From: Phycisphaeraceae bacterium
GTDB taxonomy: Bacteria > Planctomycetota > Phycisphaerae > Phycisphaerales > SM1A02
Direction: 5' to 3'
NCBI GenBank assembly: GCA_015709595.1
Contig: CP054178.1
Span: 1,116,001-1,180,000 of the forward strand
Length of the DNA stretch: 64,000 nucleotides
Shown here piece after piece: positions 1 to 64,000 of this stretch (its first letter is position 1; every line of letters begins with the position of its first letter). Below the pieces are notes generated by a model. It ran no database searches and was not told where the DNA came from. It saw only the letters and a list, made by a program, of their open reading frames with translations. Position numbers and translations under genes: made by a program.

Positions 1-620
1 TCGTACCGAGCCGCCCGTCGGGCCAGTTCGCTCCCGATCGACCCCCCCGCGCCGGTGATGAGCACACGCCGCCCGGCGAGCAGGCCGGCGACCGATTGCT
101 CATCAATGACGCGCGGCGGACGGGCAAGCAGGTCGTTCACATCCACCGTGAAGTGCGTGCGAGGCCCCACGCCGTCGAGCTGATCCTCGATGGTGGGGAA
201 GAACCGGTCCGGCACGCCCGCCCGGCGAAGCCGCGTGCGGATGGACTGAATAAGGTCGGTCATCGCCGCGGGCAGCGAGACGATGGCCAGCGCCGGCCGG
301 CGCCGGGCGAGGATGGCTTCCATTTCATCCACCGCCCCCAGGATGGGAGGCGCGTGACCCGCCGCGCTCGCGCCATCCCCAGCCGACCCGCGGCCATGCT
401 TCCCACCATCCGCCGCACCCCCCCTGCCCGCAGGGCGATGCGACGTCGCCAGCACCCAGCCGATCGTGACGGGCCGAGGGTCCAGCAGGTCCAACTGCCG
501 CTCCACCCGCGCGCAGGTGGCGCGCTGGCCGATGATGATGACCGCGCCGCCTGCCCGGTGCGGACTGGCGATGTCGGACGACGAACTGGTGACGATGCGA
601 TGGCTCAACGCTCGCTCCAT
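1..620 (-). CDS. Polysaccharide biosynthesis nucleotide-sugar dehydratase (CapD/FlaA1-like), 3' part cut by window
   Basis: Reading leftwards, the visible ~206 residues contain a CoA-binding-like Rossmann domain (motif VIIIGQRATCARVERQLD near residues 27-44) and then, near residues 175-200, the start of a second NAD-binding domain with the motif LITGAGGSIGSEL, typical of UDP-GlcNAc 4,6-dehydratase-like proteins. These enzymes modify nucleotide sugars for capsule, O-antigen or flagellin glycosylation. The four N-terminal membrane helices common in this family are absent here. A Gly/Ala/Ser-rich insert lies near residues 65-90. The frame stays open to an ATG at 746, but the DNA between 620 and 746 holds a dispersed hairpin repeat that recurs at 60520, so the ATG at 620 is preferred. 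The catalytic residues lie beyond the window edge. Confidence 0.8.
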   Translation of the reverse strand, partial: MERALSHRIVTSSSSDIASPHRAGGAVIIIGQRATCARVERQLDLLDPRPVTIGWVLATSHRPAGRGGAADGGKHGRGSAGDGASAAGHAPPILGAVDEMEAILARRRPALAIVSLPAAMTDLIQSIRTRLRRAGVPDRFFPTIEDQLDGVGPRTHFTVDVNDLLARPPRVIDEQSVAGLLAGRRVLITGAGGSIGSELARRAARY

Positions 621-633
621 GAGCGCGATCTGC

Positions 634-697
634 TGACACGGGGCTCCGACCCGTGTCCGGGTGGCGCCTCCGGGTGGCGAGACGCTCCGCGTCGCGT
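634..697. repeat. Intergenic hairpin plus dispersed GACGCTCCGCGTC repeat
   Basis: Two small inverted repeats sit side by side: ACACGGG/CCCGTGT around 634-656, and a GC-rich unit CGGGTGGCGAGACGCTCCGC starting at 671. The second unit recurs almost unchanged at 60520-60543. It is a short dispersed palindromic element, not coding sequence. Confidence 0.55.
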
Positions 698-858
698 CCG
701 TATCCGGGGTGCGCCCGGCGGCGCGTCCTGCGCCGCACCCTTCCATGTCGGCGATTCCCCCCCTTCCGGTCGAGAAACGCACACCCCATCGTCGCCTGAC
801 GCCCTCGCGACATGCCGGCAATGGTCCTGACGGACTTTCCTGCCGATGATGGTGGACC

Positions 859-1602
859 ATGAGCCGCCTCGAGACGCCCGTCCCCGCCGACCACGCCCCC
901 GGCGCCCCCGACACCCCCGGTACGCCTGGTACGCCTGGTGAGACGGCGGACGCCGCCGGGCACGCCACCACCGACGCATCCGCCAGATCGCCCAGGCCCG
1001 TCCCCCGCTGGGCCATCCACCGGCGGCTCTACGACTGGGTTCTTTCGCTGGCCCATCACCGGCACGGCACGTGGGCGCTCTTTCTGCTGAGTTTCGCGGA
1101 GTCCAGTTTCTTTCCCGTGCCGCCGGATGTGCTGCAGATCGCGCTCACGCTCGAGAAACGCGAGCGGGCGTGGTACTTCGCCACGGTCAGCACCATCGCC
1201 AGCGTGCTGGGAGGACTGCTGGGCTACCTGATCGGCTGGGGATTCTGGGAGGCGACGCAGGATCTCTTCTACCGCTACGTGCCGGGCTTCACGCCGCAGG
1301 TGTATGACAAGGTCCACGGGCTGTACGACCAGTACAACTTCTGGATCGTCTTCGCCGCGGCGTTCACGCCGATTCCCTACAAGGTGTTCACCATCGCGGG
1401 GGGCGTGTTCGGCGTGTTCCTGCCCATGTTCGTGGTGGCGTCGCTGGTGGGGCGCGGAGCGCGGTTCTTCATCGTCGCCGCCCTGCTGTGGAAGTTCGGT
1501 CCGCCCGTCAAGGGCTTCATCGACCGCTGGTTCAACCTGCTGTGCGTGGTCTTCACGGTGCTGGTGGTGGGCGGGTTCGCGCTGCTGAAGTTCGTGCTGT
1601 GA
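859..1602 (+). CDS. YqaA/DedA-like VTT-domain inner-membrane protein
   Basis: A 247-residue membrane protein. The first ~50 residues are Pro/Thr/Ala-rich and probably disordered, encoded by imperfect CCCCGGTACGCCTGGTACGC-like repeats. From about residue 55 it matches the YqaA branch of the SNARE-associated/VTT family: a helix with the motif FAESSFFPVPPD (about residues 78-90), a Gly-rich segment LGGLLGYLIG, and the re-entrant-loop motif AAFTPIPYKVFTIAGG near residues 170-185, followed by hydrophobic helices. DedA-type proteins are linked to phospholipid scrambling and membrane homeostasis; the role of the YqaA branch is unproven. It is transcribed away from the capD-like gene. Confidence 0.82.
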   Translation: MSRLETPVPADHAPGAPDTPGTPGTPGETADAAGHATTDASARSPRPVPRWAIHRRLYDWVLSLAHHRHGTWALFLLSFAESSFFPVPPDVLQIALTLEKRERAWYFATVSTIASVLGGLLGYLIGWGFWEATQDLFYRYVPGFTPQVYDKVHGLYDQYNFWIVFAAAFTPIPYKVFTIAGGVFGVFLPMFVVASLVGRGARFFIVAALLWKFGPPVKGFIDRWFNLLCVVFTVLVVGGFALLKFVL

Positions 1603-1679
1603 CGGCACGGAGCGGCGTAGACGGCGACTTCACGCGCAAGGGTTGCCGCCCGGCGATGCGGCGCCGTGAGGCCGGGGTC

Positions 1680-1685
1680 TATCAT
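1680..1685 (+). promoter_or_regulatory. Candidate -10 hexamer TATCAT
   Basis: TATCAT ends 8 bases before the ATG at 1694, so a transcript from it would have almost no leader. No convincing -35 box was seen. It fits the pattern seen before ribE and gatC. Confidence 0.3.
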
Positions 1686-1693
1686 CGTGCGAC

Positions 1694-2023
1694 ATGATCC
1701 ACAAAGAACTCGACCACCAGAGCATGCTGCTGGCGGCGCGCATCGCGCGTGAGCTGCCGGAGAGGCCCGAGTGGATCGAAGCCGCCCGCGCCAACCTGCG
1801 CCGATGGATGGCGCGGAACGCCGACTCGCCCGGCCTGCGGCGCGCCTACCAGGAATGGCTGACGCTGCTCGAACAACCCGTGGACAGAATCTGCCAGGCG
1901 ATGCTGGCCTCGACCGATGAAGGACAGCGACTGCGGCAGAACTCTCCCTTCGCGGGCGTGCTGTCGCCGGGCGAGGTGTGGGCCATCAAGCGATCGGCAC
2001 GCCATGAACATCGCGCAGCTTGA
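1694..2023 (+). CDS. Small helical protein of unknown function, partner of the DUF6036 gene
   Basis: A 109-residue, soluble, charged and mostly helical protein. It ends with a run LRQNSPFAGVLSPGEVWAIK followed by basic residues. I do not recognise a named domain. Its last 20 bases overlap the start of the DUF6036 nucleotidyltransferase gene (ATG at 2004), so the two are almost certainly co-translated. This small-protein-then-nucleotidyltransferase layout resembles toxin-antitoxin pairs, but nothing in the sequence proves it. There is no signal peptide or membrane segment. Confidence 0.7.
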   Translation: MIHKELDHQSMLLAARIARELPERPEWIEAARANLRRWMARNADSPGLRRAYQEWLTLLEQPVDRICQAMLASTDEGQRLRQNSPFAGVLSPGEVWAIKRSARHEHRAA

Positions 2024-2513
2024 ACATGTCCTCCGGGCAGCGGCGGCGATCACCGGAACCGACCGGTTCGTAGTGATCGGATCACAATCCATTCTCGGAA
2101 CAATCGCCGATCCTCCGACCGATCTGACGCAATCCGTTGAAGTCGATCTTGCGCCGCTGAGCTGTCCGTCAGACGCCGATCTCATCGATGGATCGATTGG
2201 CGAACTCTCGCCGTTTCATTCAACATTCGGCTATTACGCCCACGGGGTGAGCATTGAAAGCGCGACGCTCCCGGACGGCTGGGAGTCACGGCTGAAGGCG
2301 TTATGCACGCCATTGACCGGCGGCGCCACGGCGCTCTGCCTCGAACCGACCGATCTCGCCGTGGCCAAGCTCGTCGCGGGGCGCGACAAGGATGTCGCGT
2401 TCATCACGGTCCTGGTGCGCCATGGGCTGGTCACGATCGACGGGATCCGAAGCCGCCTGCGCGACACACGTCTGGCGGAGCCGTTGAGAGCGGCGACCGA
2501 AGCGCGGCTCTGA
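2004..2513 (+). CDS. DUF6036-type nucleotidyltransferase-fold protein
   Basis: 169 residues. An N-terminal segment FVVIGSQSILG (about residues 24-34) is the Gly-Ser motif of the nucleotidyltransferase fold, followed by SVEVDLAPL with the acidic pair expected to bind metal, then iGELSPFHSTFGYYAHGVS and TDLAVAKLVAGRDKD near residues 115-130. This order matches the DUF6036 family. Relatives include the toxin-like AbiEii/MNT-type nucleotidyltransferases. The ATG at 2004 is chosen because the homology starts at once and it overlaps the upstream gene. A cytoplasmic role as the effector or neutraliser of a two-gene module is inference. Confidence 0.72.
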   Translation: MNIAQLEHVLRAAAAITGTDRFVVIGSQSILGTIADPPTDLTQSVEVDLAPLSCPSDADLIDGSIGELSPFHSTFGYYAHGVSIESATLPDGWESRLKALCTPLTGGATALCLEPTDLAVAKLVAGRDKDVAFITVLVRHGLVTIDGIRSRLRDTRLAEPLRAATEARL

Positions 2514-2573
2514 CGCATCGAGCAGTCGTATCTCGAATGATGCGGCCCATGAGCCAGCGTCGTCATCCATGCT

Positions 2574-4034
2574 TCATCCGCCGCTACCGGCCCCACCCCC
2601 CACACTCCCACCCACGCGGCTGAGCACCATCACGCGGATCTCCGTCATGTCCTCGATGGCGTAGCGCACCCCCTCGCGCCCCAGCCCGGACGCCTTCACC
2701 CCGCCGTAGGGCATCGAGTCCACGCGCGTGGAGGGAACGTCGTTGATCACCACGCCTCCCACCTCCAGTTCATCAAGCGCCCGGAAGGCCCGGTGAATGT
2801 CGCGCGTGAACAGGCCCGCCTGAAGCCCGTAGTCGCTGTCGTTGACGCGGCGCAGGGCGGCGTCGAAATCCCTGAACCCCTCCAGCGTCGCCACCGGGCC
2901 GAACACCTCCCGGCACGACACCTTGGCGGCGGCGTCCACCCGCTCCAGCAGCGTGGGCTGGAAGAAACTCCCCTGCCGCTCCCCGCCGCACAGCACCCGC
3001 GCCCCGCCCTCCACCGCCTCCTGCACCCACGTCTCCACGCGGCGGGCCTCGCCCTCGCTGATCATCGGACCGAGCGTCGTCGATTCCTCCATCGGGTCGC
3101 CCATCCGCAATGACGCGATGCGCCCCAGCAGCCGCTCGCGCAGATCATCCAGAATCGTCTCGTGCGCGATGATCCGCTGCACGCTGATGCAGCTCTGCCC
3201 CGCCTGGGCGAACGCCCCCGTCACCAGCCGGGCGGCGGCCACGGACACGTCCACCGTGTCATCCACCACGCACGCCGCGTTGCCCCCCAGCTCCAGCGTC
3301 ACCTTCTTGCGGCCCGCCCGCGACCTGAGCATCCACCCCACCGCCGGCGAGCCGGTGAAGGAGAGCAGCCGCAGACGCTCATCCTCGCTCAGCAGGTTCA
3401 GCCCGTCCTTCACCACCGGCAGCATGCTGAACGACCCGGGCGGCAGGTCCGCCTCGGCGAGAATCTCGCCCAGCATGATCGACGTGACCGGCGTGCGCGG
3501 ATCGGGCTTCAGGATGAACGGACACCCCGCCGCCAGGGCCGGACCCACCTTGTGCGCCGCCAGGTTGAGCGGAAAGTTGAAGGGCGTGATGAACGAGCAC
3601 GGCCCCACGGGCACGCGGCGGGTGATGGCACGCAGCCCCTCGGAGCGGGATGAGAGGTCCAGCGGCAGGTACTCGCCGCCGATGCGCGTCGCCTCCTCGG
3701 CGGAACGCGTGAACGTCTCGATGGCGCGGGCCACCTCGACCCGGGCCTCGTGGATGGTCTTGCCCGTCTCACGGACCAGCATGCGGGCGAAACGATCCGC
3801 GTCGCCCGCCAGACGCTCCGCCACGTGCCGCAGCGACGCCTGACGCCGATGCGAAGGAAGCCGACGCAGCGGGGCGGCGGCGGCGACCGCCGCGTCAATC
3901 GCCCGGTCCACCGCGGCGGCGTCCGGCGCCGCGACGCGGGCGAAGACCTCGCCTCGATACTTGTCCAGCACGACCAGATCGGCGTTGGGCGATTCCGCCC
4001 GCCCCGCAAGAACGTACGGCAGCGTGAGCATCAT
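2574..4034 (-). CDS. NAD(P)-dependent aldehyde dehydrogenase
   Basis: 486 residues, normal length for the ALDH superfamily. The oxyanion Asn lies in PFNFPLN (about residue 153) and the cofactor Lys in ILKPDPRTP (about 176). The general base Glu is in ELGGNA (about 248), the catalytic Cys in GQSCISVQR (about 282), and the NAD-binding Glu-Phe pair in EVFGPVA (about 384). It oxidises an aldehyde to the acid in the cytoplasm. It resembles the lactaldehyde/non-phosphorylating glyceraldehyde-3-phosphate dehydrogenase branch more than betaine aldehyde dehydrogenases, but the substrate cannot be named. Two adjacent ATG codons start the protein; the open frame extends further upstream but only through intergenic repeats. 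The C-terminus carries an odd Gly/Ser-rich tail of about 15 residues. Confidence 0.88.
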   Translation of the reverse strand: MMLTLPYVLAGRAESPNADLVVLDKYRGEVFARVAAPDAAAVDRAIDAAVAAAAPLRRLPSHRRQASLRHVAERLAGDADRFARMLVRETGKTIHEARVEVARAIETFTRSAEEATRIGGEYLPLDLSSRSEGLRAITRRVPVGPCSFITPFNFPLNLAAHKVGPALAAGCPFILKPDPRTPVTSIMLGEILAEADLPPGSFSMLPVVKDGLNLLSEDERLRLLSFTGSPAVGWMLRSRAGRKKVTLELGGNAACVVDDTVDVSVAAARLVTGAFAQAGQSCISVQRIIAHETILDDLRERLLGRIASLRMGDPMEESTTLGPMISEGEARRVETWVQEAVEGGARVLCGGERQGSFFQPTLLERVDAAAKVSCREVFGPVATLEGFRDFDAALRRVNDSDYGLQAGLFTRDIHRAFRALDELEVGGVVINDVPSTRVDSMPYGGVKASGLGREGVRYAIEDMTEIRVMVLSRVGGSVGGGAGSGG

Positions 4035-4269
4035 GCGGGATTGTTGGCGGGCGGCGCGGACGGGGTCGGATCCCCGCTGCCGGTGTGTGCTGCGGCTGCC
4101 CAGCCGTGCGAGCGACCCGCAATGCTCGTCTCCGGTGGTGCGGGCGTCCCGCCCGTGCTGGCCGCCCTGAGCCCGGTGTGTGGCCCCCTCCGTGTCCTCC
4201 GTGCGCCTCCGTGGTGAACCCGCCGGGGGTTTTCGGACCAGCGCATCCCTGACACATGCGGGCCGCATT
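4035..4269. other. Intergenic spacer with two dispersed repeat copies
   Basis: No gene is seen here. A palindrome GCGGGCGTCCCGCCCGTGC at about 4140-4159 belongs to the same family as those at 8458, 30502 and 45568. At about 4188-4214 lies a CTCCGTG-repeating stretch (CCTCCGTGTCCTCCGTGCGC), a common short bacterial dispersed sequence. Confidence 0.5.
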
Positions 4270-4458
4270 CGTGAGGTTGCGGAGTTTGCACTGAGGGATG
4301 GAAGCAGCATCCGAAGGAATGCGGCGGTTTCTCGTCAGGATGGAGGGTCCGCACGAAGGGATGGGCGGTCCATCCGAAGGGATGAACGCGTTTCACGTCG
4401 GGATGGAGCGGGCATTCCTCGAGATGAACGCTCCATCCCTCAGAATGAACGCGGCATG
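4270..4458. repeat. Degenerate 21-bp tandem repeat, eight to nine units
   Basis: From 4291 the DNA divides cleanly into eight 21-base units with the pattern CGA AGG GAT GRA CGS KYC ATC; a weaker unit precedes at 4270. The strongest positions are the central GAT/AAT-G and the final ATC. The period is a multiple of three and the region is open in several frames: one strand reads as a seven-residue repeat of the form S-I-R-R-D-E-R, the other as (V/L)-H-P-x-x-x-x. It lies between the aldehyde dehydrogenase start and the vsr end. No start codon, ribosome site or homology supports a protein. Confidence 0.75.
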
Positions 4459-4526
4459 GTGCAGGGATGCGCGCTGCGATTCGAGGATTGTACTGCTCAT
4501 GCGCAAACAACCGGCGCATCGCAAAG

Positions 4527-5015
4527 TCACGAAGGGCGCCCTAGGCCTTGGCGGCGTGGTTTTCGGCGGGAATGGCGGTGGGAGAGAAACGCCTTCAGTG
4601 TTGATGAGAGTGCGGCGTTGTCTCGAGTTTGGCACTCCCACACCACGAGCACGCGCCACCCATCACGCCGTAGAGCGCGGATGGCGCGCCGGTCACGCTC
4701 CACGTTGCGGCGCAACTTCGGAAGCCAGTAGCTTCGATTCGTCTTTGGTTGGCGCGCACCACGCGGGCATCGGTGTTGATGCCAGTAGCACCCGTGAACG
4801 AACACCACGGCCCGAAGCCGGGGAAACGTCAAGTCGGGAGAGCCGGGCAAGTCGCGTCGCTTGAGCCGGAATCGGAAGCCGAGAGAGTGGGCGACGGAAC
4901 GAACGATCCGCTCGGGCGTGGTATCGTGCGAGCGGACGCCCCGCATCGCCCGGCTTCGTGCTCCGGGCGAGAGGTTGTCCACTTCACTCCTCCTCCCCGT
5001 CCTCCTCATCATCAT
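4527..5015 (-). CDS. vsr: Very short patch repair (Vsr) mismatch endonuclease
   Basis: 162 residues, normal Vsr length. Diagnostic stretches are SRAMRGVRSHDTTPERIVRS (about 21-40), LPGSPDLTFPRLRAVVFVHG with the catalytic Asp (about 57-76), CYWHQHRC with the zinc ligands (about 77-84), and WRVLVVWECQ (about 120-129). Vsr nicks beside T in T:G mismatches produced by deamination of 5-methylcytosine, protecting the host from mutations caused by the neighbouring methyltransferase. Its start overlaps the 3' end of the DUF4928 gene by 32 bases, so it is the last gene of the methyltransferase-DUF4928-vsr operon. The C-terminus is rich in Arg/Lys. Confidence 0.93.
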   Translation of the reverse strand: MMMRRTGRRSEVDNLSPGARSRAMRGVRSHDTTPERIVRSVAHSLGFRFRLKRRDLPGSPDLTFPRLRAVVFVHGCYWHQHRCPRGARQPKTNRSYWLPKLRRNVERDRRAIRALRRDGWRVLVVWECQTRDNAALSSTLKAFLSHRHSRRKPRRQGLGRPS

Positions 5016-5985
5016 CCGGGAGTTCTAGCGCCGGGGGCACGTCGATGAGAAGGGACATATCGGTTTCGGCTTCCTCAACCCGCCGGTTGTACTCCGCGAC
5101 CAGTTGGGCCAACTCATCGCGCAATCGGTCGCGGCGGAACTCGGACAACTCCGCCATGTTCTGCCCGACGAATGACTCTATCGACTCCACCATGATTCGA
5201 TCAAGGATGCCTTGTTGCCGGGCCAACTCCCGCGCGGCGGCCAATCGACCATCCGGCACCAAGAGGACGGCGGACGTGCCCGCCATCAAGTTGGCCCCGC
5301 ACTTCGCGCAGACTTCCAGGGTTGGGCTGATCGTCACATGGAAGGCGGCATCGCCAATCTGAAAGTCGCCCACGCGCCCGGACTGTTCATCGGCCGCGCT
5401 CCCCGCAAAGTTGGTGATCGTCGCATCCGGGAACCGCTGCGCCAACTTGGCCCCTACAAGGTGTTGCGCAACGTAGTCGGCGCGACCCTTCTTCTCGGCC
5501 ACCGCGAGAATGCTGGCAATGAACGTGCGGGCCGGACTCGTGGGATTGAATTGCACCTTGATCCGCTCTTGCTGGAAGTAGTCATTGACCCGCTCAGTGA
5601 GGTAGGCTTGCATCGCGTGCAGACCCGCCACACGCTCCGCTTCCGTGACACGATCAAGTCGCGCTCCGGCCACCGCTTCAAGCAGTGAGGCGACAATCGC
5701 GTGATTCCCGCGATTGGTCCGCCCGCCTTCCTTCAGGAAGGTTCGATTCTCGCCATGCGCCGCGAGCACCTTCTGAATCGCCCCCTTGCCCATGCCTGCA
5801 ATCTGCCCCCTCTTCTTCGTGACGTGGGCGTTTGGATCAAGGTCAAAGCGAGTCTTCAGAATCTCCAGCACCACGATTGCCGCCGCTACCGCGCCGCGAG
5901 GCGGAAGCGGTTTATATCGCCGGTCGGGTTCGAGTTTCCCGAACCACTCGGCGATGACCTTGCGCGATGCAACTTCAACACTCAT
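4984..5985 (-). CDS. DUF4928 family protein, probable type II restriction endonuclease
   Basis: 333 residues, beginning MSVEVASRKVIAEWFGKLEP. The sequence matches my recollection of the DUF4928 family, which is found next to C5 DNA methyltransferases and regarded as restriction enzymes. Visible elements include a Lys-rich N-terminal segment THVTKKRGQIAGMGKG-like (about 47-62), a conserved block GRVGDFQIGDAAFHVTISPT (about 197-216) followed by a CAKCG zinc-knuckle-like pair, and an acidic C-terminal tail. The ATG at 5985 overlaps the TGA of the methyltransferase gene (ATGA), indicating translational coupling. Cleavage activity and recognition site are inferred from context only; the sequence FQIGDAAFHVTI could hold a D-x(n)-ExK-like core but I cannot confirm it. 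Confidence 0.75.
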   Translation of the reverse strand: MSVEVASRKVIAEWFGKLEPDRRYKPLPPRGAVAAAIVVLEILKTRFDLDPNAHVTKKRGQIAGMGKGAIQKVLAAHGENRTFLKEGGRTNRGNHAIVASLLEAVAGARLDRVTEAERVAGLHAMQAYLTERVNDYFQQERIKVQFNPTSPARTFIASILAVAEKKGRADYVAQHLVGAKLAQRFPDATITNFAGSAADEQSGRVGDFQIGDAAFHVTISPTLEVCAKCGANLMAGTSAVLLVPDGRLAAARELARQQGILDRIMVESIESFVGQNMAELSEFRRDRLRDELAQLVAEYNRRVEEAETDMSLLIDVPPALELPDDDEEDGEEE

Positions 5986-7184
5986 CGAAGGGCTCCCACC
6001 ACGGCGGCGCGACGCGAGCCCGCGCGCAAAGAGGCGAGAGCCGGGTTCAAGTAGTGCTCCGCAATCCATGAGATAGCCGGGACGCAGACCGCGTCCCCGA
6101 AGCCGAAGAATGCTTGATTGTCGGGTACTCCGATGGTGAACTCATCCGCGCCCATAAGCCGCGCACACTCGCGGGGCGTGAGGAGGCGAGCGGCGTACCG
6201 CCCATACCCCGCCTTGAAGAGAATCTGTCGCCCGCTCCCTCCCTTCGGGGTGCGAAGACACCCCGCAATCCCATCGGTGCGGAGTTCGCCCATCGACCGC
6301 TTCTCCCCGTTCGCTTGCATCCGCACGCGCCGGAAGACAGTGGCGTAGGACCATCGGCGCTTTGCAATCATGGCGTCCGCCGTGTTGCGGTGCCGTTCGG
6401 AGAACTGGTTGTAGAGGTAGTCCGCCCGCTCGCGGCTCCACCACTCGGGCGCATCGTCGGGGAGGTTCTCCAGAATGTCCGGGAGGAGCCGCTTCGACCG
6501 CTCCGGGGGATCGGGCAAATCCCGGAGTTGCCAACGGATGCCGGGGTGATCCGCGATGAATCGCCGGAGGAGCGCCGGGCGGATGCGCGACTCCGGCGCG
6601 GAATCCAGCGCGTCCGCATCCGGGATCATCGACGCGACCACAAAGAGGCGGGGACGGCTTTGGGGCACGAACCATCGCGCATCGAGTACGAAGGCATCGA
6701 CCGCGTACCCGAGTTCGTTGAGAGCCTCCAATGCGGCTCGGAAGTCCGCGCCGCCGTGGGAGGTGAGGAACCCGACCACGTTCTCCAGCATGACAAGCGG
6801 GGGACGGCGAACCTCCATTCTTCGCATCAAGGAGACGAATCCCCAGAACGCCGAGGACTGCGATCCGTTCAAGCCGTTTCGACCGCCGGCAACTGACAGA
6901 TCGGTACAGGGAAATGACGCCGTCGCGAGTTCAACGCTCGGCACGTCGTCTTCGTGGACTCGATGAATGTCGGCGAGGTGGAAATGCTCGTTTGCATCGC
7001 CAAAGTGGCGGTCGTACATCGCGCGTTTATCGGCATCGATGTCGTTTGCGTAGGCAATTCCCCACCCCTTCGCTTCCAAGCCCATTCGCACCAGCCCGAT
7101 GCCCGCAAAGAACTCGGCGAATCGAAACCCTCCCACTGAGCTGCGGGACGACATGTACCCAAACCTCGGCTGCACAGGAATCAT
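5982..7184 (-). CDS. DNA (cytosine-5)-methyltransferase
   Basis: 400 residues. The C5-methyltransferase motifs appear in order: motif I FAEFFAGIGLVRMGLEAKGW (about 22-41, SAM binding), motif IV SFPCTDLSVAGG with the catalytic Cys (about 93-104), motif VI LENVVGF (about 133), motif VIII PQSRPRLFVVA (about 173-183). A target-recognition region follows, then motifs IX/X with RLLTPRECARLMG and GFGDAVCVPAISWI near the C-terminus. It methylates cytosine in the site recognised by the partner restriction protein. The first Met (7184) and MSSRSS at 7154 are both possible starts. This operon is visibly less GC-rich than its surroundings, which suggests horizontal gain. Confidence 0.92.
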   Translation of the reverse strand: MIPVQPRFGYMSSRSSVGGFRFAEFFAGIGLVRMGLEAKGWGIAYANDIDADKRAMYDRHFGDANEHFHLADIHRVHEDDVPSVELATASFPCTDLSVAGGRNGLNGSQSSAFWGFVSLMRRMEVRRPPLVMLENVVGFLTSHGGADFRAALEALNELGYAVDAFVLDARWFVPQSRPRLFVVASMIPDADALDSAPESRIRPALLRRFIADHPGIRWQLRDLPDPPERSKRLLPDILENLPDDAPEWWSRERADYLYNQFSERHRNTADAMIAKRRWSYATVFRRVRMQANGEKRSMGELRTDGIAGCLRTPKGGSGRQILFKAGYGRYAARLLTPRECARLMGADEFTIGVPDNQAFFGFGDAVCVPAISWIAEHYLNPALASLRAGSRRAAVVGALR

Positions 7185-7201
7185 GCCGACAGGATACCAA
7201 C

Positions 7202-7216
7202 CTTGTTCCGAACAAG
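7202..7216. promoter_or_regulatory. Inverted repeat CTTGTTC-c-GAACAAG, operator candidate of the R-M operon
   Basis: A perfect 7-bp inverted repeat around one central base begins 18 bases upstream of the first methyltransferase ATG. Position and symmetry fit an operator bound by a dimer. No controller (C) protein gene is present in the cassette, so binding by the methyltransferase itself or an outside regulator is conjecture. Confidence 0.45.
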
Positions 7217-7359
7217 CGAGAGGAGGGTCGATGTCGCAAGTTCACCGCTCATCTGAAACTCGACTCGCAACAGGCGGCCAAGCGCCCGATATTCGAATGG
7301 GCTGTTCCTTCGGGGCGCCTGCCGCATGTCAAACTCATCGCGCCCACTGCGCACTTCCC

Positions 7360-8406
7360 CTACCGCCCGAGCCGCTGCGGGACGGACGGGTCCGGTCCCT
7401 GCGGCGCGATCATCTCAAAGTCGATCTTCAGGCGCTGGATCTCGGTTCCATCCGCCTGCCGCTCGAACATGAGCATCGTGTAGTGCGTCTCGTCGGTGAA
7501 CACGGTGCGGATGCGGTACAGCCCGCCGCGGCCGTCGAGCAGCGTCTCGGGCCAGTGCCACTCGATGGTGTTCTCGTCGATGAGCGTGATGGGCCCCCGC
7601 GCCATGGCGCCGTTTTCGTGAATGCCGGTGAACTCGACGCCCCCGCCCATGCTGGCGGGCAGCCGGTGAATGAGCGTGGCGGCGTGCTCATACGGCCCGG
7701 CGCCGACATCCAGCCAGCCGCGCGAGACGATGCAGACGCCGTCCGGCCCGTGGTGGGCGGCGTTGCGCACGCGGAAGGTGGCTCCGTCCGGTCGCGCGCT
7801 CTGGTGGACCCACTCGCCCTTGGCGAAGCGGCCGACCAGTTCCATGACGCGCGCGTCGCGCTGGGCGACGTCCTTGATCTCGAACATCTGCTTGAGTTGA
7901 TCAATCACGTACTGGTTGCCGCTGGCGAAGAACGCCCGCATCCGCTGCGACTTCTCATCCGCGGTGTACCCCATGCCCATGAAGGTGACGCGGGTGCGAT
8001 CCGGGCCCAGTTCATCGAGCAGGATGGTGGACCAGGTGTCGCCGATCACGTCCTTGAAGGGGAAGTCCGCCGGCGCTTTCGTGCAGCGGATCGAGAGCAT
8101 GCGCCCGGGCGCGTAGGCGAGAATGGTGTTCTCGATGGTGTATTCATCGCGCAGGGTGGACTGGGGGTTGTAACTGGAGCGGATGACGCCGCCCACGCGG
8201 ATGTCGGCCTCGAGGTTCGGGGCCCACCACCGGCGCATCCTCTGAGGGTTGGTGAGGGCGTCCCACACCTCGGCGATGGGGGCGCGCAGCACCGCGCTGT
8301 GGGTGAGGGGCGAGGTGTCGGGCTCCTCGGCGGACACGGCGTGCGACGCGAGCGCGGCCATGCCTGACAGGGCGGCGATGAGGAGCAGTCGATGAATGGA
8401 GTTCAT
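7360..8406 (-). CDS. Exported SRPBCC (AHSA1/START-like) domain protein
   Basis: 348 residues with an N-terminal signal peptide (MNSIHRLLLIAALSGMAALA, cleavage near residues 24-26). The mature part opens with an AHSA1-type signature: RAPIAEVWDALTNPQRMRRW (about 40-59) followed by WWAPNLEADIRVGG, as in polyketide-cyclase/activator-of-Hsp90-like proteins that bind hydrophobic ligands. The second half, ending in a DETHYTMLMFERQADG segment, matches no domain I know. The start at 8406 is set by the signal peptide; the frame is open further upstream only through a dispersed repeat. Function unknown. Confidence 0.72.
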   Translation of the reverse strand: MNSIHRLLLIAALSGMAALASHAVSAEEPDTSPLTHSAVLRAPIAEVWDALTNPQRMRRWWAPNLEADIRVGGVIRSSYNPQSTLRDEYTIENTILAYAPGRMLSIRCTKAPADFPFKDVIGDTWSTILLDELGPDRTRVTFMGMGYTADEKSQRMRAFFASGNQYVIDQLKQMFEIKDVAQRDARVMELVGRFAKGEWVHQSARPDGATFRVRNAAHHGPDGVCIVSRGWLDVGAGPYEHAATLIHRLPASMGGGVEFTGIHENGAMARGPITLIDENTIEWHWPETLLDGRGGLYRIRTVFTDETHYTMLMFERQADGTEIQRLKIDFEMIAPQGPDPSVPQRLGR

Positions 8407-8457
8407 GGCTGGTGACTCTGGAGTGCTGGATGATGGGTGCTGGTGACTGCTGAGGAT

Positions 8458-8476
8458 CACAGGCGGGACGCCTGTG
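8458..8476. repeat. Dispersed palindrome CACAGGCG-GGA-CGCCTGTG
   Basis: A perfect 8-bp inverted repeat with a 3-base loop in the spacer between the SRPBCC and DUF1761 genes. Related copies are at 4140, 30502 and 45568. Confidence 0.6.
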
Positions 8477-8506
8477 CCACGGACGACTGTGTTACTGATG
8501 CCTGTG

Positions 8507-8935
8507 TTACCGCCACGCGCCCAGAAGCGCTCCGGCGCCAAGGCAGTAGATGAGCTGATAGGCCGCGTCGATGAGGAATGACTGGAGCGGAAAGTGAACC
8601 GCGATGGCGCCGGTCAGGCCGACGGCGAAGCAGAAGCCGGTCCAGATGAAGAAGCCGATGACCGCGCCGCCCCCCGCGCCGGTGACGCCGGTCCACTGGA
8701 TGAGAATCGCCATCACCAGCGCCATCACGAAATAACAGACGATCATGGCGCCGAAGAACATCACGGGCGGGCGCCGGCGCTGCAGTTCCTTCACCGTGGC
8801 TTCGTCGTAACCATGCAGTTTCCGCCAGAGCTGGCCGAAGAGCGCGGTGTACCACGCGCCGCCCAGCAGGAAGGTGGCGATGGCTGTCACGCCGACGGCG
8901 AGCCAGTTGATCGATCCGGGGTCAAGCACGGGCAT
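8507..8935 (-). CDS. DUF1761 family membrane protein
   Basis: 142 residues with four hydrophobic segments (about 10-30, 58-78, 85-105, 113-135). The N-terminal GVTAIATFLLGGAWYTALFG followed by an LWRKLHG-like segment is typical of DUF1761. Function unknown; it sits in the inner membrane. Its start overlaps the end of the TetR gene (8922) by 14 bases, so the regulator and this membrane protein form one transcription unit and the TetR probably controls it. Confidence 0.78.
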   Translation of the reverse strand: MPVLDPGSINWLAVGVTAIATFLLGGAWYTALFGQLWRKLHGYDEATVKELQRRRPPVMFFGAMIVCYFVMALVMAILIQWTGVTGAGGGAVIGFFIWTGFCFAVGLTGAIAVHFPLQSFLIDAAYQLIYCLGAGALLGAWR

Positions 8936-9725
8936 TCGGGTCTCTCCAGGCGTCAGGGGGTTGGATTCGGTCGGGTGCGTCCTCGTCCGGCGGCGCTTCG
9001 GCGGTGCGTCGCGGGCGGCTCCACTCGCCGCCGTCGGCGAGCAGTCGATCGACGTAGTCGCGCAGCTGCGTGACCGCGGCGTCGAAGGGCGTCAGCGTCT
9101 TGTGGGCCTTGGCCTGCATCATGCCGCCTTCCATCACGGTCAGCACGAAGGAAGCAAGCGACTCGCGATCCAGGTCGGTGGGGAAGCGGTCGGCGGCCTC
9201 GTCCAGGCAGGCGCGGATGGCGTTTTTCCAGCCGTCGAAGTTCTCGGCGATCCCGCGGCGCACCGCGGGATGGGTGTCGCTCAGTTCCAGGGCCAGGTTG
9301 CCGATGGGACAGCCCAGCGAGCAGCCGGTGGCGATGAGCATCTGGCGATAGCCGTCGAGCACGCCGAAGATGCGCTCGATGGGGTCGGTGACGCGGGAGA
9401 ACACGGGGTCCATCACCGCGGGATAGAGAAGCTCCTTGTACCGTTCGAGCAGCGCGAGCAGCAGATCTTCCTTGGTCGGGAAGAAGTGATAGAGCGATCC
9501 GCTGTTGACGGACGCCCTCTTGAGGATGGCGCTGATGCCCGTGGCGGTGTACCCGTTCTGGTGGAACAGCTCCATCGCGGCATCGATGATTCGGTCACGG
9601 GAGGAACGTCGAGCGGCGTCGGTCGCCTGGGGGTCGGCGACTGAGTCCGCGCTGGAGGCGGCGGGTTCATTTCCCCCGCTCATCGGGGGTTCGAGGCCGT
9701 CGAGTTGGTCGTGGAGTGACGCCAT
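8922..9725 (-). CDS. TetR/AcrR family transcriptional regulator
   Basis: 267 residues. After a ~40-residue Ser/Ala-rich leader comes a TetR helix-turn-helix: RDRIIDAAMELFHQNGYTAT (about 43-62), then GISAILKRASVNSGSLYHFF and PTKEDLLLALLERY. A ligand-binding domain follows with GCSLGCPIGNLALELSD (about 133-149), as in YcdC/AefR-like repressors. The C-terminal ~30 residues are charged and probably disordered. An inner Met at residue 15 is an alternative start. A perfect TTGAACGTTCAA palindrome lies 8 bases upstream, the expected self-regulation site. Confidence 0.87.
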   Translation of the reverse strand: MASLHDQLDGLEPPMSGGNEPAASSADSVADPQATDAARRSSRDRIIDAAMELFHQNGYTATGISAILKRASVNSGSLYHFFPTKEDLLLALLERYKELLYPAVMDPVFSRVTDPIERIFGVLDGYRQMLIATGCSLGCPIGNLALELSDTHPAVRRGIAENFDGWKNAIRACLDEAADRFPTDLDRESLASFVLTVMEGGMMQAKAHKTLTPFDAAVTQLRDYVDRLLADGGEWSRPRRTAEAPPDEDAPDRIQPPDAWRDPNARA

Positions 9726-9732
9726 CCATGAG

Positions 9733-9744
9733 TTGAACGTTCAA
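9733..9744. promoter_or_regulatory. TTGAACGTTCAA palindrome, TetR operator candidate
   Basis: A perfect 12-bp palindrome in the 141-bp divergent spacer, 7 bases from the start of the leftward TetR gene. This half-site sequence is common for TetR regulators of this branch. Confidence 0.65.
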
Positions 9745-9816
9745 TCAAGACGAAGGTTGCAGGGATTCAGTCACGGAGGAGCCAGGCGAATCCTCTGCGG
9801 GAGTGCTCCGGATTGG

Positions 9817-9834
9817 TTCAAACGATCGTTTGAA
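9817..9834. promoter_or_regulatory. TTCAAACGATCGTTTGAA palindrome, operator candidate of the efflux operon
   Basis: A perfect 18-bp palindrome centred on CGATCG, about 20 bases upstream of a TACGCT -10-like hexamer (9853-9858) that ends 8 bases before the rightward TetR start. It would overlap the -35 region, so a bound repressor would block transcription. Confidence 0.7.
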
Positions 9835-9866
9835 ACGGTGCTTCCACCTGCCTACGCTCACCGCCC

Positions 9867-10511
9867 ATGACCATCTTTCCCGGTCCCATTTCGCCCGCCA
9901 TCACGCGAACCGACACGCGCGAGTCGCTGCTTGATGCGGCGGAAGTGCTCTTCTCCGAGCGTGGCTACGCGGGGGTGGGCATCCGCGAGATCGTCGAACG
10001 CGCCGGGGCCAACATCGCGGCGATCAACTACCACTTCGGCACCAAGCGGGCGCTGTACCTCGCCACGGTGCTGCGGCAGATGCTGCTGGGAGACGACCGG
10101 CAGACCGCGTGCCAGATGATCCTGCGCGAGGCGGCGCAGCCCAGCGAGGCGCTGGATGACGTGCTGCGCGACTTCATCGAACCGAATCATCGGCTGCTCA
10201 CCGAGGCGGTGCGGCGGCTGAAGCCGGACCTGACCGTGCCGCAAGCGCGCCTGCACGCCGTGGGCATCATGAGCCAGGTGCTGCATTACCGGCTCTTCCG
10301 ACCGTTCGTGCAGGGTCTGGGCATTGCGGACCTGGCCTCGCCGGACGAGGTGGATCGGATTGCACGTCACATCGCCCGGGCGTCGCTGGCGTCGCTTGGG
10401 ATGGAGGGGGAACTCATCGAGCGGTCGCTGCGAAGCGTTCCGTCTCACGCGGGACCGCCGAACCCGCCAACGCCCGCAGGCGAACCTTCGGCGGAGGGAG
10501 TTTCATCGTGA
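9867..10511 (+). CDS. TetR/CerR-type regulator of the RND efflux operon
   Basis: 214 residues. The N-terminal helix-turn-helix is clear: RESLLDAAEVLFSERGYAGV (about 17-36), GIREIVERAGANIAAINYHF and GTKRALYLATVL. The C-terminal ligand domain contains DFIEPNHRLLTEAVRRLKPD and HAVGIMSQVLHYRLFRP, resembling the DUF1956/CerR group that represses drug efflux genes. Its stop overlaps the GTG start of the adaptor gene (GTGA). It is therefore the first gene of a three-gene operon and probably represses it through the palindrome at 9817-9834. Confidence 0.87.
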   Translation: MTIFPGPISPAITRTDTRESLLDAAEVLFSERGYAGVGIREIVERAGANIAAINYHFGTKRALYLATVLRQMLLGDDRQTACQMILREAAQPSEALDDVLRDFIEPNHRLLTEAVRRLKPDLTVPQARLHAVGIMSQVLHYRLFRPFVQGLGIADLASPDEVDRIARHIARASLASLGMEGELIERSLRSVPSHAGPPNPPTPAGEPSAEGVSS

Positions 10512-11812
10512 AGCACATGTTGTCACAGCGGGGCGATCGGCGTCGGCCGGGCGGCGTCTCGCTCATCGCCTGTCTTCGCCCGACGGGCCGGCGGCCCAGT
10601 CCGTGGAAGGGGCTTGCCGCCCTGCCCCTGGCGGCAGTGGCGGCGGCGTGGTCGTCCGCGGTCGCCTCGGCGCAGCAGGGCGGTCCGCCTCCCGCGCCGG
10701 TGCGGGTGGACGTGGTGAAGGAGGAGGAAGTCCAGTCGATGCGGCTGGTCACGGGCGACCTGCGCGCCGTCAAGCAGGCCCGCGTCGCCACGCGCCAGCA
10801 GGGCGTGGTGACCGAACTGCTGGTGACCGAGGGACAGCGCGTGATCAGGGGAGACGTGCTGGCCCGACAGGATTCCCGACAGCTGCAACTGGAGCTGGCC
10901 CAGGTGGAGGCGGACGAGCAGGCCGCGCTGGCGACCATCGAGGAGCGTCGGGCCGACCTGGAATGGCGTCAGGACGATCTCGCCCTGCTGATGGAGTCGC
11001 GCTCGGGGGGCGCGGGCAGCCCGAAGGAACTGCTGGACGCGCGGGCGGAGGTCCGCCGGGCCACGGCGCGGCTGGACCAGGCGGAGCGGCAGCTGGCCGT
11101 CATCCGCGCCCGCAAGGCCATCATCGAGAAGAACCTGGCCGACACGGTGACGACGGCGCCCTTCGATGGCGTGGTCATCGCGCGGCATGTGGAGCTGGGC
11201 GAGTGGGCGGCGGAAGGCGCGGCGGTGGTGGACCTGCTCTCCACCGGCGCGGTGGAGGCGTGGATCAATGTGCCCCAGCACGAGTACGACAACGTCCTGG
11301 CCAACCCGCTGCCCGTGCCCCTGCGGCTGGAGTCAACGGGCGAGATCATTGAGGTAAGCGGCGCGCGGGTGCTGCCCAGCGTTGATCCGCGGGCGCGCAC
11401 TTTCACGCTCATTCTCACGCTGGACCGGCTGGAGCGCCTGGCGGCTCCCGGCATGTCCGCCACGGCGTGGGTGCCCACCAGCGAACGCGAGCGGCGGCTC
11501 ACCGTGCCCAAGACCGCGGTGCAGTACGCCGACACCGGCGCCATGCTGTACGTGGTGCGCGATGGACCGGGGGGCGCCATCGCGTCGCCCGTGAAGGTGG
11601 ACATCCGCTTCCCGCTCACGGACCGCTTCGTGGTTCAGTCCCCTGAACTGCGCCCGGGCGACCGCGTGGTGGTGGAAGGCAACGAGCGTCTCTTCCCCGG
11701 CAACCCGATCACGCCCATGCCGGCTGACGGCGCTGGCGCGTCCGGGGGCGGGGGCGGTTCCGGGGGAAGTTCCGGGGGAAGTTCCGGGGGCGGGGCGGGA
11801 GGCACGTCGTGA
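10508..11812 (+). CDS. RND efflux periplasmic adaptor (membrane-fusion) subunit
   Basis: 434 residues, GTG start overlapping the TetR stop by four bases. A positively charged N-terminus precedes a hydrophobic export segment ending near AVASAQQ (about residue 56). Then come a lipoyl/barrel-sandwich half (ATRQQGVVTELLVTEGQRV), a coiled-coil hairpin of ~90 residues, the second lipoyl half (TAPFDGVVIARHVELGEW), a beta-barrel and a membrane-proximal domain. This is the HlyD/AcrA-type order. It links the inner-membrane pump to an outer-membrane channel. The C-terminal ~35 residues are a Gly/Ser-rich tail built on GGSS repeats. No outer-membrane factor gene is next to it. Confidence 0.9.
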   Translation: MKHMLSQRGDRRRPGGVSLIACLRPTGRRPSPWKGLAALPLAAVAAAWSSAVASAQQGGPPPAPVRVDVVKEEEVQSMRLVTGDLRAVKQARVATRQQGVVTELLVTEGQRVIRGDVLARQDSRQLQLELAQVEADEQAALATIEERRADLEWRQDDLALLMESRSGGAGSPKELLDARAEVRRATARLDQAERQLAVIRARKAIIEKNLADTVTTAPFDGVVIARHVELGEWAAEGAAVVDLLSTGAVEAWINVPQHEYDNVLANPLPVPLRLESTGEIIEVSGARVLPSVDPRARTFTLILTLDRLERLAAPGMSATAWVPTSERERRLTVPKTAVQYADTGAMLYVVRDGPGGAIASPVKVDIRFPLTDRFVVQSPELRPGDRVVVEGNERLFPGNPITPMPADGAGASGGGGGSGGSSGGSSGGGAGGTS

Positions 11813-14800
11813 ACTTCATCCGTCTCGTCATCGCGCAGCCCGTCACCGTGGCGGTGGCGGTGATTCTCATCATCATCGCGGGGCTGGTGTCGCTGGACCG
11901 GATTCCGATCCAGATGACGCCCAACGTGGAGGACACGATCATCGCGGTGAGCACCTTCTGGGAAGGCGCCAGCCCCGAGGAGATCGAGCGCGAGATCGTG
12001 GAGAAGCAGGAGGAGAAGCTTCAGGGTCTTTCCAACCTGCGTCACATGACCAGTGTGTCGCAGCAGAGCTCGGGGCAGATCCGGCTCGAGTTCGCCGTGG
12101 GCACGGACAAGAACGTGGCCCTGCAGCAGGTGAGCGACAAGCTGCGCGAGGTGCCCAGTTACCCGGCCAACGCCGACCAGCCGGTGATCCAGGCCAGCGA
12201 CCCGCAGAACCGCGACTACATCGCGTGGATCATCCTGGAGTGCACCGACCCGGATTACGACGCCCGGACGCTGCAGGACTTCGCCGAGGACCGCATCAAG
12301 CCGGTGCTGGAGCGGGTCGAGGGCGTCTCCGAGATCAACGTGCTGGGGGGGCGCGAGCGCGAGACGCACATCCGCTTCGACCCGCTGCGTCTGGCGCAGT
12401 ACGGCATCACGCCCTCGGAGTTCGTCGCCGCCATCCAGCGCACCAACCGCAACGTCTCCGCGGGTGAACTCAACGACGGCAAGCACAACGTGCGGCTTCG
12501 CACGGTGGCGCAGTACGCCAGCCCGGATGACATCGAGCGCACCGTCATCCGGCTGACGGACGCGGGGCCGATCTTCGTGGGCGACGTGGCGGAGGCGTAT
12601 GAAACGCACAAGGAGGCCCGCAGTTTCGTGCGCTCCAAGGGCCAGCAGGTCATCGCCATCAACGCCCAGCGCGAGGTGGGCACCAACGTCATGCAGGTGA
12701 TGGCGGGGCTGAAGGAGGCCATCGCGCGCCTCAACGCCGACGGCGGAGTGCTGGACGTGCATGCCCGCTCCATCGGGTTGAACGGCATGCTGCGTCTGCG
12801 GCAGGTGTACGACCAGACGGTGTACATCGAGGATGCGCTGGCGCTGGTGCGCCAGAACCTGTGGATGGGAGGCCTGATCGCCGTCACGGTGCTGCTGCTC
12901 TTCCTGCGTTCACCTCGCTCGGTGGCGATCATCGCGCTGGCGATTCCCATCTCCGTGATCGGCGCGGTGGTGGCGATGGTGGCCATGGGTCGCAGCGTCA
13001 ACGTCATCTCGCTGGCGGGCATGGCCTTCGCCATCGGCATGGTGGTGGACAACTCCATCGTCGTGCTGGAGAACATCTTCCGTCACCTGGAGATGGGCAA
13101 GAAGCCCATGCAGGCGGCGTACGACGGCGCCCGCGAGGTGTGGGGCGCGGTGCTGGCGTCCACCCTGACCACGGTGGCGGTGTTCATCCCCATCCTGCTC
13201 ATCCAGGACGAAGCCGGTCAGCTCTTCCGCGACATCGCCCTGGCCATCTGCGCCGCGATTCTGCTCTCGCTTCTGGTGTCGATCTCCGTGGTGCCGACCA
13301 CCGCGGCGCGCCTGATGAAGCAGCGGGCGGCCTCGACGGTGAAGCCGGTCGGCGTCAGCGCCGCATCCATGCCGCGGTCGGCCCCCGCGGGGCGCGATTC
13401 GGCGGGTCGGCGCGTCCGTCGGGCGGTGCTCGCCGCGCTGCGATGGCCGTTCATGCTTCTCCGCCGTCCCGGACAGGCGGTGGGCGACTTCATCTACCTG
13501 GCCAGCGGCAGCGTGATCGCCCGCGTGCTCATCTGCGCCGCGCTGATCACGGGATCGGTGGTCGGCACGTTCACGCTCATGCCGCCGGCGGACTTTCTGC
13601 CGCGCGGCAACCGCAACCTGGTCTTCGGGCTGATGATCCCCCCGCCGGGCTACAACGAGGCCACGCAGGTGGACCTGGCCCACCGCGTCGAGGCCACCAT
13701 GCGCCCGTACTGGGAAGCGAGCAACCTGACGCCCGGCACGCCCGAGCGCGCCCAGGCCGAGCGGAACCTGCCGCAGGTGCCGACCTTCAACTGGATGCTC
13801 GGCGCGCCCGGGGATCCCATCACCCCGCCCGTCATTGACAACTACTTCTTCGTGCAATTTGACGACATCATGTTCCACGGGGCGGTGAGCGCGGACTCGA
13901 AGCGCGTCACCGACCTGGTGGACCTGTCCAATCACGCCACGCGGGCCGACCAGCTTCCGGGCGTACGGGCCTTCGCCTTCCAGGCGCCGCTCTTCCAGTT
14001 GAGCGGATCGACCGGCTCGGCGGTGAAGATCAACTTCGTGGGTGACGATCTCAATCGCGTGTCCCGCGCCACCGAGGCGGTGTTCGCCGACCTCGCCGCC
14101 AAGTACATGCCCTTCCGCGTGCAGCCGGACCCCGGCAACTTCAACGTCAGCCGCCCCGAGCTGCACGTGGTGCCCGACAAGCGGCGTCTTGCCGACCTGG
14201 GCATGACGCCGATGGACCTGGCCCTGGCGGTGCAGGCCAACGGCGACGGCGCCATCGTGGGCGAGTACCGGCTGGGCGGCGAGTCGATCGACCTGAAGAT
14301 CATCGCCCGTGACGCGGTGGGGCAGACCTCGATCGTCGGGCTGGAGGACGTGCCCATCGCCACGCCCACGGGACAGGTGGTTCCGCTGGGTTCGCTGGCG
14401 CAGATCCGGCGCGTGCCCGGTCCGCCTCAGATCAATCACACGGGTCGTCAGCGATCGGTTTCGCTGCAGTTCACCCCGCCGGAAGGCATGCCGCTGGAGC
14501 AGGCCATCACCGAGGTGGAGACCGTGCTGGCGGACCACCGCGCCCGCGGCACCATCGCGGAGGACGTGGCCACTTCGTTCACCGGCACCGCGAGCAAGCT
14601 CGAGTCCGTCCGCAACGCCCTGCTGGGCGACGGCACGTTCTTCGGGGCGCTGCGCAGCACGCTGGTGCTGGCCCTGGCGGTGGTGTACCTGCTGCTGTGC
14701 GTGCTCTTCCAGAGCTTCACGCGGCCGCTGGTCATCATGGTGAGCGTGCCGCTGGCCACGTTCGGCGGCTTCGCCGCGCTCTTCGCGGTGTTCATCTGGA

Positions 14801-15339
14801 GCGTGACCGACCGCTACCTGCCCATGCAGATGCTCGACATCCTGACGATGCTGGGCTTCATCATCCTGATCGGGGTGGTGGTGAACAACGCGATCCTGAT
14901 CGTGCATCAGACGGGCAACTTCATGCGCGGGATCGGCGAGGGCGAAGGCGATGTGGTCGAACCGATGCCCGCGCGGCGGGCCATCGCCGAAGCCGTGCGC
15001 ACGCGCGTGCGACCCATCTTCATGACCACCATGACCACGGTGTGCGGGCTGCTGCCGCTGGTCATCATGCCCGGCGCGGGATCGGAGCTGTATCGCGGGC
15101 TGGGCGCGGTGGTGCTGGGCGGCCTGCTGTTCTCCACCATCTTCACCCTGTTCCTGGTGCCGCTGCTGCTGAGTCTGCTGCTGGACTTCGAAGCCCTGGC
15201 GGCGCGGCTGTGGTCGCGCGAGCGGACGGCGACGCCGGTCGCGGTGGCGGCGACCCGTCGCGCGGAGCCGATGGTTCCGGTCGGGGGTGGCGCACCCGGG
15301 AGCGTGACCGCCTCACCCGTGCGCGACCCGTCGGGGTGA
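11809..15339 (+). CDS. RND efflux pump inner-membrane transporter (AcrB/MMPL-like)
   Basis: 1176 residues, somewhat longer than AcrB (about 1050). GTG start overlapping the adaptor stop. The standard layout is present: TM1 at the N-terminus, porter domain, TM2-6 with GMAFAIGMVVDNSIVVLENI (about 402-421, the proton-relay Asp in VVDNS), a second TM7 near LICAALITGSVVGTFTLMPP, second porter domain, and TM8-12 with GFIILIGVVVNNAILIVHQT. A ~70-residue basic linker (about 505-570) between the halves explains the extra length. Driven by proton influx, it exports amphipathic compounds; the substrate is unknown. Confidence 0.92.
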   Translation: MNFIRLVIAQPVTVAVAVILIIIAGLVSLDRIPIQMTPNVEDTIIAVSTFWEGASPEEIEREIVEKQEEKLQGLSNLRHMTSVSQQSSGQIRLEFAVGTDKNVALQQVSDKLREVPSYPANADQPVIQASDPQNRDYIAWIILECTDPDYDARTLQDFAEDRIKPVLERVEGVSEINVLGGRERETHIRFDPLRLAQYGITPSEFVAAIQRTNRNVSAGELNDGKHNVRLRTVAQYASPDDIERTVIRLTDAGPIFVGDVAEAYETHKEARSFVRSKGQQVIAINAQREVGTNVMQVMAGLKEAIARLNADGGVLDVHARSIGLNGMLRLRQVYDQTVYIEDALALVRQNLWMGGLIAVTVLLLFLRSPRSVAIIALAIPISVIGAVVAMVAMGRSVNVISLAGMAFAIGMVVDNSIVVLENIFRHLEMGKKPMQAAYDGAREVWGAVLASTLTTVAVFIPILLIQDEAGQLFRDIALAICAAILLSLLVSISVVPTTAARLMKQRAASTVKPVGVSAASMPRSAPAGRDSAGRRVRRAVLAALRWPFMLLRRPGQAVGDFIYLASGSVIARVLICAALITGSVVGTFTLMPPADFLPRGNRNLVFGLMIPPPGYNEATQVDLAHRVEATMRPYWEASNLTPGTPERAQAERNLPQVPTFNWMLGAPGDPITPPVIDNYFFVQFDDIMFHGAVSADSKRVTDLVDLSNHATRADQLPGVRAFAFQAPLFQLSGSTGSAVKINFVGDDLNRVSRATEAVFADLAAKYMPFRVQPDPGNFNVSRPELHVVPDKRRLADLGMTPMDLALAVQANGDGAIVGEYRLGGESIDLKIIARDAVGQTSIVGLEDVPIATPTGQVVPLGSLAQIRRVPGPPQINHTGRQRSVSLQFTPPEGMPLEQAITEVETVLADHRARGTIAEDVATSFTGTASKLESVRNALLGDGTFFGALRSTLVLALAVVYLLLCVLFQSFTRPLVIMVSVPLATFGGFAALFAVFIWSVTDRYLPMQMLDILTMLGFIILIGVVVNNAILIVHQTGNFMRGIGEGEGDVVEPMPARRAIAEAVRTRVRPIFMTTMTTVCGLLPLVIMPGAGSELYRGLGAVVLGGLLFSTIFTLFLVPLLLSLLLDFEALAARLWSRERTATPVAVAATRRAEPMVPVGGGAPGSVTASPVRDPSG

Positions 15340-15474
15340 CGGCCTGCGCCTGCCCGCTGGTCGATGGGGCGGGTCGTGCTACGATGGTCGAATCGGCGGA
15401 CGGAGGTCCGCCTTCGGGGAGCCGCTCGATCCGCCCTTCGCCGCTCCGTCTCCCGGAGACGCCATCGCGCCGCC

Positions 15475-15948
15475 ATGAGAATCCTGGACCTGCTTCATCC
15501 CGCGTGCATCAAGGTGCCGCTCGCCGCCGTTGACAAGCACGGCGCGATCGACGAGTTGATCGACCTGCTGGCCGCCGCGGGCCGCGTGCGCCGCGCCGAC
15601 GACGTCAAACGGGCGGTGTGGGAGCGCGAGACGCAGCGCACCACCGGCATCGGCGAGGGGCTGGCGATCCCGCATGGCAAGAGCGACACGCTCGACCAGG
15701 TGGTGGTGGCCATCGGGCGCCCCGCCCAGCCCATCGAGTTCGACGCCATCGACCGCAAGCCCGTGCGGCTGATCGTGCTGCTGGTGTCGCCCCCCCACCG
15801 CACCAGCGATCACATCCAGGCCCTGGGCAAGATCAGCCGCCTGATGGGCAACGTGGAGTTCCGCGAGCAGGTGTACAACGCCTCCAGCGCGACCGAGCTG
15901 CTGGCGCTGTTCGAGGGGGCGGAGAAGGCCGCCGCGGCGACGCGCTGA
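15475..15948 (+). CDS. ptsN: PTS EIIA-type (PtsN/fructose family) protein
   Basis: 157 residues forming one PTS EIIA type-2 domain. The phosphorylatable His is in GEGLAIPHGKSD (His67). Conserved VSPPHRTSDHIQALGKISRL follows at about 105-124. With no EIIB/EIIC beside it, it is likely regulatory (nitrogen PTS) rather than a sugar carrier. The ATG at 15475 has a GGAG about 15 bases upstream, and a TACGAT -10-like hexamer lies near 15379. smpB follows after 17 bases. Confidence 0.85.
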   Translation: MRILDLLHPACIKVPLAAVDKHGAIDELIDLLAAAGRVRRADDVKRAVWERETQRTTGIGEGLAIPHGKSDTLDQVVVAIGRPAQPIEFDAIDRKPVRLIVLLVSPPHRTSDHIQALGKISRLMGNVEFREQVYNASSATELLALFEGAEKAAAATR

Positions 15949-15965
15949 GGCGGCCGCGGCGAGCC

Positions 15966-16451
15966 ATGTCGAAGAAATCCGACTCATCCCGCACCGGCGA
16001 GCCCCACATCGAGAACCGGCGTGCGCGGCATGACTACTTCATCGACGAAACCATCGAGTGCGGCATCAAGCTGACCGGCACCGAGATCAAGTCCATCCGC
16101 GACGGACAGGTGTCGCTGGCCGAGGGCTACGTGCGGGCGACCGAGACGCCGCTGGCGCTCACGCTGCACGGCGTTCACATCGCCGAGTACCCCAAGGCCG
16201 GCCCCGCCCATCAGCACAACCCCACCCGACCCCGCGCCCTGCTGGCCCACGCACGAGAAATCCGCAAGCTCGCCGACAGGACCCGCGTGCGCGGCACCAC
16301 CCTGGTGCCACTGAAGATCATCTTCGTGCGCGGCAGGGCCAAGGTCATCGTGGGCGTGGCGCGCGGCAAGAAGACCGCCGACAAGCGGCAAGACCTCATC
16401 AAGAAGGAGGCGAAGCGCGAAATGGACCGGGCGATGACGAAGCGGGGGTAG
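15966..16451 (+). CDS. smpB: SsrA-binding protein SmpB
   Basis: 161 residues, normal SmpB length. Hallmarks: ENRRARHDYFIDETIECGIK (about 16-35), LTGTEIKSIRDGQVSLAEGY, and the basic C-terminal tail with KKTADKRQDLIKKEAKREMD that enters the ribosomal decoding site. It partners tmRNA in rescue of stalled ribosomes in the cytoplasm. No tmRNA gene was recognised in the window. Confidence 0.96.
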   Translation: MSKKSDSSRTGEPHIENRRARHDYFIDETIECGIKLTGTEIKSIRDGQVSLAEGYVRATETPLALTLHGVHIAEYPKAGPAHQHNPTRPRALLAHAREIRKLADRTRVRGTTLVPLKIIFVRGRAKVIVGVARGKKTADKRQDLIKKEAKREMDRAMTKRG

Positions 16452-16516
16452 GAGCGGACTGGGCACTGAGCGCCGTGCGCTGTTCAATCCCTTGATGCCT
16501 CGGTTCCTTCCCCCTC

Positions 16517-18106
16517 TCAATGCCTGAAATGCCTGACGCCCGTCATCAGGCAGGTCACGCCGCGCTGGTTGCACAGGTCGATGGTGTCCTGATCGCGCTT
16601 GGAGCCGCCCGGCTGCACGATGACCTTCACGCCCGCGTCGATGAGCAGCTTCGGACCGTCGGCGAAGGGGAAGAATCCGTCGGAGGCCGCCACCGGCGAT
16701 GATGAGGCGTGAAGCCGGTCACCGGCCTTCTCAATCGCCAGCCGCGCGCTGGTGACGCGATCCATCTGGCCCGCGCCGGCGCCGAGCATCATGCCGTCCG
16801 CGCCGACGGCGACCGCGTTGGACTTGAGGTGCTTGGCGGCGGTCCACAGAAGCATGGCGTCGCGCAGTGCGTTCTCGCCCGGCGCGGGGCCGGCGGCGTG
16901 CGCCCACTTCGATGGCGCCGCCAGCGCCCGATCGCGATGCTGCACCAGCATGCCGCCGGGGATGGACCGGTAGTCCACGGCGCCGGGCGTTTCGCGCGGG
17001 TCGATCTCGCCGGTGGCCAGCACGCGCACGTTCTTCCATCGCTCGCTGAGCATGGCCGCGGCCTCGGCGTCCACCGACGGGGCGATGATGACCTCGAAGA
17101 ACTTCTCGCCCTCGACGATGCGCGCGGCGCAGTCATGGTCGATGAGCGCGTTGATGGCCAGGATGCCGCCATACGCCGCCAGCGGGTCGCCCGCGTAGGC
17201 GAGGTCGAAGGCCCGAGCGGCGGAGTCGCCGATGGCGCACCCGCAGGGGTTGGTGTGCTTGATGACCGCCGCCCCCGCCTGGTCGGGGAAGAGCAGGCGC
17301 AGATCGCGGACCAGTTCAAACGCCGCCGCCGCGTCGTTGAGGTTGTTGTATGAGAGCGGCTTGCCCGCCAGCAGGCGGGCGGTGACGACATTGGCGCCGT
17401 GCTGGGCGGGGTCGGCGTAGACGGCGGCCTCCTGGTGGGGGTTCTCGCCGTAGCGAAGCTGCTCCTGCTTGGTCATCGAGAGCCGCAGCATGGGCGGGAA
17501 GGCGGCGGCCTCGCGCCCGCACATCCAGGCGCTGATGGTGGCGTCGTACTCGGCGGTGCGGCTGAAGGCGGCGGCGGCCAGGTCGCGGCGCAGATCCAGC
17601 GTGGTGGCGCCCTCGTGGCGGCGCAGCTCGTCCACCACCCGGTCGTACTGGGTAGGGCTGGTGACGACCGTCACGTACTCGTGGTTCTTGGCCGCGGATC
17701 GGATCATCGACGGCCCGCCGATGTCGATCAGTTCGATGGCCTCGTCGCGCGAGAGATTCTCGCGCACGGCCCGCTCGAAGGGGTAGAGGTTCACGCACAC
17801 CAGGTCGATGGGCGTGATGCCATGCTGCCGCATGGCCTTCACGTGGGCGTCGATTTCGCGCCGCGCCAGCAGGGCGCCATGCACCGCAGGGTGCAGGGTC
17901 TTGACGCGCCCATCCATCATCTCGGGAAAGCCGGTCACTTCCTCAATGCCCACCACGCGCAGCCCCGCCTCGGTCAGCGCGCGGGCCGTGCCGCCCGTGG
18001 AGATGATCGTCACGCCCATGTCGGCCAGGGCGCGGGCGAAGGGCACCAGGTCGCGCTTGTCGCTGACGGAGATGAGGGCGCGGCTGACGCGGACGGTGCT
18101 GGACAT
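16517..18106 (-). CDS. purH: Bifunctional AICAR formyltransferase / IMP cyclohydrolase
   Basis: 529 residues, the expected PurH length. The N-terminal IMP-cyclohydrolase (MGS-like) domain shows [30 protein letters not shown] and [19 protein letters not shown] (about 67-85). The C-terminal AICAR transformylase domain shows [28 protein letters not shown] and the catalytic KHTNPCG (about 268-274). It catalyses the last two steps of purine synthesis in the cytoplasm. The ATG at 18106 is preferred because the family homology starts there; an upstream ATG at 18133 adds nine residues. Confidence 0.95.
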
Positions 18107-18149
18107 CGTGGGGCGCTCCGATGAAACGCCCAAGCATACGCCCGCTTCA

Positions 18150-18181
18150 AACGAACGCCGCGACGGGGGACCGTCGCGGCG
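18150..18181 (-). terminator. Hairpin CGCCGCGACGG-ggga-CCGTCGCGGCG
   Basis: A perfect 11-bp stem (18156-18166 with 18171-18181) and 4-base loop. It lies just past the end of the leftward propeller lipoprotein gene and upstream of purH. On the minus strand it is followed by TTCGTTTG, a weak T-rich tail. Confidence 0.55.
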
Positions 18182-18209
18182 TGAAGAAGCGTGAAGTCGT
18201 CAGCGTCGA

Positions 18210-19451
18210 TCACTGGCGTGGAACGGCCTTGGTCACGCTGCCGCTGTCGCCCACGGCGAAGAGGTCGCCGCCGTCGAATGCGCTGACCACCAGGTGGCGA
18301 ACCTTGGGCATGGAGATGGTGTTCAGCACCGTACCCGACTTCTCATCCAGCAGGGTGAGCACGCGGTTGCGGCCGTGCCACGTCATCAGGGCGCCGCGGT
18401 GACGCCCGATGACCGTGCCGTGGATGCTCGGATTGCTCCAGAGCAGGTTGCCATCGAGGTCGGCCACGGGGATCGCCTCGTAGCAGCACAGCCCCTTGTC
18501 CTCGGTGTGCAGGTAGAGGCGGTCGCCGATCAGCACGGGGGACTCGCGCAACGGTTCGGCGTGCAGCGTGGACCACACCACCTCGCCCGTGCCCAGGTCG
18601 TAGCAGCGGATGTACTGGTCCAGCGAGGCCACGAAGACCGCGGTCGGACCCACGGCGGGCGGCGCCACGATCGCCTCGCGGGCCATGCGGCTCCACAACT
18701 GCGTCCGGGTGCGCGCGTCAAGCACCATGATGTGGCCGCGATCGCTCACCGCCACGACGATGGTGTCAGACAGGGTCGGCGGCACGCGGATGCCGCCCTG
18801 AAGCGTGTACCCGCCGATGTACGAGTTTGATTCGTAGTGGTGCCAGACGAGCTGCCCGCCGATGGAGCCGTAGATGATGGAGGGCCCGAAGAGCACCGGC
18901 GGCGTGCCCGCCACGCGCGACAGCACATGCCGCCCGATCTGCACGCCGTTGCTGGCGTCGAAGATGTGTACGTCGCCCTCGGTGACGGCGAGCACCACGT
19001 CGCGCCCCTGCGCTACGCCTCGGCAGACGCCGAGCACGGTGTCGCTGACGTCGCCCACCGGCCACGACCACGATCGAGTGCCCGTGGAGCGCAGAATTCG
19101 CGTCAGGTAGTTGGCCTCGTCAACCACAAAGAGGGAGTCGCCCTCGAGCACCGCGCTGCGGGGACCGCTTTCACGACGCGCCACCGGGTCCACGTTCCAC
19201 GCCACGCGGTAGCCGAGCGAATCGGCGAGCGTCGGCCCCAGGACGTACCGACGATCCAGCTCGCCTCGCATCTGCTCGAACTTGTCCGTCGTGGACGCGC
19301 TCCCGCTTGACCCGGCGGACACCGAGCCGCCGCTTCCAGACGTGGTCTTGCTCGAGTCGTTGCAGCCCGCGACCGCCAAGGCGGTCAGCAGGCACAGGGC
19401 GACGCGGAAGGGCGAGGATCGAACCGGCGATGTCATGGCAGCAGAGGTCAT
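18210..19451 (-). CDS. PQQ-type beta-propeller lipoprotein
   Basis: 413 residues. An N-terminal signal with lipobox LAVAGC (Cys near residue 30) marks an envelope lipoprotein. A Ser/Gly-rich linker is followed by propeller blades with repeated motifs of the form GTRSWSWPVGD, LDARTRTQLWSRMA, YDLGTGEVVWST and DLDGNLLWSN, as in PQQ-like/BamB-type WD repeats. There is no sign of a bound PQQ enzyme active site. Likely a periplasmic scaffold or binding protein; exact role unknown. A shorter start (MTSPVRSS) is possible. Confidence 0.75.
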   Translation of the reverse strand: MTSAAMTSPVRSSPFRVALCLLTALAVAGCNDSSKTTSGSGGSVSAGSSGSASTTDKFEQMRGELDRRYVLGPTLADSLGYRVAWNVDPVARRESGPRSAVLEGDSLFVVDEANYLTRILRSTGTRSWSWPVGDVSDTVLGVCRGVAQGRDVVLAVTEGDVHIFDASNGVQIGRHVLSRVAGTPPVLFGPSIIYGSIGGQLVWHHYESNSYIGGYTLQGGIRVPPTLSDTIVVAVSDRGHIMVLDARTRTQLWSRMAREAIVAPPAVGPTAVFVASLDQYIRCYDLGTGEVVWSTLHAEPLRESPVLIGDRLYLHTEDKGLCCYEAIPVADLDGNLLWSNPSIHGTVIGRHRGALMTWHGRNRVLTLLDEKSGTVLNTISMPKVRHLVVSAFDGGDLFAVGDSGSVTKAVPRQ

Positions 19452-19685
19452 CGTGTCGAATCTCCATGAGGCGGGTCAACCGCCTCCGCCCCGATCCGGG
19501 CGGGTCTGAGGGTGGACCGGTCGCGTGACCCGCGACGGGCCAAGGCGCGAATGGGCAGTATCCGGGCCACGGGCCGCCCCGTCAAGCCCGGTTTCCCGGT
19601 TTCAGGCGGGAGAATCGGGACCGAAACAGCCATTCCCCTTCCCCCGCCGACCCGGTCGCCCGATGGGTCCGAACACCGGCCACCC

Positions 19686-19691
19686 TACACT
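19686..19691 (+). promoter_or_regulatory. Candidate -10 hexamer TACACT of ribE
   Basis: TACACT ends six bases before the ribE ATG at 19698. At normal -10 to start spacing, transcription would begin on the A of ATG, giving a leaderless mRNA; there is also no purine-rich ribosome site before this ATG. Confidence 0.4.
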
Positions 19692-19697
19692 CCCGCC

Positions 19698-20303
19698 ATG
19701 TTCACGGGCCTTGTCCAGCACGTGGGGCGTGTCGCGTCCATTCGCCCTTCCCCAGCCGGGGCAACCCTGGTGATCGACCCGATGGGATGGGATCACCACC
19801 CGGCCCAGGGCGACTCCATCGCCATCAGCGGCTGCTGTCTGACGGTCGCAGCCCCCACCGAGCCGGGGCGAGTCCTGGGATTTGACGTCATCCACCAGAC
19901 GCTCCGCCTGACCACCTTGGGCGGGCTGAAACCGGGCGACCGGGTCAACCTGGAGCACGCCGCCACGCCGACGACGCTGCTCGGGGGGCACATCGTACAA
20001 GGACACGTCGATGGTGTGGGCCAGGCCAGGCGGGTCGAGACCGAGACCCCCGGCGAATGGCGCGTCCGCATCGAGTGTCCGCTGGCGTTGAGGCGGTACC
20101 TCTCGCCCCGCGGCTCGGTCGCCGTGGATGGCGTGTCGCTCACCATCGCCGCCGTGGTTGAAGTCGGGTTCGAGGTCGCCCTGATCCCCACCACGCTGCA
20201 ACGGACCACGCTGGGAGGCATCGGTCCCACTCCCCGGCCTGTCAATCTGGAGGTCGATGCCCTCGTGAAGGCCGTGGTCTACGCGATGGAGCAACGCGGC
20301 TGA
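19698..20303 (+). CDS. ribE: Riboflavin synthase alpha chain
   Basis: 201 residues made of two lumazine-binding barrels. It starts with the family hallmark MFTGLVQHVGRV. The first barrel has GDSIAISGCCLTV (about 43-55) and the second GSVAVDGVSLTIA (about 137-149); the GGHIVQGHVDGVG junction (about 100-112) is also typical. It converts two 6,7-dimethyl-8-ribityllumazine molecules to riboflavin. The rest of the riboflavin pathway is not adjacent. It is convergent with the UVR-motif gene. Confidence 0.94.
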   Translation: MFTGLVQHVGRVASIRPSPAGATLVIDPMGWDHHPAQGDSIAISGCCLTVAAPTEPGRVLGFDVIHQTLRLTTLGGLKPGDRVNLEHAATPTTLLGGHIVQGHVDGVGQARRVETETPGEWRVRIECPLALRRYLSPRGSVAVDGVSLTIAAVVEVGFEVALIPTTLQRTTLGGIGPTPRPVNLEVDALVKAVVYAMEQRG

Positions 20304-20330
20304 ATCGTCAATGGCAGAACCCTGATCCGA

Positions 20331-20346
20331 CTCTCCCCCGGGAGAG
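20331..20346. terminator. Weak hairpin between convergent genes
   Basis: CTCTCC-cccg-GGAGAG forms a 6-bp stem between the ends of ribE and the UVR-motif gene. There is no T-tract, so it may equally be a decayed copy of the CTCTCCC/GGGAGAG dispersed repeat seen at 45646. Confidence 0.25.
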
Positions 20347-20364
20347 ATGGGCATGGAACTGGCT

Positions 20365-21120
20365 CTACTCCTTCATCTGGCGCAGTTCGTCGCGCAGGAT
20401 CGCCGCCAGTTCGTAGTTTTCCGCCTCCAGTGCCTTTCGCAGACGATTCTCAAGCTCCACCCGCTGACTCATGGGCAGTTGCGGCACCAGGGCCTCGCGC
20501 ATGCCGCGCAGCAGCTGCATTTCGTTGGATTCCTCGGCCCGGTCGCCCATGCCCAGATCATCCAGCGCCCGGCGCAGCTCCTGAAGCCCGGCATCGAGGT
20601 GGACGATCGCGCCGCGCGTGTCTCCGGCGGCGATGGCCCGGGTCGCCTGCGCCCGCGTGCGCATCATGATGATCGACGGCCGGAACCGCTCCAGGGCCTG
20701 ACGATCCTCATCCGTGGCGGCGAAGTCGCGGCAGAGATCCAGGATGCCCAGGTTGTGCGTCGCGTCGCGGATCACACCCTCGTAGTCCTCCAGCACGAAC
20801 AGCCCGACGTAGCGATGGTGGAACAGCGCCGCCTCGTCGCGCAGCGCGCGGCAGTCGTCCGGCGAGAGCACGAAGCCCTCCACGCCCCCCGTCGCCTCCT
20901 CGTAGCGGCTCAGTCGCTCCCGATGCAGCGCCAGCAGCGACTCGGCGCCGTCCGGACGGACCCCATCCGGACGACCGGTCACTTCCAGCTGCAGCACGCC
21001 GAGCAGCACGCGGATCTGCAGCTTGGGCCGACCGTCCTCTCCCTCGATCAGACGCACCGTGGTGCGCTTGGGGTCGAAGGGCCAGGCGTTGAGCAGGTGG
21101 CTGATGTCGTCACCGGGCAC
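20365..21120 (-). CDS. UvrB/UvrC-motif protein, McsA-like C-terminus
   Basis: 251 residues if started at the GTG at 21120, which has GGGAG nine bases upstream; the frame extends to an ATG at 21231 through sequence without homology. The C-terminal ~30 residues (ELENRLRKALEAENYELAAI and on) form a UVR helical hairpin as found in UvrB, UvrC, McsA and Clp adaptor proteins. The rest is helical and contains ALRDEAALFHHRYVGLFVLE; no McsA-type CxxC zinc knuckles are present. Planctomycetes carry similar proteins of unknown role; protein-protein contact through the UVR motif is likely. Confidence 0.7.
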   Translation of the reverse strand: MPGDDISHLLNAWPFDPKRTTVRLIEGEDGRPKLQIRVLLGVLQLEVTGRPDGVRPDGAESLLALHRERLSRYEEATGGVEGFVLSPDDCRALRDEAALFHHRYVGLFVLEDYEGVIRDATHNLGILDLCRDFAATDEDRQALERFRPSIIMMRTRAQATRAIAAGDTRGAIVHLDAGLQELRRALDDLGMGDRAEESNEMQLLRGMREALVPQLPMSQRVELENRLRKALEAENYELAAILRDELRQMKE

Positions 21121-21530
21121 GTCAGGACACTCCCTGGGGCCGCATCCCGGCGACCATGCCGGGCTGGTTCCGAGAACCGTGCGTCGCCCCGTCCGGGTGA
21201 ATCGTAGGGCTGCACGCCGGGCTTGATTCACGCCGGAACCCCCTCGCGGTCAACCAACCGCCGAATGCGACCGACATGAGCCAACGATGTCTCCGGCCGC
21301 AGCGGCGCCGACCGCGGAGGGATGATGCTCCAGCAATCCTACGTTTTTTTCGCGCCGGGGTGCAACCCAAATCCCGTCAGGAACGGAAGTTATGCGGGTG
21401 GTGCATCTCTGGACCTCTCCGGTCCCCTCTCGTGCGGGCGCGAGCATCCCGAAGCAGCGTGGGGAAAGGGACCACGGCCCGACGTGCATCCACGCGTGAT
21501 CGTCAACTCGTTGCAGGGGTGGTGCAACCG
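21121..21530. other. 410-base leader region upstream of the sigma factor gene
   Basis: No protein gene is supported. Contents: a T7 run at 21344-21350, a stable hairpin at 21361-21405 (see separate entry), and directly before the sigma-factor ATG a GCAGGGGTGGTGC stretch that can serve as ribosome site. The long, structured leader may carry regulation of the sigma factor. Confidence 0.4.
21361..21405 (+). ncRNA. SRP-RNA-like hairpin with GTCAGG-aac-GGAA-gtt core (low confidence)
   Basis: The sequence folds as TGCAACC...CCCG-TCAGG-AAC-GGAA-GTT-ATG-CGGG...GGTGCA. The GTCAGG 5' loop strand and the GGAA tetraloop match the conserved tip of signal recognition particle RNA. The 3' loop strand reads ATGCG instead of the near-universal AGCAG, which is a serious mismatch. 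It could be a divergent ffs gene or simply a leader hairpin of the sigma-factor mRNA. Confidence 0.3.
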
Positions 21531-22424
21531 ATGACCCGCAGTGCCCTCCAAACCGATCTTCATCTCTACCTCAAGGAGATCAACAACACCCCGTTGTTGA
21601 CCGCCGAGGAGGAGAAGATGCTCGGCTGGCGCATCATCAACGACAACGACCTGGCCGCCCGTGATCGCATGATCAAGGCCAACCTGCGACTGGTGGTCTC
21701 GATCTGCAAGAACTACGCCAACCGCGGCCTGTCGCTGAGCGACCTGATCGAAGAGGGCAACATCGGCCTGATCCGCGCCGTGGAGGGCTTCGACCCGGCC
21801 CAGGGCGCGAGATTCTCCACCTACGCCTCGTGGTGGATCAAGCAGGCCGTGCGTCGGACGCTCATCAACGCCAACCAGCCGATCCACATTCCCGCCTACA
21901 TGGTGGAGCTGATCTCGCGCTGGAAGGACACGGTGCGCCGACTGGAGAAGGAACTGGAGCGCTCGCCCTCGCTGGCCGAGATCGCCAAGGCCATGCGCCT
22001 GCCGATGCGGAAAATCCAGATTATCCGCCGCGCCATCAAGGCCACGCACTCGCGCTCGCACGCCCCGTCGGATGCGCAGGGCGACGCCATGGACTTCGCC
22101 GACCTGCTGCCCGACACCCACGACGCCACCCCGGACAACCACGTGGCCGAGGGCGACGAACTGCGCATGGTGCTCAAGCTTATCGACGCCATCGACGAGC
22201 GCGACGCCCGGGTGCTCCGGCTTCGCTACGGGCTGGAGGGACGCCAGCCGCTCACCCTCAAGGAGATCGGCCGCGAGGTCGGCCTGACCCGCGAGCGTGT
22301 GCGCCAGATCGAGGTCGAGGCCCTGCGCAAACTTCAACTGCAGCTGCGCGACGACCGACCCGCCCGCTTCCTCAACGGCTGCTTCAATGGCAACGGACAG
22401 TACCCGAGGCGGAAGACGGGTTGA
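21531..22424 (+). CDS. RNA polymerase sigma-70 family factor (RpoD/RpoS-like, lacking region 1.1)
   Basis: 297 residues. Region 1.2 begins [19 protein letters not shown]; regions 2.1-2.4 show [38 protein letters not shown] and [17 protein letters not shown] (about 95-111); region 3 has [15 protein letters not shown]; region 4.2 ends with [20 protein letters not shown] (about 240-259). The length and missing region 1.1 suggest a group-2 or alternative primary sigma factor. The ATG at 21531 follows a good ribosome site and starts exactly at region 1.2. Confidence 0.92.
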
Positions 22425-22616
22425 GAGCTGGTTGAATCCCGCTGATTGCGATGGCGAACGCCCATCGGGCGGCGGATGTGCCGTGGTCGAAATCGGGCGT
22501 CATGGGTCCGCCGGCCTGCCTTTCTCCATATTCCTGCTCCCGGTGCGTACGAAACCGCCCCCATCGGCGTACATGAGGGTGCCGGGAGCGTCATCTCCGG
22601 CCGGGAGTCCGTTAGA

Positions 22617-24482
22617 ATGAGTGACTCGGCATCGGTCCCCACCACCCTCACCATGGCCCACCTTGAGATTCGCACCAAGAACGGCGTCAAGCGGCTCCGC
22701 CTCGACGGGCGGGTGACCACCCTGGGACGCAACCCGGAGAGTCACCTGCAACTGAAGGATTCGCGCTCCAGCCGCGATCACTGCGTGATCGAGCCGGTGG
22801 AAGGCGGGTTCCAGCTGCGCGACCTGGGCTCGCGCAACGGCACGCGGGTGAACAACAGGAAAGTCTCGATCGAACTGCTGGATCATCAGGACGTGATCCG
22901 CATCGGGCGCACGGTGCTGAAGTTCGTCGATGAGTCGCAAACCCGTCCCCCCAAGGCCAGGCCGCGCAAGCGCCGCAAGGACTTCACCGAGTTTCTCGAC
23001 CCGGCGGAACTGGCGGCGGTGAACCAGGGCGCGGCGCCCGGTCAGTTCGACCTGACCGCGGCGCCGGGCGTCGGCGCCGACTCGCCTCCGGCGCGCCACG
23101 GCGGAAACGGCGAGGCGACCACCGGGGATGACGGCGGGGACATGCCCCTGGTCGATCTGCGCCCCGGCAATGACGACGGCCGCGCGCCTTACGAACAGCG
23201 CCTGCGCGAGATCATCTCATCCACGCCCACCAAGACCTTCGAGGTGACTCAGATTTCGCTGATCGACACCCGCGGGCAGACCGTGCACCAGGCGATGTCG
23301 ATCCAGGACGAGGACGTGGACAACGTGGGCGAGAGCATCCGGGCCTTCCGGCTGCTCCTGCTGGCCTGCTTCAACGCCCGCGCCACCGACCTGCACCTGG
23401 AGCCGAAGCAGGACCACGCCATCGCCCGCATGCGGGTGGATGGCTACATGGTGCAGGTGTGCGAGATGAACCGCGCGGTCTTTCAGCGCATCTACGGGCT
23501 GGTCAAGATCCTCTGCCAGATCGACACCAGCCGCAAGAACGTGGTGCAGGAGGGGCACTTCTCCGTCGCGGTGCCGGGGCGTCGGGTGGATTACCGCGTG
23601 TCGTTCACGCCGTCGATGCACGGGCAGAAACTGGTGATCCGCGTTCTGGACACCGCTAACGCGCCCACCCGGCTGCACGAACTGGGGCTGGTGCCGTGGA
23701 TGTATGAGAAGATCCGCGCGCTCACCACGCGCGACGCGGGCATGCTGCTCTCGTGCGGCCCCACCGGCAGCGGCAAGACCACCACGCTCTACTCCTGCCT
23801 GCGCGAGGTGGATGTCAACGTCCGCAACGTCATCACCATCGAAGACCCGGTGGAGTACTCGCTGGAGGGCTGCACGCAGATTCCAGTGGATTCCAAGCAG
23901 GGCAACTCCTTCGGGCAGATGCTCCGCTCGGTATTGCGGCAGGACCCGGACGTGATCTACGTCGGCGAAATCCGCGACAGCGAGACGGCCAAGACCGCCA
24001 TGCAGGCGGCTATGACCGGCCACCTCGTGCTCTCCACGGTTCACGCCAAGGACTCCATCGGGGCCATCTTCCGGCTCCTCGACCTGGGCGTGGAGCCATA
24101 CCTGGTGGCGAACTCGGTCAACCTGATCCTCGCTCAGCGCCTGGTGCGGCTGCTCTGCCCCACCTGCAAGAAGGGCATCCGCCCCACGCCCTCGCAGGTG
24201 ATGAAGATGGGCCGCTACATCGAGGGGCTCAACGAAATCTGGGCGCCGATCGGCTGCAAACGCTGCCTCAAGACCGGGTTCCTGGGCCGCTGCGCCATCT
24301 TCGAACTGCTCGAACTGACCGATGAGCTGCGCGATGTGGTGCTCAACAAGCCCGCCATTCAGGAAATCCGGGCCATCATCAAGCGCGGACTCTTCCACAC
24401 GCTGCAGCAGTCCGGCTTCCAACTGGTGGCCCGCGGCCTGACCAGCGCGGACGAGATCGAGCGCGTCGCGGGAACGGAGTGA
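22617..24482 (+). CDS. FHA domain fused to GspE/PilB-type secretion ATPase
   Basis: 621 residues. Residues ~15-100 form a forkhead-associated domain (LGRNPESHLQLKDSRSSRDH, then DLGSRNGTRVNN) that binds phosphothreonine. After a low-complexity linker, ~200-620 is a type II/IV pilus secretion ATPase: Walker A CGPTGSGKTTT (~378), Walker B PDVIYVGEIRD (~445), histidine box GHLVLSTVHAKDS, and two CxxC pairs (LCPTC, GCKRC) forming the GspE zinc module. It powers pilus assembly or protein secretion from the cytoplasmic side; the FHA suggests Ser/Thr-kinase control. The ATG sits inside a TAGAAT promoter-like hexamer, so MAHLEIR at 22653 may be the true start. Confidence 0.88.
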   Translation: MSDSASVPTTLTMAHLEIRTKNGVKRLRLDGRVTTLGRNPESHLQLKDSRSSRDHCVIEPVEGGFQLRDLGSRNGTRVNNRKVSIELLDHQDVIRIGRTVLKFVDESQTRPPKARPRKRRKDFTEFLDPAELAAVNQGAAPGQFDLTAAPGVGADSPPARHGGNGEATTGDDGGDMPLVDLRPGNDDGRAPYEQRLREIISSTPTKTFEVTQISLIDTRGQTVHQAMSIQDEDVDNVGESIRAFRLLLLACFNARATDLHLEPKQDHAIARMRVDGYMVQVCEMNRAVFQRIYGLVKILCQIDTSRKNVVQEGHFSVAVPGRRVDYRVSFTPSMHGQKLVIRVLDTANAPTRLHELGLVPWMYEKIRALTTRDAGMLLSCGPTGSGKTTTLYSCLREVDVNVRNVITIEDPVEYSLEGCTQIPVDSKQGNSFGQMLRSVLRQDPDVIYVGEIRDSETAKTAMQAAMTGHLVLSTVHAKDSIGAIFRLLDLGVEPYLVANSVNLILAQRLVRLLCPTCKKGIRPTPSQVMKMGRYIEGLNEIWAPIGCKRCLKTGFLGRCAIFELLELTDELRDVVLNKPAIQEIRAIIKRGLFHTLQQSGFQLVARGLTSADEIERVAGTE

Positions 24483-24799
24483 GCGCGCTGGAGACAGCCC
24501 ATTGATGAACACGGATGGAGGGGATGCGCGGCTGTCAGCCATCGGTTGCCGGTGATCGGTCCGGGGTTGCTTGTTTCGCATGGAATCTGGCGCGGATCGC
24601 GTTCTGCACCCGAAAACCGACCACTGACAACCCCGAATCATGGACGGATGGTCCAGACCCGCCGCGCGCATGGCAATCATCCCTTCCGCTTCCGAAGCGG
24701 GTATCCTGTCCCCCGCGACCAGCACCATGAACCGGGTCGCTCCCTGGTGAGGCGGGGGCTGGCCCGACATGAGTCCCACCGCTCCGGGGTTTCACGCCC
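24483..24799. other. 317-base spacer without a recognisable gene
   Basis: No coding signal, RNA or clear terminator was seen. It contains a TGAACACGGATGGAG fragment near 24505 similar to GGACACGGATGAAG near 60460, a minor dispersed repeat. Confidence 0.4.
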
Positions 24800-25747
24800 A
24801 TGGCGATGATCGAGACCATCAATCTGACGAAGAAGTACGGCGAACTGGTCGCGCTCAACAACCTCAACCTGACAATCAATCAGGGCGACTGCTTCGGCTT
24901 CATCGGCCCCAACGGCGCGGGCAAGACCACCACCATCAAGATTCTCGCCACCCTGCTCAAACCCACCTGGGGCGAAGCCCGAATCGACGGCATGGTGATC
25001 GGCTACCAGAACTCGCAGATCCGGCCCGTCATCGGCTACGTGCCCGACTTCATGGGCTCGTACGACGACATGGTCGTCACCGAGTACCTGGAGTTCTTCG
25101 CCGCCTGCTACGGCATTCACGGCAAGCAGCGCGAGCAGGTGGTGCGCGACGTGCTCGACCTGACCGACCTGAACTACAAGGCCAACGCCGAGGTCAACGG
25201 GCTGTCGCGCGGCATGCAGCAGCGGCTGTCCATCGCCCGCGTGCTGCTGCACGACCCGAAGGTCCTTCTGCTGGACGAGCCCGCCTCGGGCCTTGACCCC
25301 CGCGCCCGCATCGAAATCCGCGAGCTCCTCAAGGAACTGCGGCGGATGGGCAAGACCATCATCATCTCGTCGCACATCCTGCATGAGCTGGCCGAACTGT
25401 GCAACACGGTGGGCATCATCGAGCGCGGTGAACTGCTCTTCTCGGGGCAGGTCACCGAGATCATGGCCCGCGCCCGCATGGGCTTCGTCGTTCACGTCAC
25501 GCTGGAAGGCAAGGAGGAGATGGCCGCCCAGATGCTGCGGCAGGTGAAGGGCGTCAAGGCCGTCGACGTGACGCAGAACAACGGCAGGCCCCGCGTGGAC
25601 ATCACCATCGACCCGGAGAGCGGCCTGCCGATCTCCGACATTCCCGCCCGGCTGATCGCCAACGGCTTCCGGCTCACTTCGATGCAGGAAGAGCAGGTGA
25701 ACCTGGAGACGGCGTTCATGCGCCTGACGAAGGGGCTGGTGTCGTAG
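24800..25747 (+). CDS. ABC transporter ATP-binding protein (ABC-2 exporter type), without adjacent permease
   Basis: 315 residues. Walker A GPNGAGKTTTIK (about 37-48), signature LSRGMQQRLSIAR (about 136), Walker B KVLLLDEPASGLDP (about 153-166) and the switch His in ISSHILHE (about 190-197) are intact. The ~90-residue C-terminal extension is usual for DrrA/CcmA-like exporter ATPases. It energises export or membrane-protein function, but no permease gene lies beside it, so its partner must be elsewhere. A second in-frame Met is at residue 3. Confidence 0.88.
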   Translation: MAMIETINLTKKYGELVALNNLNLTINQGDCFGFIGPNGAGKTTTIKILATLLKPTWGEARIDGMVIGYQNSQIRPVIGYVPDFMGSYDDMVVTEYLEFFAACYGIHGKQREQVVRDVLDLTDLNYKANAEVNGLSRGMQQRLSIARVLLHDPKVLLLDEPASGLDPRARIEIRELLKELRRMGKTIIISSHILHELAELCNTVGIIERGELLFSGQVTEIMARARMGFVVHVTLEGKEEMAAQMLRQVKGVKAVDVTQNNGRPRVDITIDPESGLPISDIPARLIANGFRLTSMQEEQVNLETAFMRLTKGLVS

Positions 25748-25901
25748 GGGGAAGCGATGGGTGCTGAGTGCTGCGTACAGGGTGGTGAGTGTCGTGATCG
25801 CTTGATGCCTCGATCCCTTGATGCCCTGGTCCCCCCTCCCCGATCCCTTCGCCTAACGGATGATGGCCGACGGCCGATAGCTGGCAGCCCCCGTTCCTGC
25901 T

Positions 25902-26897
25902 CTATCCGCCGCCCCGCGCCATTCGCGCCCGCCGTCGCGCCACGGCCCGCTTGACCAGTTCATCCACGATCACTCCCGCCAGGATGACCGCTCCGATGAT
26001 GGCGAATTCCACGTTCTGATACCGCGGGAAGACCAGGTTGATGGTGTTGGAGAGCACCACCATCACCGCCGCCCCGATGACCACCCCCGGAATGGACCCT
26101 TCGCCTCCGCGCAGCGAGCACCCCCCCAGCACTGCGGCGGCGATGGCGTAGAGCTCGTAGAAGTTGCCGAAGTCCGAGGGCTGCGCGGCGTTGATGTCCA
26201 GCACGAACAGCATGCCGCCCAACCCCGCCAGGCCGGAGCAGATGGTGTACGCCAGCACGGTCATCCGCTCGGTGCGGATACCGCTGTAGCGGGCCGCCTG
26301 TTCGTTGCGACCGAGGGCCAGCAGGTATCGCCCCCAGATGGTGCATGTCAGAAACACCCACGCCAGCACCCCAACCACCGCCAGCGTGATGAAACTGGCC
26401 GGGAGTTGAAAGACCCCTTCCCCGCCGCCGAAGAGTGGCACGCGCCCGTTGGCGATGGACCGCAGTTCCTTGAAGCCCATGCCGAAGCCCTGCGATTGGT
26501 CGCCCGTCAGCCCGCGCGCCAAGCCCCGGTAGAGCAACAGGCCGCACAGCGTGACCACGAAGGGTTGCAGCTTCAGCCGCGTCACCAGCAGGCCGTGCGT
26601 CATGCCGATGAGCAGCGACATGCCCAGCACCGTCGGCACCGCGGCGCCGACGGGCCAGCCCTGTTTCGTCAACAGCCACGGCAGCAGCACGCCCACGAGG
26701 CAGACCATCGAACCGATGGAGAGGTCGATCCCGCCCGTGATGATGACGAACGCCGCCCCGATGGCGAGGATGCCGAACAGCGACGTGCGGTGCACCAGGT
26801 TCTCGACGTTGCCCATCAGGAGAAAGCGATCGCTCGAGATCGCCGTGAACAGGCAGATCGCGATCAACAGTCCCAGGATGCCGAGAATCTTCTTCAT
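25902..26897 (-). CDS. Sugar ABC transporter permease (RbsC-like)
   Basis: 331 residues, about eight to nine membrane segments. Family landmarks: FVIITGGIDLSIGSMVCLVG (about 51-70), RNEQAARYSGIRTERMTVLA (about 200-219), and the C-terminal AAVLGGCSLRGGEGSIPGVV (about 256-275). It forms the inner-membrane channel of a ribose/xylose/fucose-type importer. It follows the ATPase gene after 12 bases and ends the leftward operon SDR - binding protein - ATPase - permease. Confidence 0.92.
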   Translation of the reverse strand: MKKILGILGLLIAICLFTAISSDRFLLMGNVENLVHRTSLFGILAIGAAFVIITGGIDLSIGSMVCLVGVLLPWLLTKQGWPVGAAVPTVLGMSLLIGMTHGLLVTRLKLQPFVVTLCGLLLYRGLARGLTGDQSQGFGMGFKELRSIANGRVPLFGGGEGVFQLPASFITLAVVGVLAWVFLTCTIWGRYLLALGRNEQAARYSGIRTERMTVLAYTICSGLAGLGGMLFVLDINAAQPSDFGNFYELYAIAAAVLGGCSLRGGEGSIPGVVIGAAVMVVLSNTINLVFPRYQNVEFAIIGAVILAGVIVDELVKRAVARRRARMARGGG

Positions 26898-26909
26898 CCG
26901 CGCCCTTTG

Positions 26910-28421
26910 CTACGCCGCCTTCGCCTGGCCTGTCATCAGCCCGATCACCGCCTGCTCCGAGAGTTCCCCGCGCGACAATTCACCCGTGATTCGCCCCTCG
27001 TGCATCACCAGGGCGCGGTCGGACATGCTGAGAACCTCCTCCATTTCGCTGGAGGCGAAGAGAATCGCCACGCCGCGCGCCGCCAGTTCCTCCATGAGTC
27101 GGTAGATCTCCTGCTTCGCCCCCACGTCGATGCCGCGCGTCGGCTCATCCAGCAGCAGCACGCGCGGGTTCATCTGCAGCCACTTGCCCAGCACGATCTT
27201 CTGCTGATTGCCGCCGGAAAGATACTGCGCCTGTTGCCGCTGGTGCGGCGTGCGGATGGACAGGATGCGGATCATCTCGCCGCATTGCCTGAGCGCTGAG
27301 GCCCGGTTGAGAAACCCGCCCGGATGGCAATCGCGCCGCAGCGAGGCCAGGGCGAGGTTGTCGCGCACGCTCATCTCCAGGATCAGCCCCGCCTGCTTGC
27401 GATCCTCCGGCGCCAGTCCCAGCCCGGCCTGAATCGCCGCCAGCGGGTGCGAAAACGGCGGCGCGGCTTCACCCGCGCCGACCTGGACCATCCCCCCCAC
27501 GGCGGGGGTGATGCCGAAGATCGTCTCCAGCAGTTCCGTCCGCCCAGCCCCGACCAGACCGGCCAGCCCGACGATCTCGCCCGCACGAAGGTCGAACGAC
27601 ACGGGGCGCGCGGGATGCGCGGGCGTGCGCAGGTCGCGCACGCGCAGCGCGGGCCCGCCCGGCGTTCCGGGAGCGTGGTTGTAGATCTGCGACACGTCGC
27701 GCCCCACCATCAGACGCACCATGGCGTCGTGCGTGATCTCGCTCCGGCCCAGTTCACCCGCGTTGCGTCCGTCGCGCAGCACGACGACGCGATCGGCCAG
27801 TTCGGTGACTTCGCCGAGCCGGTGGGAGATGTAGATCACGCCCACGCCCCGCGCCTTCAGGCCGCGCACCACGCCGAAGAGCGTGAGCGCCTCGTGCTGC
27901 GTGAGCGACGAGGTCGGCTCATCCATGATGATGATCCTCGCATGCGTGGAGAGCGCCTTGGCGATCTCCACCATCTGCCTTCGACCGATCGACAGGGCCC
28001 CTGCGATGGTGCGCGGCGGAACGTCCAGCCCCACCGCTTGAAGCCACGTCGCCGCCTCCGATTCCAGCCGTCTCCGGTCGATCCATCCCGGCGCCTTGCG
28101 CGGCTCGCGTCCGAGGAAGATATTGGCCGCCACGTCCAGATTGTCGGCGAGGTTGAGTTCCTGGTGAATCAGCGCGATGCCGCGTTCGATGGCGTGACGC
28201 GGGCCTTCCAGCCGAAGGGGCTCATCGTCCAGCACCAGTTCACCGGCGTCGGGCGTGAGCACGCCGGCGAGGATCTTCATCAGCGTGCTTTTGCCCGCGC
28301 CGTTTTCACCGACGATGGCCAGCACCTCGCCGCGCCCGAGCGACAGCGACACCTCCTGCAGCGCGCGCACACCGGGGAACTGCTTGGAGACGGAGCGAAC
28401 GTGCAGCATGTCGGATCGCAC
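26910..28421 (-). CDS. Sugar ABC transporter ATPase, tandem-domain (RbsA/XylG-like)
   Basis: 503 residues with two ATPase domains, normal for RbsA. The first has Walker [10 protein letters not shown] (about 36-44), signature [16 protein letters not shown] and Walker [12 protein letters not shown]; the second has the degenerate P-loop [10 protein letters not shown], signature [16 protein letters not shown] and Walker [15 protein letters not shown]. Sits on the cytoplasmic face of the importer. GTG start at 28421 is ten bases after the binding-protein stop; an ATG at 28409 is an alternative. Confidence 0.92.
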
Positions 28422-28431
28422 AAGGCGCCGG

Positions 28432-29577
28432 TCACTTCGCCTTCAGGCGGCCGACCTTGTCCAGCGCCTCCATGATGAGCGGCGGGTTGTACTCGAACAG
28501 CCCCACCATCGCCGCCAGGTCCGGGTTGCGGGTGATGGCGTCCTCGGCGTTGGCCTTGGCCTTGGCCCGGTCGAAGTTGTCAGTCATGGTGCCGAGAATC
28601 TCGAATCGCCCGTCATCGCTGCGGATGATCTGATCCACCGGGTCGTTGCGCGACGGGTCGGGCTCGCGGCCCAGCAGCCCGTCGATGCAGCCCTGGCGTC
28701 GGCGCTTGGCGTTGTCCTGATCGAGGCGTCCGATGAAGATCATCACCTTGCCGCCGTCGGGAATCGCCTGCCGCGTCATCTTCCCGCACAGGTAGCCCGC
28801 GGTGTAGTTGTCCATGCCGATGTACACGAGACGATCGCTGTTGGGCGCGTCGGAATCGTGCGTGATGAGGGGTTTCTTCGAGGCCGCGTTGTTGAGCACG
28901 TCGCCCTGGTTGTCGGGGTTGATGGGGCTGATGGCGATGCCGTCGGTCCCGCGCGAGAGCAGATCCTCGATTTTGCGCGTCTGATCGGTGATGCCGCTGG
29001 GCATGATGACGGTGACTTCGACGTTGTAGTCCTTGCCCGCCTGCTCGGCGCCGGCCTTGGCGATGGTCCAGAAGTCGGCGACGCCGTTGGTGACGAAGGC
29101 GAAGCGCGGCCTGGCGCCGCCGGACGATCCGCCCCCCGCGCCGCCCGAGGCCGAGCCGCTCCCGGTCAGTTTGGCGTTGAGATCCTGCTCGAACTCGTCT
29201 ACGTCCACGATCTCGGCGCCGAAGAACCTGTCGCCGCCGCCGAACTTCATGACCACGCGCGCGGGGATGTCGATGAAGCCGTTGGCGGGAATGACGCTCC
29301 TGTTGCCCTTGTGGATCTCGTTGAGCACCTCGATGGAGCGGTAGCCGTACATGTACGGGTTCTGCACCACGGTTCCGACGACGGTTTCGTCGCGGATGCC
29401 CTGAAGCACCATGCGGTTCTCATCGAAGGCGACGACCTTGACGGGCGGGCGCGACGATCCCCCGCCGGTCGAGGCGCCGCCGCCCGATGAATCCCCGCTT
29501 CCTCCGCCGTTGCACCCGGCCAGTCCCAGCGCCGCGCCAATCGCCAGCAGCACGCCCAGTCGCACGATGTCCCGCAT
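28432..29577 (-). CDS. Sugar-binding lipoprotein of the ABC importer with circularly permuted domain order
   Basis: 381 residues. Signal peptide and lipobox LGLAGC (Cys22), then a Gly/Ser linker. Residues ~46-138 ([20 protein letters not shown] through [15 protein letters not shown] and [10 protein letters not shown]) are what normally forms the C-terminal part of a type-I (RbsB-like) binding protein. A second Gly/Ser linker (139-155) follows, then ~157-381 is the normal N-terminal part: [54 protein letters not shown], and the protein stops at [11 protein letters not shown], exactly where VKVVAFDE would usually continue. So the chain is permuted at the strand entering the last hinge crossing. 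One uninterrupted frame; AGGAG before the ATG at 29577. It captures a sugar in the periplasm; the ligand is unknown. Confidence 0.88.
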
Positions 29578-29609
29578 GGTCCGTCTCCTCGTGTTTGGCC
29601 CCACCCAGA

Positions 29610-30407
29610 TCAGGCGACCGTCATGCCGCCGTTGATGCAGAGGTTCTGCCCGGTGATGAACGACGCCGCGTCGGAGGCGAGGAACACCGCCGCCCCCGCC
29701 ACATCCTCCGGCACGCCCCAGCGACGCATGGGGATGAGCGCCTTGTAGGCGTCCTTCTCCGCCTGGGGGTCGTTGGCGTGACGCTCCACGGGAATCCAGC
29801 CGGGCGAGATCATGTTGACCGTAATGTTGTGCGGCGCCAGTTCCGTGGCCATGGAGCGCGTCCAGCCGTTCTGACCGCCCTTGGCGGCGACGTAGGCGCT
29901 GAAGTTGCCGACTCCCCGCTGGAACACCTCCGACCCGATGTTGATGATCCGCCCCCAGCGCTGCTTCTTCATGTGCGGCAGCGCCGCACGCGTAAGCAGA
30001 TACGGACTCCTGATGAAGAAGTCCAGCATCGACTGGTAGAAGGTCCAGTCGTAATGCTCGATGGGCTTGTGCGGCTGGTCGGGCGTGGCGTTGATGATGA
30101 GAATGTCCACCGGACCCAGCTGCTCGCCGATGGCGCGGATGAGCCGGTTGGTGTCCGCCTCATCCACCACGTTGCCGCGGAAGAGTCCGCCCTCATATCC
30201 GCGGGACTGGAACTCCTCAAACGCCGCCCGGCCGTGCGCCTCGCTGTTCTGGTAGTTGATCGCCACTCTGGCGCCGGCGGCGCCGAGGGCCATGGCCATG
30301 GCCTTGCCCAGCCCCTTGCTGCTGCCCGTGACAAGGGCCACGCGACCCTTGAGCGAAAAACGCAGGGCGGTCATGGGATCGGTCTGCTGCATCGGCGTTG
30401 TCGTCAT
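29610..30407 (-). CDS. SDR family oxidoreductase (FabG/sugar-dehydrogenase-like)
   Basis: 265 residues. Cofactor motif VTGSSKGLGKAMA (about 23-35), structural NAT variant IINATPD, catalytic Ser in INIGSEV, Tyr and Lys in FSAYVAAKGG (about 167-176), and C-terminal FITGQNLCINGG. A classical SDR that reduces or oxidises an alcohol with NAD(P). As first gene of the sugar-importer operon (32 bases before the binding protein) it may oxidise the imported sugar, for example L-fucose or a similar aldose, in the cytoplasm; this is inference. Confidence 0.85.
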   Translation of the reverse strand: MTTTPMQQTDPMTALRFSLKGRVALVTGSSKGLGKAMAMALGAAGARVAINYQNSEAHGRAAFEEFQSRGYEGGLFRGNVVDEADTNRLIRAIGEQLGPVDILIINATPDQPHKPIEHYDWTFYQSMLDFFIRSPYLLTRAALPHMKKQRWGRIINIGSEVFQRGVGNFSAYVAAKGGQNGWTRSMATELAPHNITVNMISPGWIPVERHANDPQAEKDAYKALIPMRRWGVPEDVAGAAVFLASDAASFITGQNLCINGGMTVA

Positions 30408-30477
30408 GCGGTGGAGTCCCCGTGCGGATCGTGTGCGGACGGGCAGCATACCACGGGGCTCAGGGGAGTGCATGGGT

Positions 30478-30483
30478 TAGAAT
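30478..30483 (+). promoter_or_regulatory. Candidate -10 hexamer TAGAAT of the fucosidase gene
   Basis: TAGAAT lies 76 bases before the GH29 start. The transcript leader would contain the palindrome at 30502-30521. No convincing -35 box was identified. Confidence 0.3.
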
Positions 30484-30501
30484 CGCGAGATACCTCGGTG
30501 G

Positions 30502-30521
30502 GGCAGGCGTCCCCGCCTGCC
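30502..30521. repeat. Dispersed palindrome GGCAGGCG-tccc-CGCCTGCC
   Basis: A perfect 8-bp inverted repeat followed by a partial second copy (GGGCGTCCCCGCC). Same family as 4140, 8458 and 45568. Confidence 0.6.
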
Positions 30522-30559
30522 AGTAGACTGGGCGTCCCCGCCCCCTTCGGAGGAATCCC

Positions 30560-32644
30560 ATGCGACGCATCACCCACGCGCTGGCCGTCCCCGCCCTGCT
30601 CCTCGCCCCGTGGGTGACGATGTCGGCGCCTCTCGACCACGCCGCCTCCAGCAACACCGGCGCCTCCGCACACGAAACGCAACCCGTGACAGACGACGAC
30701 CACATGCAGTGGTGGCGCGAAGCCCGCTTCGGACTGTTCATTCACTGGGGGCTGTACGCGATTCCCGCCGGGGAGTGGGGCGCGGCCCGCTACCACGGCG
30801 AGTGGATCATGCACACGGCGCAGATTCCCGTCGAGCAGTACGAGCAGTTCGTCCCCCAGTTCAACCCCGTCCAGTTCGACGCCGACGAGTGGTGCCGCAT
30901 CGCCAGGGACGCGGGGATGAAGTACATCGTCATCACCAGCAAGCATCATGACGGCTTCGCGCTCTTCGACTCGAAGGTGTCGGACTACGACATCATGGCC
31001 ACGCCCTTCCGGCGCGACATCATGAAGGAGCTGGCCGACGCCTGCCGCCGGCATGGGCTGACCATCTGCTGGTACCACTCCATCATGGACTGGCATCACC
31101 CGGACTACCTGCCCCGCCGGGGGTGGGAGCAGCGCTCCGCCGAAGGCGCCGACTTCACCCGCTTCCGCGAGTACCTGCACAAGCAGGTGGAGGAGCTGCT
31201 CGCCAACTACGGCCATATCGGCGTCATGTGGTTCGACGGCGAATGGGAGAACACGTGGACGCACGAGCACGGCGTGGCGCTCTACGAGCACGTCAAGCGC
31301 ATCTCCCCCGCCACCATCGTCAACAACCGCGTCGACAAGGGACGCGCCGGCATGGCGGGTATGACCACCGACCCCGGCAAGTACAAGGGCGAGTTCGGCA
31401 CGCCCGAGCAGGAAATCCCCGAAACCGGATTCCCCGGCGTCGATTGGGAAACCTGCATGACCATGAACGACCACTGGGGGTACAACAAGCACGATCACAA
31501 CTGGAAGACCAGCGAAGACCTCATCCGCAAACTCGTGGACATCGCTTCCAAGGGGGGCAACTTTCTGCTCAACGTCGGCCCCAAGGCCGATGGCACGTTC
31601 CCGCAGGAATCCATCGACCGGCTGCGCGACATGGGCGCGTGGATGAGAATCAACGGCGAGTCGATCCACGGCACGACCGCCACGCCCTTTCAGCACCTGG
31701 ACTGGGGCCGCTGCACGGTCAAGCATAACGGCGACGCCGCCACGCTCTACCTGCACGTCTTCGACTGGCCCGGGAACGGCCGGCTCATCGTGCCGGGGCT
31801 GGGCAACGAGGTGCGCCGCGCCCGGCTTCTTGCCGCCCCGGACAGTGAACTGAAGGTGGCCCGCGCGGAGTCGGACGTGGTGATCTCGCTGCCCGCCGCC
31901 GCCCCGGACGCCATCTGCACCACGATCGCGCTGGAGATCATCGGCGCGCCGGTGGTGTACGACCCGCCCACCATCACCGCGCCGGGACCGATCTTCGTGC
32001 GGCCCATGCCGGTGAACATGACGGCCGGTTCGCCGGAACTGGAAATTCGCTACACGCGCGACGGTTCGACGCCGGACGCCTCGTCGCCCCGGTTCGAGAA
32101 GCCCCTGCTGATCGACGCCTCCACGACGATCAAGGCCCGCACGTTCCATCGCGGCAAGCCCGTTTCCGGCGTCACGGAGCGCACCTTCGAGCGGGCCACG
32201 CCCCGCGCGGCCGTTCCCGTCGGACGCACCGCACCGGGCCTGAAACGCGAGCGGTTCCAGGGCGATTGGGATCGCCTGCCCAACTTTTCGGGCCTGCCCG
32301 TCGTGAACGCCGACACGGTCCCCTCGGTGTCGCTGCCGCGCGGCGGCGCGGGCGAGCGCGCGGGATACCGCTTCACCGGCTACATCAGCGTGCCGGAAGA
32401 CGACGTCTACGAGTTCGCCCTTGTTTCGGACGACGGCTCACGACTCACCATCGGCGACTGGGTGCTGGATAACGACGGACTGCATGGCGTGCTGGAACGC
32501 CGGGGCACGGTGGCGCTGGCACAGGGCGCGCATCGAATCACCGTTGAGTGGTTCAACAAGACGGGGGGCGAGGAACTTGTCCTTCGCTGGGCGCCGCTTG
32601 GGGGGTCGCTGAAGGACGTCCCCGCCACCGCCCTGTCTCATTGA
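30560..32644 (+). CDS. Exported alpha-L-fucosidase (GH29) with C-terminal FN3-like and PA14-like modules
   Basis: 694 residues with signal peptide (about 1-24). GH29 catalytic domain, ~45-400: WWREARFGLFIHWGLYAIPA, YIVITSKHHDGFALFDS (about 124-140), and the nucleophile Asp226 in VMWFDGEWE; NFLLNVGPKADGTF closes the barrel. Residues ~470-550 resemble the chitobiase-C/FN3_7 type module (LEIRYTRDGSTPDASSPRFE). Residues ~570-694 look like a PA14 domain (YRFTGYISVPEDDVYEFALV, VSDDGSRLTIGDW), probably carbohydrate binding. It releases L-fucose from polysaccharides outside the cytoplasm. GGAGG lies about eight bases before the ATG. It is divergent from the sugar-importer operon. Confidence 0.93.
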   Translation: MRRITHALAVPALLLAPWVTMSAPLDHAASSNTGASAHETQPVTDDDHMQWWREARFGLFIHWGLYAIPAGEWGAARYHGEWIMHTAQIPVEQYEQFVPQFNPVQFDADEWCRIARDAGMKYIVITSKHHDGFALFDSKVSDYDIMATPFRRDIMKELADACRRHGLTICWYHSIMDWHHPDYLPRRGWEQRSAEGADFTRFREYLHKQVEELLANYGHIGVMWFDGEWENTWTHEHGVALYEHVKRISPATIVNNRVDKGRAGMAGMTTDPGKYKGEFGTPEQEIPETGFPGVDWETCMTMNDHWGYNKHDHNWKTSEDLIRKLVDIASKGGNFLLNVGPKADGTFPQESIDRLRDMGAWMRINGESIHGTTATPFQHLDWGRCTVKHNGDAATLYLHVFDWPGNGRLIVPGLGNEVRRARLLAAPDSELKVARAESDVVISLPAAAPDAICTTIALEIIGAPVVYDPPTITAPGPIFVRPMPVNMTAGSPELEIRYTRDGSTPDASSPRFEKPLLIDASTTIKARTFHRGKPVSGVTERTFERATPRAAVPVGRTAPGLKRERFQGDWDRLPNFSGLPVVNADTVPSVSLPRGGAGERAGYRFTGYISVPEDDVYEFALVSDDGSRLTIGDWVLDNDGLHGVLERRGTVALAQGAHRITVEWFNKTGGEELVLRWAPLGGSLKDVPATALSH

Positions 32645-32687
32645 CGGTGGCGGTGGCGCAGCGGCGTCGAACCAATCGCATAATGTG

Positions 32688-32727
32688 TTCGCCCACAAGG
32701 CGTAACGACTCCAGACCCTTGTGCGAA
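32688..32727. other. Stem-loop TTCG-cc-CACAAGG / CCTTGTG-CGAA
   Basis: Eleven paired bases with a two-base bulge and a 16-base loop, 44 bases after the fucosidase stop. No T-run follows. It may end the fucosidase transcript or lie in the leader of the next gene; the rest of 32728-32905 shows nothing recognisable. Confidence 0.35.
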
Positions 32728-32905
32728 TACGTGGGCGGGGAGAGGAGCTTTGAAACGGGCTACGCCTCCGGTTTCCGAGGGACCGGACGCGGGCCCGTTT
32801 TTCCGTGGGCGGCAGGTTCCTCGGCGATCCCGGAAACCAGCGCGTCCGCCGCGCATCCAACCCATTGAAACGGCCCGCTGCCGACGCGGTAGACCACTGG
32901 ATTCC

Positions 32906-33304
32906 ATGCACTCGCTGATCACCCGCATTCTGACGGCTCTGGTGATCCTGCTGGCAGGCACGGGTGGGTTCCGCGCGCTGCACGTGACTCAGGCCCATGG
33001 TACCGGGTCGGACTCAGGTCACGTTTCGATCCACCACCATCACGATCACGGCGTGTGCTCGAGGTCGCTGGATCATGACTCGCCGGATGTCCCCTATCCA
33101 TCCGAGCCCCCTCAAGATTCTCCAGATCACGCAGATTGTCCACTTTGCCAGATGCTCGCCGTGGCGGCGATGTCGCTTCCGGGTCATGCCGCCGGGTTGA
33201 TGGCACCTTTGCCCGCTGGAACGCTCCGCGTGTTCGCCGCCTTGCTGGTGGTGAATGACGCACCTGCTGACGTTTCCGCCCGCGGGCCTCCCGTGCTGGG
33301 CTGA
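32906..33304 (+). CDS. Small exported His-rich protein, DUF2946-like
   Basis: 132 residues. A hydrophobic N-terminal export segment (about 5-20) is followed by a His-rich stretch with HHHHDHGVC and a HADCPLCQML motif (about 78-87), then a second hydrophobic segment and a terminal SARGPPVLG. His-rich loop, CPxC-type pair and a closing ARGPP are features of DUF2946-type envelope proteins often found with metal uptake or efflux genes. Metal binding is plausible but unproven. First of three exported-protein genes in a row. Confidence 0.55.
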   Translation: MHSLITRILTALVILLAGTGGFRALHVTQAHGTGSDSGHVSIHHHHDHGVCSRSLDHDSPDVPYPSEPPQDSPDHADCPLCQMLAVAAMSLPGHAAGLMAPLPAGTLRVFAALLVVNDAPADVSARGPPVLG

Positions 33305-33433
33305 TGCTCTTCGTCGCCACCTGATCGAGACCTCGTCATGTCGCTGGCCCCATCCCGGGGCGGGCGACGGCGATGTTCCGACATGGCGACGCCGTTTCCA
33401 CGCACGCATCATCCCGTTTCGAGAGGAATCCAC

Positions 33434-34207
33434 ATGATCCGCCCGCGCGGTTTCACGCTGGTCGAGCTGCTGGTCGTCATGGCCATTCTCGCCCTGCTCA
33501 CCGGCATCCTCCTGCCGGTCTTCGCCAAGGTGCGCGCCTCGGCCCTGTCGGCCAGGTGCGTCAGCAACATGCGCAACCTGCAGATGGCGCACTGGATGTA
33601 CCTGCAGGCCAACGACGGCTGGTTCATCGACGTGGGGCTTGACCACGGAGGCGGGCACGGCGACGAGGAAGTGACCTGGGTCAACACGCTCCAGGAGTAC
33701 TACGACTCCCCGCTGCTGCTGCGATCACCCGCCGACAACAGCCCTCACTGGCCCGCCGATCAGGGCGGCATGGGTCTGCCGATCGAAGGCACGACCGACA
33801 CATTCCGCCGCACCAGTTACGGCGTGAACAACTTCCTTTCGCGCAGCGTGCCCGCCGATCCCGTCAAGGTGTACGACCGCCTGCACACGGTGAAGAACCA
33901 CGTACAGACGGTTCACTTCGTCATCATGGCGCTGGAAGGCGAGTACGCCGGGGCCGACCACCCGCACGTCGAGAACTGGTTCGTTCCCGGCAATCCCGGG
34001 GCCTCGCCTGTGCTGGCGTCCAACCAGGTGGCCATCGGATTGCACGGCGGCAAGCCCCGGTCGGGCGACGCCGTGACGAACTACGGCTTCCTCGACGGGC
34101 ACGTGGAGACGGCGAAGTTCGGCGAGGTGTACGTGACCCCGGAGATGAATCGATTCGATCCGGCGGTCGCCCACCTCTTCGCGGTCCGCAAGGCCATGCG
34201 CCAGTAG
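33434..34207 (+). CDS. Type II secretion/pseudopilin-like protein with N-terminal methylation motif
   Basis: 257 residues. It begins MIRPRGFTLVELLVVMAILA, a textbook prepilin cleavage site (G/FTLVE), with a hydrophobic helix to about residue 30. The C-terminal part carries YGFLDGHVETAKFGE (about 216-230), the motif that defines the large planctomycete DUF1559/H-X9-DG-like prepilin group. Such proteins are exported and processed by a prepilin peptidase; their role is mostly unknown. GAGAGGA lies about seven bases before the ATG. Confidence 0.87.
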   Translation: MIRPRGFTLVELLVVMAILALLTGILLPVFAKVRASALSARCVSNMRNLQMAHWMYLQANDGWFIDVGLDHGGGHGDEEVTWVNTLQEYYDSPLLLRSPADNSPHWPADQGGMGLPIEGTTDTFRRTSYGVNNFLSRSVPADPVKVYDRLHTVKNHVQTVHFVIMALEGEYAGADHPHVENWFVPGNPGASPVLASNQVAIGLHGGKPRSGDAVTNYGFLDGHVETAKFGEVYVTPEMNRFDPAVAHLFAVRKAMRQ

Positions 34208-34259
34208 GCCGCGCGATTCGTTTTCAGTTCTTCATCACGAACAAGAAAGGTCTTCATCC

Positions 34260-34934
34260 ATGCTTCGCATGATTTCGTTCCTGGCTGTCTCCGCGCTGTC
34301 GATCGGCTCACAACCCGCCCTGGCGGGCGGAGGGGGACACGCGGGCGACATTCTGCTGCAACTCGACGGCGACAGCCGCATCGTCACCGGGTCCGAGACG
34401 GACAACTTCGCTCCCAATCGCGTCTTCAGCGGCGAGTTCGGCGACACCGGCGTCTTCAACTTCACCACCAACCCCGGCTTCGACGCCGAGGACGGCGCCT
34501 TTCCAGCATCGACGCTCCTCGGGTTCAACATCCTTGATGCCCTGCGCGTGTGGAACGGCGATGGTTTCGACCTGGCGGCGGAAACGCTGACCATCAGTTT
34601 CGGTTCGCTGCAGCGCACCACGTCCACCGGCTTCGTCGCCGGGTTCGGACTGCTCACCAGCGGACAGGGCGGGTGGCACCGCCACCTCGGCTTCACGCTC
34701 AATGGCGTGACCGAGAACGACGCCGGAATCTATCTGCTGCAACTCGACCTCTGGCATGAATCCGCCGCCATCCAGAACTCCCGGCCCTTCTGGATCGTGT
34801 TCAACTTCAACGAAAACGAGGTGGAGCACGAGGCGGCGATCGAGTGGGCGCGGGCGAACCTCGTGCCCGCTCCGGGCGCGCTGGCGATGCTCGCGGCCGG
34901 CGCCATGACAATGGGTCGCCGACGACGACGTTGA
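34260..34934 (+). CDS. PEP-CTERM envelope protein, possibly All3515-like
   Basis: 224 residues. Signal peptide (about 1-22, ending PALA), a beta-rich body with VFSGEFGDTGVFNFTTNPGF, LRVWNGDGFDLAAE and GIYLLQLDLW, and the C-terminal sorting tail VPAPGALAMLAAGAMTMG followed by Arg residues. The tail is a PEP-CTERM variant (APGA-type) recognised by exosortase. The body resembles, from memory, the Zur-repressed All3515 family, which would fit the His-rich neighbour; this match needs a profile search. Confidence 0.7.
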   Translation: MLRMISFLAVSALSIGSQPALAGGGGHAGDILLQLDGDSRIVTGSETDNFAPNRVFSGEFGDTGVFNFTTNPGFDAEDGAFPASTLLGFNILDALRVWNGDGFDLAAETLTISFGSLQRTTSTGFVAGFGLLTSGQGGWHRHLGFTLNGVTENDAGIYLLQLDLWHESAAIQNSRPFWIVFNFNENEVEHEAAIEWARANLVPAPGALAMLAAGAMTMGRRRRR

Positions 34935-35073
34935 TCCAGACGTCACCGACGCGCCGTTCGAGGTCAAGAGGGGGCGGCGCGATCGGCGCCACGCGTGGGC
35001 GAGCGTCGAAGGGCGTTCGCCCGCATTTCATCGGAACGTCACCGCGCCGCTCCATCGCGATCGGAGCGGGCGT

Positions 35074-38000
35074 CTACTCCGTCGCCACGGGGGCGACGGG
35101 GAGTCCCTCGCGCTGGCGCCGCGCCGCCCGTGTTTCGCCGTGCCACAGGAAGTGCGCCGCCGCCGCCAGGTCATCGATGATGACGATCAGGCAGGGCAGC
35201 ACCATCAGGATCAGCACCGTGGCGCTCATCAGGCCGAAGGAAATCGCCACCGCCATCGGAATGAGGAACCGGGCCTGGAATGACTGCTCCAGCATGAGCG
35301 GCGTCAGCCCCAGCACCGTGGTCACCGTGGTCAGGAAGATCGGCCGCAGGCGGCGCACGCCCGCCATGACCAGCGCCTCGCGCAGCGGGTGACCCTCGCG
35401 CCGCAGGTGATTGTAATACTCCACCAGGATGAGCGAGTCGTTCACCACCACGCCGGAGAGGGCCACGAAGCCGATGAGACTGAGGAACGTCAGCTCGATG
35501 CCCAGCAGATAGTGCCCCCAGATCACCCCGATCACCCCGAAGGGAATGGCCGTCATCACCGCCAGCGGCTGCACGTAGCTGCCGAAGAGCCAGGCCAGGA
35601 TGACGTAGATCATCACCAGCGCCGCGGCGAAGCCGATGGGCAGCGAGCCGAAGGCCTCGGCGAAGTTGCGCTGGCGCCCGCCCGTGAGGATGCGAACGCC
35701 GGGGAACTGGCCCTGAATCTCCTCGAAGGAGAAGCCGGCCATGACTTCTTCCGGGCTGAGCCCGGGCGCGCAGTCGGCGGTCACCGTCACCACCCGACGC
35801 CGATCCAGTCGCTTGATCGAGGCGTAGCTGCTGCTTTCCTCGATGTCGGCGATTTCCACGAGCGGCACGGCCGCGCCCGTCGGGCTGATGACCCACAGGT
35901 TCTCGATCACGCCCAGGTTGCGCCGCGCGGCCTCGTCCAGACGCACGCGCACGTCGATGTCTTCGCGGTCGGCGGCGAAAGTGTGAGCGTCGATGCCGTA
36001 GAGCGCCCCGCGCACCTGCAGGGCCACGTTCTCGTTGGTGAACCCCAGGGCCGCGGCGCCCGGCTTGAGCGTGAAGCGGATCTCCCGCTGCCCCGTGTAC
36101 TCGTCGTCCGCCACGTCAAAGACGCCCGGCGTGCGCCGCAGCCGATCGACGATGGCGTCCGCCGCCGCGGAGATTTCCCGCGGCTGCGTGCCCGTCACCT
36201 CGATGGTGATGTCCGCGCCGCCCGGTCCGCCGCTGATCTCGGAGTAACGAACCGAGTCCGCCGCCCCCACCCTGCCCTCGGTGGCGGCGCGGATGGCGGC
36301 GATGACTTCGGAGCTCTGCTTGTCGCGCGCCTCGACGGGCACCAGTTCGATGTACATCTGCGCCAGGTGCGAAGAGGCCACGTCGGTGACGCCCGTCTCC
36401 ACGTTCTGCCGCTCGCCCACGATGGCGCTGACGGAGACGACCTCGGGCATGGCCCCGGCCGCCTGCTCGATGGCCCGCACCACCGTTTCCGTCTCGCTGA
36501 TGGGGCTGCCGATCGGCAGCCGGATGTCCACCACCAGGGTTTCCGCATCCGACTCGCCGAGGAAGATGAAGTGGACCCGCCCCCCCGCGAACAGACCGAT
36601 CGACACCAGCAGCGTCGCCAGCGCGACGGAGGCGCTGATGTAGCGGAATCGCAACGACAGGTTCAGCAGTCGCCCGAAGGCCGGCGCGATCACGTTGTCG
36701 ATCAGGCGGTCGCGGCGGCGTTCAAACGCCCGGAACGCCCCAGCCCAGCGTGAGGGCTTCGCCCGGTCGCGCTTGGCCAGCGTGTGCCCCATGTGGCTTG
36801 GCAGAATCAGGACGGACTCGAGCAGACTCATCAGCAGGGCGCAGGTGACCACCATGGGCAGCGCGCCCAGCAGGTCGCCGATCTGCCCTCGGATGAACAT
36901 GAGGGGCAGGAAGGCCACGATGGTGGTGCTCACCGTGGCGCAGACCGGCCAGAGCACCTGCTCCGCGCCCCCGATCGCCGCCTGCAGGGCGGTCTCGCCC
37001 CGGTCATGCCGCGTCTGGATGTTCTCCGCCACCACGATGGCGTCATCCACCAGCATGCCCAGCACGATGATGAGCCCGAACATGGTGAGCAGGTTGAGGG
37101 TGACGCCCGTGGCCACCATCAGCACCAGCGTGCCGCACACGGCGGTCATCAGCCCCGTGAACACCCACAGCGCGGCCCGCCAGTTCAGGAAGATCAGCAA
37201 CGTCAGGAAGACGAGAATCGCGCCGGAAATCGCGTTGCGCGACAGCAGGTCGAGGCGTCCCTCGATGAACCGGGCCAGGTCGCTGTGCGAGTGAATGCTG
37301 CCCGGAAGCGGATGCCGACTGCTCGCGCCCAGCTGATGCGCCGCCCGGATGGGACCGTCGAAGAGCGCCTGAAAGCCGCGCGATTCGTAGGGCTCGCCCT
37401 TGCGGCCCGCCACGTAGGCCCGCACCATCTTGGCCATCTTCACCGCGTCCTGATCGCCCACCTTGAAAACGATCAGACTGACCGACGGCTTGCCGTTGAA
37501 GCGCCGGTACTTCTCCACGTCCTCGAAGGTTTCCGACACCGTGGCCACGTCGCCCACGCGCAGCGCCTGACCGTCCGGGGAGGACTGCACCACGATCTGC
37601 CGGATCGCCTGGGCCCGCTCGGGCACGCCCATCGTCCGCACCAGGATGTTGCCGGCCTCGGTGCGGACCGTTCCCCCCGGCACCTCGTTCATCCAAGCCC
37701 GCACGGCGGCGGCCACCTGCGGCAGCGAGAGCCCGTGCTCCAGCAGGGCCTCGTAGCGTGCGTCCACGCGCACCTCGTAGCGTCGGGCGCCGGAAACCAC
37801 CACCTCTCCCATGCCGGGCAGCGAGGTGAGATCATCGCGCACCTCGAGAATCGCCTTCTTGAGCGCCGCCTCGCCCGCGTCGCCCGACACCGTGACCATG
37901 ATGACGGGCAGGCGCGGCTGGAACTTGATGACCTGCAGCGTCTCCGACTCGGCGGGCAGATCCCGCAGCGAGTCCACCACGCGCTCCACCTCGCGCAAGG

Positions 38001-38310
38001 CCTCGTCCGTGTCCACGCCCATGTGCAGCTCGACGGTGATGCCGCCCCCGCCCTCGGCCAGCGTGGTGCGCATCTGCTTCACCTCGTCGAGGTTGGCGAT
38101 GGCGTCCTCCACCTTGATCGCCAGCCCCTCCTCCACCTCCTCGGGCGTGGCCCCGGGGTAGGGCAGCGTGACGTTGATGATGCGGGGGGGCGTGCGCGGA
38201 AAGAACTCGCGCGTGATCGAGATCGCCGCCCACGCTCCGGCGATGATGGTCGCCGCCATCAGCAGGTTCACCGGCACCGGCTTGAGCACGCCGAAGCGGG
38301 GCAGACTCAT
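35074..38310 (-). CDS. RND efflux transporter, inner-membrane subunit (AcrB/CusA superfamily)
   Basis: 1078 residues, normal RND size. TM1 near residues 10-28, porter domain starting INVTLPYPGATPEEVEEGLA, central helices with LLTMFGLIIVLGMLVDDAIV (proton-relay VDDAIVVAEN, about 404-412), second half with IGFVALSGVVVNDSLILVEY. The Asp-Asp pair in VDDAIV is conserved. Its ATG overlaps the adaptor's TGA (ATGA). It looks like the multidrug (HAE1-like) branch rather than heavy-metal CusA, but the substrate is unknown. Confidence 0.92.
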   Translation of the reverse strand: MSLPRFGVLKPVPVNLLMAATIIAGAWAAISITREFFPRTPPRIINVTLPYPGATPEEVEEGLAIKVEDAIANLDEVKQMRTTLAEGGGGITVELHMGVDTDEALREVERVVDSLRDLPAESETLQVIKFQPRLPVIMVTVSGDAGEAALKKAILEVRDDLTSLPGMGEVVVSGARRYEVRVDARYEALLEHGLSLPQVAAAVRAWMNEVPGGTVRTEAGNILVRTMGVPERAQAIRQIVVQSSPDGQALRVGDVATVSETFEDVEKYRRFNGKPSVSLIVFKVGDQDAVKMAKMVRAYVAGRKGEPYESRGFQALFDGPIRAAHQLGASSRHPLPGSIHSHSDLARFIEGRLDLLSRNAISGAILVFLTLLIFLNWRAALWVFTGLMTAVCGTLVLMVATGVTLNLLTMFGLIIVLGMLVDDAIVVAENIQTRHDRGETALQAAIGGAEQVLWPVCATVSTTIVAFLPLMFIRGQIGDLLGALPMVVTCALLMSLLESVLILPSHMGHTLAKRDRAKPSRWAGAFRAFERRRDRLIDNVIAPAFGRLLNLSLRFRYISASVALATLLVSIGLFAGGRVHFIFLGESDAETLVVDIRLPIGSPISETETVVRAIEQAAGAMPEVVSVSAIVGERQNVETGVTDVASSHLAQMYIELVPVEARDKQSSEVIAAIRAATEGRVGAADSVRYSEISGGPGGADITIEVTGTQPREISAAADAIVDRLRRTPGVFDVADDEYTGQREIRFTLKPGAAALGFTNENVALQVRGALYGIDAHTFAADREDIDVRVRLDEAARRNLGVIENLWVISPTGAAVPLVEIADIEESSSYASIKRLDRRRVVTVTADCAPGLSPEEVMAGFSFEEIQGQFPGVRILTGGRQRNFAEAFGSLPIGFAAALVMIYVILAWLFGSYVQPLAVMTAIPFGVIGVIWGHYLLGIELTFLSLIGFVALSGVVVNDSLILVEYYNHLRREGHPLREALVMAGVRRLRPIFLTTVTTVLGLTPLMLEQSFQARFLIPMAVAISFGLMSATVLILMVLPCLIVIIDDLAAAAHFLWHGETRAARRQREGLPVAPVATE

Positions 38311-39689
38311 CGGCCGCCTCCCTCTCCCGGCGCCTCGGCGCGCCGCGACTCGCCGTTGACGACGCTTGGCTCCACCCGCGCTCCGGCGGGAATGTCCGTC
38401 GCGCCGTTGAGCAGCACGAGCGAGCCCGGCTCCACGCCGTCACTGAGCACCGCCCAGTAGTTTTCGCTGGGCAGCCCCAGTTGCGGAAAGCGCCGTTGCA
38501 CCTGGTACGCCACCAGCACGTCGCGGTGCACGATCACGTCGTCCACCACCAGCAGGACGCGGTCGTTGGCCACCGCGCCGCGGGGAACCACGACGCGCTG
38601 CTCTTCTTCGTGCCCGGTGATGCGCCCCATCACGAACCGGCCTGGCGTGAGCGCCGCCGGGTCGTCCGGATTCTGCAGCACCTCGATGTACACGGGAAAG
38701 GTGCGCGTGACGGGATCGTCCGACGGCCCGATGCGATTCACTCGTCCGCCCCACGTTCGCACTCCTGACGCTCCCCCGGACGCACCCCCGGACGCACCCC
38801 TCGAGGCCCCGTTCGATCCCGCGGACAGCACCTGCGCTTCATCCCCCACGCGGATCGAGACCCGCGCCGATGAGGGCAGCCGCACCGGCACCTCGATCTT
38901 TTCAAGGTTCACCACCCGCGCCACGCGCCGGCCCGGCTGCACCTGCTCGCCGACCTTGACGTCCACTCGCTCCAGCACGCCCGCCAGCGGGCTTCGGATC
39001 AGGCAGCGCTCCACGTTCCGTTCCGCCAGCGCTTTCTCCGCCAGCAGACCATCCCGCTGGGCCTGCCAGCGCAGCCGCCGGGGGGCGATCTTGCTCACTT
39101 CCTCGCGCGTGCTGGTGACCACGCGCTGGGCGGCCTGCAGCGCGGTGATGACGCGGTCCAGTTCCAGCTGCTTCGCGTCCCCCTGCTCCACCAGCGTGCG
39201 GATGCGCTCGTAATCCCGACGCGCCACATCCAGATCGGTCTGCGCGAAGGTCAGGCGATCGGTCCACGCCCTTTCCTCGATGTCCAGCGCCTCGAGTTCC
39301 GCATTGAGTTCGTTGAGTCGCTGCGTGATGCCCGCCAGTCGCTGCCGGTAGTCTGCGTCATCCAGCCGGATCAGCGGCTGGCCCGCCTCGACCGGCTTGC
39401 CCTCCAGCACGCCCGGCTCGATGGCCGCCACCACGCCCGACACCTCCGCCGGGACATCCGCCCGCAGCATGGCGTCGGCGGTGCCGAAGCCGGTCCACTG
39501 TCGCTGCACCGTCACCAGGGCCGTCCGCATCACGCGCACGCGCGGCAGGGTCAGATCCGTCCTCAGTTCGGGCGGCTTGGGACGGGTCAGGAACAACGCC
39601 TGAAACACGCCGAACCCCACGCCCACCACCGCCAGGGACACGACGATCCGCGTCACGATGGAGAGAACCACCAATCGTCGCCCAGCCAT
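38307..39689 (-). CDS. RND efflux periplasmic adaptor subunit
   Basis: 460 residues. An N-terminal hydrophobic anchor (about 9-33) precedes lipoyl half-motif VPAEVSGVVAAIEPGVLEGK, a long coiled-coil hairpin (about 110-215), the second lipoyl half SPLAGVLERVDVKVGEQVQP, then the barrel. A Ser/Gly/Ala repeat (GASRGASGGASGG-like, about 295-310), encoded by CGGACGCACCCC-type DNA repeats, interrupts the barrel region; this is unusual and probably a surface loop. It is translationally coupled to the pump gene and transcribed first. No regulator or outer-membrane channel gene is next to it. Confidence 0.9.
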   Translation of the reverse strand: MAGRRLVVLSIVTRIVVSLAVVGVGFGVFQALFLTRPKPPELRTDLTLPRVRVMRTALVTVQRQWTGFGTADAMLRADVPAEVSGVVAAIEPGVLEGKPVEAGQPLIRLDDADYRQRLAGITQRLNELNAELEALDIEERAWTDRLTFAQTDLDVARRDYERIRTLVEQGDAKQLELDRVITALQAAQRVVTSTREEVSKIAPRRLRWQAQRDGLLAEKALAERNVERCLIRSPLAGVLERVDVKVGEQVQPGRRVARVVNLEKIEVPVRLPSSARVSIRVGDEAQVLSAGSNGASRGASGGASGGASGVRTWGGRVNRIGPSDDPVTRTFPVYIEVLQNPDDPAALTPGRFVMGRITGHEEEQRVVVPRGAVANDRVLLVVDDVIVHRDVLVAYQVQRRFPQLGLPSENYWAVLSDGVEPGSLVLLNGATDIPAGARVEPSVVNGESRRAEAPGEGGGR

Positions 39690-39841
39690 GCGGTGTCCGT
39701 CCGTTCTCGCCCCCGAGGTGCAGTCCGGCCGCGCAGCCGGTCGAAACGCTAGGCGGGGGGTCGGAAGGGGTCGAATGGGAGGCGATCGCCAGCCGATCCC
39801 GCGATTGACCGCTCACGATCCCGGCGCCCGCGGCTCTCCCC

Positions 39842-39847
39842 TACACT
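39842..39847 (+). promoter_or_regulatory. Candidate -10 hexamer TACACT of gatCA
   Basis: TACACT ends five bases before the GTG start of gatC, so the mRNA would begin at or next to the start codon. The same hexamer and spacing occur before ribE. Confidence 0.4.
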
Positions 39848-39852
39848 CCACC

Positions 39853-40158
39853 GTGGAAGCCCCGATCTCACCTGATGAAGTCCAGCGTCTCGCCCGACTG
39901 GCCCGGCTGCGGCTGACCGACGCCGAGGTCCGATCCATGGTCGTCGAACTCTCCGCCATCGTCGCCCACATGTCGCGTCTTGAGGAACTGGACCTCGAGG
40001 GCGTCGAGCCGCTCTCCCACCCGCCGCCCATCAGGAATCGACTGGATCCGGATGAGCCGTCGCCATCCCTGCCGGTCGAGGAGGCCCTGCGCAACGCCCC
40101 GGCGGTGGAGGGACCGTTCATCGCCGTGCCCAAGGTCATCGCCGAGGGCGAGTCGTGA
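39853..40158 (+). CDS. gatC: Asp-tRNA(Asn)/Glu-tRNA(Gln) amidotransferase subunit C
   Basis: 101 residues, normal GatC length. It starts with GTG: VEAPISPDEVQRLARLARLR, the family's opening, then LSAIVAHMSRLEELDLEGVE (about 36-55) and a C-terminal SLPVEEALRNAP. GatC tethers GatA to GatB in the complex that amidates mischarged tRNAs. Its TGA overlaps the ATG of gatA by one base. Confidence 0.92.
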   Translation: MEAPISPDEVQRLARLARLRLTDAEVRSMVVELSAIVAHMSRLEELDLEGVEPLSHPPPIRNRLDPDEPSPSLPVEEALRNAPAVEGPFIAVPKVIAEGES

Positions 40159-41678
40159 TGAGGCCCCCCGCGAACTCCGCCGCAAGTCCCGCGCAATCCC
40201 CCGCCACCCGTCCGGATGGTCCCGCGGGGATGACCCTGGCGCAACTCCGCCGCGCCATCGCCTCGCGCACGGTTTCCGCCACCGATGTCGTGCGGGCCAT
40301 GCTTGATCGCATCGAGGCGCACAACCTCGCGCTCAACGCCTTCCGCGAGGTCTACGCGGACGACGCCCTGCGACGCGCCGGCGAAATCGACGCCCGGCTA
40401 TCACGCGGGGAATCCGGCGGCGCCCTTGCGGGCGTGCCCATCGCCATCAAGGACAACATCGCATGCACGCTGGGCACGACCGCGGCGGGGTCACGCTTCC
40501 TGGAGCATTACCGATCCCCTTTCGACGCCACCGCGGTGAGTCGCCTGCTTGGGGAAGGGGCCGTCATCCTGGGGCGCACCAACTGCGATGAGTTCGCCAT
40601 GGGCTCCTCCACCGAGCACTGCGCCTGCGGCCCGGTGCGCAACCCCCACGCGCCGGACCGGGTGCCGGGCGGCTCCTCCGGCGGGAGCGCCTCGGCGGTG
40701 GCGGCCTGGCTCTGTCCCGCCGCGCTCGGCTCCGACACCGGCGGCTCGGTGCGACAGCCGGCGGCCTGCTGCGGCGTGGTGGGCGTCAAGCCCTCGTACG
40801 GGCGAGTCTCGCGCTGGGGGCTCGTCGCCTTCGCGTCGTCGCTCGACCAGATCGGCCCCATCACGCACTGCGTGGAGGACGCCGCCATCCTGCTCGACGT
40901 GATCTCCGGGCGCGACCCGCTCGACGCCACCTGCGCCGACCTGGCCCCGACGCGAGCCGTCGCTGCGCTCGCGCAGCCGCTGGACGGTCCCTGGCGCGTG
41001 GGCGTGGCCCGTCAGCACCGCTCTCCGGAGAATCACCCCGCCATCACCGGGGCCCTCGACCGCGCCATCGAGTGCTGCCGCCGCGCCGGCGCCTCGATCG
41101 TGGAGATTGACCTGCCGCTCACCGATCACGGCATCGCCACGTATTACATCCTGGCGGCGGCGGAGGCCTCGAGCAACCTGGCGCGATACGACGGCATCCG
41201 GTACGGCCGCCGGGCTGCGCCGCAGCCGGGCGAAGCGCTCACGGATCTGTACGAGCGCAGCCGCTCCGAGGGCTTCGGACCGGAGGTGCGCCGTCGCATC
41301 ATGCTGGGGACATACGTGCTCAGCGCGGGGTACGCGGATCAGTTCTACCTCCGCGCGCTCAAGGCGCGCCGCCTCATCCGCGATGAGTTCAGCCGTGCGT
41401 TTCACGCATGCGACGTGATCCTCGGACCCACCGCCCCCTCGCCCGCCTGGCGACTGGGCGAGAAGTCCGACCCGTTGTCGATGTACCTGGGCGACGTGTA
41501 CACCGTCAACGCCAACATCGCCGGTCTGGCCGCCCTGTCGATCCCCGCGGGCTGGGCGGATGTCGATGGATCGCGTCTGCCCATCGGCGTGCAGTTGCAG
41601 GCCCCCGCGATGGAGGAGGAGCGACTGCTCCACGCCGCCGGCGTGCTGGAGGCACTGCTTGGGGATCGGTCGCGATGA
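40158..41678 (+). CDS. gatA: Asp-tRNA(Asn)/Glu-tRNA(Gln) amidotransferase subunit A
   Basis: 506 residues, amidase-signature family. The Ser-cisSer-Lys triad is intact: Lys in PIAIKDNIAC (about 97), first Ser in PGGSSGGSASAV (about 172) and the nucleophile in LGSDTGGSVRQPA (about 196). It releases ammonia from glutamine for GatB. An upstream in-frame GTG at 40155 is a one-codon-longer alternative. gatB is not in the window. The N-terminus has about 25 extra Pro/Ala-rich residues before the usual start TLAQLRRAI. Confidence 0.93.
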   Translation: MRPPANSAASPAQSPATRPDGPAGMTLAQLRRAIASRTVSATDVVRAMLDRIEAHNLALNAFREVYADDALRRAGEIDARLSRGESGGALAGVPIAIKDNIACTLGTTAAGSRFLEHYRSPFDATAVSRLLGEGAVILGRTNCDEFAMGSSTEHCACGPVRNPHAPDRVPGGSSGGSASAVAAWLCPAALGSDTGGSVRQPAACCGVVGVKPSYGRVSRWGLVAFASSLDQIGPITHCVEDAAILLDVISGRDPLDATCADLAPTRAVAALAQPLDGPWRVGVARQHRSPENHPAITGALDRAIECCRRAGASIVEIDLPLTDHGIATYYILAAAEASSNLARYDGIRYGRRAAPQPGEALTDLYERSRSEGFGPEVRRRIMLGTYVLSAGYADQFYLRALKARRLIRDEFSRAFHACDVILGPTAPSPAWRLGEKSDPLSMYLGDVYTVNANIAGLAALSIPAGWADVDGSRLPIGVQLQAPAMEEERLLHAAGVLEALLGDRSR

Positions 41679-41714
41679 TTCCGGATTCCCGCTTCCCTCG
41701 AACGTCGCTGCGTC

Positions 41715-42788
41715 CTACCTCCCGCCGCCTTCCAGCCGCGCGATCTTCTCCTCCAGTTCGCGCACCTTCTTCGCCAGCCCGAAGAGATCCGCGCCCACCA
41801 GCGCGTTGCGCTTGGCCTTGTTGAACTCCACCGCGGGAATGCCGCCCACCTTCATCCCCGCGGGCGTGTCGGCGATGATGGCGGTCTTGCCCGCCGCCTG
41901 CACGCCGTCGCCGATGGAGATGTGCCCGCTCACGCCCACCTGCCCGCCCAGCACCACGTAGTTGCCCACCTCCACCGAACCCGCCACGCCCACCAGCGAC
42001 ACCAGCAGGCAATGCCGTCCGATGGTGGTGCCGTGCCCGATGGAAATGAGGTCGGCGAACTTGGTGCCCTGGCCGATGCGGGTTTCGCCCATCGCCGCCC
42101 GCTCGATGGCGCACGCGGCGCCCAGTTCCACGTCATCCTCGATGACCACGATGCCGTGCTGTGGAATCTTGTGATGCGCCCCCGCGTGCGTGGCGTAGCC
42201 GAACCCGTCCTGCCCGATGACGGTGTTGGCGTGCAGCGTGACGCGGTTGCCCACGATGCAGCGGTCGTACACCGCCACGCCGGGGTAGAGGATGCAGTCA
42301 TCGCCCACCCGGCTGTCCGGCCCCACGTACGCGCCGGGGTAGAGCACCGAGCGGGCGCCAATGACCGCTCCCCGCTCCACCGTGGCGAAGGGGTGGATCA
42401 CCGTCCACTCGCCGATCGTCGCCGTGGAATGCACCGCCGCGCGGGGGCTGATGGTCGGGCCGGACGGCGTAGGGGGGGCGTCCATCGGAGGCGGATGCAC
42501 GCGGAACCCATGCAGTTCGATCATCGCGTTGCGGAAGGCGAAGTACGGATCCTTCGCCACCAGCAGCGCCACCCCCGCGGGCCGGGGCGTCCTGGGGTCC
42601 GCGATCACCGCGGCGGCCTTGCTGGACTCCAGATACTGCAGATACTTGGCGTTGGCGAGAAACGCCACCTCATCGGGACGGGCGGCCTCGATCGAGGCGC
42701 AGCCGACGACGACGCGGCCACCGTCGCCGCCGACCAGTTCGGCGCCGATCTTGCCCGCCAGTTCCGAAAGCGTGAGAGGACCGGCCAT
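41715..42788 (-). CDS. lpxD: UDP-3-O-acylglucosamine N-acyltransferase
   Basis: 357 residues. An N-terminal uridine-binding domain (MAGPLTLSELAGKIGAELVG, then VAFLANAKYLQYLESSKAAA) precedes a left-handed beta-helix of hexapeptide repeats (YPGAYVGPDSRVGDDCILYP) with the catalytic His in GFGYATHAG / KIPQHGIVVI (about 228-246). A C-terminal helix with VRELEEKIARLEGG closes it. It adds the second acyl chain in lipid A synthesis, showing an LPS-bearing outer membrane. No lpxA/fabZ neighbours here. The start at 42788 is fixed by the N-terminal domain. Confidence 0.92.
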   Translation of the reverse strand: MAGPLTLSELAGKIGAELVGGDGGRVVVGCASIEAARPDEVAFLANAKYLQYLESSKAAAVIADPRTPRPAGVALLVAKDPYFAFRNAMIELHGFRVHPPPMDAPPTPSGPTISPRAAVHSTATIGEWTVIHPFATVERGAVIGARSVLYPGAYVGPDSRVGDDCILYPGVAVYDRCIVGNRVTLHANTVIGQDGFGYATHAGAHHKIPQHGIVVIEDDVELGAACAIERAAMGETRIGQGTKFADLISIGHGTTIGRHCLLVSLVGVAGSVEVGNYVVLGGQVGVSGHISIGDGVQAAGKTAIIADTPAGMKVGGIPAVEFNKAKRNALVGADLFGLAKKVRELEEKIARLEGGGR

Positions 42789-42844
42789 GCGCGGTGGAGT
42801 ATGGGTCGGCGGCGCACGGCGGTCAAGCGAAATCGAAACGCGCC

Positions 42845-43195
42845 CAACGCCCCGCTGGATGACCTGATCGTTTCCGGGGGCGGCAGCGTGCCGATCACCA
42901 GCGCCACCTACCGCTCCGAGATGGACATCGACCGGGACGGCGAGGTGGACTCGACGGACCAGACACTGCGGGGGACGACGTGGGTCGCCGCGCTTCCCAA
43001 GGGGGCTCTCTCCACCCCCGGCCCGGGTTCCGGGGGTGGCGTCGATAGCATCGTGGGCTGGTCCGGCTACCGCTACGACCAGCCGACGCGATTGTACGCG
43101 GTGCGGTTCCGGTTCTACGACGCCGTCACCTTCCGCTGGCTCAACCGCGACCCCGCGGGGTACGTGGACTCGATGAACCTGTACGGGTATGGGGT
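42845..43195 (+). pseudogene. RHS-repeat core fragment (C-terminal core), 5'-truncated and cut by an IS
   Basis: About 115 residues in one frame match the end of planctomycete RHS proteins: TYRSEMDIDRDGEVDSTDQT, then SGYRYDQPTRLYAVRFRFYD, WLNRDPAGYVD and MNLYGYG. The last is normally followed by a variable toxin tip. There is no start codon or upstream RHS body: the fragment begins about 57 bases from the lpxD start. Its 3' end runs straight into the left terminus of the IS3 element. Confidence 0.8.
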
Positions 43196-43273
43196 TGACC
43201 TGCCCCCCCAAAACTGATCCAGGTCTTATGAGAGTCCCGATGGGCCACGGGTTGGCCCCGGAGACTCTCGAAG

Positions 43274-43723
43274 ATGAAGCGGACAAGGCATTCGGCGGAA
43301 CAGATCGTGACGAAGCTGCGTGAGGCGGACGCCATGCTGGCGGCGGGCCGCTCCATCGCCCAGGTCATCCAACATCTGGGCGTCAGCGAACAGACGTTCA
43401 ACCGCTGGCGGAACCAGTATGGCGGGATGAAGTCGGAGGAGGCCCGGCGTCTGAAGGAACTGGAGATCGAGAACGCGCGGCTGAAGAAGGCCGTGGCCGA
43501 CCTGACGATCGACAACCAGATCCTGAAGGAGGCCAACGACTACCTGGGAAAGCCGCATCGGGGGATGCGGGGGGGCGCCCGCGCGTCGGAGGTGCGTCGT
43601 GACGCACGTGCGGGCGACACTGCAGCCGACCGATCCTCGCGTGAGCGAGCGTCGGGTCTGCCGCGTGCTGAACCAGCCGCGTTCGACGCAGCGGTACGCG
43701 GCGATCCCGCGGGACGGCGATGA
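43274..43723 (+). CDS. IS3-family transposase OrfA (helix-turn-helix subunit)
   Basis: 149 residues as read. Residues 1-90 are typical OrfA: helix-turn-helix HSAEQIVTKLREADAMLAAG / VIQHLGVSEQTFNRWRNQYG, then a leucine-zipper region LKELEIENARLKKAVADLTI. OrfA proteins usually stop soon after this; here the frame runs ~55 residues further into non-homologous sequence past a G7 run at 43569-43575. It binds the IS ends and helps OrfB. Confidence 0.82.
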   Translation: MKRTRHSAEQIVTKLREADAMLAAGRSIAQVIQHLGVSEQTFNRWRNQYGGMKSEEARRLKELEIENARLKKAVADLTIDNQILKEANDYLGKPHRGMRGGARASEVRRDARAGDTAADRSSRERASGLPRAEPAAFDAAVRGDPAGRR

Positions 43724-44501
43724 GCCCCTGGTCCGCCGCATGCACGAACTGGTGCGGCGTCATCCGCGTCGGGGCTGCCGGATGATCTGGGGGATGCTTC
43801 GTCTGGAGGGGTGGCGTGTGAACCGCAAGCGGGTCCATCGTCTGTGGAGGCAGGAGGGTCTGAAAGTGCCTGAAAAGCAGCACAAACGCAGGCGTCTGGG
43901 TCACTCCGCGAATGGGATCCTGCGGCGCCGCCCGGAGCACCAGGATCACGTGTGGGCCATCGACTTCATCCACGACACGGATGCACGTGGGGGGGCGCTG
44001 AAGTGGCTGAGCGTGGTGGATGAGTTCACGCGAGAGTGCCTGGCGCTGGAGGTGAACCGCTCGATGACGGCGGGCGGCGTGGCGGATGTTCTGATTGGCC
44101 TGTTCACCACGCGCGGCATTCCGGATCACATCCGCAGCGACAACGGTCCGGAGTTCATCGCGACGACGCTCCGGCGCCTGGCGGAGCTGACGGGCGTGGA
44201 GAACGTATACATCGCGCCCGGCAGCCCGTGGGAGAACGGCTACGCCGAGAGCTTCCACGGCCGCCTGCGGGATGAGCTGCTCAACGCGGAAGTGTTCACT
44301 GATGTGCGTGACGCCAGGGCGCTGGCGTCATCGTGGAAGAACGAGTACAACCATCACCGGCCGCACTCCTCGCTGGGGTACGTTCCCCCGGCGACGTTCG
44401 CGGCGATGCTGGCCGGTCCTCCGGTCGGGGCTGCGCCCCTCCCTCCGGCCCGGCCAGCGTCGATCCCCTCAACCCCTATCCTCACCCTCAGACTCTCATA
44501 G
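43599..44501 (+). CDS. IS3-family transposase OrfB (DDE integrase-like subunit)
   Basis: 300 residues from a GTG. Homology to OrfB already begins upstream (ARRRCV before the GTG), so the real product is probably made by frameshift from OrfA; OrfB lies in +1 relative to OrfA. An HTH_21 part (RHPRRGCRMIWGMLRLEG) is followed by the rve catalytic core with all three acidic residues: Asp in HVWAIDFIHD (about 127), Asp in HIRSDNGPEFI (about 187) and Glu in SPWENGYAESF (about 223). The enzyme looks intact and possibly active. Confidence 0.9.
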   Translation: MTHVRATLQPTDPRVSERRVCRVLNQPRSTQRYAAIPRDGDEPLVRRMHELVRRHPRRGCRMIWGMLRLEGWRVNRKRVHRLWRQEGLKVPEKQHKRRRLGHSANGILRRRPEHQDHVWAIDFIHDTDARGGALKWLSVVDEFTRECLALEVNRSMTAGGVADVLIGLFTTRGIPDHIRSDNGPEFIATTLRRLAELTGVENVYIAPGSPWENGYAESFHGRLRDELLNAEVFTDVRDARALASSWKNEYNHHRPHSSLGYVPPATFAAMLAGPPVGAAPLPPARPASIPSTPILTLRLS

Positions 44502-44678
44502 GGCCTGGTACAGGAAATGGGGGCAGGTCAGGGAGGCCAGCGTTCCAGCGCTTGCGTGAGTTTGGCAAAGTCGTCGGCAACTGCATCGATCCATTGATTA
44601 CTGACCGTCGTCGCGTTCAGGATGACGACGCGGAGGCACTGCATCGCGATCACGACCCAGAATTGGGAGCACCACCGC

Positions 44679-45068
44679 ATGTGGCGACGCAAATCTGCTG
44701 ATCAGTTGCATCAGCTACGAGAGAACCGGCGCACGGCGCGGCTGTGTGGGGATATCGTGACGTCGTTATGCGGCAGCATCTTGATCGGGTGTCTCCTCAT
44801 GCTCTTCTCGACGCGGATACTGCACCGACGACTGACGATCGTCGAAGCGATATGTGCAGGAGCGATCGTATTCCCTGTGCTTCTGTACCTGACATTCAAG
44901 AACAGAGAGCCAGCGAGCACGACAAGAATCTGTACCAGTTGCTGGGGCGCAGCGCGTGGCGGTAACGTCTGCAAATGCGGCGGCGAGTTGGAGCCGCTTG
45001 AGCACTGGGAATGGGTACCGGACAACGACGATGAACAATCCGACAGCGGTACAGCATCGACGATGTGA
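44679..45068 (+). CDS. Small membrane protein with C-terminal zinc-ribbon-like motif, possible RHS-linked orphan or immunity protein
   Basis: 129 residues from ATG 44679 (a longer version starts at 44622). Two hydrophobic segments (about 25-44 and 53-72) are followed by CTSCWGAARGGNVCKCGGEL (about 83-102), a CxxC...CxCGG zinc-ribbon-like pattern, then an acidic tail. It is visibly less GC-rich than its surroundings. It lies between the IS and a HINT fragment, where polymorphic-toxin immunity genes are usually found; that role is only a guess from position. Confidence 0.5.
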   Translation: MWRRKSADQLHQLRENRRTARLCGDIVTSLCGSILIGCLLMLFSTRILHRRLTIVEAICAGAIVFPVLLYLTFKNREPASTTRICTSCWGAARGGNVCKCGGELEPLEHWEWVPDNDDEQSDSGTASTM

Positions 45069-45220
45069 CCATCGGCACGATGGTCCGGTCCCATGACCCG
45101 TCCTCCGGCGAGTGGACCCTGCGACCTGTGACGGCGGTCTTCATCAACGAGTACGACCGTCTGTGTCCGAAAACAGCACTGCGCCGTCTGCTCTCGCACT
45201 CCCCTCCCTCCATCGAGTAG
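45050..45220 (+). pseudogene. HINT/intein-like pretoxin domain fragment
   Basis: A 56-codon frame reads YSIDDVTIGTMVRSHDPSSG then EWTLRPVTAVFINEYDRL and stops. This matches the start of a pretoxin HINT domain (V-x-I-G-x-x-V ... D-P-x-T-G ... R-P-V-x-x-V-F), the autoprocessing module that precedes toxin tips in RHS proteins. The catalytic N-terminal Cys and the rest of the domain are missing. It overlaps the end of the small membrane-protein gene in another frame. Confidence 0.6.
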
Positions 45221-45233
45221 AATGCCCCGCATG

Positions 45234-45610
45234 GTCGCCGTCGCTCAACATCACCGCGATGCTGCCCTCGCGGATGACACGCCGGGGGGCGGTGCGGGGG
45301 GGGGCTCACCAATTACCGCTACGACGCCTGGAACCGGCTGGTGGCCATCGACCACGAGGAGGGCGAGAGCATCTACCCCGTGGCCCAGCACCAGTACAAC
45401 GCCCTGCACCACCGGGTGCCGGTGCGGGTCGATGCCGACCCCGAGGACTCGACCCACACGCTCAACCAGCAGCGGGTGGTGTACTACAGCCCGGCGTGGC
45501 AGGTGCTGGAGGAGCGGAGTGGAGATTCGGTGGCGCGGCCATCCTCGGCCGCGATTCCTTTGAGGATGGCAGGCGGGACGCCTGCCCCACTGGCGCCTGC
45601 CCGCCATTGA
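45234..45610 (+). pseudogene. RHS-repeat fragment (YD-repeat part), frameshifted
   Basis: Reads NITAMLPSRMTRR in one frame, then after a run of nine G (45296-45304) continues in the +1 frame as LTNYRYDAWNRLVAIDHEEG, HQYNALHHRVPVRVDADPED, and VVYYSPAWQVLEERSGD. These are classic RHS YD-repeat segments that normally precede the core found at 42845. The 3' end dissolves into a dispersed palindrome. No start codon or continuation; a remnant. Confidence 0.78.
45568..45586. repeat. Dispersed palindrome GGCAGGCG-gga-CGCCTGCC
   Basis: Perfect 8-bp inverted repeat at the broken end of the RHS fragment; same family as 4140, 8458 and 30502. Confidence 0.6.
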
Positions 45611-45645
45611 CCCTGGCCCACCGACAGATGAATCCGTGAAGGAAG

Positions 45646-45681
45646 GACCCTCACCCCAACCCTCTCCCGGAGGGAGAGGGA
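45646..45681. repeat. Dispersed CCCTCACCCCAACCCTCTCCC / GGGAGAGGG element
   Basis: An interrupted inverted repeat (CCCTCTCCC-gga-GGGAGAGGG) preceded by ACCCTCACCCCAA. This short element is widespread in bacterial genomes. A second copy lies inside the coding region at 62104-62141. Confidence 0.65.
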
Positions 45682-45737
45682 GTGTTCAGAGGACGGGTGC
45701 TTTCGCGACTGGCCTTCTCCACCGGCGCGACAGGTTC

Positions 45738-48700
45738 CTATTCCACCGACACGGCGATGGTGCGGTTGCGCGATGAGAGCAGGGCCCAGCCGTCGATGAG
45801 CGCCGTGCCGTGCAGCACTTCGCGGGTGGACTCGACGAAGCGCTTGTCGAGGATGGCGTTGCTGCGGCTGAAAAGGTAGAGCACATCCACGTGGGTGACG
45901 CCGGGGCTTCGGACCTCGAACTCGCCGGCGCGGCCGATGATGACGTGGGAGATGGCCAGCATCCGGTCGTCGGCCAGCAGCACATCGGTGTACTGCCGCT
46001 CTTCGGGCGTCACGTCCTGTCCGTCGATGGTCCCATCGGGCAGGAACCACACGAGCCGCTCCTGGTAGTGGGCGAGGATGCGTCCACCGACGACGTGCAG
46101 GTTGACGAGATCGCGGGCCGTCCAGGCGGGACCGGAGTCGGGCTGGAAGTCGCGGCTCATGCGCCCATCGCGGGCGCGGATCGACACCAGTCGCGCGCCG
46201 GAGTCGGCGGCGAGCACCAGGTCATCCATCACCCACGCGCGGCCGAGCAGACGGTTCTCGGGAGCGTCGCTGGTCCAGAGCCGCTCGCCCGAGGCGAGGT
46301 CCACGCCCGCCAGCCCGTTGCCCGCGCCGTAGACCAGTTCGCCGCCTGGGGTGAGGACCATCCATCGCACCAGTTCGTCATCCTGCGTGGAGAGCGTTCG
46401 CAGCACCGAGCCGTCGTCGGGGTCGAGCAGCACGATGCGTCCCACGATGCCGCCCGTCCGAGGGTCACGGTCGAACCCGGCCAGCACGACGGCCAGATCG
46501 TGGCGCAGGGCGTGATGCACCTGCTCGAGCGGGTGATCGCCTTCCCACGCGATGGGGACGCCGGGCCTGGCGAGGTCGAAACGCCGCGCCCCGCCCGAGC
46601 GCCCGATGATGATGACGTCGCCGGCGCCGGGCAGGGGCACCGGCTCCTGGGCGTCGAAGCGCATGCCGTTGGGCAGGTCGATGAATCGACCGACGCCGGT
46701 GCGCGGGCGCTGGCCGAGACGGGCGGTGGAGGCGCGCAGTTCGGCGGTCTTCCAGAGCGTTTCGCCGGTCTCCGCGTCCACGCGGACCAGGTCGCCTCCC
46801 GTGCCGGGCAACACGAAGAGGATCGAGCGACGATCGTGCGCGATCAGTTGCATCTCGGGGTCGCCCAGCGCCGCGCTCCAGCTGGCCGAGAGGGGCGTGC
46901 CCTGAACACGGCTGACGACGCCGCCTTCGCCCAGCATCAGGGCGTAGCGGGTAGGCGCGGTCACGCCCGAGCGGGTCCGCACCAGCCGTCCGGGGAGCAC
47001 AGGAAGCTCCTGCGCCTGATCGGCGACGATGCGCCGCAGCGAAGGGAGACGATCGACCGCAGCGTCGGGCAGCAGGGCGTCGAGTGCGGCGGCGTGAGTC
47101 CGCGGCGCACCGTCCGGGCCGGGCAGTTCCTTCAGCCCGTGGCGACGCTCGGCGAGGCCGACCCAGTGGGCGGCAAGGATGCGCCAGCCGGCCTGCTCGC
47201 ACAGCGTCACCATGGCGCCGAGCACGGGTCGGGCCTGCGTCGTCGTGGGTGAGGCGGCGTACAGCGTGGTCAGCGCCGCCAGGGCCTCGCGCGGGCGACC
47301 CGCCTCGCGCAGGCGATTGGCGGCGAGCAGCAGCGCTTCGCGCGACGCCTCGGCGAAGGGGTAGCGACGTGCCAGCTCGATCAACTCGCCCGGCGAGGCG
47401 TTCTGCCTGATGCGGGCGAAGGCGGACTCGGCCTCGCGCGCCAACCCGGCGTAGGCGGCGCCGTGACGCGCGATGAGCGCGCCCAGGCGTTCGGCGGCGT
47501 CGCTCGAGGCGCGGCGCCTCACGCCGCCGCTGGTTCGCTCCGCCTGGGCCAGGGTCGGATCGGTGAGCACCGACTGAAAGGACTCGATGGCCTCGGTCAG
47601 GTGAACGGGGTCGCGCTGGGCGAGGATGGCCAGCCAGTCGCCGCGGGCCAGCAGGTGCTCCACGCGCTGCGCGTCGTTGGCCGCCGCCGCCGCCAGTCGG
47701 CTGTGCAGCGGCGCGCCGGTGGCGTAGGGAAGTTCCTGGTGGTCACGGGCGAACTCGAGCAGCGTCTCGAAGAGGTCGCTCTGGGCGCGGTCACGCCGTC
47801 GGGCGTCGACGTCGCGCCCGATTGCCGCCCCGGCCAGATCGGCGGCCTCGATGGCCAGCGCCACGGTGGCGGCCGGATCTTCGACGCGCCGCGCCAGCCG
47901 CAGCAGCGAAAGGGCCGGCTCGGGGTCATCGGGCGAGGCCTCGATCTGGCGGCGCAGCATGTTCTCGGCCACGGCGAGGGGCATGTAGGCGTCAAGCCGA
48001 TCGCTGCCGGCGACGAACAGTTCCGCGCCGACCACCAGCGGGTTGCCCGCGCCGCGATGATCGATGGTGGAGAGCACCTCGCCCGAATCGCCGCGCACGT
48101 ACAGGACGCCGCGATCGGTGGGGACGATGAGCATGGACCCCGCCACCTGCACGCGGCCTCGGATGTCGTAGGCGATGCTCTCGGGCGTGGAGACATTGAG
48201 CGTCCACAGGGGCACGCCCGGCGCCAGTGCGTCGATGCCGTTGAGGTTGCGCCCCACCGCGTACACCCACTCGCCCGCGCCCAGCAGGTACGCCGGCGAA
48301 CCCCAGTCGGTGGCGGCGAAGCGCCCCAGCTCCAGCCCGGTCAGTCGATCAAGGTGAACGACCCATCGCTGGTCCGACGTGAGGACGAAGACGCCCCGCC
48401 CCGTCACGGCCGGACCGCCCATCTCCCACGGCAGCGTGCCCGCCGAGAGCCGATAGGGCGACTCGAGCCGGCGCAGCCAGCGCACCTCGCCGGTGCCCGC
48501 CTCCAGGCACGCCACCGCGCCGAAGGCGGAGGCCACGAACACCTCGCCGCCCGCGTACACGGGGGTCGAGTACGGCCTCGACTCGCTCTGCTGCAGCCCG
48601 CCGCTGCTGGCGATGTACTGCGACCAGCGGGGCGACCCGCTGACCAGGTCCAGCGCGACCAGGTACGTGCTCATCAGCAGCTGCCCCTGGCTCTTGCGGG

Positions 48701-49967
48701 CGAGGACGAAGACCTGCCCGTCCGCGATGATCGGCGCTCCGTGCGGATACAGTCCGGCCAGTTCATCGCGCGATCCCAGCCGATCGAAGCCCGTGCGCCA
48801 GTGCTCGCGCCCGGTGACGGCGTCCAGGCAGACGATGAACGCGCTGCCCACGCGCCCCTGCGCACCGGCGTGACCGGTGATCGTCACCAGCCGGTCGCCC
48901 GACACCGCGACGATGTTGAGGTCGCCCACCGATCGATTGCCGCGGGGAGAGATCACGCCTCCCTCGCCCACCTTGCGGCTCCAGAACTCGCGCTGACTGA
49001 AGCGGTCGAAGGCGCGGATCACGTGACCCTCGTTCACATACACCATGCGCCCGGCCACGGTGGGAGCGGCGGTGAGCAGGTCGCCCATGAGGCGCGTGGC
49101 CTCCACCGTCGCGCCCATGCCCCGACCCGACAGATCGAGCGTGGCGAAACGCCGACGGAAGAGCGACTCGGTCAGCTCCGCGCTCCAGATGGGCGTGCCG
49201 CCGAGCGCCGCCAGGTCGGGAGACGGAGCGGCGTCGAGCACCGTCAGGCCACGTGCTTCCTCCGGACCCGGACCCTGCCTGAGCAGGCGATTGAGCTCGT
49301 CCAGGCACGCGCGGCTGTCGGCATCTGCGGCGCCGGCCAGGGCGTCCACCGCCTGCTGACGGAGCGTCGAGTCACCCAGATGGTTGGCCGCCAGTCCCAG
49401 CAGCAGCCAGCGATAGGCGGCGCGCCGACCCGCCAGATCCGGGTGAGCGGCCAGCTCGGTCAGCGCGCGCACCGCCCGCATGAAGTGGGCCCGCTCCACC
49501 GCGTCCTGCGCGAGACGGAGCGCCGCCTCCAGGGCCGGTTCGGTCAGGAAGCGCGTCCGCAGCAGCGATTCATACTGCCCCTGTTCGAGCATGCGTCGGG
49601 CGGTGGACGTCTCGATCGCCCGATAACGCTCCAGCACGCGCGGGTTGGCGAGCAGCGCGGCGTTGACCCGGATGCGCGCGCTGGCCAGGTGATGCCGATC
49701 CGCCTCGCGCAACGGAATGAGCTTGTGCGCGTGCAGGTCGAGCAGTTCCTGGTAGACGCGGGCCGCCTCGCCGGGATTTTCCTGTTCGTGATCACGGGCG
49801 CGCCGGAACAGCTCCCACGCGGCGGGCGAATCGTCCACGTAGACGGGGTTGTCGTCGAACTGCCCCAGCGCGACAAGGCCGGGAGCCCACGACGCCGCAC
49901 CCACCGCCAGGAGGCCCCACAGCCCCAGCGAACGGGCGGCGATGGTTCCGCGCGATGTCAGGCGCAT
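45738..49967 (-). CDS. Very large exported PQQ-like beta-propeller / helical-repeat protein
   Basis: 1409 residues from ATG 49967, preceded by AGGAG; signal peptide about 1-36. Residues ~40-250 are helical (TPR-like, with EAARVYQELLDLHAHKLIPL). Residues ~280-660 form PQQ/BamB-like propeller blades (FDRFSQREFWSRKVGEGGVI, LDAVTGREHWRTGF, LEAGTGEVRWLRRL). Residues ~660-960 return to helical repeats, and ~1000-1409 hold a second propeller (VDAETGETLWKTAEL, VDLASGERLWTSD). Similar giants occur in planctomycetes with unknown role, probably periplasmic or outer-membrane associated. An ATG at 50021 would place charged residues before the signal and is less likely. Confidence 0.85.
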   Translation of the reverse strand: MRLTSRGTIAARSLGLWGLLAVGAASWAPGLVALGQFDDNPVYVDDSPAAWELFRRARDHEQENPGEAARVYQELLDLHAHKLIPLREADRHHLASARIRVNAALLANPRVLERYRAIETSTARRMLEQGQYESLLRTRFLTEPALEAALRLAQDAVERAHFMRAVRALTELAAHPDLAGRRAAYRWLLLGLAANHLGDSTLRQQAVDALAGAADADSRACLDELNRLLRQGPGPEEARGLTVLDAAPSPDLAALGGTPIWSAELTESLFRRRFATLDLSGRGMGATVEATRLMGDLLTAAPTVAGRMVYVNEGHVIRAFDRFSQREFWSRKVGEGGVISPRGNRSVGDLNIVAVSGDRLVTITGHAGAQGRVGSAFIVCLDAVTGREHWRTGFDRLGSRDELAGLYPHGAPIIADGQVFVLARKSQGQLLMSTYLVALDLVSGSPRWSQYIASSGGLQQSESRPYSTPVYAGGEVFVASAFGAVACLEAGTGEVRWLRRLESPYRLSAGTLPWEMGGPAVTGRGVFVLTSDQRWVVHLDRLTGLELGRFAATDWGSPAYLLGAGEWVYAVGRNLNGIDALAPGVPLWTLNVSTPESIAYDIRGRVQVAGSMLIVPTDRGVLYVRGDSGEVLSTIDHRGAGNPLVVGAELFVAGSDRLDAYMPLAVAENMLRRQIEASPDDPEPALSLLRLARRVEDPAATVALAIEAADLAGAAIGRDVDARRRDRAQSDLFETLLEFARDHQELPYATGAPLHSRLAAAAANDAQRVEHLLARGDWLAILAQRDPVHLTEAIESFQSVLTDPTLAQAERTSGGVRRRASSDAAERLGALIARHGAAYAGLAREAESAFARIRQNASPGELIELARRYPFAEASREALLLAANRLREAGRPREALAALTTLYAASPTTTQARPVLGAMVTLCEQAGWRILAAHWVGLAERRHGLKELPGPDGAPRTHAAALDALLPDAAVDRLPSLRRIVADQAQELPVLPGRLVRTRSGVTAPTRYALMLGEGGVVSRVQGTPLSASWSAALGDPEMQLIAHDRRSILFVLPGTGGDLVRVDAETGETLWKTAELRASTARLGQRPRTGVGRFIDLPNGMRFDAQEPVPLPGAGDVIIIGRSGGARRFDLARPGVPIAWEGDHPLEQVHHALRHDLAVVLAGFDRDPRTGGIVGRIVLLDPDDGSVLRTLSTQDDELVRWMVLTPGGELVYGAGNGLAGVDLASGERLWTSDAPENRLLGRAWVMDDLVLAADSGARLVSIRARDGRMSRDFQPDSGPAWTARDLVNLHVVGGRILAHYQERLVWFLPDGTIDGQDVTPEERQYTDVLLADDRMLAISHVIIGRAGEFEVRSPGVTHVDVLYLFSRSNAILDKRFVESTREVLHGTALIDGWALLSSRNRTIAVSVE

Positions 49968-50198
49968 GTGGGGCTCCTCTGATCCGGCCGCGCCGGCTGG
50001 TCCGCGACGCTCCGTCACCATCCTAGCCCGCGCCGCATCAAGAACTGTGACATTCGGGCCGATCTACGCAAGGGCGACGGGTCAACTCCGGCCCCATCCG
50101 CGGGCGACCCCGCCGGCCGGCACGACCGACCACGGGGCGAAGGCGACAACACGCGGTCGTCACGGTTTGTACCGCGACGCCGCCGGGAGGTGCCGATC

Positions 50199-50636
50199 AT
50201 GCCCTTCGCCACGCCCGCCCTGCCCACCCCCGACCTGCCCGAACACGCGCCGCTTCGCGCCCGCGGACGACGGGTCACCATGCTGCTGGCCATGATCGTG
50301 CTGCTCAGCGCCGCCGACCTGGCCGCCACCATCACGCACCTGCGCACCATCGGCATGGTGGAGGCGAACCCCATCGCCTACACCATCATCCAGCACACGC
50401 AGTCGGCCTTCAGTCTGGCGTGTTACAAGGGATTGACGGTGCTGGTATGCGTGCTGCTGCTGTATCGTCTTCGCTTCGTGCCGCAGGGCGAGATCGCCGC
50501 GTGGTTCGGCGTACTCGTGCTCATGCTGCTCACCGCCTACTGGGGCGTCTACGCCACGCATGGACACGAACCGGAGGTGCTGGCCACGCTGGGCGAGCGA
50601 CTGCCCCACGAACGATGGGTGACGTTGCGGGATTGA
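50199..50636 (+). CDS. DUF5658-like membrane protein
   Basis: 145 residues. Three to four hydrophobic segments (about 28-48, 72-90, 98-116). The first ends in SAADLAATITHLRTIGMVEA followed by NPIA, the D-x-x-x-T...E-x-NP signature of DUF5658. Function unknown; inner membrane. GGGAGG lies about nine bases before the ATG at 50199, preferred over the upstream GTG. Confidence 0.7.
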   Translation: MPFATPALPTPDLPEHAPLRARGRRVTMLLAMIVLLSAADLAATITHLRTIGMVEANPIAYTIIQHTQSAFSLACYKGLTVLVCVLLLYRLRFVPQGEIAAWFGVLVLMLLTAYWGVYATHGHEPEVLATLGERLPHERWVTLRD

Positions 50637-50682
50637 TCGCCGTCCGCCGAGCCGGACGAGGGAGAAGATGCTTCCCGCTCCC

Positions 50683-51495
50683 TCACCCCGCCGCCGCCGC
50701 GTAGCGCTCGCTCACGTCCTTCCAGTTGATGATGTGGCGGAACGCCTCCACGTAGTCCGCGCGCTTGTTCTGGTACTTGAGGTAGTAGGCGTGCTCCCAC
50801 ACGTCCAGCACCAGGAGCGGCACGACGCCCCACGCCGTCAGGTTCTGGTGCTTCTCCGACTGCATCACCATGAGCCGGCGTGACATCGGCTCGAAGACCA
50901 GCAGCCCCCAGCCGCTGGCCTCGACGCCCTTGCTCGCCGCGGCGAAGTGCTTCCACATCGTGTCCATGTCGCCGAAGGACTGTTTGATGGCCGCCGCCAG
51001 GGCGTCGCTGGGCTGCCCGCCGCTTCCCGGGGGGGCCATGTTGGTCCAGAAGATGCAGTGCAGCAGGTGGCCCGAGCCGTGGAAGGCCAGGTCCCGCGAG
51101 ATGGCCGTCACGCTGCCCACGGTGGCATCGCCCGCCCGCAGTTTGCCCAGGCGCTCCAGCGCGCTGTTCAGCCCGTTGACGTAGCCCAGGTGGTGAATGT
51201 CGTGGTGCAGGCGCATGGTCTGGGCGTCGATGTGCGGCTCCAGCGCCTCATACGCGTACGGCAGCGGCGGCAGGACGAACTTGCCCGTCGCCTCATCCCA
51301 CCCGCCCCATGCGGCGCCCGACATGGCGCCGGAGAACGCCCCCGCCCCGCCCCCCGCAGCCCCCGATCCCGTTGCCTCGCCGGTTCCCACGGTGGAGGCG
51401 CAGGCGGGCAGGAACGCCGCCGCCGCCGCCGCGCCGGCCCCGAGCACGCCGAGGAGGTCACGCCGATGAAGGGTCGTCGTCTCGTGCAGGGTCAT
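50683..51495 (-). CDS. Exported Fe/Mn superoxide dismutase
   Basis: 270 residues. The first ~32 residues hold a twin-arginine-type signal (LHRRDLLGVLGAGAAAAAAF) ending in LPAC, so it may be a Tat-exported lipoprotein. A Gly/Ala/Ser linker leads to the SOD fold from ~75: metal ligands are the His in MRLHHDIHHLGYVNG, the His in GSGHLLHCIFW, and Asp and His in LLVLDVWEHAYYLKYQNKR. It converts superoxide to peroxide and oxygen, here probably outside the cytoplasm. The Fe or Mn preference cannot be told. The LLHC variant replaces the usual LNHS. Confidence 0.9.
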   Translation of the reverse strand: MTLHETTTLHRRDLLGVLGAGAAAAAAFLPACASTVGTGEATGSGAAGGGAGAFSGAMSGAAWGGWDEATGKFVLPPLPYAYEALEPHIDAQTMRLHHDIHHLGYVNGLNSALERLGKLRAGDATVGSVTAISRDLAFHGSGHLLHCIFWTNMAPPGSGGQPSDALAAAIKQSFGDMDTMWKHFAAASKGVEASGWGLLVFEPMSRRLMVMQSEKHQNLTAWGVVPLLVLDVWEHAYYLKYQNKRADYVEAFRHIINWKDVSERYAAAAG

Positions 51496-51677
51496 GGGGT
51501 GGTCCTTTCTGTTGCCGTGATCTGAACGCGATTCCTGTCAACAGATTATGCACATGGTTGGGGTTGATCCTGACTCCCGCCCACCCCCGTACGCCACCAT
51601 CAGACCCAAGGCGGGTACTCGATTCCGCTGGCACGCGGATTGCTGCCCGCCTTTTGCAATATTCTTGCTCTATGGCC

Positions 51678-51711
51678 TTGCGTCCAGCCCCCCCCCCCCC
51701 CCCGGTACAAT
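51678..51711 (+). promoter_or_regulatory. Candidate promoter TTGCGT - C16 tract - TACAAT
   Basis: TTGCGT (51678-51683) and TACAAT (51706-51711) flank an uninterrupted run of 16 C (51688-51703). The present spacer is 22 bases, too long for a strong sigma-70 promoter. The -10 ends six bases before the ATG at 51718. Loss of several C would bring the spacer to about 17. Confidence 0.4.
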
Positions 51712-51717
51712 GAGGGC

Positions 51718-53052
51718 ATGGTGCCGGAAAACACCATTGCGACGTTCGTTGCGGCAGCCGTTGTCTCGGGTGCATGCTTGGTCCAGAACATCGCCCAGGA
51801 ATTGTGGCTTGTTGATCTGCGCCTGACGCAGCGGCAGTTCGAGGAGGTCATGGAGCCATTCGAACTCGCCGATGACGCGCGGCGAGCGGCTCTCGAATCG
51901 TACCTGGCGTACGAACGCGACGTTCGCGACCTGAGCCAGGCAAGTTACCAGCGTCAACTTGAAGTCGGGCTGCGTGAGATCGAGCAGTCGCAGGCCGCGT
52001 ATCATGCGGAACTTGCCAAGAAAACGCACATCACCGAGGCCGATCGCGAGTGGGCGGATGCGTTGTGGTGGAAGCACCGCGACTACGAAGAGCAGTTTCA
52101 CGAGCGTGTGTTTCTTGAAGCGGTCGCCGCAGAGCGACTGGCCGTGGATCGGCTGCGGGCGCTGGCGTCGGACATCGGCGCCGTACTGGGCGGAGACGAA
52201 ACGACGCGGCAGCACGTCGAACGAGAGTTTCGGCGTGCCATTCTGCTGCAGCCAAGCGATCTGCGCTCTGACTTCACACCTCCCGATCTCATTCGTGTCG
52301 TGAATGAGGCGGTGAGGAGCGGTGACATCCCCGCGCCGACTGCCGATCCCCGGCTCTGGGAACTGTTGACGCCGGTGCTTGATCGCTACCGTGTCTCCAT
52401 CGACGGCGTGCTTCAAGCGATGGTGGCTGATCGGCTTGACGGCAGCAGGGCTCGGTTCCGGGACGCCGACCGACGCGCGCGAGCGCTGGATGACCGCAGA
52501 AAGCGGGCCAACCAGCGGCACGCGATCAATGACGCGGCGCTGTCTGAGATGCTGATCGCGATCGATGGCGCTGGACTGGCAGATAGCGCATCGCGCCTCT
52601 CGGCACGATACCACCGTACCCTGGCCCCACGACTCCATGCCCCACGCTGGGATTCCGTGGCGACGAAATGGATGGAGCAAATCCGGAGCGAGGGCTTGGT
52701 GGACGCTGCGGCCCTTGCACACATCCATGCATTCCTGACTTCGCATCAGTCCAAGTACGCACGGCAGCTTGAGGAGGCGAACCGCCTGGGGATGGAAGCG
52801 GCGCGTGAAGCGGGCTCGATCTACTTCATGGATTCGCCCGTGAGCAAGAGATATGCGGAGGCCGCGCTGGCTTTGGGACATTTCAACCTATCGCAGTGGG
52901 AGCGTTTTACCATGCTCGCACGCGATACGCCGGGATTCGCGCATCTTCTAAGCGAGGTACTTGACCCGGCGACAGGTTCCTGTCGTTCCGACCTCATGGG
53001 GCCATACCACACCGCGCACCCATCCAGAACTTTGAAGGGAGACTCGCAATGA
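51718..53052 (+). CDS. Exported or membrane-anchored, helix-rich protein of unknown function
   Basis: 444 residues. A short N-terminal hydrophobic segment (TIATFVAAAVVSGACLVQNI, about 6-25) may be a signal or anchor. The rest is strongly helical and charged, with coiled-coil-like stretches such as REIEQSQAAYHAELAKKTHI (about 87-106) and RARFRDADRRARALDDRRKR (about 250-270). No recognised domain. Its stop overlaps the next ATG (ATGA at 53049-53052), opening a four-gene overlapping cluster. The cluster is visibly less GC-rich than flanking housekeeping genes. Confidence 0.75.
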   Translation: MVPENTIATFVAAAVVSGACLVQNIAQELWLVDLRLTQRQFEEVMEPFELADDARRAALESYLAYERDVRDLSQASYQRQLEVGLREIEQSQAAYHAELAKKTHITEADREWADALWWKHRDYEEQFHERVFLEAVAAERLAVDRLRALASDIGAVLGGDETTRQHVEREFRRAILLQPSDLRSDFTPPDLIRVVNEAVRSGDIPAPTADPRLWELLTPVLDRYRVSIDGVLQAMVADRLDGSRARFRDADRRARALDDRRKRANQRHAINDAALSEMLIAIDGAGLADSASRLSARYHRTLAPRLHAPRWDSVATKWMEQIRSEGLVDAAALAHIHAFLTSHQSKYARQLEEANRLGMEAAREAGSIYFMDSPVSKRYAEAALALGHFNLSQWERFTMLARDTPGFAHLLSEVLDPATGSCRSDLMGPYHTAHPSRTLKGDSQ

Positions 53053-53438
53053 ATATTCGCACGCCAATCTTCGGATCGCTGGCCGCCGTGGGCATGTTTC
53101 TCGCGAGCCAGGCCGTGTTCGCGCAGCTGCCGGGCAGCGGGGGTACGCTCGTCGATGGCAACTGCACCAGCACGGAGACGTTTTGTGCCGTGCTGCCAAT
53201 CTGTGAGACTCTGGGCGCCTACTGCAACTACTGCTCACAGGCCGAAGAACGCCGCAACATGGCATGCATCGGCTCCACGCAGAACGGTTGTCTGTGGTTC
53301 GGTACGGTCTTCGGCGAACCGGACGGCTGTGGCTACGAAGTGCTGGCGCAGTGCCAGAATAACGGGGGCAATCTCGTCTGCACCTACCTGGGTCAGCTCT
53401 CCACGATGTGCGGTCGCAACTACTGTAGGGTGCCATGA
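53049..53438 (+). CDS. Small secreted cysteine-rich protein
   Basis: 129 residues. Signal peptide about 1-26 (SLAAVGMFLASQAVFAQ). The ~100-residue mature part has 12 cysteines, including YCNYC, NGC, DGCGY, QC, VC, MCGRNYC, suggesting a disulfide-stapled domain. No known family recognised. It is coupled by ATGA overlaps to both neighbours, so all are made together. Candidate secreted effector, inhibitor or structural protein; function unknown. Confidence 0.75.
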   Translation: MNIRTPIFGSLAAVGMFLASQAVFAQLPGSGGTLVDGNCTSTETFCAVLPICETLGAYCNYCSQAEERRNMACIGSTQNGCLWFGTVFGEPDGCGYEVLAQCQNNGGNLVCTYLGQLSTMCGRNYCRVP

Positions 53439-54514
53439 TTCGACGCGTGCGTAGCGCAGTCTTTTGGACACGGCGGCGGACTGTGACGGCAGCGGTCGTC
53501 GCAGTTGCGCTGGCGAGTGTTCCACGACAGGCTGAGCGATCACTTGATCCGCCGATCCTTCGAGACCTGCATCGCCTTCACGCCGAACAGGAGGCCACCT
53601 CATCGAACCTCGCCACTTCCATCGAAGTGCGCGAGTACGCGATGCGGCTTGATGAAGGCCGCGCATCGCTCGTACAAACACGTCCCGGAGCTGACGAACG
53701 TGCAATGTTCGTGACGCGAGTGCGCTACGTCGGATCGAACGAGTGCTTCCGCATCGAAGATCTGCCACTTGAAGACGGTAAGAGCGGGATGGCGTCGCCT
53801 GGTGATGCTGGCTACGTGAAGGGATGGAACGGTGAATATTGGTGGGAGTGGTATCCGGTCTCCCGCACGCTGCGCGTCCATTCCCGGCCACGATGGAGCG
53901 GCGCGTTGGACACGTTGTCGTTGTTCAACGGCCGTCGTGATGCTTCGTTCCTCGGCCAACAGCCGCTCAGCGATCTCATCGCCGGGGCGCACCTCGTTTC
54001 CCATTTGCGTGTTGGTCACTCTGATCTTGTGACGATGTCAGCATCGAATCTGAACACGGATGTGTTCACGCTCGAGGCGGAGTTGGCGCCTGCGTATCGC
54101 CTTCGCGCGGCCGAGTACCAAGCGCTGCATCCATCACAGGACCGCAAGGTGGTGGATGCGCAGGCGATCCGATTCAGCATTCGGTACGAGGTTGATGAGT
54201 GGACGAGCAAGGGGATTGATCCGCTCGTCGCCTGGCGCATTGCACGCGATCACTCAAAGCAACTGACCGGCTTCGTCGAGATTCGCAGGGTGTCCGCAGG
54301 TGACCCCCGAGATGTGCCACCGGTATCGGAGGACGCATTTCAGCCGCCGTTGGAGGACGGCGTGCAAGTGTTCGATGAACGGTTGCGCCTCCGATATGTG
54401 ATTGGTTCGCGAACCGTATTCATCGACGGCCAGCCGTTTGGCACAGCCGAGCCAATCCGAGGACTGATTACGGAGGAACTGTCGAAGCTCCTTCGAAAGG
54501 GGGATGGGCGATGA
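53435..54514 (+). CDS. Exported protein of unknown function
   Basis: 359 residues. N-terminal Arg-rich segment plus hydrophobic stretch (RRRTVTAAVVAVALASV, about 13-29) likely for export or anchoring. The body mixes strands and helices with WNGEYWWEWYPVSRTLRVHS (about 132-151) and a C-terminal RLRYVIGSRTVFIDGQPFG (about 318-336). No domain recognised. Coupled by ATGA overlaps to the Cys-rich gene before and the DUF1573-like gene after it. Confidence 0.72.
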   Translation: MIRRVRSAVFWTRRRTVTAAVVAVALASVPRQAERSLDPPILRDLHRLHAEQEATSSNLATSIEVREYAMRLDEGRASLVQTRPGADERAMFVTRVRYVGSNECFRIEDLPLEDGKSGMASPGDAGYVKGWNGEYWWEWYPVSRTLRVHSRPRWSGALDTLSLFNGRRDASFLGQQPLSDLIAGAHLVSHLRVGHSDLVTMSASNLNTDVFTLEAELAPAYRLRAAEYQALHPSQDRKVVDAQAIRFSIRYEVDEWTSKGIDPLVAWRIARDHSKQLTGFVEIRRVSAGDPRDVPPVSEDAFQPPLEDGVQVFDERLRLRYVIGSRTVFIDGQPFGTAEPIRGLITEELSKLLRKGDGR

Positions 54515-55220
54515 ATCGGAGCGTGCTATGGTGTGGGGCCATCGGCCTTTTCGCCGGACTCGCCGTGGCGGTTGGTCAATGGTCAGCGACTGTGCGCGAG
54601 TCGCCATTGTTCCGTGGCCCCATGATCTCAGACCTTGGCAGGCGCCCCTTCTTCGATCAACCCGTTAGTTTCGAGGGAGTAGTTCGCCTGTCAAACGCGA
54701 CCGCCTCCACGTTGAAGATCCTGGACGTGATCAGCGGCTGCGGTTGCACATCCGTGGAGTTGTCATCTCGCGAGTGCCGCCACACGCGGACCTCGAAGTG
54801 CGCATGCACGTGTCGCTTGACCGTGTAGGCCGTTTCGGAACATCGGTGACTCTCCTCACGAGCCGAGGGGAAGCACGTTTGCACGTCCAAGCGGAGTTGT
54901 TCCGCGAATCGGACACGTTATTTAGTCATGATGTCGTGGCGCTGAATCAGCGGCGTGAAGCATCGTTTTCCGTGGTGGCATTCCGAAGTGAAGGGATGTC
55001 TCCGGAGCCCCTGCGGGTTCAGGCCCCGCAATGGATCAACGCGTCCGTAGCCGAATGGACGCTCGTTGTTCGCGCGTCGGAGTCACGACCGGCTCGATGG
55101 GAAGCCGCGGTCACGCTGCGTCGGTCATCTGATGTGGAGGCGACGTCAGGCGACCACGTCACTGTCCTGCTAGGCGATAATCACGCTCGCACGATCCGCC
55201 TGAACGGCAGGGCATGGTGA
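54511..55220 (+). pseudogene. DUF1573-like exported protein with an internal frameshift
   Basis: The first frame (54511-54828) gives a signal/anchor and a DUF1573-type start: VRLSNATASTLKILDVISGC, then GCTSVELSS. It then turns into unrelated Arg/Thr-rich sequence and stops. A second, -1 frame (to 55220) carries the natural continuation, RVPPHADLEVRMHVSLDRVG, then FGTSVTLLTSRGEARLHVQA, about 150 residues. Joining them near 54770 gives one complete two-Ig-like protein of about 235 residues. Either a true frameshift mutation or a base-call error. ATGA overlap with the preceding gene. Confidence 0.7.
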
Positions 55221-55331
55221 CGTCAAGTCATCGGGTAGAGGGATTGTGGGTAGCCCAAAGTGACAAGGGAGCAGTCAGACGACCTGATTCCTCGCCCTCT
55301 TTCCCCGCAGCCACCCCCCGTTTCGTGCCGA

Positions 55332-55337
55332 TAGAAT
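55332..55337 (+). promoter_or_regulatory. Candidate -10 hexamer TAGAAT before the DUF4097 gene
   Basis: TAGAAT lies 149 bases upstream of the start at 55487, in a 266-base spacer that otherwise shows only GGTCGG/CCGACC-type short repeats. No clear -35. Confidence 0.25.
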
Positions 55338-55486
55338 CGCGACGGACCGCCGGTCGGGCGGTTCCTTGTCCGCGTTCGCCCGTCGCCGCGCGGCGGGTGG
55401 ACTGTCAGGCCGTCGGACGATTGACCGACGCCCGGCCGTCGGGCTGACCGACCGATCGACGGTTCCAGATCACGAGGATTCCCGCC

Positions 55487-56251
55487 ATGCGACCCTCCAC
55501 ACTGCCCGCCCTGCTCGCCGCCGCCCTGATTGTTCTGGGCGGCTGCACCACTCGTTCGTCGAAGGATGACGCCCTGCTCTTTGACATCCCCGGCCCGGTG
55601 GCGGTGCTGGTGGAGTCGTTCGGCGGGGATGTCACCATCGAGGCCGACCCCCGGCTCACCCAGGCCAGCGTGCGGGTGAAACGGGCGGCGGACTTCGGCT
55701 TCGTGCGCGAGAGCGACGCCTCCGCCGCCCTCGACGCCATCGGCTACACCGCGTCGCTGGAATCCACCGGGTCCGGCCCGGTGCTGACCATCCGGGCCAC
55801 GTCCGACCATCCGGAATCTCACGGACTGTACGCCCACGTGACCATCCGCATGCCCGCGGTGGATGGGCTGACCGTGCGCACCGCACGGGGGGACGTGTAC
55901 GCGAAGAACTGCCAGGGGCCGACGGAGATTTCCACCACCGGCGGCGACGTGCGCTACATGACCAACTGGGCCATCACCCAGCCGGTGACCATCACCAACA
56001 AGGAAGGCGCCATCGACTTCCGCGTGCGCGGCGAATCGACCGGGGCCATCGAGGCCAGCACCATCGACGGCAAGGTCCGCGAGCGGGCGCGGCACGGCCG
56101 GTTCGTCATCCACAGCCACACCGGACGGGCCATGCGGGCCACGCTCAACGACGGCACCAATCCCATCTTGCTGACCACCGAGGAAGGCCACGTGCGCATC
56201 GCCGTGGTGCACGACCCGACGGCGGTGGGCGTGTTCATCGTCGATCCGTGA
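55487..56251 (+). CDS. DUF4097-like beta-helical lipoprotein
   Basis: 254 residues. Signal peptide with lipobox VLGGC (Cys near residue 20). The mature part is a repetitive beta-rich protein: VESFGGDVTIEADP (about 43-56), LTVRTARGDVYAKN, ISTTGGDVRYMT, ASTIDGKVRER, LTTEEGHVRIAV. The recurring G-D-V/I pattern with ~20-residue spacing matches DUF4097/DUF4098 putative adhesins. Outer-membrane or periplasmic surface location is likely; function unknown. Confidence 0.78.
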   Translation: MRPSTLPALLAAALIVLGGCTTRSSKDDALLFDIPGPVAVLVESFGGDVTIEADPRLTQASVRVKRAADFGFVRESDASAALDAIGYTASLESTGSGPVLTIRATSDHPESHGLYAHVTIRMPAVDGLTVRTARGDVYAKNCQGPTEISTTGGDVRYMTNWAITQPVTITNKEGAIDFRVRGESTGAIEASTIDGKVRERARHGRFVIHSHTGRAMRATLNDGTNPILLTTEEGHVRIAVVHDPTAVGVFIVDP

Positions 56252-56417
56252 GCGGCGGAGTGCCGGGTGCTGGGTGGGTTGTCGGTTCTGACGTACGCAC
56301 GCGGGCGTGCTTCGACTGCTTTCCGCTGACGGCCGATGACTGATGGCTGACCGTCCGCCCAGCGGCGCGGCATCCTCGTCTCTCGCCCATGGCAGCCATC
56401 CACGCGGGAGCCATCGC

Positions 56418-56738
56418 ATGGGTCACTTCGTCATCTGTGCGTTTCGTCCTCACCCCGGCAAGGAGCAGGAGCTTCGCGCCCTGCTGCGCGACCACATGCC
56501 CACGCTCCGCTCGCAGGGGCTGATCACCGAGCGCCCCGCCTACCTGATGAAAGCCAGGGACGGCACGATGGTCGAGGTCTTCGAGTGGAAGAGTCAGGAG
56601 GCGGTGGACGCCGCCCACCTGAACCCCGTGGTGCGGGCGCTGTGGACGCGGTTCGATGACTGCTGCACCTGCGTGACGCTCCGCGACCTGGCCGAGACGA
56701 CCAGCCCCTATCCGCACTTCGAGCCGGTGGACGTGTAG
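56418..56738 (+). CDS. Small dimeric alpha/beta-barrel (ABM-like) protein
   Basis: 106 residues. FVICAFRPHPGKEQELRALL (about 4-23), then LMKARDGTMVEVFEWKSQEA (about 43-62) follow the beta-alpha-beta pattern of the ABM/YgiN ferredoxin-like fold. Such proteins are small monooxygenases or stress proteins; no catalytic motif identifies a substrate. An SDR gene follows after 33 bases, probably co-transcribed. Confidence 0.6.
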   Translation: MGHFVICAFRPHPGKEQELRALLRDHMPTLRSQGLITERPAYLMKARDGTMVEVFEWKSQEAVDAAHLNPVVRALWTRFDDCCTCVTLRDLAETTSPYPHFEPVDV

Positions 56739-56771
56739 CCGGCCCCCGCATCGCCGCCCATACCATCCGCC

Positions 56772-57602
56772 ATGCGGCGAGGCGATCGCGTGCTCATCAC
56801 GGGGGCCACTTCCGGCCTTGGGCGGGAGATGGCGATCCAACTGGCCCGGCGCGGCTGCCGCGTCGCCATCACGGGACGGCGCCGCGATCGACTGGACGAG
56901 GCCGCCTCCGCCGCGCGACAGGCCGGGGCGTCGGACGTGATCGCCCTGCACGGCAGCGTGACCGACGACGCCGCGGTGCGCGCTCACGCCCAGGCGATCC
57001 GCGACGCGTGGGGCGGGGTGGACGTGGTCATCCTCAACGCGGGCGTGGGCGACAGCGTTCACGGTACGGCGTTCTCCGCCGAGAACTACCGCTGGACCTT
57101 TGACACCAACGTGCTGGGCGCCTGCCGCTGGATCGAGCAGGTTCTGCCCGACATGCTGGCGCGGGGCTCGGGCGTCATCGCGGGCATCTCCAGCCCGGCG
57201 GGGTGGCGCGGCTTCCCCGGCGCCGGGTCGTATTCCGCCAGCAAGGCGGCGCTCACCACGTTGCTTGAATCGCTGCGCGTGGACCTGCGCGGCTCGGGCG
57301 TCGACGTGGTCACCGTCTGCCCCGGCTTCATCCGCAGCGAGATCACCGACCGCAACGACCCGAAGGAGATGATCCAGCTGCTCGACACGGCGGACGGCGC
57401 ACGGCGGATTCTGCGCGGCATCGAGCAACGCCGCCGCGTCGTTCACTTCCCGTTTCCGCTCACGTGGATCATCCGCTACGTGATCCGGCCCATGCCTGGC
57501 TGGCTGTACGACCGGCTGGCGTCGCGCTACCTGCGCCGGACCAAGAAGCCCTACGTGGATGCGAGCGCGCTGACGCCGCCGCCCGGCGACCGTGCCGCGT
57601 AA
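56772..57602 (+). CDS. SDR family NAD(P)-dependent oxidoreductase
   Basis: 276 residues. Cofactor motif LITGATSGLGREM (about 8-20), structural NAG in VVILNAGVGDS, catalytic Ser in AGISSPAGW (about 140), Tyr and Lys in GSYSASKAALTTL (about 155-159). The extended C-terminus with RRVVHFPFPLTWIIRYVIRP is hydrophobic and typical of membrane-associated SDRs of the DltE/YqjQ-like group. Substrate unknown. Confidence 0.87.
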   Translation: MRRGDRVLITGATSGLGREMAIQLARRGCRVAITGRRRDRLDEAASAARQAGASDVIALHGSVTDDAAVRAHAQAIRDAWGGVDVVILNAGVGDSVHGTAFSAENYRWTFDTNVLGACRWIEQVLPDMLARGSGVIAGISSPAGWRGFPGAGSYSASKAALTTLLESLRVDLRGSGVDVVTVCPGFIRSEITDRNDPKEMIQLLDTADGARRILRGIEQRRRVVHFPFPLTWIIRYVIRPMPGWLYDRLASRYLRRTKKPYVDASALTPPPGDRAA

Positions 57603-57619
57603 GCCCGCTTCACCACCCG

Positions 57620-58819
57620 TCACCGCACGCCCATGAGAATCTCCATCGTCAACTGATCCAGCCGCTCGTAGGGCAGGGGGCGCGCCGCGAGCAACGCCCG
57701 GTCGAAGTTCATCGCCAGCAGTTTCGAGGCGTTGGCCGGCGAGTACGACCGCATGATCGACTCGATCCGCGGGCTGCCGCGCCGGATCGTGCGCCGGATG
57801 GCCTGCACCTCGCGGTCGGCGTTCCATCGCTTCGCCTTCTCGCGCAGGATCAGGTACGTGCGCATGGACCCGCGCGCGAACTCGATGACGTCGCGCCGAT
57901 CCGCAGTGCGGTAGGCGTGGCTGTCGAAGTGGCGGAAGCCCCGCCAGCGCGCGTCTTCCAGCAGTTTCACGAGGAAGAACGCCTGTTTGAGGTTGGCGCT
58001 GCCGAAGCGGAAATCCTGGTCGTAGCGTCCGAACTCCTGGTCGTTGAGATCGATGTGGAACAGCTTGCCCGCGCCCAGGGCCTGGGCCACGCCGTGCGTG
58101 AAGTTCAGCCCCGCCATGTGCTCGTGGGCCACCTCGGGGTTCACGCCGACCATGTCAGGGTGATCGAGCGTGGCGATGAACGCGAGGTAGTGGCCGGTGG
58201 TGGGGAAGAACATGTGCCCGCGCGGCTCGTTGGGCTTGGCCTCCAGGGCGAAGCGGTACTTCCAGCCCTGATCGATGGAGTAGCGGCAGAGAAAGTTGAT
58301 CGCTTCGCGGAAGCGCTGCTCGCTGAGGACGGGATCCTTGGCGCCGTCGGTCTCAGTCCCCTCTCGCCCGCCCCAGAAGACGTACACCTTCGCGCCGTAC
58401 GACGCGCCCAGCTCCATGGCCCGCATGGTCTTCCGCAGGGCGTAGGCGCGAACCTCGGCGTCGTTGCTGGTGAACGCCCCGTCCTTGAATACGGGGTCGC
58501 TGAACAGGTTGGTCGTCGCCATGCAGACCTTGAGGCGGTTGCGCCGCAGCGCTTCGCGGAAGTCGCGCTGAATCTGTCGTGACTCCTGCTCGGTGGCGTC
58601 GATGGGCACGAGGTCGTTGTCGTGGAAGTTGACGCCGCACACGCCGCGGGAGTCGCCGCCCGCCTCGCCCAGCAGATCGACGATTTCCGCCGGGGTGAGC
58701 CGGGGGCGCGTCGGCTCGCCGAAGGGGTCGCGCCCGGGGTTGCCCACGGTCCACAGCCCGAAGGTGAATCGATGGCGCGGGGTGGGCGTGAGAGCGGCTT
58801 CCATGTCCTGTCGCTTCAT
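57620..58819 (-). CDS. xylA: Xylose isomerase (class I, actinobacterial-like)
   Basis: 399 residues, near the ~390 of Streptomyces-type enzymes. Conserved: [20 protein letters not shown] (about 18-37), the catalytic His in [11 protein letters not shown] (about 66), YVFWGGREG, metal ligands Glu in [12 protein letters not shown] (about 194) and in [14 protein letters not shown] (about 227-233), and FHIDLNDQ. It isomerises D-xylose to D-xylulose (also glucose to fructose). A two-residue insert (SR) in [18 protein letters not shown] is slightly unusual. Start at 58819 is set by homology; the frame is open a little further. No xylulokinase gene adjacent. Confidence 0.93.
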
Positions 58820-58934
58820 GCGGGCAGGATACCGCCTCGTCTTCTCAGCGCACAGCACCGGAACGAGGAACCAAGTCGCCCACGACACCTATTCTCCTGA
58901 TCCCTGTTCTCCTTCTCTTCTGCTCGCCCCCACC

Positions 58935-60440
58935 ATGCCCTTTGACAATCTGCCGCTCGACCCCATCCTGATCCGCGGGCTGACGCGACTGGGCTACCGC
59001 GAGCCGACGCCGATCCAGGCGCAGGCCATCCCCGCCGCGCTGGACGGGCGCGATCTCATCGCGCTGGCGCCCACCGGCACGGGCAAGACGGCGGCGTACC
59101 TGGCCCCCGTGGCGCACCACCTGCTGGCGGCGGCCCGGGGACGGGGCGAACCAGGGGGCTCCGGCAAACCCCCGCGCAGGAAGGGCAAGCGTCAGCGGGG
59201 CGGGCAACCTCGACGCCGCACCCATTCTGGCGTGCAGGCCCTGGTCCTCTGCCCCACGCGCGAACTGGCCGAGCAGGTCGCCCGCGAGGCGTCGAACATC
59301 ACGCGCGGCAGCATTCTCCGCATCGCCTGCGCCTTCGGCGGCGTGAGCATCAACCCGCAGGCGGAAGCCATCGCCGCCGGGGCGCACGTGCTCATCGCCA
59401 CGCCCGGCCGGGCGCGCGACCTGCTGGAGCAAGGGCGCCTCACGCTCGCCGCCGTCAGCCGCGTGGTGCTGGATGAGGCGGACCGGATGCTCGACATGGG
59501 TTTCCTGCCGCAGGTGGAGGCGATCCTGGAGCGCGTGCCCTCGCCGCGGCAGATGCTGCTCTTCTCCGCCACCATGCCCGGCCCGGTGGCGACGCTGGCG
59601 GAGCGCTTCATGCATCACCCCGTGCGCGTGCAGGTGACGGAGCAGCCCCGCCCCGCCTCACACGTGACGCAGCGGCTGATCTTCATCGAGGATGATGACA
59701 AGACGCCAATGCTGCTGCACCTGCTGCGGGATCGCGCCGTCACGGGCGTGCTGGTCTTTGCGCGCACCCGCCGCCGCGTGGGCTGGGTCAGTGCCGCCCT
59801 GCACCGCAACGGCGTCACCGTCGCCGCGCTGCATGGCGACCGCTCGCAGCATCAGCGTCAGCGCGCTCTGGCTGATTTCGCCAGCGGCAGGGTGCGCGTG
59901 CTGGTGGCCACGGATGTCGCCGCACGAGGATTGCACGTGGAGTCGGTGCGCACCGTCATCAACTACGACCTGCCGAACGACCCGGAGGAGTTCATCCACC
60001 GCGTGGGCCGCGCGGGGCACGGCGGGCAACTCGTTTCACCCGAACACGCCCGGGGCGAGGCATGGGCCTTCGTCTCGCAGGATGAGCGAACCGCGTGGCG
60101 AAGCATCGTCAATGCGCTGGAACTTTCGGTGGATGCGGAGAGCGTGCCCGGCTTCGCGCCGGCGGCATCGCCGCGCGGCAAGGGAATGAAACGCCCCGCG
60201 CCATCCCGGCCCGGCAAGCCGATCGCGGAACTGGTGGACGGCGCCCGCGATGGCCGCCCATCCGCCGGGTCATCAGCCGCACCGCCTGCGCGCCCAAGGA
60301 AGGGTCGCAAGCATCACGCCGCCTCCGGCGCCGACCTGACGGTGAAGGGTGCGCGGCTCCGTCGTCGCCGCCACCCGGGCCGCCCTGGCGCTCGCCAGGA
60401 AAAGCCCGGCGGTGGGGTGAAACGTCCGCCTGGTGCCTGA
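58935..60440 (+). CDS. DEAD-box RNA helicase (RhlE-like)
   Basis: 501 residues. Q motif and Walker A (YREPTPIQAQAIPAAL, then LAPTGTGKTAAY, about 46-57), motif Ia CPTRELAEQV, Ib ATPGRARDLL, motif II VLDEADRMLDMGF (about 178-190), motif III FSATMPG, motif IV VFARTRRR, motif V ATDVAARGLHVE. Motif VI reads HRVGRAGH: the usual last Arg (HRIGRxGR), an ATP-contacting finger, is His here. An Arg/Gly/Lys-rich insert (~75-100) between motifs I and Ia and a basic ~100-residue tail probably bind RNA. Start at 58935 fits the family N-terminus. Confidence 0.92.
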   Translation: MPFDNLPLDPILIRGLTRLGYREPTPIQAQAIPAALDGRDLIALAPTGTGKTAAYLAPVAHHLLAAARGRGEPGGSGKPPRRKGKRQRGGQPRRRTHSGVQALVLCPTRELAEQVAREASNITRGSILRIACAFGGVSINPQAEAIAAGAHVLIATPGRARDLLEQGRLTLAAVSRVVLDEADRMLDMGFLPQVEAILERVPSPRQMLLFSATMPGPVATLAERFMHHPVRVQVTEQPRPASHVTQRLIFIEDDDKTPMLLHLLRDRAVTGVLVFARTRRRVGWVSAALHRNGVTVAALHGDRSQHQRQRALADFASGRVRVLVATDVAARGLHVESVRTVINYDLPNDPEEFIHRVGRAGHGGQLVSPEHARGEAWAFVSQDERTAWRSIVNALELSVDAESVPGFAPAASPRGKGMKRPAPSRPGKPIAELVDGARDGRPSAGSSAAPPARPRKGRKHHAASGADLTVKGARLRRRRHPGRPGARQEKPGGGVKRPPGA

Positions 60441-60612
60441 CCACTCATCGGTCCGCGGATGGACACGGATGAAGCGATCACTCATTGCGAGTCGGCCCAT
60501 GTCCGGGAGATATGACGTTCGGGTGGCGCGACGCTCCGCGTCGTGCGCATCATGCACTGCCACGCTCCGCGATGAGCGGAGTCATCATGCTTTCGCACGA
60601 CCCCCCGGAACG
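60441..60612. other. Spacer with dispersed repeats between convergent genes
   Basis: No gene. It contains GGACACGGATGAAG (near 60460) and CGGGTGGCGCGACGCTCCGC (60520-60543), the latter a copy of the element at 671. Confidence 0.45.
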
Positions 60613-60644
60613 AAAACGACCCGCGCCGGGCAGCGCGGGTCGTT
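60613..60644 (-). terminator. Rho-independent terminator AACGACCCGCG / CGCGGGTCGTT
   Basis: A perfect 11-bp stem (60615-60625 with 60634-60644) and 8-base loop 28 bases past the stop of the leftward PEP-CTERM gene. On the minus strand the stem is followed by TTCG after the closing TT, giving a TTTTCGTTCC tail. Confidence 0.75.
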
Positions 60645-60672
60645 GTGAAGCCGGTGGAATGCACCGCGTTGA

Positions 60673-61461
60673 TCAGGCGTTGGTGCGACGCCGGTTGCGG
60701 CGGGCGACCAGCCCGAGGCCGAGGATCGCCAGCCCGGCGGGGCCGGGAATCTCGGTGATGGCGGCGAAGCCGTCGTGCGAGCCGATCCCGCTGAGCACCG
60801 TGGTGCGGGCGTAGTTGTTGTTGGGGTCGAAGGTGTAGATCACGCCGCTCCAGTCGATCATCCAGATCTTGTCCGTGTCGGCGTCGTAGGCCATGCCGCA
60901 GTTGTCGAAGAAGCTGCCGTCGTACACCAGGGTGGCGGCGCCGGTGTCGGGGTCGATCTCGTACAGGTCGCCGGGGCCGGCGAAGGCGCCGATCAGCTTC
61001 CCGCGGCGCGAGTCGTAGGTCAGGGCGTCCAGCCCGATGCCGGGATTGCCAATGAACGTGGTCGCGCCCGTGTTCAGGTTGATGGAATGGACCCCGAACG
61101 CGCCGGTGGACTGCGAGGCGTACATCGTGTTCCGACCCGGGTGCCACGCCAGACCGAACAGGTCGATCTGGTTGTGCGCGCCGACCAGCGTGGCGGCGCC
61201 GGTGTTCAGGTTCACCGTGTACAGATTGCGGGTCGGACGCCCCGGGATCATGTACATGGTCTGGTTGTTGGGGTTGTAGGCCAGGTCGCCGAAGTCGAAG
61301 CCCGTGCCGAGCAGTCCGACATTGGTGAACGTGAGCGTGTTGGTGTCAAAGGCGCGCAGCATGTCATCGCTGGTGCGCACGGTGTACAGGATGCCCGCCT
61401 GAGCGGTGCCGGCGATCATCGCCACGCCGGCGACAGCCGCTGTGAGAACTGACAAGCGCAT
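60673..61461 (-). CDS. PEP-CTERM beta-propeller protein
   Basis: 262 residues. Signal peptide about 1-23 (ends AQAG). The body has repeated blades: DFGDLAYNPNNQTMYMIPGR (about 56-75), NLYTVNLNTGAATLVGAH, HSINLNTGATTFIGN, LYEIDPDTGAATLVYDG, an SMP-30/NHL-like propeller pattern of ~40 residues. It ends with ITEIPGPAGLAILGLGLVA then RRNRRR, a PEP-CTERM tail (PGPAG variant) for exosortase sorting. AGGAG lies ten bases before the ATG at 61461. Exported, surface or extracellular; function unknown. Confidence 0.85.
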   Translation of the reverse strand: MRLSVLTAAVAGVAMIAGTAQAGILYTVRTSDDMLRAFDTNTLTFTNVGLLGTGFDFGDLAYNPNNQTMYMIPGRPTRNLYTVNLNTGAATLVGAHNQIDLFGLAWHPGRNTMYASQSTGAFGVHSINLNTGATTFIGNPGIGLDALTYDSRRGKLIGAFAGPGDLYEIDPDTGAATLVYDGSFFDNCGMAYDADTDKIWMIDWSGVIYTFDPNNNYARTTVLSGIGSHDGFAAITEIPGPAGLAILGLGLVARRNRRRTNA

Positions 61462-61714
61462 GATGGTTTCTCCTCTCGAAAGGGGTTCGGATGCCCCGCT
61501 GGCCGACATGGTACCACTTGACCAAGGATCGATGGTGTCATTTTCTCGTTTTCATCAGGCGAATCACCATTCACGGTGACCGTTTTCGGGGCGTCGAGGC
61601 CGGTACGGGGATCATCCCCCCTGTCAAAATGGGTAAAATTCGCACCAGTGGCCGGACCTCCGAGTCGTGGCGGGTTGCCATCCCGCCACTGGGCGACTTG
61701 AGTCACCCACCGCC

Positions 61715-63145
61715 ATGCACTCCGCCAGCCATGCCGACACACCGTCCGCCGTCCACCGGCCGACCAGGGTCGTCATCGTTGGCGGCGGCTACGGCGGGGC
61801 ATACTGCGCCCAGCACCTCGAAAAACTGCTGGGTCGACGGGTGGTGCGGCCGCGGCTGCAGGATGCAGCCAGCATCCTGTCGAAGCGGCCCGATGCGATC
61901 GAAGTCCTTCTCATCGACCGCAACAACTTCTTCATCTTCTACCCGCTGCTCATCGAGGCGGGCACCGGCTCGCTCGAGCCGCGCCACGCGGTGGTGTCGC
62001 TGCGGTCGTTCCTGCGCCGCGCGGGGTTCCGCATGGCGGAAGTCGTCGGTGTGGACGTGCTTCGCCGGATTGTGCGGCTGCGGGAGGGGGATTCGGGTCA
62101 ACGAACCCTCACCTCGACGCTTTCCCAAGGGGAGAGGGAGGGAGAGCCGGAGCGGATCGAGGCGGAATCGAGTGGGCGCGAAGTCGCCTTCGACCATCTT
62201 GTCATCGCCGCGGGGAGCGTGACGCTGCGCCCGCCGATCCCCGGGTTGCGCGAGCACGCCTTCGATATCAAGGGGCTTTCCGACGCCGTGGCTCTGCGCG
62301 ACCGGGCCATCCGGCTGCTGGAACGGGCGGACGCCTGCGTCGACTCCGCCGAGCGCCGGTCGCTTCTGCACTTCGTCGTCGTGGGCGCGAGTTTCACGGG
62401 TGCGGAAGTGGCGGGCGAGTTCCACGAGTTCCTTCAGCGCGCCGCCCGACGATACCCCAACATCTCGAAGGACGACTGCCGCGTCACCATCATCGAGCGC
62501 GACCGGCGCATCCTGCGCCCCCTCACCGAGCGGCTTTCCGCCTACGCCGAACGGGCCATGCGGAAGCGCGGCATCGACATCCGGCTGAACACGTCGGTGG
62601 CGCAGGTCGGCGCGGATCACGTCGTTCTCACCACCGGCGAGCGGCTCGAAGCACACACGACGATCTGGTGCGCCGGCATCGAACCCTCGCCGCTGGTGCG
62701 ATCGCTCGACCTGCCCAGGGACGAGCGCGGCTACCTGCAATGCGAGCCCACCGGGCAGGTGAAGGGGCACACGAACATCTGGGCGATCGGAGACTGCGCG
62801 CGCATTCCCGACCCGACGGGGCAGCCCTACCCCGCCACCGCCCAGCACGCGATGCGCCAGGGGCCGCACGTCGCCCGCAACATCGTGGGGGTGATGCGAG
62901 GCCAGCCCCCCGAGCCCTTCGTGTACGACACGCAGGGCACGCTGGCCGCGCTGGGCTGCCGCACCGGCGTGGCCCAGGTGCTGGGTGTTCAGGTATCGGG
63001 CTTCTGGGCGTGGTGGCTGTGGCGCACGTACTACCTGCTGCGGATGCCGGGTTTGGCGCGGAAGGTCCGCGTCGCACTGGATTGGACGCTCGATCTGCTC
63101 TTCCGACGGGATGATGTGCAGTTGGGGGTTCATGAGCGTCGCTGA
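61715..63145 (+). CDS. FAD-dependent NADH dehydrogenase (NDH-2-like) carrying a repeat-derived insert
   Basis: 476 residues. FAD motif VVIVGGGYGGAYCAQHL (about 19-35), NAD motif HFVVVGASFTGAEVAGEF (about 210-227), and the FAD-closing NIWAIGDCARIPDP (about 355-368); the C-terminal WAWWLWRTYYLLRMPG segment is the membrane-binding helix region of type II NADH dehydrogenases. It passes electrons from NADH to quinone at the inner membrane without pumping protons. Residues ~128-152 (RTLTSTLSQGEREGEPER) have no counterpart in the family and are encoded by a dispersed repeat inserted in frame at 62104-62141. The start at 61715 has no clear ribosome site. Confidence 0.88.
   Translation: MHSASHADTPSAVHRPTRVVIVGGGYGGAYCAQHLEKLLGRRVVRPRLQDAASILSKRPDAIEVLLIDRNNFFIFYPLLIEAGTGSLEPRHAVVSLRSFLRRAGFRMAEVVGVDVLRRIVRLREGDSGQRTLTSTLSQGEREGEPERIEAESSGREVAFDHLVIAAGSVTLRPPIPGLREHAFDIKGLSDAVALRDRAIRLLERADACVDSAERRSLLHFVVVGASFTGAEVAGEFHEFLQRAARRYPNISKDDCRVTIIERDRRILRPLTERLSAYAERAMRKRGIDIRLNTSVAQVGADHVVLTTGERLEAHTTIWCAGIEPSPLVRSLDLPRDERGYLQCEPTGQVKGHTNIWAIGDCARIPDPTGQPYPATAQHAMRQGPHVARNIVGVMRGQPPEPFVYDTQGTLAALGCRTGVAQVLGVQVSGFWAWWLWRTYYLLRMPGLARKVRVALDWTLDLLFRRDDVQLGVHERR
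62104..62141. repeat. Dispersed CCCTCACC...GGGGAGAGGG element inside the NDH-2 gene
   Basis: AACCCTCACCTCGACGCTTT followed by CCCAAGGGGAGAGGGAGG matches the intergenic element at 45646-45681 with a few changes. It keeps the reading frame open and adds the peptide TLTSTLSQGERE. Confidence 0.7.
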
Positions 63146-63263
63146 CCTCCGCCGACCCCCTGTCGGCGTTCCCTGCGTGCCGTTAGACGCCTCTCCCGCC
63201 CCGGCCTTCACACCTGGCTGGGACTACCCACACCCCCGGCGGTGTCGTTATCCTGTGACACCC

Positions 63264-64000
63264 GTGAAGACGATGACGCTTACCGCCGGATTGATGGTGA
63301 CGCTGGCGACGCTCTGCGCGTCGCCGGTGATGGCCGCGCTCCCCCGCCAGGAGCCGCAGCAAGTCACCGTGCTGGAAGGCGTGGCGTTCGGCTGGAATGA
63401 GCAGGCGCCACCCATGACGGAACTTGACGGCCTGGTCATCCGCCAGCAGGGGCAGGTGATCGAGCGTCGCCTCGCCCTGCCCGCGGCCCCGACGAATCAA
63501 CGCGACGCCGTGCGCCTCGTCGCCATCGTTGAGATCGAGCCGGTCATCACCACCGAACATGAGCAGCCCCGCATCGCCGACCCGTGGACCCGGCTGGGGC
63601 ACGTCGGCGTGGTGCTCGGACCGCCCGGTGCGGAGAATCCGGTGGTCGTCGAGTTGATGCGTTTCATTACCCCATTCGGCGGGGCGGCGAGATTCGAGCA
63701 GGATGTCACATCCTACGCGCCGATCCTTTCCGGCGAAACGACGCTGCGACTGCACGTGAGCACCTGGTTCTCACCGGCGTGGAAGGCCACCCTGCGGCTG
63801 GAGTACCGTCCCGGCGAGGCGGGATACCGACGGCCCAAACTCGTCCTGCCGCTGCTGGGCGAACACCGGTTGACCGCCAGGGACTCCAAACGATCCGTCA
63901 CGGTCGAGATTCCCGCGTCAGGCATCGCCCTGCCCCGGCTGCACATTCTCACCAGCGGCCACGGCGGCCCGCAGGAGTTCCTCACCGCCGATCACGTGCT
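63264..64000 (+). CDS. Peptide-N-glycosidase F-like exported protein, 3' part cut by window
   Basis: 245 codons are visible from a GTG at 63264 (ATG at 63273 is the alternative). A TATCCT -10-like hexamer (63249-63254) lies nine bases upstream. Signal peptide: LTAGLMVTLATLCASPVMAA. The body matches the two-jelly-roll PNGase F family: DVTSYAPILSGETTLRLHVS (about 152-171), TWFSPAWKATLRLEYRPGEA, and the start of the second domain LHILTSGHGGPQEFLTADHV with the Glu-Phe expected at the active site. PNGase F removes N-glycans from glycoproteins; here an exported enzyme degrading eukaryotic-type glycans is plausible, but the catalytic Asp and the rest must be checked. Confidence 0.7.
   Translation, partial: MKTMTLTAGLMVTLATLCASPVMAALPRQEPQQVTVLEGVAFGWNEQAPPMTELDGLVIRQQGQVIERRLALPAAPTNQRDAVRLVAIVEIEPVITTEHEQPRIADPWTRLGHVGVVLGPPGAENPVVVELMRFITPFGGAARFEQDVTSYAPILSGETTLRLHVSTWFSPAWKATLRLEYRPGEAGYRRPKLVLPLLGEHRLTARDSKRSVTVEIPASGIALPRLHILTSGHGGPQEFLTADHV

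Follow-up and report, generated by a model that had tools for sequence, protein, structure and literature searches.

A natural circular permutation in a CUT2-type sugar-binding lipoprotein of a Phycisphaeraceae bacterium

Natural circular permutations of proteins are usually regarded as rare single events. The binding-protein gene of a sugar importer in a Phycisphaeraceae bacterium raises the question of whether a chain that begins with its usual C-terminal segment is a genuine permutant able to fold and work, or the product of damage. The gene, which encodes a protein termed P0001 here, lies in a stretch of 64,000 nucleotides (the window) covering positions 1,116,001 to 1,180,000 of contig CP054178.1 (GCA_015709595.1). 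P0001 has the segments of a type I (CUT2, RbsB/tmGBP-like) solute-binding protein in an exactly circularly permuted order. A first-pass annotation of the same DNA had proposed a natural permutation rather than damage, a reading that the relatives, the structure prediction and the tree described below all favour.

The reading frame is free of stops from the ATG at 29577 to the stop codon at 28434-28432 on the minus strand and specifies 381 residues. The order of the blocks, the Gly/Ser linkers and the unbroken frame are as first annotated, with limits that agree to within a codon (Table 1). Cys22 was assigned as the lipid attachment site with what we take to be the usual lipobox pattern. The relocated C block runs from VKVVAFDE to NAKLT (29445-29164). 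Its end had been given as IPARVV at 29164; the position holds and marks the end of the original C-terminal helix, but the label was loose, since IPARVV itself ends at 29251. The strand-helix units that normally come last, together with the C-terminal helix, have been moved to the front; a Gly/Ser linker now connects the old ends, and the new chain ends lie in a helix-to-strand loop. The rest of the chain, in which N1 and N2 are contiguous, ends at GRLKAK, in the loop from which canonical relatives run on into VKVVAFDE. The Pfam profile PF13407 recognizes the protein at 148.9 bits (cut-off 35.1) as two separate stretches, the better of which aligns residues 161-377 with profile positions 3-207 of 258. 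At 29209-29247, about 12 extra residues precede the original C-terminal helix; this insert is characteristic of the group of permuted relatives to which P0001 belongs and is missing from a second such group and from the canonical relatives L110-L112.

Table 1. Features of the permuted gene and its operon in the window.
Feature	Coordinates	Strand	Remarks
Circularly permuted CUT2-type sugar-binding lipoprotein P0001, 381 aa	28432..29577	-	Order C-N1-N2
Signal peptide and lipobox LAGC (Cys22), residues 1-22	29512..29577	-	Sequence, pattern scan
Linker 1, Gly/Ser rich, residues 23-44	29446..29511	-	Sequence; pLDDT <50 at residues 22-40
Relocated C block, residues 45-138, strand VKVVAFDE to original C-terminal helix	29164..29445	-	
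Linker 2, Gly/Ser rich, old C-terminus to old N-terminus, residues 139-156	29110..29163	-	pLDDT <50 at 140-153
N block (N1 and N2), residues 157-381, ends GRLKAK	28435..29109	-	
N1-N2 loop, residues 307-321, intact in the window protein	28615..28659	-	Homologous to the opening site of 5er3 and 18 distinct type B relatives
Sugar importer ATPase, two ABC domains	26910..28421	-	PF00005, two stretches
Importer permease, RbsC-type	25902..26897	-	PF02653
Short-chain dehydrogenase (SDR), upstream of P0001	29610..30473	-	Also upstream of some canonical relatives

That the chain stops exactly where VKVVAFDE usually continues, as had been claimed, is evident from relatives with the canonical order N1-N2-C. 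In 12 of these, the C block comes immediately after a match to about q145-378 (numbering of the window protein as query); at G006:C28, for example, q145-378 lies at 86953-87651 and q46-112 directly after it, at 87652-87855. Because q145-378 runs straight into q46-112 in such relatives, the break point is exact. Three canonical planctomycete proteins (L110, L111 and L112) are close to P0001, with 65-70% identity over the N block and 65-73% over the C block; their original C- and N-termini are free, whereas those of the window protein are joined by a linker. The same fold elements in canonical order are found in tmGBP of Thermotoga maritima (2h3h, 3c6q; 30-32% identity over the N block) and in the E. 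coli ribose-binding protein (2dri; 22-23%).

The order C-N1-N2, termed type A, occurs in 11 other genomes at 68 to 45% identity. The nearest is G044, from another family within the same taxonomic order, which matches P0001 colinearly over q12-378 with 68% identity (E 1.7e-164), a similarity far beyond chance. Its locus has the permuted order with different linkers, and its downstream ATPase and permease are 65% and 79% identical to those of the window. Ten further type A proteins came from a scan of named genomes, four of them (L106-L109) at 63-64% identity over the best segment and six (L117, L118, L123, L124, L172 and L181) at 45-48%; the record titles of all but L118 are those of planctomycetes. 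For a census of block order, the blocks were defined as residues 45-112 (C), 155-306 (N1) and 322-379 (N2). Among 201 classified ORFs, 163 have the order N1-N2-C, 19 have N2-C-N1 (type B) and 13 have C-N1-N2, while six were dropped for a missing block; 176 of the remaining 195 are distinct proteins (146 canonical, 18 type B and 12 type A), a difference due in part to genes that stand under two locus identifiers. These counts are not frequencies, because only the best 80 of the 331 relatives in the scan were retained.

Genomes G000-G1049, sampled from the window's relatives and from its order, phylum and class, contain a full-length type A match only in G000 and G044 among the matches listed; in most of these samples mostly four candidates were scored per genome at thresholds of 1e-15 or 1e-20, so weaker relatives may have escaped. 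A sample of 288 genomes from the phylum to which G1063 belongs yielded eight matches at 1e-30, and in none of them did the query range fit a permuted order. Several family members (L121, L127, L147, L149, L150, L154, L158 and L180) lie on contigs labelled Akkermansia muciniphila (seven) or Klebsiella pneumoniae (L158), titles that we suspect to be those of mislabelled metagenome bins.

A second site of opening is represented in the PDB. The best match of P0001 there by sequence (1.4e-67) and also by fold is 5er3 (released in 2015), the solute-binding protein of a sugar ABC transporter from Rhodopirellula baltica SH 1 and a permuted type I protein of the same family. It aligns with the window protein as q323-372 followed by q45-306, which is the type B order, and is opened one strand-helix-strand-helix stretch earlier than P0001, at a site that in the window protein lies between REP and FEILGT. 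The type B proteins in the census are L054-L059, L113, L114, L128, L186-L193 and L201; in four of them (L189, L190, L192 and L193), 46-99 residues past the last block form an unexplained C-terminal extension. On tmGBP chains, the type A opening falls near residue 210 and the type B opening near 150. Both loops lead from helix to strand in the models of P0001 and L112, and from the general architecture of RbsB-like proteins we take both to belong to the C-lobe.

The first-pass annotation knew of no described natural case in this transporter family, a statement that does not stand. Besides 5er3, TpMglB-2 (Tp0684) of Treponema pallidum was published by Brautigam et al. in 2016 (PMC4990184) as a circularly permuted type I fold, named Type Ic or Cluster Bc. 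According to that paper, TpMglB-2 binds glucose and changes conformation, and its permuted topology might be an adaptation to anchoring. Like P0001, TpMglB-2 as described there is a natural permutant: a type I sugar-binding protein that serves an ABC importer and carries a lipid anchor. Unlike P0001, it is opened in the N-lobe, with the first three strands at the chain end and a fourth hinge crossing (PMC4990184); the strand order of its C-lobe is canonical, whereas P0001 is opened in that lobe. In P0001 the first three N-lobe strands have not moved to the C-terminus, which places it outside Type Ic / Cluster Bc as defined in that paper, and its order is not the N2-C-N1 of type B. In the open-licence literature, PMC4990184 was the one case of natural permutation in type I sugar-binding proteins among the matches listed, and a search of titles by entry name found no paper about 5er3. 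Neither the window's breakpoint nor its repeated origin was found in that literature, a term search of PMC12667903 included, a weak absence given that most subscription journals lie outside it. Natural permutation of type I sugar-binding proteins is thus already known; the window's breakpoint and the repeated opening of two C-lobe loops appear to be new, in that they were not found in the literature searched.

Structure prediction, one of the checks that had been suggested for this protein, yielded one confident fold. AlphaFold2, given aligned sequences of 11 distinct type A proteins (all 12 except G044), modelled mature P0001 with a mean pLDDT of 87.5 and a pTM of 0.84, values to be read with the caveat that the program may already know the fold family from the PDB. 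Values below 50 are confined to mature residues 1-19 and 119-132, which are the two linkers. Most of the moved block exceeds 90 with the chain modelled alone, and a ten-residue stretch inside it (mature residues 91-100) averages 71. The model of the canonical control L112, built from 11 sequences, reached a pLDDT of 90.5 and a pTM of 0.86. Both models contain an identical list of elements, cyclically shifted, with all strand-helix units of both lobes present: the first strand of P0001 corresponds to E232-236 of L112 and its last helix to H215-225, and canonical strands 1-8 keep their order in a chain that begins with strand 9. Accordingly shifted alignments are seen with 3c6q, which follows the L112 control from end to end (Z 35.0, 289 residues) and the P0001 model in sequential alignment only from 135 on (135-359; Z 17.3, 206 residues). 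The top fold match of the P0001 model is the permuted 5er3 (VIA-align Z 23.8, 246 residues, 3.2 A, model residues 20-288), with a looser superposition in Foldseek (TM 0.60/0.67, rmsd 5.5 A); TpMglB-2 was not among the 50 best matches listed in the VIA-align search. Because those 246 residues within 20-288 align to 5er3, most of the moved block and of N1 must lie in one frame, and in the model the moved block probably sits in its usual place in the fold. When the canonical block order was restored in silico, the match to 2qvc rose from 107.8 to 126.0 bits.

The importer operon had been described as intact, and its dehydrogenase, ATPase and permease genes are all recognizable (Table 1). The ATPase start is listed at a GTG (28421), and an ATG at 28409 may be the true start. 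P0001 is the sole binding protein of the operon and very probably serves as the importer's receptor; for the same reason it would be expected to bind a monosaccharide or close relative in its cleft and to deliver it to the ATPase-permease pair. Four residues of the moved block (F51, D52, E53 and Q72) are invariant among 11 type A proteins, and their counterparts, in VVAFDE and VVQNPY, are invariant among 11 canonical proteins. By analogy, D52 and Q72 would correspond to D236 and N256 of EcMglB, which Table 2 of PMC4990184 gives as glucose contacts. No close canonical paralogue was found in G000 or G044 (one match each) or in the other 10 type A genomes, where extra matches reach only 26-30% identity (G1054, G1055, G1056 and G1059); this falls short of proof, because several type A genomes are incomplete metagenome bins.

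Permuted genes also keep company with the transporter elsewhere. Where more than 1.5 kb of downstream sequence is present, an ATPase gene follows at 9 of 9 type A loci, in 16 of 18 type B rows (15 of 17 genes once L055 and L100 are counted as a single gene; the exceptions are L186 and L187) and in 51 of 72 canonical rows. The SDR gene is found upstream in 54 of 142 canonical and 2 of 18 type B rows with more than 1 kb upstream, and in none of 10 other type A ORF rows with that much sequence (nine genomes, G044 counted twice); the window's own row has too little upstream room to be counted, yet the SDR is present there. Divergent from the operon, at 30560-32644 on the plus strand, lies a gene for an alpha-L-fucosidase (PF01120) that also has PA14 and chitobiase-like C-terminal domains; its proximity gives no more than a hint to the transported sugar.

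Several other readings of the locus can be weighed against these data. Both junctions fall in GC-rich, low-complexity linker sequence, where a misjoin of a truly canonical gene might be expected, but the same order recurs in eleven other assemblies, most with different linkers, and the window's genome is a single contig of 3.84 Mb that is 99.11% complete. Because the order is common to 12 distinct proteins, each from a different assembly, an assembly artefact was rejected, and its probability is practically nil. It is also improbable, though less so, that the moved block swaps between two molecules or that the gene is decaying. Flexible linkers would permit swapping, and a single-chain prediction is compatible with a dimer; against this, the moved block is predicted with high confidence in a chain modelled alone. 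The invariance of the four residues of the moved block and of their canonical counterparts also speaks against this reading, as does the intact frame in all 12 distinct proteins.

A further alternative, that the front block was captured from another paralogue, was raised by Brautigam et al. for TpMglB-2, whose moved part is poorly conserved (PMC4990184). For P0001 such a chimera is very improbable. The tree of the N part places the window protein with the type A group and canonical L110 and L111 (support 100), and in the tree of the C block, which has 70 columns and is poorly resolved, the nearest rows are still G044 and canonical L111. Block-wise trees, the weak C-block tree included, therefore do not favour a chimera.

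The preferred reading, which we consider highly likely as a whole, is that P0001 belongs to the CUT2-type (type I / cluster B) sugar-binding lipoproteins and was circularly permuted in nature, keeping a normal fold and a working role as receptor, with a relocated anchor and an origin by duplication. How often such permutants arose was addressed with a tree of 85 proteins, built from 285 columns with the blocks placed in one common order and with the 146 canonical proteins thinned to 55 by similarity (cut 74% identity). On this tree, type A requires two changes of order and type B four, six in total, and starred branches alone force two and three, respectively; these counts do not orient gain against loss. 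The two changes for type A recur in trees from the N part only and the C block only, which are quick trees, the latter on its 70 columns. In AU tests, a single type A clade was rejected at p 6.7e-6 and a single clade of all type B proteins at p 1.4e-7, both groups having been fixed by block order before the tree was inspected. Type B without L113, L114 and L128, a subset picked from the tree, was rejected as one clade at p 0.013. From these rejections and the changes on the tree, at least four origins are likely and six are possible. The order of P0001, for which the first-pass annotation had recommended a search of Phycisphaerae genomes, is present in 11 other genomes and probably arose more than once.

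An alternative history has one early permutation of each kind, with later transfer and reversion to the canonical order in place of several independent origins. It draws on the lack of orientation in the counts, on the modest p value for the tree-chosen type B subset, and on the second type A group, whose link to canonical L092 is an unstarred branch (93/87). The two clade tests on predefined groups contradict it, however, as does the sister relationship of the window's type A group to canonical L110 and L111 (100/100), and each return would require a second exact permutation at identical residues. This history is unlikely, although less so than the alternatives weighed above.

For the permutant itself, the chain would adopt the usual two-lobed fold that closes on a sugar, the moved block bringing D52 and Q72 back into the cleft, and the receptor would capture its sugar and hand it to the cognate ATPase-permease pair. 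The lipid anchor, which in canonical relatives appears to precede the first strand of the N-lobe, would in types A and B be attached to the C-lobe; in P0001 it would hang from the far end of that lobe. A single permease gene is visible in the operon, so a homodimeric channel is probable and docking from either side would be tolerated; on such a symmetric dimer, docking would be possible whichever lobe lies closer to the receptor's anchor. That the anchor switch has functional weight is a guess, and neutral drift explains the block order equally well. A broader proposal is that this planctomycete and verrucomicrobial family underwent at least four and probably six permutations, always at two C-lobe loops and each moving the anchor from the N-lobe to the C-lobe, as a recurrent adaptation enabled by the two-fold symmetric permease; this we put forward tentatively, as more doubtful than probable.

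Repeated permutation at the same loops, with canonical sisters 65-70% identical and the same transporter adjoining, makes the driver directly testable, be it the ease of such mutations or an advantage such as a shifted position of the anchor. The family also carries a warning for profile-based annotation, as PF13407 reads the permuted protein in two stretches, and is a source of natural templates for permuted sugar biosensors.

The permuted gene may have originated by tandem duplication and in-frame fusion, after which the leading N part and the trailing C block would have been lost; linker 2 would in that case be a remnant of the lipoprotein linker of the second copy. Linker 2 resembles the canonical lipoprotein linker preceding N1, which has a median length of 19 residues and a range of 5-330 (119 of the 163 canonical ORFs, those with a lipobox pattern). 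None of the 201 classified ORFs encodes a fused N-C-N-C protein. Tandem canonical copies were seen at one locus only within the same set: at L060:1798-4264, two canonical binding-protein genes lie in tandem, a possible precursor state of a permutation.
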